Assembly: GCA_934351445.1 (NCBI GenBank)
Contig: CAKRIZ010000052.1
Span: 1-11,391, forward strand
Direction of reading: 5' to 3'
Source of the DNA: an uncultured Eubacterium sp.
GTDB lineage: Bacteria; Bacillota; Clostridia; Lachnospirales; Lachnospiraceae
Length of the DNA: 11,391 nucleotides
The first letter of the stretch is position 1; each line of letters opens with the position of its first letter. The notes below the pieces were generated by a model that was not told the origin of the DNA, did no database searches, and saw only the letters and a list, made by a program, of their open reading frames with translations. Made by a program: the position numbers and the translations under genes. Of the stretch, positions 1 to 11,391 are shown piece by piece.

Positions 1-170
1 AACTGCAAGTTCCAAGAGCGGCTCATCGGAATGGTTCGTGCAACGAAAGCAAAACAGACATGCTTGCGGGAGCTGCGGACTCTTGCTCATGTGCTTGCAT
101 GACACAAAACCTGACAAAAATAGTTTCGCAAACGCCTGGCATCAAATAAGAAAAACAGGAGAAGAATAGG

Positions 171-1169
171 ATGTTTTACAGATTTCTGGCGCTGGCGGCC
201 GCGGGGATTTTAGACCAGATGTTTGGTGATCCGCGTGTGCGCTGGCATCCGATCTGTCTGATCGGAAATCTGATCAGCTGGATGGAACAGCATACGAGGG
301 GATTATTTCCACATACAAAAAGAGGGACGCGCGCAGCCGGTGTATGTCTGGTGATCATTGTATTGCTCATTAGCACGGCGGTTCCGCTGGCACTTGTGAG
401 CGGCGCTTATGATCTGCATCCGGTGGCCGGAGTCGTGGTTGAGAGTATTTTGATCTATTTTACGTTTGCGGCAAAGTCGCTTGGACGGGAGAGCATGGCG
501 GTGTATAAAGCGTTAAATAAGGATGGACTGGAGGCCGGGCGCAGGGCAGTGTCCATGATCGTCGGCCGGGATACGGCACAGCTTACAGAGACGGGCGTTA
601 TCAAGGCGGCAGTCGAGACTGTAGCGGAAAATACATCCGACGGAGTCATCGCACCGGTGCTATATGCAGCACTTGGCGGTGCACCGCTTGTCTATTTTTA
701 TAAAGCTGTCAACACGATGGATTCGATGGTAGGTTATAAAAATGAGCGCTATGAATGGTACGGAACGGCTGCGGCACGGCTGGATGATCTGGTGAACCTG
801 ATCCCGGCGCGTCTGTCGGCACTGCTCATGCTGCTTGTCTGCCAGCCGCTCAAATGGTACTGGCAGCGAAGGGATGATATTGCGTGCAGCCCTATCGCTG
901 AGACATGGCGCATCTACCGCAGAGACCGGCATGCACATGCGAGTCCGAATTCCGCGCAGACGGAGAGCGTCATGGCAGGTGCGCTAGGCATACAACTGGC
1001 AGGAAATGCCAGCTATTTTGGAGTCATCCACGAAAAGCCGACGATTGGGGACGATCACCGCGTCGTCCAGAGACAGGACATTGTGCGTGCTGTGAGCCTC
1101 ATGAGATGGACAGCGTATGTTGGCTGGGGAGCAGCACTTGTGTTATGTGCTGTGAGTATCACAATATAG
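171..1169 (+). CDS. cbiB: Adenosylcobinamide-phosphate synthase CbiB/CobD
   Basis: This is a membrane enzyme of cobalamin synthesis. It joins adenosylcobyric acid to an aminopropanol (or its phosphate) to give adenosylcobinamide (phosphate). The 332-aa length is normal for the family. Family motifs seen: LDQMFGDP near residues 14-21 followed by HPICLIG (26-32); VGRDTAQL (131-138); the core AVETVAENTSDG (147-158); YKAVNTMDSMVGY (177-189); AARLDDLVNLIPAR (201-214); and SPNSAQTESVMAGALG (258-273). Hydrophobic stretches near 55-80, 85-102, 160-178, 212-226 and 312-330 fit a multi-pass membrane protein. The ATG at 171 has AGGAGAAG at 157-164 at good spacing. The gene ends 25 bases before the convergent MATE gene. 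Other cobalamin genes probably lie to the left of the window (inference). No cobalamin riboswitch was recognised in the 170 bases upstream. Confidence 0.95.
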   Translation: MFYRFLALAAAGILDQMFGDPRVRWHPICLIGNLISWMEQHTRGLFPHTKRGTRAAGVCLVIIVLLISTAVPLALVSGAYDLHPVAGVVVESILIYFTFAAKSLGRESMAVYKALNKDGLEAGRRAVSMIVGRDTAQLTETGVIKAAVETVAENTSDGVIAPVLYAALGGAPLVYFYKAVNTMDSMVGYKNERYEWYGTAAARLDDLVNLIPARLSALLMLLVCQPLKWYWQRRDDIACSPIAETWRIYRRDRHAHASPNSAQTESVMAGALGIQLAGNASYFGVIHEKPTIGDDHRVVQRQDIVRAVSLMRWTAYVGWGAALVLCAVSITI

Positions 1170-1194
1170 GAAAACTGACGTTACACAGCGCAGA

Positions 1195-2547
1195 TTACCG
1201 GTTCGACGGAATGGCTGCATGGCGGATCATCCGGTAGTAGCAGATGATCAGTAGTGCACTGGCACCCAGCCATGCCAGAGGGCTGGCAATACAGACAGCC
1301 AGATAGCCGAGGACAGATGACAACCCTAACGTGGCGGCGAGCCGCATGATCAGCTCGATGATACACGCCATAAACGGGGCACGTCCATTTCCCATGCTCT
1401 GTACCGTCGTCCGGTAGACTGCCAGCAGACCTAAAATGAAATAGCAGGGTGCTACGATGGTCAGGTACAGATCAGAGTAGCGGTAGATCTCGCTGGTCGG
1501 CTCCGAGAGAAACAGTCTCACGATCGGGTGGCGCAGGAGCAGGATACCTACGCACATCAGCACATTTAAGCCCTCTGTCTGAATCAGGCTCGCACGGACA
1601 CCCTGACGGATCCGCTCCATATTACCCGCACCGAAATTCTGCGCGACATAGTTGGAGATGGCGGTCATCATGGCATTATTTACCAGTACAGACACTTGAT
1701 CTGCCTTTGAGGCTGCGGTATATCCGGCAACAGCACCGGTTCCGATCGAGTTCACGACAGCCTGCATGGCGAGCTGGCCGATACACATGACCGACATCTG
1801 AAAACCCATCTGAAATCCGGTCTTTAGATGCAGCAGCAGGGAATTCTTTAGATGATGGAAATCCTGAAGCTGTATATGTAAGACCGGATATTTTTTCAGC
1901 CCTACGAAAAGACTTAGCGAGGCAGAGATGAACTGTGATAAAATCGTAGCCCATGCGGCTCCTGCAACACCCATATTACAGGGGAGAATAAACAATAGGT
2001 CTAAAAAAATATTTAAAATAGAGGAAACCACCAGAAAATATAACGGTGTCCTGCTGTCACCCAACGCACGCAGAAGATTGGAAATCGCATTATAAAAAAC
2101 AGTCGCCCCGGTACCGAGGAGTACAACAAACATATAGTCATATGCCTGGCCTGCGATATCCTGTGGGATCTGCATCACGCGGATGAGTGCATGGGAGGAC
2201 AGACAGCAGATGGCAGTTAATAAAACCGAAAATAAAATACTTAAAAGTGTCGATGATGCGATACTCTGGCGCATGCCGGATTCATCTTTTGCGCCACAGC
2301 GCTGACCGAGACAGATGCCAAAGCCGCCGGTCAGACCGTTGATGAAACACAGCACAAAATAGATGATGATACTGGTGGAACCGACAGCGGCGAGCGCACT
2401 GGTGCCCAGCGTCTTACCTACGATGACAGAGTCTGCCAGCGTATAAAATAATTGAAACAGATTACCTATAATTACAGGAATGGCAAATTTCATGAGACAG
2501 GAAAACGGATTGCCGACCGTTAAATCCATATTTTTAGAATCCGACAT
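1195..2547 (-). CDS. MATE-family multidrug/organic-cation exporter
   Basis: This is a 450-aa, very hydrophobic protein of the MATE exporter family, which uses Na+ or H+ gradients to push drugs or metabolites out of the cell. About twelve membrane segments can be traced in two similar halves. The N-terminal half opens with NPFSCLMKFAIPVIIGNLFQ and LADSVIVGKTLGTSALAAVG (about residues 13-56), a typical MATE start. The second half begins near residue 240 with a matching segment (MGFQMSVMCIGQLAMQAVVN). The ATG at 2547 is preceded on the minus strand by GGAGG at 2563-2559, 11 nt away. The substrate cannot be told from sequence. It lies downstream of the AraC regulator on the same strand, but the 178-base gap and a separate promoter suggest independent transcription. 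No direct tie to the glycan operon is visible. Confidence 0.92.
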   Translation of the reverse strand: MSDSKNMDLTVGNPFSCLMKFAIPVIIGNLFQLFYTLADSVIVGKTLGTSALAAVGSTSIIIYFVLCFINGLTGGFGICLGQRCGAKDESGMRQSIASSTLLSILFSVLLTAICCLSSHALIRVMQIPQDIAGQAYDYMFVVLLGTGATVFYNAISNLLRALGDSRTPLYFLVVSSILNIFLDLLFILPCNMGVAGAAWATILSQFISASLSLFVGLKKYPVLHIQLQDFHHLKNSLLLHLKTGFQMGFQMSVMCIGQLAMQAVVNSIGTGAVAGYTAASKADQVSVLVNNAMMTAISNYVAQNFGAGNMERIRQGVRASLIQTEGLNVLMCVGILLLRHPIVRLFLSEPTSEIYRYSDLYLTIVAPCYFILGLLAVYRTTVQSMGNGRAPFMACIIELIMRLAATLGLSSVLGYLAVCIASPLAWLGASALLIICYYRMIRHAAIPSNR

Positions 2548-2608
2548 GGTGTCTGTAACCTCCGTATTTTTATGATCCAGTGTATGGGATACAATTCAAA
2601 CGAATGGT

Positions 2609-2617
2609 ATTATAACA
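2609..2617 (-). promoter_or_regulatory. Probable extended -10 promoter of the MATE gene
   Basis: On the minus strand the sequence TGTTATAAT (2617 down to 2609) is a perfect extended -10 element (TGn-TATAAT). It sits about 60 bases upstream of the MATE start codon and 46 bases upstream of its GGAGG. No good -35 hexamer is seen at 16-18 nt spacing, which is common for extended -10 promoters. The rest of the 2548-2725 gap is AT-rich and shows no gene. Confidence 0.5.
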
Positions 2618-2725
2618 CTGCAGCGGAAGAAAAAATAGTATAATTACATTATTTTATAGTACAATATCACCAAAAACTGTGAGAGGATGATGCATGGCAA
2701 AGCCCCCCGGGCAGCGGTGTGGCGG

Positions 2726-3583
2726 TTACGATTCCGGAGCCTGCTTTTTTGAATAGCGGCTGCGATATTGCCGTGGAGTCATACCTGTTTTCTTGCGGAA
2801 GATCTGCGAGAAATAGGACTGGGAAGAAAAACCGGCGCTGGAGGCAACCTGTGCGACAGACAGATTGGAGGAGATTAAAAGCTCCTTGCATGCGGCCAGC
2901 CGCCGGTCGGTCAGGTAATTGATCGGAGACTGACCGATACATTCCGTAAAGGAGTGAGCCAGATAAAATTTATTGATATGTGTAATTGCAGCCAGAGAAT
3001 CCAAAGTGATATTTCTGGAATAATTGACATCAATATAACGCTTGGCAAGTGCACATTCCTTCGATAGCTGGAAGGACGAATCAGAGATAACGGACAGGTG
3101 CTGTTTTCTGGAAATATATACCAGAAGAACCTGCAGCAGACCGTGGCACACCTGTTCAAAGCCCGGTTTTTTGTCATGGAATTCATGCATCATCAGCTGG
3201 GCAAAATTGATAAACTGTTTTTTGTCAGAATGATAACTGTAATAGCTGTAGCCTTTTGTGCCGTTCCGTTCCGGTTCGGTAAAAGAAAAGGCAAGCCCCT
3301 CTACGCCGAAGACGATGTATTCCATCGGATCAGTCGCTAATGTTTTCTCCGTGTGTTCTACATGCGGATTAATGATGATCAGATCATCCGGCTGGACAGA
3401 GATCGTCTCATCTTCTATATAAAAGGTGCCTGCGCCGCTTATGACATAGAATAATTCAGAGAACTGGTGCGTGTGTGGGAGTGACTGCCAGTCTTCTTCA
3501 TATTTTGAGATCGAGATATAGCGGAGCTGAAAGGCAACATGGCTGCAATCGGCAGCGTTCAGATTAATAAATTCATTACTCAT
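2726..3583 (-). CDS. AraC-family transcriptional regulator with N-terminal cupin
   Basis: This 285-aa cytoplasmic DNA-binding regulator probably senses a sugar and controls the divergent operon. Residues about 15-100 form a cupin/AraC-binding domain (HTHQFSELFYVISGAG at 37-52, then INPHVEHTEK at 71-80). Residues about 180-277 carry two helix-turn-helix motifs: the first near 193-213 (ITLDSLAAITHINKFYLAHSF), the second near 242-262 (SVAQVASSAGFSSQSYFSQIF), followed by the family signature KKTGMTPRQYRSRY (264-277). The ATG at 3583 has AAGAGGA at 3597-3591 on the minus strand, 7 nt upstream. It is divergent from the GH112-ABC-GH136 operon across 353 bases, the usual arrangement for a local activator. 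The inducer (lacto-N-biose, galacto-N-biose or a metabolite) is inference. No terminator with a clear T-run is seen after it. Confidence 0.93.
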   Translation of the reverse strand: MSNEFINLNAADCSHVAFQLRYISISKYEEDWQSLPHTHQFSELFYVISGAGTFYIEDETISVQPDDLIIINPHVEHTEKTLATDPMEYIVFGVEGLAFSFTEPERNGTKGYSYYSYHSDKKQFINFAQLMMHEFHDKKPGFEQVCHGLLQVLLVYISRKQHLSVISDSSFQLSKECALAKRYIDVNYSRNITLDSLAAITHINKFYLAHSFTECIGQSPINYLTDRRLAACKELLISSNLSVAQVASSAGFSSQSYFSQIFRKKTGMTPRQYRSRYSKKQAPES

Positions 3584-3817
3584 CGTGGATTCCTCTTTTT
3601 ATTTTTAATAGATTTTGTCACTACCCGGTACAGGTCGAAGCACTTGCTGCCGGAACTGTAGTAAAATAGCAATATTTTTAAAAATGCATTTGTGAAAAAG
3701 ACGAAAAAATATAAGATTCTAACAATGTGTTGTACATATTATACATAATCTGCTGCAAAAAAACAGTATTTTAGTAATGAAAAAACAAGATATATAAAAA
3801 AGCGAGCAACAATGAAA

Positions 3818-3846
3818 TTGATATCACGACCAGAACTGATTATACT
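3818..3846 (+). promoter_or_regulatory. Sigma-A type promoter of the GH112-ABC-GH136 operon
   Basis: TTGATA at 3818-3823 (5 of 6 to the -35 consensus) and TATACT at 3841-3846 (5 of 6 to the -10 consensus) are separated by exactly 17 nt. The predicted start of transcription is near 3853, giving a leader of about 84 nt before the GH112 start codon. This is the best promoter visible in the window and reads into the operon. Confidence 0.75.
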
Positions 3847-3852
3847 ATAAAA

Positions 3853-3867
3853 ACAGTATATAACTGT
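3853..3867. promoter_or_regulatory. Palindrome at the operon start point (possible operator)
   Basis: ACAGT at 3853-3857 and ACTGT at 3863-3867 form a perfect 5-bp inverted repeat with a 5-nt centre, placed right at the predicted transcription start. Its location would suit a repressor operator. The binding protein is unknown. It overlaps the second copy of the AAAAACAGTAT direct repeat. Confidence 0.35.
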
Positions 3868-3880
3868 GAGGGGACGATAC

Positions 3881-3910
3881 AGTTATGATCGTACAAGTTA
3901 CGATCCTACA
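3881..3910 (+). repeat. 15-nt tandem repeat and hairpin in the GH112 leader
   Basis: AGTTATGATCGTACA (3881-3895) is followed directly by AGTTACGATCCTACA (3896-3910), two adjacent 15-nt copies differing at two bases. Within them GATCGTA (3887-3893) and TACGATC (3899-3905) make a perfect 7-bp inverted repeat with a 5-nt loop. In RNA this is a small stem-loop ending 15 nt before the GGAGG at 3921-3925. It could be a protein-binding site on DNA, since direct repeats are typical of AraC-family sites, or an RNA element; the sequence cannot decide. Confidence 0.5.
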
Positions 3911-3936
3911 AAAGCGATTTGGAGGTAATCATATTG

Positions 3937-6093
3937 ATGACAGGAAGATTGACACTGCCGACAGATGCAGATGTCATTGATGAGACACTGCGTTTGAAAA
4001 ATCTTTTGGGAGCAGATGCGCTCAGGGATTGTGATGGAACAGAGATGCCAGATGCGCTTTTATCAGAACCGGTGAAAAAATATGCGACCTATTATACGAC
4101 CAGAAAAGATAATGAATGGGCAGAGAACAATCCGGATGAGATCCAGCAGGAATATCTGATCAGTGACCGTGTGACGGCAAGGAGTGAGACACTTCGCATC
4201 CGTCTGATGGAGGGTTTTCATACGGAGCAGTTAAAGGTAAATACACTGGATGATCCGAAGCGCTGGTGGGAAGTGATCGACCGGACGACCGGAGCAGTTG
4301 TCCCGACAGACCGGTGGGAGTTTGATGAGACTGCCGGAGAGGTGGAGATACAGACTACGCCGTACCATGAGTACACAGTCAGTTTTTTAGCTTTTTTAAT
4401 CTGGGATCCGGTACATATGTACAATTTTCTTACAAATGATTGGAAAGATACACCGCATCAGCTGACGTATGATGTGAGACAACCGAAAACTCAGAAATAT
4501 GTAAAAGAAAAGCTTAAGAAATGGTGCGAGGAAAATCCGCATATAGACGTTGTCCGCTTTACCACCTTTTTCCATCAGTTTACATTGACATTTGATGACA
4601 AAAAACGCGAAAAATACGTTGAATGGTTTGGATATAGCGCGAGCGTGAGTCCATATATTTTAGAAAAATTTGAAAAGTGGGCAGGATATACTTTCCGTCC
4701 GGAGTATATTGTCGATCAGGGATATCACAATAGTATGTTCCGGGTGCCGAGCAGACAGTTCAGGGACTTTATAGAGTTCCAGCAGATGGAGGTATGTGCG
4801 CTTGCAAAGGAGCTGGTGGATATTGTTCATTCCTATGGGAAGGAAGCAATGATGTTCCTTGGTGACCATTGGATCGGAACAGAACCATATGGTAAATATT
4901 TTGCGGGAATCGGGCTGGATGCAGTCGTAGGTTCTGTTGGAAGCGGTGTGACGCTTCGCATGATTTCAGATATTAAAGGTGTTGATTATACAGAGGGACG
5001 TCTTTTGCCATATTTCTTCCCGGATGTATTCTGTGAGGGCGGAGATCCGATCGGAGAAGCGAGAGACAATTGGAGAAAAGCAAGACGCGCACTTCTCCGT
5101 TCCCCATTAGACAGAATCGGATATGGCGGATACTTAAAGCTGGCAAGCAGCTGGCCGGGATTTATTGATGAAATCCAGAAAGTTGTTACCGAGTTCCGCG
5201 AGATTCATGAAAATATGCAAGGCACAGCCGCGTATGTAGCGCCTTTTAAGGTGGCAGTCCTCAATTGCTGGGGCGGGCTGAGAAAATGGATGTCCAATCA
5301 GGTGCATCACGCGATCTGGCATAGAGAAACTTATTCCGCAGAAGGTGTACTGGAGTGCCTGAGCGGGATGCCGTTTGAGGTAACATTTATTTCTTTTGAT
5401 GATGTGCGGAATGGAATTCCGGAGGATATTGGAGTGATCATCAATGTCGGAGATGCTTATACCGCCTTCAGCGGTGCGGAGAACTGGATTGATGAAAAAG
5501 TGGTGACAGCGATCCGGCGGTTTGTTGATGAGGGAGGCGGATTCATCGGAGTCGGTGAGCCGACTGCTTACCAGTATCAGGGCAGATACTTCCAGTTGTC
5601 TGATGTGCTTGGTGTAGACCGCGAGATGTGCTTCTCGCTCAGTACAGATAAGTATAATGAGATGGATGCGGAGCATTTTATTTTAGAGGATATTGACGGA
5701 GCTGTGGATTTCGGAGAGGGAACGAGCCGGGTCTATGCACAGGGCAGGCATTATCAGATCCTCGCAATGGATGGAGCGTACAGCCAGCTGGTTGTTAATG
5801 AATATGGAAAAGGACACAGCGTATATTTCGCGGGTCTGCCGTATTCCCCGCAGAACTGCCGGATACTGCTTCGTGCGATCTATTATGCAGCAGGCATGGA
5901 GACAGAGATGAAGCGTTATTATGTCACAAATGTAGAGACAGAAGTCACCGTGTTCCAGAAAACGGGAAAGATCGCAGTCATCAACAATTCCTCAGAAGCG
6001 CAGCACACAGATGTGTACATGAAGGGCAGTTGTGTATACGAGCTGGATTTAGAGCCGGGTGAGATGCGCTGGGTAGATGACATCATGGAGTAA
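3937..6093 (+). CDS. lnpA: GH112 beta-1,3-galactosyl-N-acetylhexosamine (lacto-N-biose/galacto-N-biose) phosphorylase
   Basis: This cytoplasmic enzyme of 718 aa phosphorolyses lacto-N-biose and/or galacto-N-biose to alpha-galactose-1-phosphate plus GlcNAc or GalNAc. It matches Bifidobacterium LnpA as I remember that sequence: GRLTLP at the start, NEW (about 61), HEYTVSFLAF and IWDPVHMYNFLTNDW, DVVRFTTFFHQFTLTFDDKKREK, EAMMFLGDHWIGTEPY, GLDAVVGSVGSG, YTEGRLLPYFFPD, DNWRKARRALLRSP and GGGFIGVGEPTA. The Asp of FLGD (residue 310) aligns with the catalytic acid Asp313 of the bifidobacterial enzyme. An insertion in the bifidobacterial C-terminal part is missing here, so this protein is slightly shorter. 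The start was set at ATG 3937 (MTGRLTLP). A TTG at 3919 lies upstream of and beside the GGAGG (3921-3925), so it cannot be the start; TTG 3934 remains possible. It is the first gene of the operon. The GlcNAc versus GalNAc preference, or the related galactosyl-rhamnose activity, cannot be settled by eye. Confidence 0.93.
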   Translation: MTGRLTLPTDADVIDETLRLKNLLGADALRDCDGTEMPDALLSEPVKKYATYYTTRKDNEWAENNPDEIQQEYLISDRVTARSETLRIRLMEGFHTEQLKVNTLDDPKRWWEVIDRTTGAVVPTDRWEFDETAGEVEIQTTPYHEYTVSFLAFLIWDPVHMYNFLTNDWKDTPHQLTYDVRQPKTQKYVKEKLKKWCEENPHIDVVRFTTFFHQFTLTFDDKKREKYVEWFGYSASVSPYILEKFEKWAGYTFRPEYIVDQGYHNSMFRVPSRQFRDFIEFQQMEVCALAKELVDIVHSYGKEAMMFLGDHWIGTEPYGKYFAGIGLDAVVGSVGSGVTLRMISDIKGVDYTEGRLLPYFFPDVFCEGGDPIGEARDNWRKARRALLRSPLDRIGYGGYLKLASSWPGFIDEIQKVVTEFREIHENMQGTAAYVAPFKVAVLNCWGGLRKWMSNQVHHAIWHRETYSAEGVLECLSGMPFEVTFISFDDVRNGIPEDIGVIINVGDAYTAFSGAENWIDEKVVTAIRRFVDEGGGFIGVGEPTAYQYQGRYFQLSDVLGVDREMCFSLSTDKYNEMDAEHFILEDIDGAVDFGEGTSRVYAQGRHYQILAMDGAYSQLVVNEYGKGHSVYFAGLPYSPQNCRILLRAIYYAAGMETEMKRYYVTNVETEVTVFQKTGKIAVINNSSEAQHTDVYMKGSCVYELDLEPGEMRWVDDIME

Positions 6094-6097
6094 AGGC

Positions 6098-6191
6098 AGC
6101 TGTGAGAGTACTGGACAGCTATAACTAACGGTAATTTATGAAAGGCACAAGCTGCGTTTCATATTTTATAAAATCATACTTTTCAAAGTAT
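6098..6191 (+). promoter_or_regulatory. Hairpin-rich spacer ahead of the binding-protein gene
   Basis: The 117-base gap between the phosphorylase and binding-protein genes holds three inverted repeats: AGCTGT/ACAGCT (6098-6103 and 6115-6120), TATGAAA/TTTCATA (6137-6143 and 6157-6163), and ATACTT/AAGTAT (6176-6181 and 6186-6191, loop TTCA). The last ends two bases before the GGAGG at 6194-6198. None has a T-run, so they are not plain terminators. A weak TATAAA (6167-6172) lacks a good -35. RNA processing or stability sites that raise binding-protein output are plausible. Confidence 0.4.
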
Positions 6192-6210
6192 AAGGAGGTA
6201 AATTTTTATT

Positions 6211-7599
6211 ATGAAAAAGAAAATGTTAAGTGTGCTTTTAGTAGCAGCAATGACAGCATCTATGTTTGTCGGATGTGGAAACAAGACAGATAGCACAGAC
6301 AGCAGCAATGATGCAGCACAGGACGCAGACAAGGCAGATGCTGCAGACGATGACGCAGATGCAGATGCATCAGATGCCACAGACGCAGATGCAGCCAGCG
6401 AAGGGGACCAGACACTGACCGTATGGTGCTGGGATCCGAACTTCAACGTGTATGCGATGAAGCAGGCTGAGGCGATCTATCAGAAGGATCATCCGGACTT
6501 TAAGCTGGATATTCAGGAGAAGGTGTATTCGGATATTGAGACTGCGCTGATCACAGCAGCAGAGGCCGATGATTACAGCACCTTGCCGGATATCTTCCTG
6601 ATGCAGGATTATTCTTACCACAAAAATGTCACGAATTATCCCGGAATCTTTACAGAGCTGACAGATTCAGGAATTGATTTCTCACAGTTTTCTGCCGGTA
6701 AGTTAGCAGATTCTACCGTAGATGGAAAGAATTACGGTGTACCCTTTGATAACGGTGCTACTATTATGGCGATCCGCTCTGATATGGTAGAAGCAGCGGG
6801 GCTGAAGGTTGAGGATTTCAAGGATACGACATGGTCACAGTTCATGGAGCTTGCCAAGAAGGTTGTTGATAAGAACGGTGTTCCGATGCTGACATCTTCA
6901 GGTGGTTCTGAGATCATCATCGAGATGCTCCAGTCTGCCGGCGCTTCTCCTATGGTAGATGGCAAGATTGATTTAGTTGGAAATAAGGCACTGAAGAAAG
7001 CCATCGAGACATATAAACAGCTGATTGATGAGAAAATCATGGTTGACTATACGGATTGGGATCAGTACATTGCGTCCATGAATAAGGGCGAGGCAGCAGG
7101 TGTTATTCAGGGATGCTGGATCATGTCTTCCATCCAGGCAGCAGAAGATCAGTCCGGCAAATGGGCAATCGTAAATATGCCGAAATTAGATGATGTGGAT
7201 GGTGCTACAAACTATGCAAACTGTGGTGGCGCAAGCTGGGCGGTATCTTCCAACTGCAAGAACACAGACCTTGCATTTGATTTCATCAAAACAACCTTTG
7301 GTGGAAGCGTAGAGTTATATGATGACCTTCTTCCGAACGCAGGCGCGATCGCAAGCTACTTACCGGCAGCAGAGTCTGATGTTTACAATGAGTCATCTGA
7401 GTTCTATGGCGGACAGGCAGTATACAAGGATATCGTAGAATTCGCAGGAAAGGTACCCGGAATTGACTATGGTGCATACTACTCTGATATCAGAAGTGCA
7501 TTGACAGATGCGATCACAAATGTGGTTCAAAACAACGCAGATATCGATGAAGAGATCCAGACAGCTCAGGATACCGTAGAATTTAATATTGGAGAGTAA
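6211..7599 (+). CDS. Sugar ABC transporter substrate-binding lipoprotein (family 1, oligosaccharide type)
   Basis: This 462-aa extracellular, lipid-anchored protein captures the glycan for the two permeases that follow. Residues 1-22 are a lipoprotein signal (MKKK, hydrophobic core, then lipobox FVGC with Cys22). Residues about 23-67 are a low-complexity linker of Asp, Ala and Ser that would space the binding domain from the membrane. The mature domain begins about residue 68 (TLTVWCWDPNFNVYAMKQAE) and has the usual extracellular solute-binding pattern, including DNGATIMAIRSDMVEAAGL and WAIVNMP. The aromatic WCWDPNFN start resembles the bifidobacterial lacto-N-biose/galacto-N-biose binding protein, from memory. 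GGAGG at 6194-6198 lies 12 nt before the ATG. Context (GH112, GH136) suggests lacto-N-tetraose, lacto-N-biose or galacto-N-biose as ligand; this is inference. Confidence 0.92.
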   Translation: MKKKMLSVLLVAAMTASMFVGCGNKTDSTDSSNDAAQDADKADAADDDADADASDATDADAASEGDQTLTVWCWDPNFNVYAMKQAEAIYQKDHPDFKLDIQEKVYSDIETALITAAEADDYSTLPDIFLMQDYSYHKNVTNYPGIFTELTDSGIDFSQFSAGKLADSTVDGKNYGVPFDNGATIMAIRSDMVEAAGLKVEDFKDTTWSQFMELAKKVVDKNGVPMLTSSGGSEIIIEMLQSAGASPMVDGKIDLVGNKALKKAIETYKQLIDEKIMVDYTDWDQYIASMNKGEAAGVIQGCWIMSSIQAAEDQSGKWAIVNMPKLDDVDGATNYANCGGASWAVSSNCKNTDLAFDFIKTTFGGSVELYDDLLPNAGAIASYLPAAESDVYNESSEFYGGQAVYKDIVEFAGKVPGIDYGAYYSDIRSALTDAITNVVQNNADIDEEIQTAQDTVEFNIGE

Positions 7600-7623
7600 T
7601 CTCATAGTATGACAACAAAGGAT

Positions 7624-7657
7624 AGTACCGGGGATGCAGTATCGCGTTCCCGGTACT
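7624..7657 (+). repeat. Strong intra-operon stem-loop after the binding-protein gene
   Basis: AGTACCGGGGA (7624-7634) pairs with TTCCCGGTACT (7647-7657) to form an 11-bp stem with one G-U pair and a 12-nt loop. It lies 24 nt after the binding-protein stop codon and just ahead of the permease ribosome-binding site (GGAGAGG, 7664-7670). There is no T-run after it, so it is not a full terminator. Hairpins at this point in sugar ABC operons are known to protect the upstream mRNA and lower permease expression, giving excess binding protein. That role here is inference. Confidence 0.7.
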
Positions 7658-7673
7658 GTTGTAGGAGAGGAAC

Positions 7674-8552
7674 ATGGAAAAGAAAAAAGCAAAATTAAGT
7701 TTGGAAAAAAAATATAATCTTACCGGATGGGCATTTCTGCTTCCGGCAGCGCTTTTCATATTTTTGTTTTGTTTTTATCCGATGGCGCAGGCGATCCTGC
7801 TTTCTTTTAGAAAAACAGGAGGAGTATTTGCAGGAGTAACCAATTATGCAAGAATCCTAAAGGACAAAACATTCCAGCAGTGCCTGTTTAACACGATCTT
7901 CTATTTTGTAGTTCAGGTTCCGGTCATGCTCATTCTGGCATTGATTCTGGCACAGCTTTTGAACAACCCGAAGATCAAAGGAAAAGGAATTTTCAGAACC
8001 CTGATCTTTCTTCCGTGCGCAACGTCACTGGTATCTTATTCCATGATATTCAAGTCATTGTTTGCTCCGGATGGAGTGGTGAACCGGGTACTCACTGCGA
8101 TCGGTTTGTCTTCTGTGGACTGGTTCCAGAGCACCTGGCCGGCACGCTGGGTGATCGTGATCGCGCTGATCTGGAGATGGACCGGCTACAATATGGTATT
8201 TTATCTTGCAGGATTACAGAATATTGATTATTCTGTGTATGAAGCAAGCTACATAGATGGAGCAACGCCGTTTCAGCAGTTTACAAGGATTACGATCCCG
8301 CTGCTCAAGCCGACGATCCTGATGACAGCGATCATGTCGACATCCGGAACACTGCAGCTCTTTGATGAGTCTATGAACCTGACTGCCGGAGGTCCCGGAA
8401 AGTCAACGATGACACTGGCGCATTACATTTACAATATCTCCTTTGTAGAGACACCTAAATTTAACTATGCGGCAGCATTGTCTGTATGTATTCTTGTTAT
8501 GGTAGCAGTCCTGTCTGCGATTCAGATGAAAGTAGGTGACAAACGTGACTAA
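7674..8552 (+). CDS. Sugar ABC transporter permease, MalF/UgpA-like
   Basis: This 292-aa inner-membrane protein is one half of the transport channel. It has a short cytoplasmic N-terminus (Lys-rich, residues 1-13) and about six membrane segments, the first near 16-40 (GWAFLLPAALFIFLFCFYP). The EAA loop that docks the ATPase is at about 190-211 (EASYIDGATPFQQFTRITIPLL), with the conserved Gly at 196. The LTAGGPGKSTMTLAHYIY stretch (236-253) is typical of the MalF/UgpA branch of CUT1 importers. GGAGAGG (7664-7670) precedes the ATG by 3-6 nt. It overlaps the next permease gene by a few bases, which fits translational coupling. No ATPase gene is present in the operon, so a shared MsmK-type ATPase coded elsewhere is expected. 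Confidence 0.93.
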   Translation: MEKKKAKLSLEKKYNLTGWAFLLPAALFIFLFCFYPMAQAILLSFRKTGGVFAGVTNYARILKDKTFQQCLFNTIFYFVVQVPVMLILALILAQLLNNPKIKGKGIFRTLIFLPCATSLVSYSMIFKSLFAPDGVVNRVLTAIGLSSVDWFQSTWPARWVIVIALIWRWTGYNMVFYLAGLQNIDYSVYEASYIDGATPFQQFTRITIPLLKPTILMTAIMSTSGTLQLFDESMNLTAGGPGKSTMTLAHYIYNISFVETPKFNYAAALSVCILVMVAVLSAIQMKVGDKRD

Positions 8553-9351
8553 TATGAAAAAAATTATTTCCTACGCCGTGTTAGTCCTTGCGAGCTTTTT
8601 GTCCGCATTTCCGTTATATTATATGCTTTGCGGAGCAACGAACGCCAGCATCGATGTTGTCAGAGGCCGCTTGTATCCGGGTCTGCATCTGGCGGAAAAT
8701 TTCAAGACGCTGGTCGATATGCAGAACCTCGGACTTGCGATGTTTAATTCCTTCCGGAACGCGATCATTATTACACTCGTGACCCTGCTTGTATGCTCGA
8801 TCGCAGGATATGGCTTCGAGATCTATCACGATAAGGGCAAAGATCTGTTGATGAGCATCCTGCTGCTCGCCATGATGCTTCCGTTTGTAGCGATCATGAT
8901 CCCGTTGTTTAAGATGTTCACCTCATGGAAATTGGTGAATACATGGATTGCTTTGGCACTTCCGTCTATTTCGACGCCGTTTATGATCATGCTGTTCCGT
9001 CAGGCGGCCCGTTCCTTCCCGCATGATATTATCGAGGCTGCGAGACTCGAGGGACTGAGCGAGGTGCAGATCTTCTTTCAGATGTTCATTCCGGTTATGA
9101 GGTCTACCTATGGCGCAGCCATGACAGTAACCTTTATGAATGCATGGAATAACTATCTGTGGCCGACAATCATCCTGCAGGACAACAAGGCGATCACTAT
9201 GCCGCAGCTGGTGGCAAACCTAAAGAGTGGCTATAGTGTAGATTATGGTATGTTGATGCTTGGTGTATTGATCTGTACGCTTCCGACGGCGATCATCTTC
9301 CTGTGCTTACAAAAGAGCTTTGCAAATGGAATTACAGGAGCGGTGAAGTGA
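8545..9351 (+). CDS. Sugar ABC transporter permease, MalG/UgpE-like
   Basis: This is the second channel subunit of the importer, 268 aa from the chosen start. Six membrane segments are visible, beginning with IISYAVLVLASFLSAFPLYY. The EAA loop lies at about 164-184 (EAARLEGLSEVQIFFQMFIP), and the C-terminal FANGITGAVK is the usual end of MalG-type permeases. Start choice: GTG at 8545 has AGGTGA (8534-8539) 5 nt upstream and overlaps the preceding gene by 8 nt. GTG 8536 lies inside that ribosome-binding site, and ATG 8554 is rather far from it, though it remains possible. The stop codon TGA (9349-9351) shares its last base with the ATG of the next gene, so the two are probably coupled in translation. 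Confidence 0.92.
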   Translation: MTNMKKIISYAVLVLASFLSAFPLYYMLCGATNASIDVVRGRLYPGLHLAENFKTLVDMQNLGLAMFNSFRNAIIITLVTLLVCSIAGYGFEIYHDKGKDLLMSILLLAMMLPFVAIMIPLFKMFTSWKLVNTWIALALPSISTPFMIMLFRQAARSFPHDIIEAARLEGLSEVQIFFQMFIPVMRSTYGAAMTVTFMNAWNNYLWPTIILQDNKAITMPQLVANLKSGYSVDYGMLMLGVLICTLPTAIIFLCLQKSFANGITGAVK

Positions 9352-9842
9352 TGCAGCAGAGAGAACCAATGAATAGAGAATTTATGAATCGAGAGCACAT
9401 GAACAGGGAGCGCATGAGAGAGGCAGAAGGTGCCCTCCGTCTGGCGTATCAGCTCGGATTGCTGGAGGATCCTTCGATGAAGGGGCTTGAGGTGAGACGC
9501 TGGAGGCATAATGAAAAGCTGCAGCAGATGGAACAGGCACAGGAGGTGTTTTATGGCCCGCGCTATTTTTCGGCGCCGGCGTATCTGCAGTATGAGCTGA
9601 CCCGCCTGAAGCTGGATTTTGTACAGCCATCGGAGGCCGTGAAAAAGACTGGTGTGTGTCCGGACTTTACGGAGCAGCAGAAGAGGATGTTTTATGAGCA
9701 GAACATGGATCTGTTCGGACGTTATCAGGGGGATTTTTTTTCCTATGAAGAAGTGGCGCAGATGATTGAGAAGCGATTGAGGGAGGATGCATATGACAGG
9801 CTTGTCCAGAACCTATTATGTGAGCGCGAAGACGGGCAGTGA
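9351..9842 (+). CDS. Probable GH136 lacto-N-biosidase subunit I (LnbY-like helical/chaperone subunit)
   Basis: This is a 163-aa charged, helix-rich protein without a signal peptide or membrane segment. By itself it is not a recognised enzyme. The C-terminal part (about 105-155, FTEQQKRMFYEQNMDLFGRY then SYEEVAQMIEKRLREDAYDR) recalls the flanking helices of SurA/PrsA-type folding factors, but no parvulin isomerase domain is present. Its place directly before and overlapping a beta-helix protein matches the two-part GH136 enzymes known from Clostridiales (Lnb136 I and II) and the LnbY-LnbX pair of Bifidobacterium longum, in which the small partner is needed for active enzyme. It is shorter than the equivalent domain I remember in a fused Eubacterium enzyme (about 215 aa). 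ATG 9351 overlaps the permease stop, with AGGAG at 9336-9340. Residues 7-21 are a repeated MNREx segment. Confidence 0.65.
   Translation: MQQREPMNREFMNREHMNRERMREAEGALRLAYQLGLLEDPSMKGLEVRRWRHNEKLQQMEQAQEVFYGPRYFSAPAYLQYELTRLKLDFVQPSEAVKKTGVCPDFTEQQKRMFYEQNMDLFGRYQGDFFSYEEVAQMIEKRLREDAYDRLVQNLLCEREDGQ
9369..9413 (+). repeat. Three tandem 15-nt repeats coding MNREF-MNREH-MNRER
   Basis: Three in-frame 15-base units (9369-9383, 9384-9398, 9399-9413) each begin with ATG and read Met-Asn-Arg-Glu-x. A partial fourth (ATGAGAGAG) follows at 9414. The units differ by a few bases, mostly at silent positions and in the last codon. They lie in the N-terminus of the putative GH136 subunit I and each supplies a possible, but poorly supported, internal start. 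Confidence 0.8.
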
Positions 9843-11088
9843 TCAAAATGACGGACAGACACCGGAGCGTGCATTTGCCAGTCTTTTTGCGGTCAATCAC
9901 ATGTCGCTGCAGCCGGGAGACCGGGTCTTGCTTGAACGGGGCAGTGTATTTTACGGACAGTATCTGCAGGTGACTGACAGCGGCAGCGCGGATGCGCCTA
10001 TTGTGATCGGGGCATATGGAGATGAGGAAGAAGCGGCACCGTGTATCGAAGCCTGCGGGCAGGGAATCTGGTATCAGGATTATGGACAGCCTCTGGACGC
10101 GCCGACACATGTCTATCATGGTTATGTATCATCGGCGGTACTGCTGTACGATGCCCAGTACATCCTTGTGGAAGATCTGGAGCTGACGAATTCGGGGCAG
10201 GAGATCATCGGAGAGCGGTATTCACAGGCAGATAAGATGAACCGCACCGGTGTTGCAGTGGTCGCAAAGGACAAAGGTGTCCGGCGTGGAATTACGCTCC
10301 GCCGGCTTTGGATCCATGATGTCCATGGAAATGTGTATGATAAGCACATGAATAACGGTGGTATCTACATGACAGCGCTTCGCCCGGAACGTGAGGAAGT
10401 GACAGGTGCTGCCCGTTACAGCGATATCACGGTGGAAGGCTGCTTTGTCTACCGTGTCAGCCGCTGGGGAATCGCAGTGGGGTACACCTATGCGCATGAA
10501 CAGTTTCGGGGCGCACAATTAAGCGAGGATACCTTTTTGAAGTACGGACATGAAAATGTGCGGATCAGTGATAATTATGTCAAGGAGGCAGGCGGTGACG
10601 GTATAACAGTCATGTATGCGCTGCGTCCGCTGGTGGAGCATAATCTGTCAGATTCGGCTGCATGTGAGATCAATGACCGGATCTATCGCGATCCGGGAGA
10701 TCGGATGGGCAAGGTGGCAGCCGGCATCTGGCCGTGGAAATGCAAGGATGCCTGTTTCCGTTATAATGAGGCGGCGGATACGAGGCTGAATCAGGATGGC
10801 ATGGCGTATGATGCGGATTCCGGTGACGGAACCGTGTATGAATATAATTACAGCCGGCAGAATGAGGGCGGCTGCGTGATGTTCTGCCAGCAGGAGGCGA
10901 TCCACAATACATTCCGCAAGAATGTCAGCTATGATGACCTCGGAGGAACGATCAGTCCTGCAGAGAATCCGGATGCACTGCTGGAAGACAATGTTTTTTA
11001 TGTGCGCGAGGGCGTGCCCTTTGTCCGCAAACATATGGATGGCGGCTGCTTTGAACAGATCAATAATCGTGTGATACAGTGCTGGTAG
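9793..11088 (+). CDS. Probable GH136 lacto-N-biosidase subunit II (LnbX-like right-handed beta-helix)
   Basis: This 431-aa right-handed parallel beta-helix protein has no visible signal peptide. The N-terminus (TYYVSAKTGSDQNDGQTPER, about 7-26) followed by GDRVLLERGSVFYGQ and APIVIGAYG is the usual first turn of such helices. Repeated strand turns follow (ILVEDLELTNSG, ITLRRLWIHDVHGNVYD, ITVEGCFVYRVSRWGIAVG, VRISDNYVKEAGGDGITVMY, VYEYNYSRQNEGGCVMFC). GH136 enzymes have this fold and release lacto-N-biose from lacto-N-tetraose using two Asp residues seven apart (Asp411/Asp418 in LnbX, from memory). Here Asp335 and Asp342 (NQDGMAYDADSG) have that spacing and a similar distance to the C-terminus. 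The start was set at ATG 9793: GGGAGG at 9781-9786 is 6 nt upstream, whereas ATG 9787 touches it. It overlaps subunit I by 50 nt. An unrelated pectate-lyase-like glycan enzyme is the main alternative. Confidence 0.7.
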   Translation: MTGLSRTYYVSAKTGSDQNDGQTPERAFASLFAVNHMSLQPGDRVLLERGSVFYGQYLQVTDSGSADAPIVIGAYGDEEEAAPCIEACGQGIWYQDYGQPLDAPTHVYHGYVSSAVLLYDAQYILVEDLELTNSGQEIIGERYSQADKMNRTGVAVVAKDKGVRRGITLRRLWIHDVHGNVYDKHMNNGGIYMTALRPEREEVTGAARYSDITVEGCFVYRVSRWGIAVGYTYAHEQFRGAQLSEDTFLKYGHENVRISDNYVKEAGGDGITVMYALRPLVEHNLSDSAACEINDRIYRDPGDRMGKVAAGIWPWKCKDACFRYNEAADTRLNQDGMAYDADSGDGTVYEYNYSRQNEGGCVMFCQQEAIHNTFRKNVSYDDLGGTISPAENPDALLEDNVFYVREGVPFVRKHMDGGCFEQINNRVIQCW

Positions 11089-11128
11089 CAGTTCAGCCCG
11101 CGCCATTCCGGGAGACACCAAAACAAAC

Positions 11129-11172
11129 AACCAGCTTATCTGTGGTTTTATACTACCACGAATAAGCTGGTT
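11129..11172 (+). terminator. Hairpin ending the glycan operon
   Basis: AACCAGCTTAT (11129-11139) pairs with ATAAGCTGGTT (11162-11172), and inside it TGTGGT (11141-11146) pairs with ACCACG (11155-11160), giving about 17 bp with one mismatch and an 8-nt loop. It lies 40 bases after the beta-helix stop codon. The downstream T-run on the plus strand is short (TTTGTGT); on the minus strand the stem is followed by GTTTGTTTTGG, so it may also stop leftward transcripts. Confidence 0.6.
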
Positions 11173-11177
11173 TGTGT

Positions 11178-11221
11178 AAAAATATCAAGTTTCCTGTCTG
11201 TTGTCATTTTGGTAAACTTGA
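11178..11221 (-). terminator. Possible terminator of the minus-strand small ORF
   Basis: TCAAGTTT (11185-11192) and AAACTTGA (11214-11221) make an 8-bp stem with a 21-nt loop, starting 6 bases after the stop codon of the minus-strand small ORF. On that strand it is followed by TATTTTT (11184 down to 11178). The stem is AT-rich and the loop long, so this is a weak call. Confidence 0.35.
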
Positions 11222-11227
11222 AATTTC

Positions 11228-11389
11228 TTAATTTTTCATCTCTGTTTTTCTTTTCTCATTAATTAGTAGACCAATCGTGGAAATAACAAAAATTAATGCC
11301 GATGTTAGAGAAAAAATTCCATCAGTAACCACAAATATGATAAACGTGGCTAATGGAATATAATTAAGAATACTTTTCAAAATTTTCAT
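11228..11389 (-). CDS. Small two-segment membrane protein, 53 codons (may continue past the window edge)
   Basis: Reading leftward from ATG 11389, 53 codons end at TAA (11230-11228). The product starts MKILKSILNYIPLATF and has two hydrophobic segments, about residues 7-21 and 25-43, separated by TDG, then a charged tail (NEKRKTEMKN). This looks like a genuine small membrane protein: positive residues flank the hydrophobic parts, and a possible terminator follows. Its ribosome-binding site would lie outside the window, and only two bases precede the ATG, so it could also be the end of a longer gene. Base composition is much more AT-rich than the operon, which suggests a different origin. I do not recognise the family. 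Confidence 0.5.
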   Translation of the reverse strand: MKILKSILNYIPLATFIIFVVTDGIFSLTSALIFVISTIGLLINEKRKTEMKN

Positions 11390-11391
11390 GT

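Follow-up and report, generated by a model that had tools for sequence, protein, structure and literature searches.

An overlapping gene pair that closes a GH112 operon almost certainly encodes a two-subunit GH136 lacto-N-biosidase in an uncultured Eubacterium sp.

The window, by which we mean the whole stretch of 11,391 nucleotides analysed here (contig CAKRIZ010000052.1, assembly GCA_934351445.1), contains nine genes. From left to right they encode CbiB (+), a MATE transporter (-), an AraC-family regulator (-), a GH112 phosphorylase (+), an ABC solute-binding protein (SBP, +), two ABC permeases (+) and two proteins here called subunits I and II (both +) (Table 1). The cobalamin gene cbiB and the MATE transporter gene make up the left flank (171-2547), which has no evident tie to glycan use. 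The GH112 start at 3919 is a TTG given by the ORF finder, and translation may actually begin a few codons further in. Permeases A and B overlap by 17 nt, and the stop codon of permease B shares one base with the start codon of subunit I (TGATG). An ATG at this junction was also found in six related loci (L001-L005 and L025); elsewhere the two genes overlap by 4 nt (L016) or are separated by a gap of about 97 nt (L018).

Promoter and terminator scans of the window stayed near the level of shuffled sequences (15 versus a mean of 14.5, and 6 versus 5.8, respectively). The inverted repeat behind the last gene is possibly the transcription end of the operon; it has no clear T-run and is absent from the terminator scan list. 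The initial annotation had placed a small helical protein and a beta-helix protein in one operon with GH112 and a CUT1 importer. Both reading frames were found at that place, and TIGR02336 and Pfam confirmed the GH112 enzyme, the SBP, the two permeases and the AraC regulator, the CUT1 type being assigned by resemblance.

Table 1. Features of the GH112-GH136 locus in the window
Feature	Position	Strand	Evidence
AraC-family regulator, divergent from GH112	2726..3583	-	PF12833 and cupin domain
GH112 lacto-N-biose/galacto-N-biose phosphorylase	3919..6093	+	PF09508/PF17385/PF17386; TIGR02336 1061 bits (cut-off 560)
ABC solute-binding protein, lipobox-like N-terminus (by eye)	6211..7599	+	PF01547 E=2.5e-23
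ABC permease A, CUT1-type by resemblance	7674..8552	+	PF00528 E=3.9e-19
ABC permease B, CUT1-type by resemblance	8536..9351	+	PF00528 E=2e-20
GH136 subunit I (Lnb136I/LnbY-like, 163 aa, helical, no TM or signal peptide)	9351..9842	+	hydropathy; Y125 corresponds to ErLnb136 Y145
Shine-Dalgarno-like GAGGGAGG for subunit II, within the subunit I reading frame	9779..9786	+	read directly from sequence
GH136 subunit II (Lnb136II/LnbX-like catalytic beta-helix, 431 aa)	9793..11088	+	phmmer, tree, model pLDDT 94.9, Foldseek
Out-of-frame I/II overlap, 50 nt	9793..9842	+	same phase in 31/31 split pairs
Inverted repeat, 11 bp (AACCAGCTTAT...ATAAGCTGGTT), 3' of the last gene of the operon	11129..11172	.	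by eye

Subunit II was compared with enzymes of known structure. phmmer matched it to ErLnb136, a crystallised lacto-N-biosidase (6kqs), with 591 bits (E=8.6e-177), and to 5gqc with 308 bits. In the tree it lies inside GH136, in a clade of 37 rows that includes 6kqs and has 100/100 support. Its AlphaFold2 model is a beta-helix (pLDDT 94.9), which Foldseek placed on 6kqs with a TMq of 0.97 at 62% identity. The superposition gave an rmsd of 0.8 Å over 422 residues, a value for the whole model rather than for single residues. By VIA Z, the top structure was 7v6m (48.9, rmsd 1.0 Å). Together with the subunit I match given below, these results bear out the two-component GH136 identity proposed initially, and indicate that the beta-helix protein is, as judged from sequence and model, the GH136 catalytic subunit.

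A generic beta-helix hydrolase, lyase or epimerase standing next to GH112 by chance has a nearly negligible probability. Pfam alone returns just Beta_helix for subunit II and other beta-helix enzymes do appear lower in the fold list, but the 6kqs match, the tree placement and the superposition contradict such an enzyme, and we rejected it. As anticipated, automatic annotation by Pfam gave nothing for subunit I and Beta_helix alone for subunit II, so a generic annotation would miss the enzyme. The precomputed label of P0121, a protein 100% identical to subunit II, adds PF22842, likewise a generic beta-helix family (Pel9A-like).

The catalytic residues are conserved. W315, D335 and D342 align with W548, D568 (acid/base) and D575 (nucleophile) of ErLnb136 and are invariant in 81/81 alignment rows, and the pairwise alignment is free of gaps around both Asp residues. 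By alignment, D335 would be the acid/base and D342 the nucleophile, with W315 stacking against Gal. The seven-residue spacing and the numbering of Asp335 and Asp342, both named in the initial annotation, are exact if translation starts at ATG 9793. This ATG is most likely the start, as GAGGGAGG lies 6 nt upstream and a protein of 431 aa results; ATG 9787, which touches GAGGGAGG, is less likely. The subunits scored 316.7 of 2500 bits and 30.3 of 400 bits against the NCBIfam equivalogs for LnbX and LnbY, below the curated cut-offs, so they are not orthologues of the bifidobacterial LnbX/LnbY. A simple hydropathy scan, which is not a trained predictor, found no export signal on either subunit.

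The best match of subunit I, both by sequence (E=3e-18) and by fold, was the helical N-terminal domain of ErLnb136, and its AlphaFold2 model is helical with a mean pLDDT of 89.7. Y125 aligns with the active-site Y145 of ErLnb136. A Tyr occupies this position in 34/37 subunit I sequences of the intracellular split and fused types, the window counted; the exceptions are Cys in L016 and Phe in L025 and L035. Compared with ErLnb136I, subunit I lacks about 35 residues (chain 52-88) and the portion beyond about chain 180-200. It had initially been described as quite short. The length is correct, but it is normal for the intracellular split clade: subunit I has about 139-165 aa in the 30 other split intracellular loci, or up to 189-190 aa in L006 and L007 if the first ATG is used. 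Since these loci have subunits of comparable length, we rejected decay as an explanation.

The start of subunit I (9369-9413) carries a 15-bp imperfect tandem repeat encoding MNREF-MNREH-MNRER, each unit of which contains one ATG and a purine-rich stretch. P0001, which is 96% identical to subunit I, has one additional unit. The model shows little order in this repeat.

To place the two genes among relatives, 77 loci were taken from an exact-word scan with the best 80 of 94 relatives, which is not a census. By the same hydropathy scan, 30 loci of this set are split and overlapping and lack export signals (31 with the window), and five are fused (L008, L009, L010, L019 and L077). A further 32 have a hydrophobic leader on subunit II together with a subunit I whose N-terminus is hydrophobic; L055 resembles them, and its contig starts too near to show subunit I. 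The remaining nine have neither a strongly hydrophobic leader nor a subunit I match.

In these nine loci (L033, L038, L043, L049, L050, L058, L062, L069 and L070), two subunit I profiles searched against the ORFs reached a best E of 0.6. Their GH136-type ORFs all keep the W/D/D catalytic residues, and seven of the nine have a C-terminal extension of about 80-115 aa. Those of L038 and L069 adjoin GH112, that of L050 stops early (404 aa), and the frame of L070 starts at the contig end. These GH136-type proteins may work without a subunit I. In several secreted-type loci, two to four GH136-type ORFs stand in a row 3' of one subunit I gene: four each in L046 and L051, and two each in L037, L039, L040, L041, L044, L047, L052, L066 and others. 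This arrangement suggests that several catalytic subunits may share a single subunit I.

A second search covered 397 genomes of the family to which L001's genome belongs. At E<=1e-3, 23 of them had a match to subunit I, two being of the intracellular type: the split pair in L001's own genome (1.5e-71) and a fused protein (9.9e-42). The best candidate matches in the other 21 genomes ranged from 1.9e-20 to 6.5e-5. Among 15 genomes from the genus of L046, an uncultured Roseburia locus, six matched (L046's own included); the 15 matches listed lie in open frames of 815-1501 aa, and none of these had the look of the intracellular type.

The initial annotation had described the helical gene as directly followed by the beta-helix gene. 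The adjacency is right but understated, since the two genes overlap in different frames. The frame of subunit II is +1 to that of subunit I in all split pairs (the window and 30 loci), and in each of them the stop codon of subunit I ends 10-28 nt 3' of the first conserved aromatic codon of subunit II. Shared descent means that the 31 pairs are not 31 independent events. We rejected a sequencing error as the cause of the split, as one and the same phase occurs in all of them. In the main text of PMC7335108, the word 'overlap' is used once, of substrates and not of genes.

We compared the pairwise identity at codon positions 1/2/3 of the subunit I gene along its length. It was 0.67/0.70/0.41 well upstream of the overlap, 0.66/0.87/0.53 just upstream of it and 0.60/0.79/0.55 within it. 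The rise at position 3 and the fall at position 1 in the overlap fit a second coding frame; dual coding is unproven by these values, because the higher value at position 3 is seen even just before the overlap, at the Shine-Dalgarno-like stretch. By eye, most subunit II starts in the split loci are preceded by a purine-rich stretch. L003-L005 have no ATG for the start of subunit II, and TTG or GTG must serve. The constant phase suggests translational coupling, and the 50-nt overlap with its internal Shine-Dalgarno-like site most likely couples translation of subunit II to that of subunit I.

The same phase might be read as a sign of programmed +1 frameshifting, which would join the two subunits into one chain that mimics the fused ErLnb136, and fused relatives do exist. 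We consider this highly improbable. A frameshift product would have 0 residues between the two domains, whereas the two domain matches of 6/6 fused relatives lie 62-87 residues apart, and the overlap holds a Shine-Dalgarno-like site and an ATG. The slip would also be confined to about 60 nt by a stop in the subunit II frame at 9778-9780. Our preferred reading is coupled translation of two chains that need to assemble.

The sixth of these fused cases, L079, came from the 397-genome search. In the tree, the other five form two groups, L019 and L077 with 6kqs, and L008, L009 and L010; both belong to a clade of 13 rows in which seven split pairs are found as well. The tree alone would also permit a single fusion followed by re-splitting. 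By eye, the linkers of the fused proteins are unlike one another, and the original phase would have to be restored by any re-split, which together favour two fusions; fusion may thus have occurred twice from the overlap, without certainty. Short tandem repeats were seen in the linkers of L008 and L010, and none in those of L019, L077 and L079. The repeats in the fused proteins of L008 (encoded at 8230-10281) and L010 (encoded at 1767-3911) are of the VQGCDS / VQDCRS type, and have the look of an overlap region that was duplicated at gene fusion. Tentatively, we suggest that the fixed-phase overlap in the intracellular GH136 clade, which would encode two obligate subunits, persisted across several Clostridia families because it couples translation to the assembly of a 1:1 heterodimer, and that fusions arose from it at least twice, a reading to which we give a little less than an even chance.

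This kind of system has already been published, and the window is a further example. ErLnb136 of Eubacterium ramulus (6kqs/6kqt) shares the fold, the catalytic pair, the Trp, the loop lengths, the helical subunit I domain and the intracellular clade, but in it a linker joins both parts into a single fused chain, the helical domain is longer, and its locus has GH42 in place of GH112 (PMC7335108). RhLnb136 I/II of Roseburia hominis, by its description in PMC7335108, has two separate subunits, and GH112 and an ABC importer belong to its locus; according to the same text, the two subunits have no signal peptides and are active only if co-expressed. LnbX/LnbY of Bifidobacterium longum and TnX (7v6m) have a homologous catalytic domain with the catalytic Asp pair, but belong to the other main branch of the tree. 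On that branch, subunit I of the secreted loci that have one (32 of 77) shows a hydrophobic N-terminus, its open frames span 249-398 aa, and its stop codon lies at least 110 nt before the subunit II domain. RiLea/b136 of R. inulinivorans is likewise a two-subunit GH136, but is described as predicted extracellular, with shortened loops and fucosylated substrates (PMC7335108).

The signature reported for Roseburia HMO loci is GH112, GH136, an ABC transporter and a transcriptional regulator (PMC7335108), and all four components are present in the window. The order AraC-GH112-SBP-permease-permease-I-II is identical in L001-L005; many split loci have a different order, with GH112 after subunit II, or lack GH112 within the DNA covered. 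The importer proteins are 51-59% identical (SBP 51%) to those of an E. ramulus strain 21 locus with a fused GH136 (L077).

Specificity loops 1 and 2 of subunit II, with limits taken from PMC7335108, have the same lengths as in ErLnb136; loop 1 is identical at 10/12 positions and loop 2 is more diverged. As aligned with ErLnb136, the unshortened loops would argue for lacto-N-tetraose over Lewis a/b glycans. The same enzyme acting on another glycan (galacto-N-biose, fucosylated Lewis a/b or mucin core, not plain lacto-N-tetraose) is improbable in our view. According to PMC7335108, the R. inulinivorans GH136 releases Lewis a/b units and its GH112 phosphorolyses lacto-N-biose and galacto-N-biose equally well; in addition, the best PDB match of the SBP is a generic sugar binder (E=2.4e-16), from which its specificity is unpredictable. 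Against this stand both loop lengths, the lack of a fucosidase among the nine ORFs scanned, and the location of the Lewis a/b enzyme, which is predicted to be extracellular (PMC7335108), whereas the enzyme of the window has no signal by hydropathy.

Very probably, then, the product of the locus is an intracellular GH136 lacto-N-biosidase with two subunits, acting on imported lacto-N-tetraose or mucin glycans carrying lacto-N-biose. By analogy with ErLnb136 and the R. hominis enzyme, the SBP would bind these glycans and the two permeases would import them. Subunits I and II would form a heterodimer, in which subunit I clasps the beta-helix and contributes Y125 to the active site, and D335 and D342 would act in the release of lacto-N-biose. 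GH112 would then phosphorolyse the released lacto-N-biose, and the AraC protein would regulate the genes.

In conclusion, the two overlapping genes at the end of this operon almost certainly encode a known two-part enzyme type of gut bacteria that would turn a milk or mucin sugar into lacto-N-biose and lactose. As judged from sequence, the window supplies one more intracellular lacto-N-biosidase, identified with confidence, which generic annotation would overlook. In the split intracellular loci examined, subunit I is as a rule minimal, with about 150 residues, and the conserved overlap offers a testable idea of how equal amounts of the two subunits may be made for the heterodimer and how the fused enzymes may have arisen.
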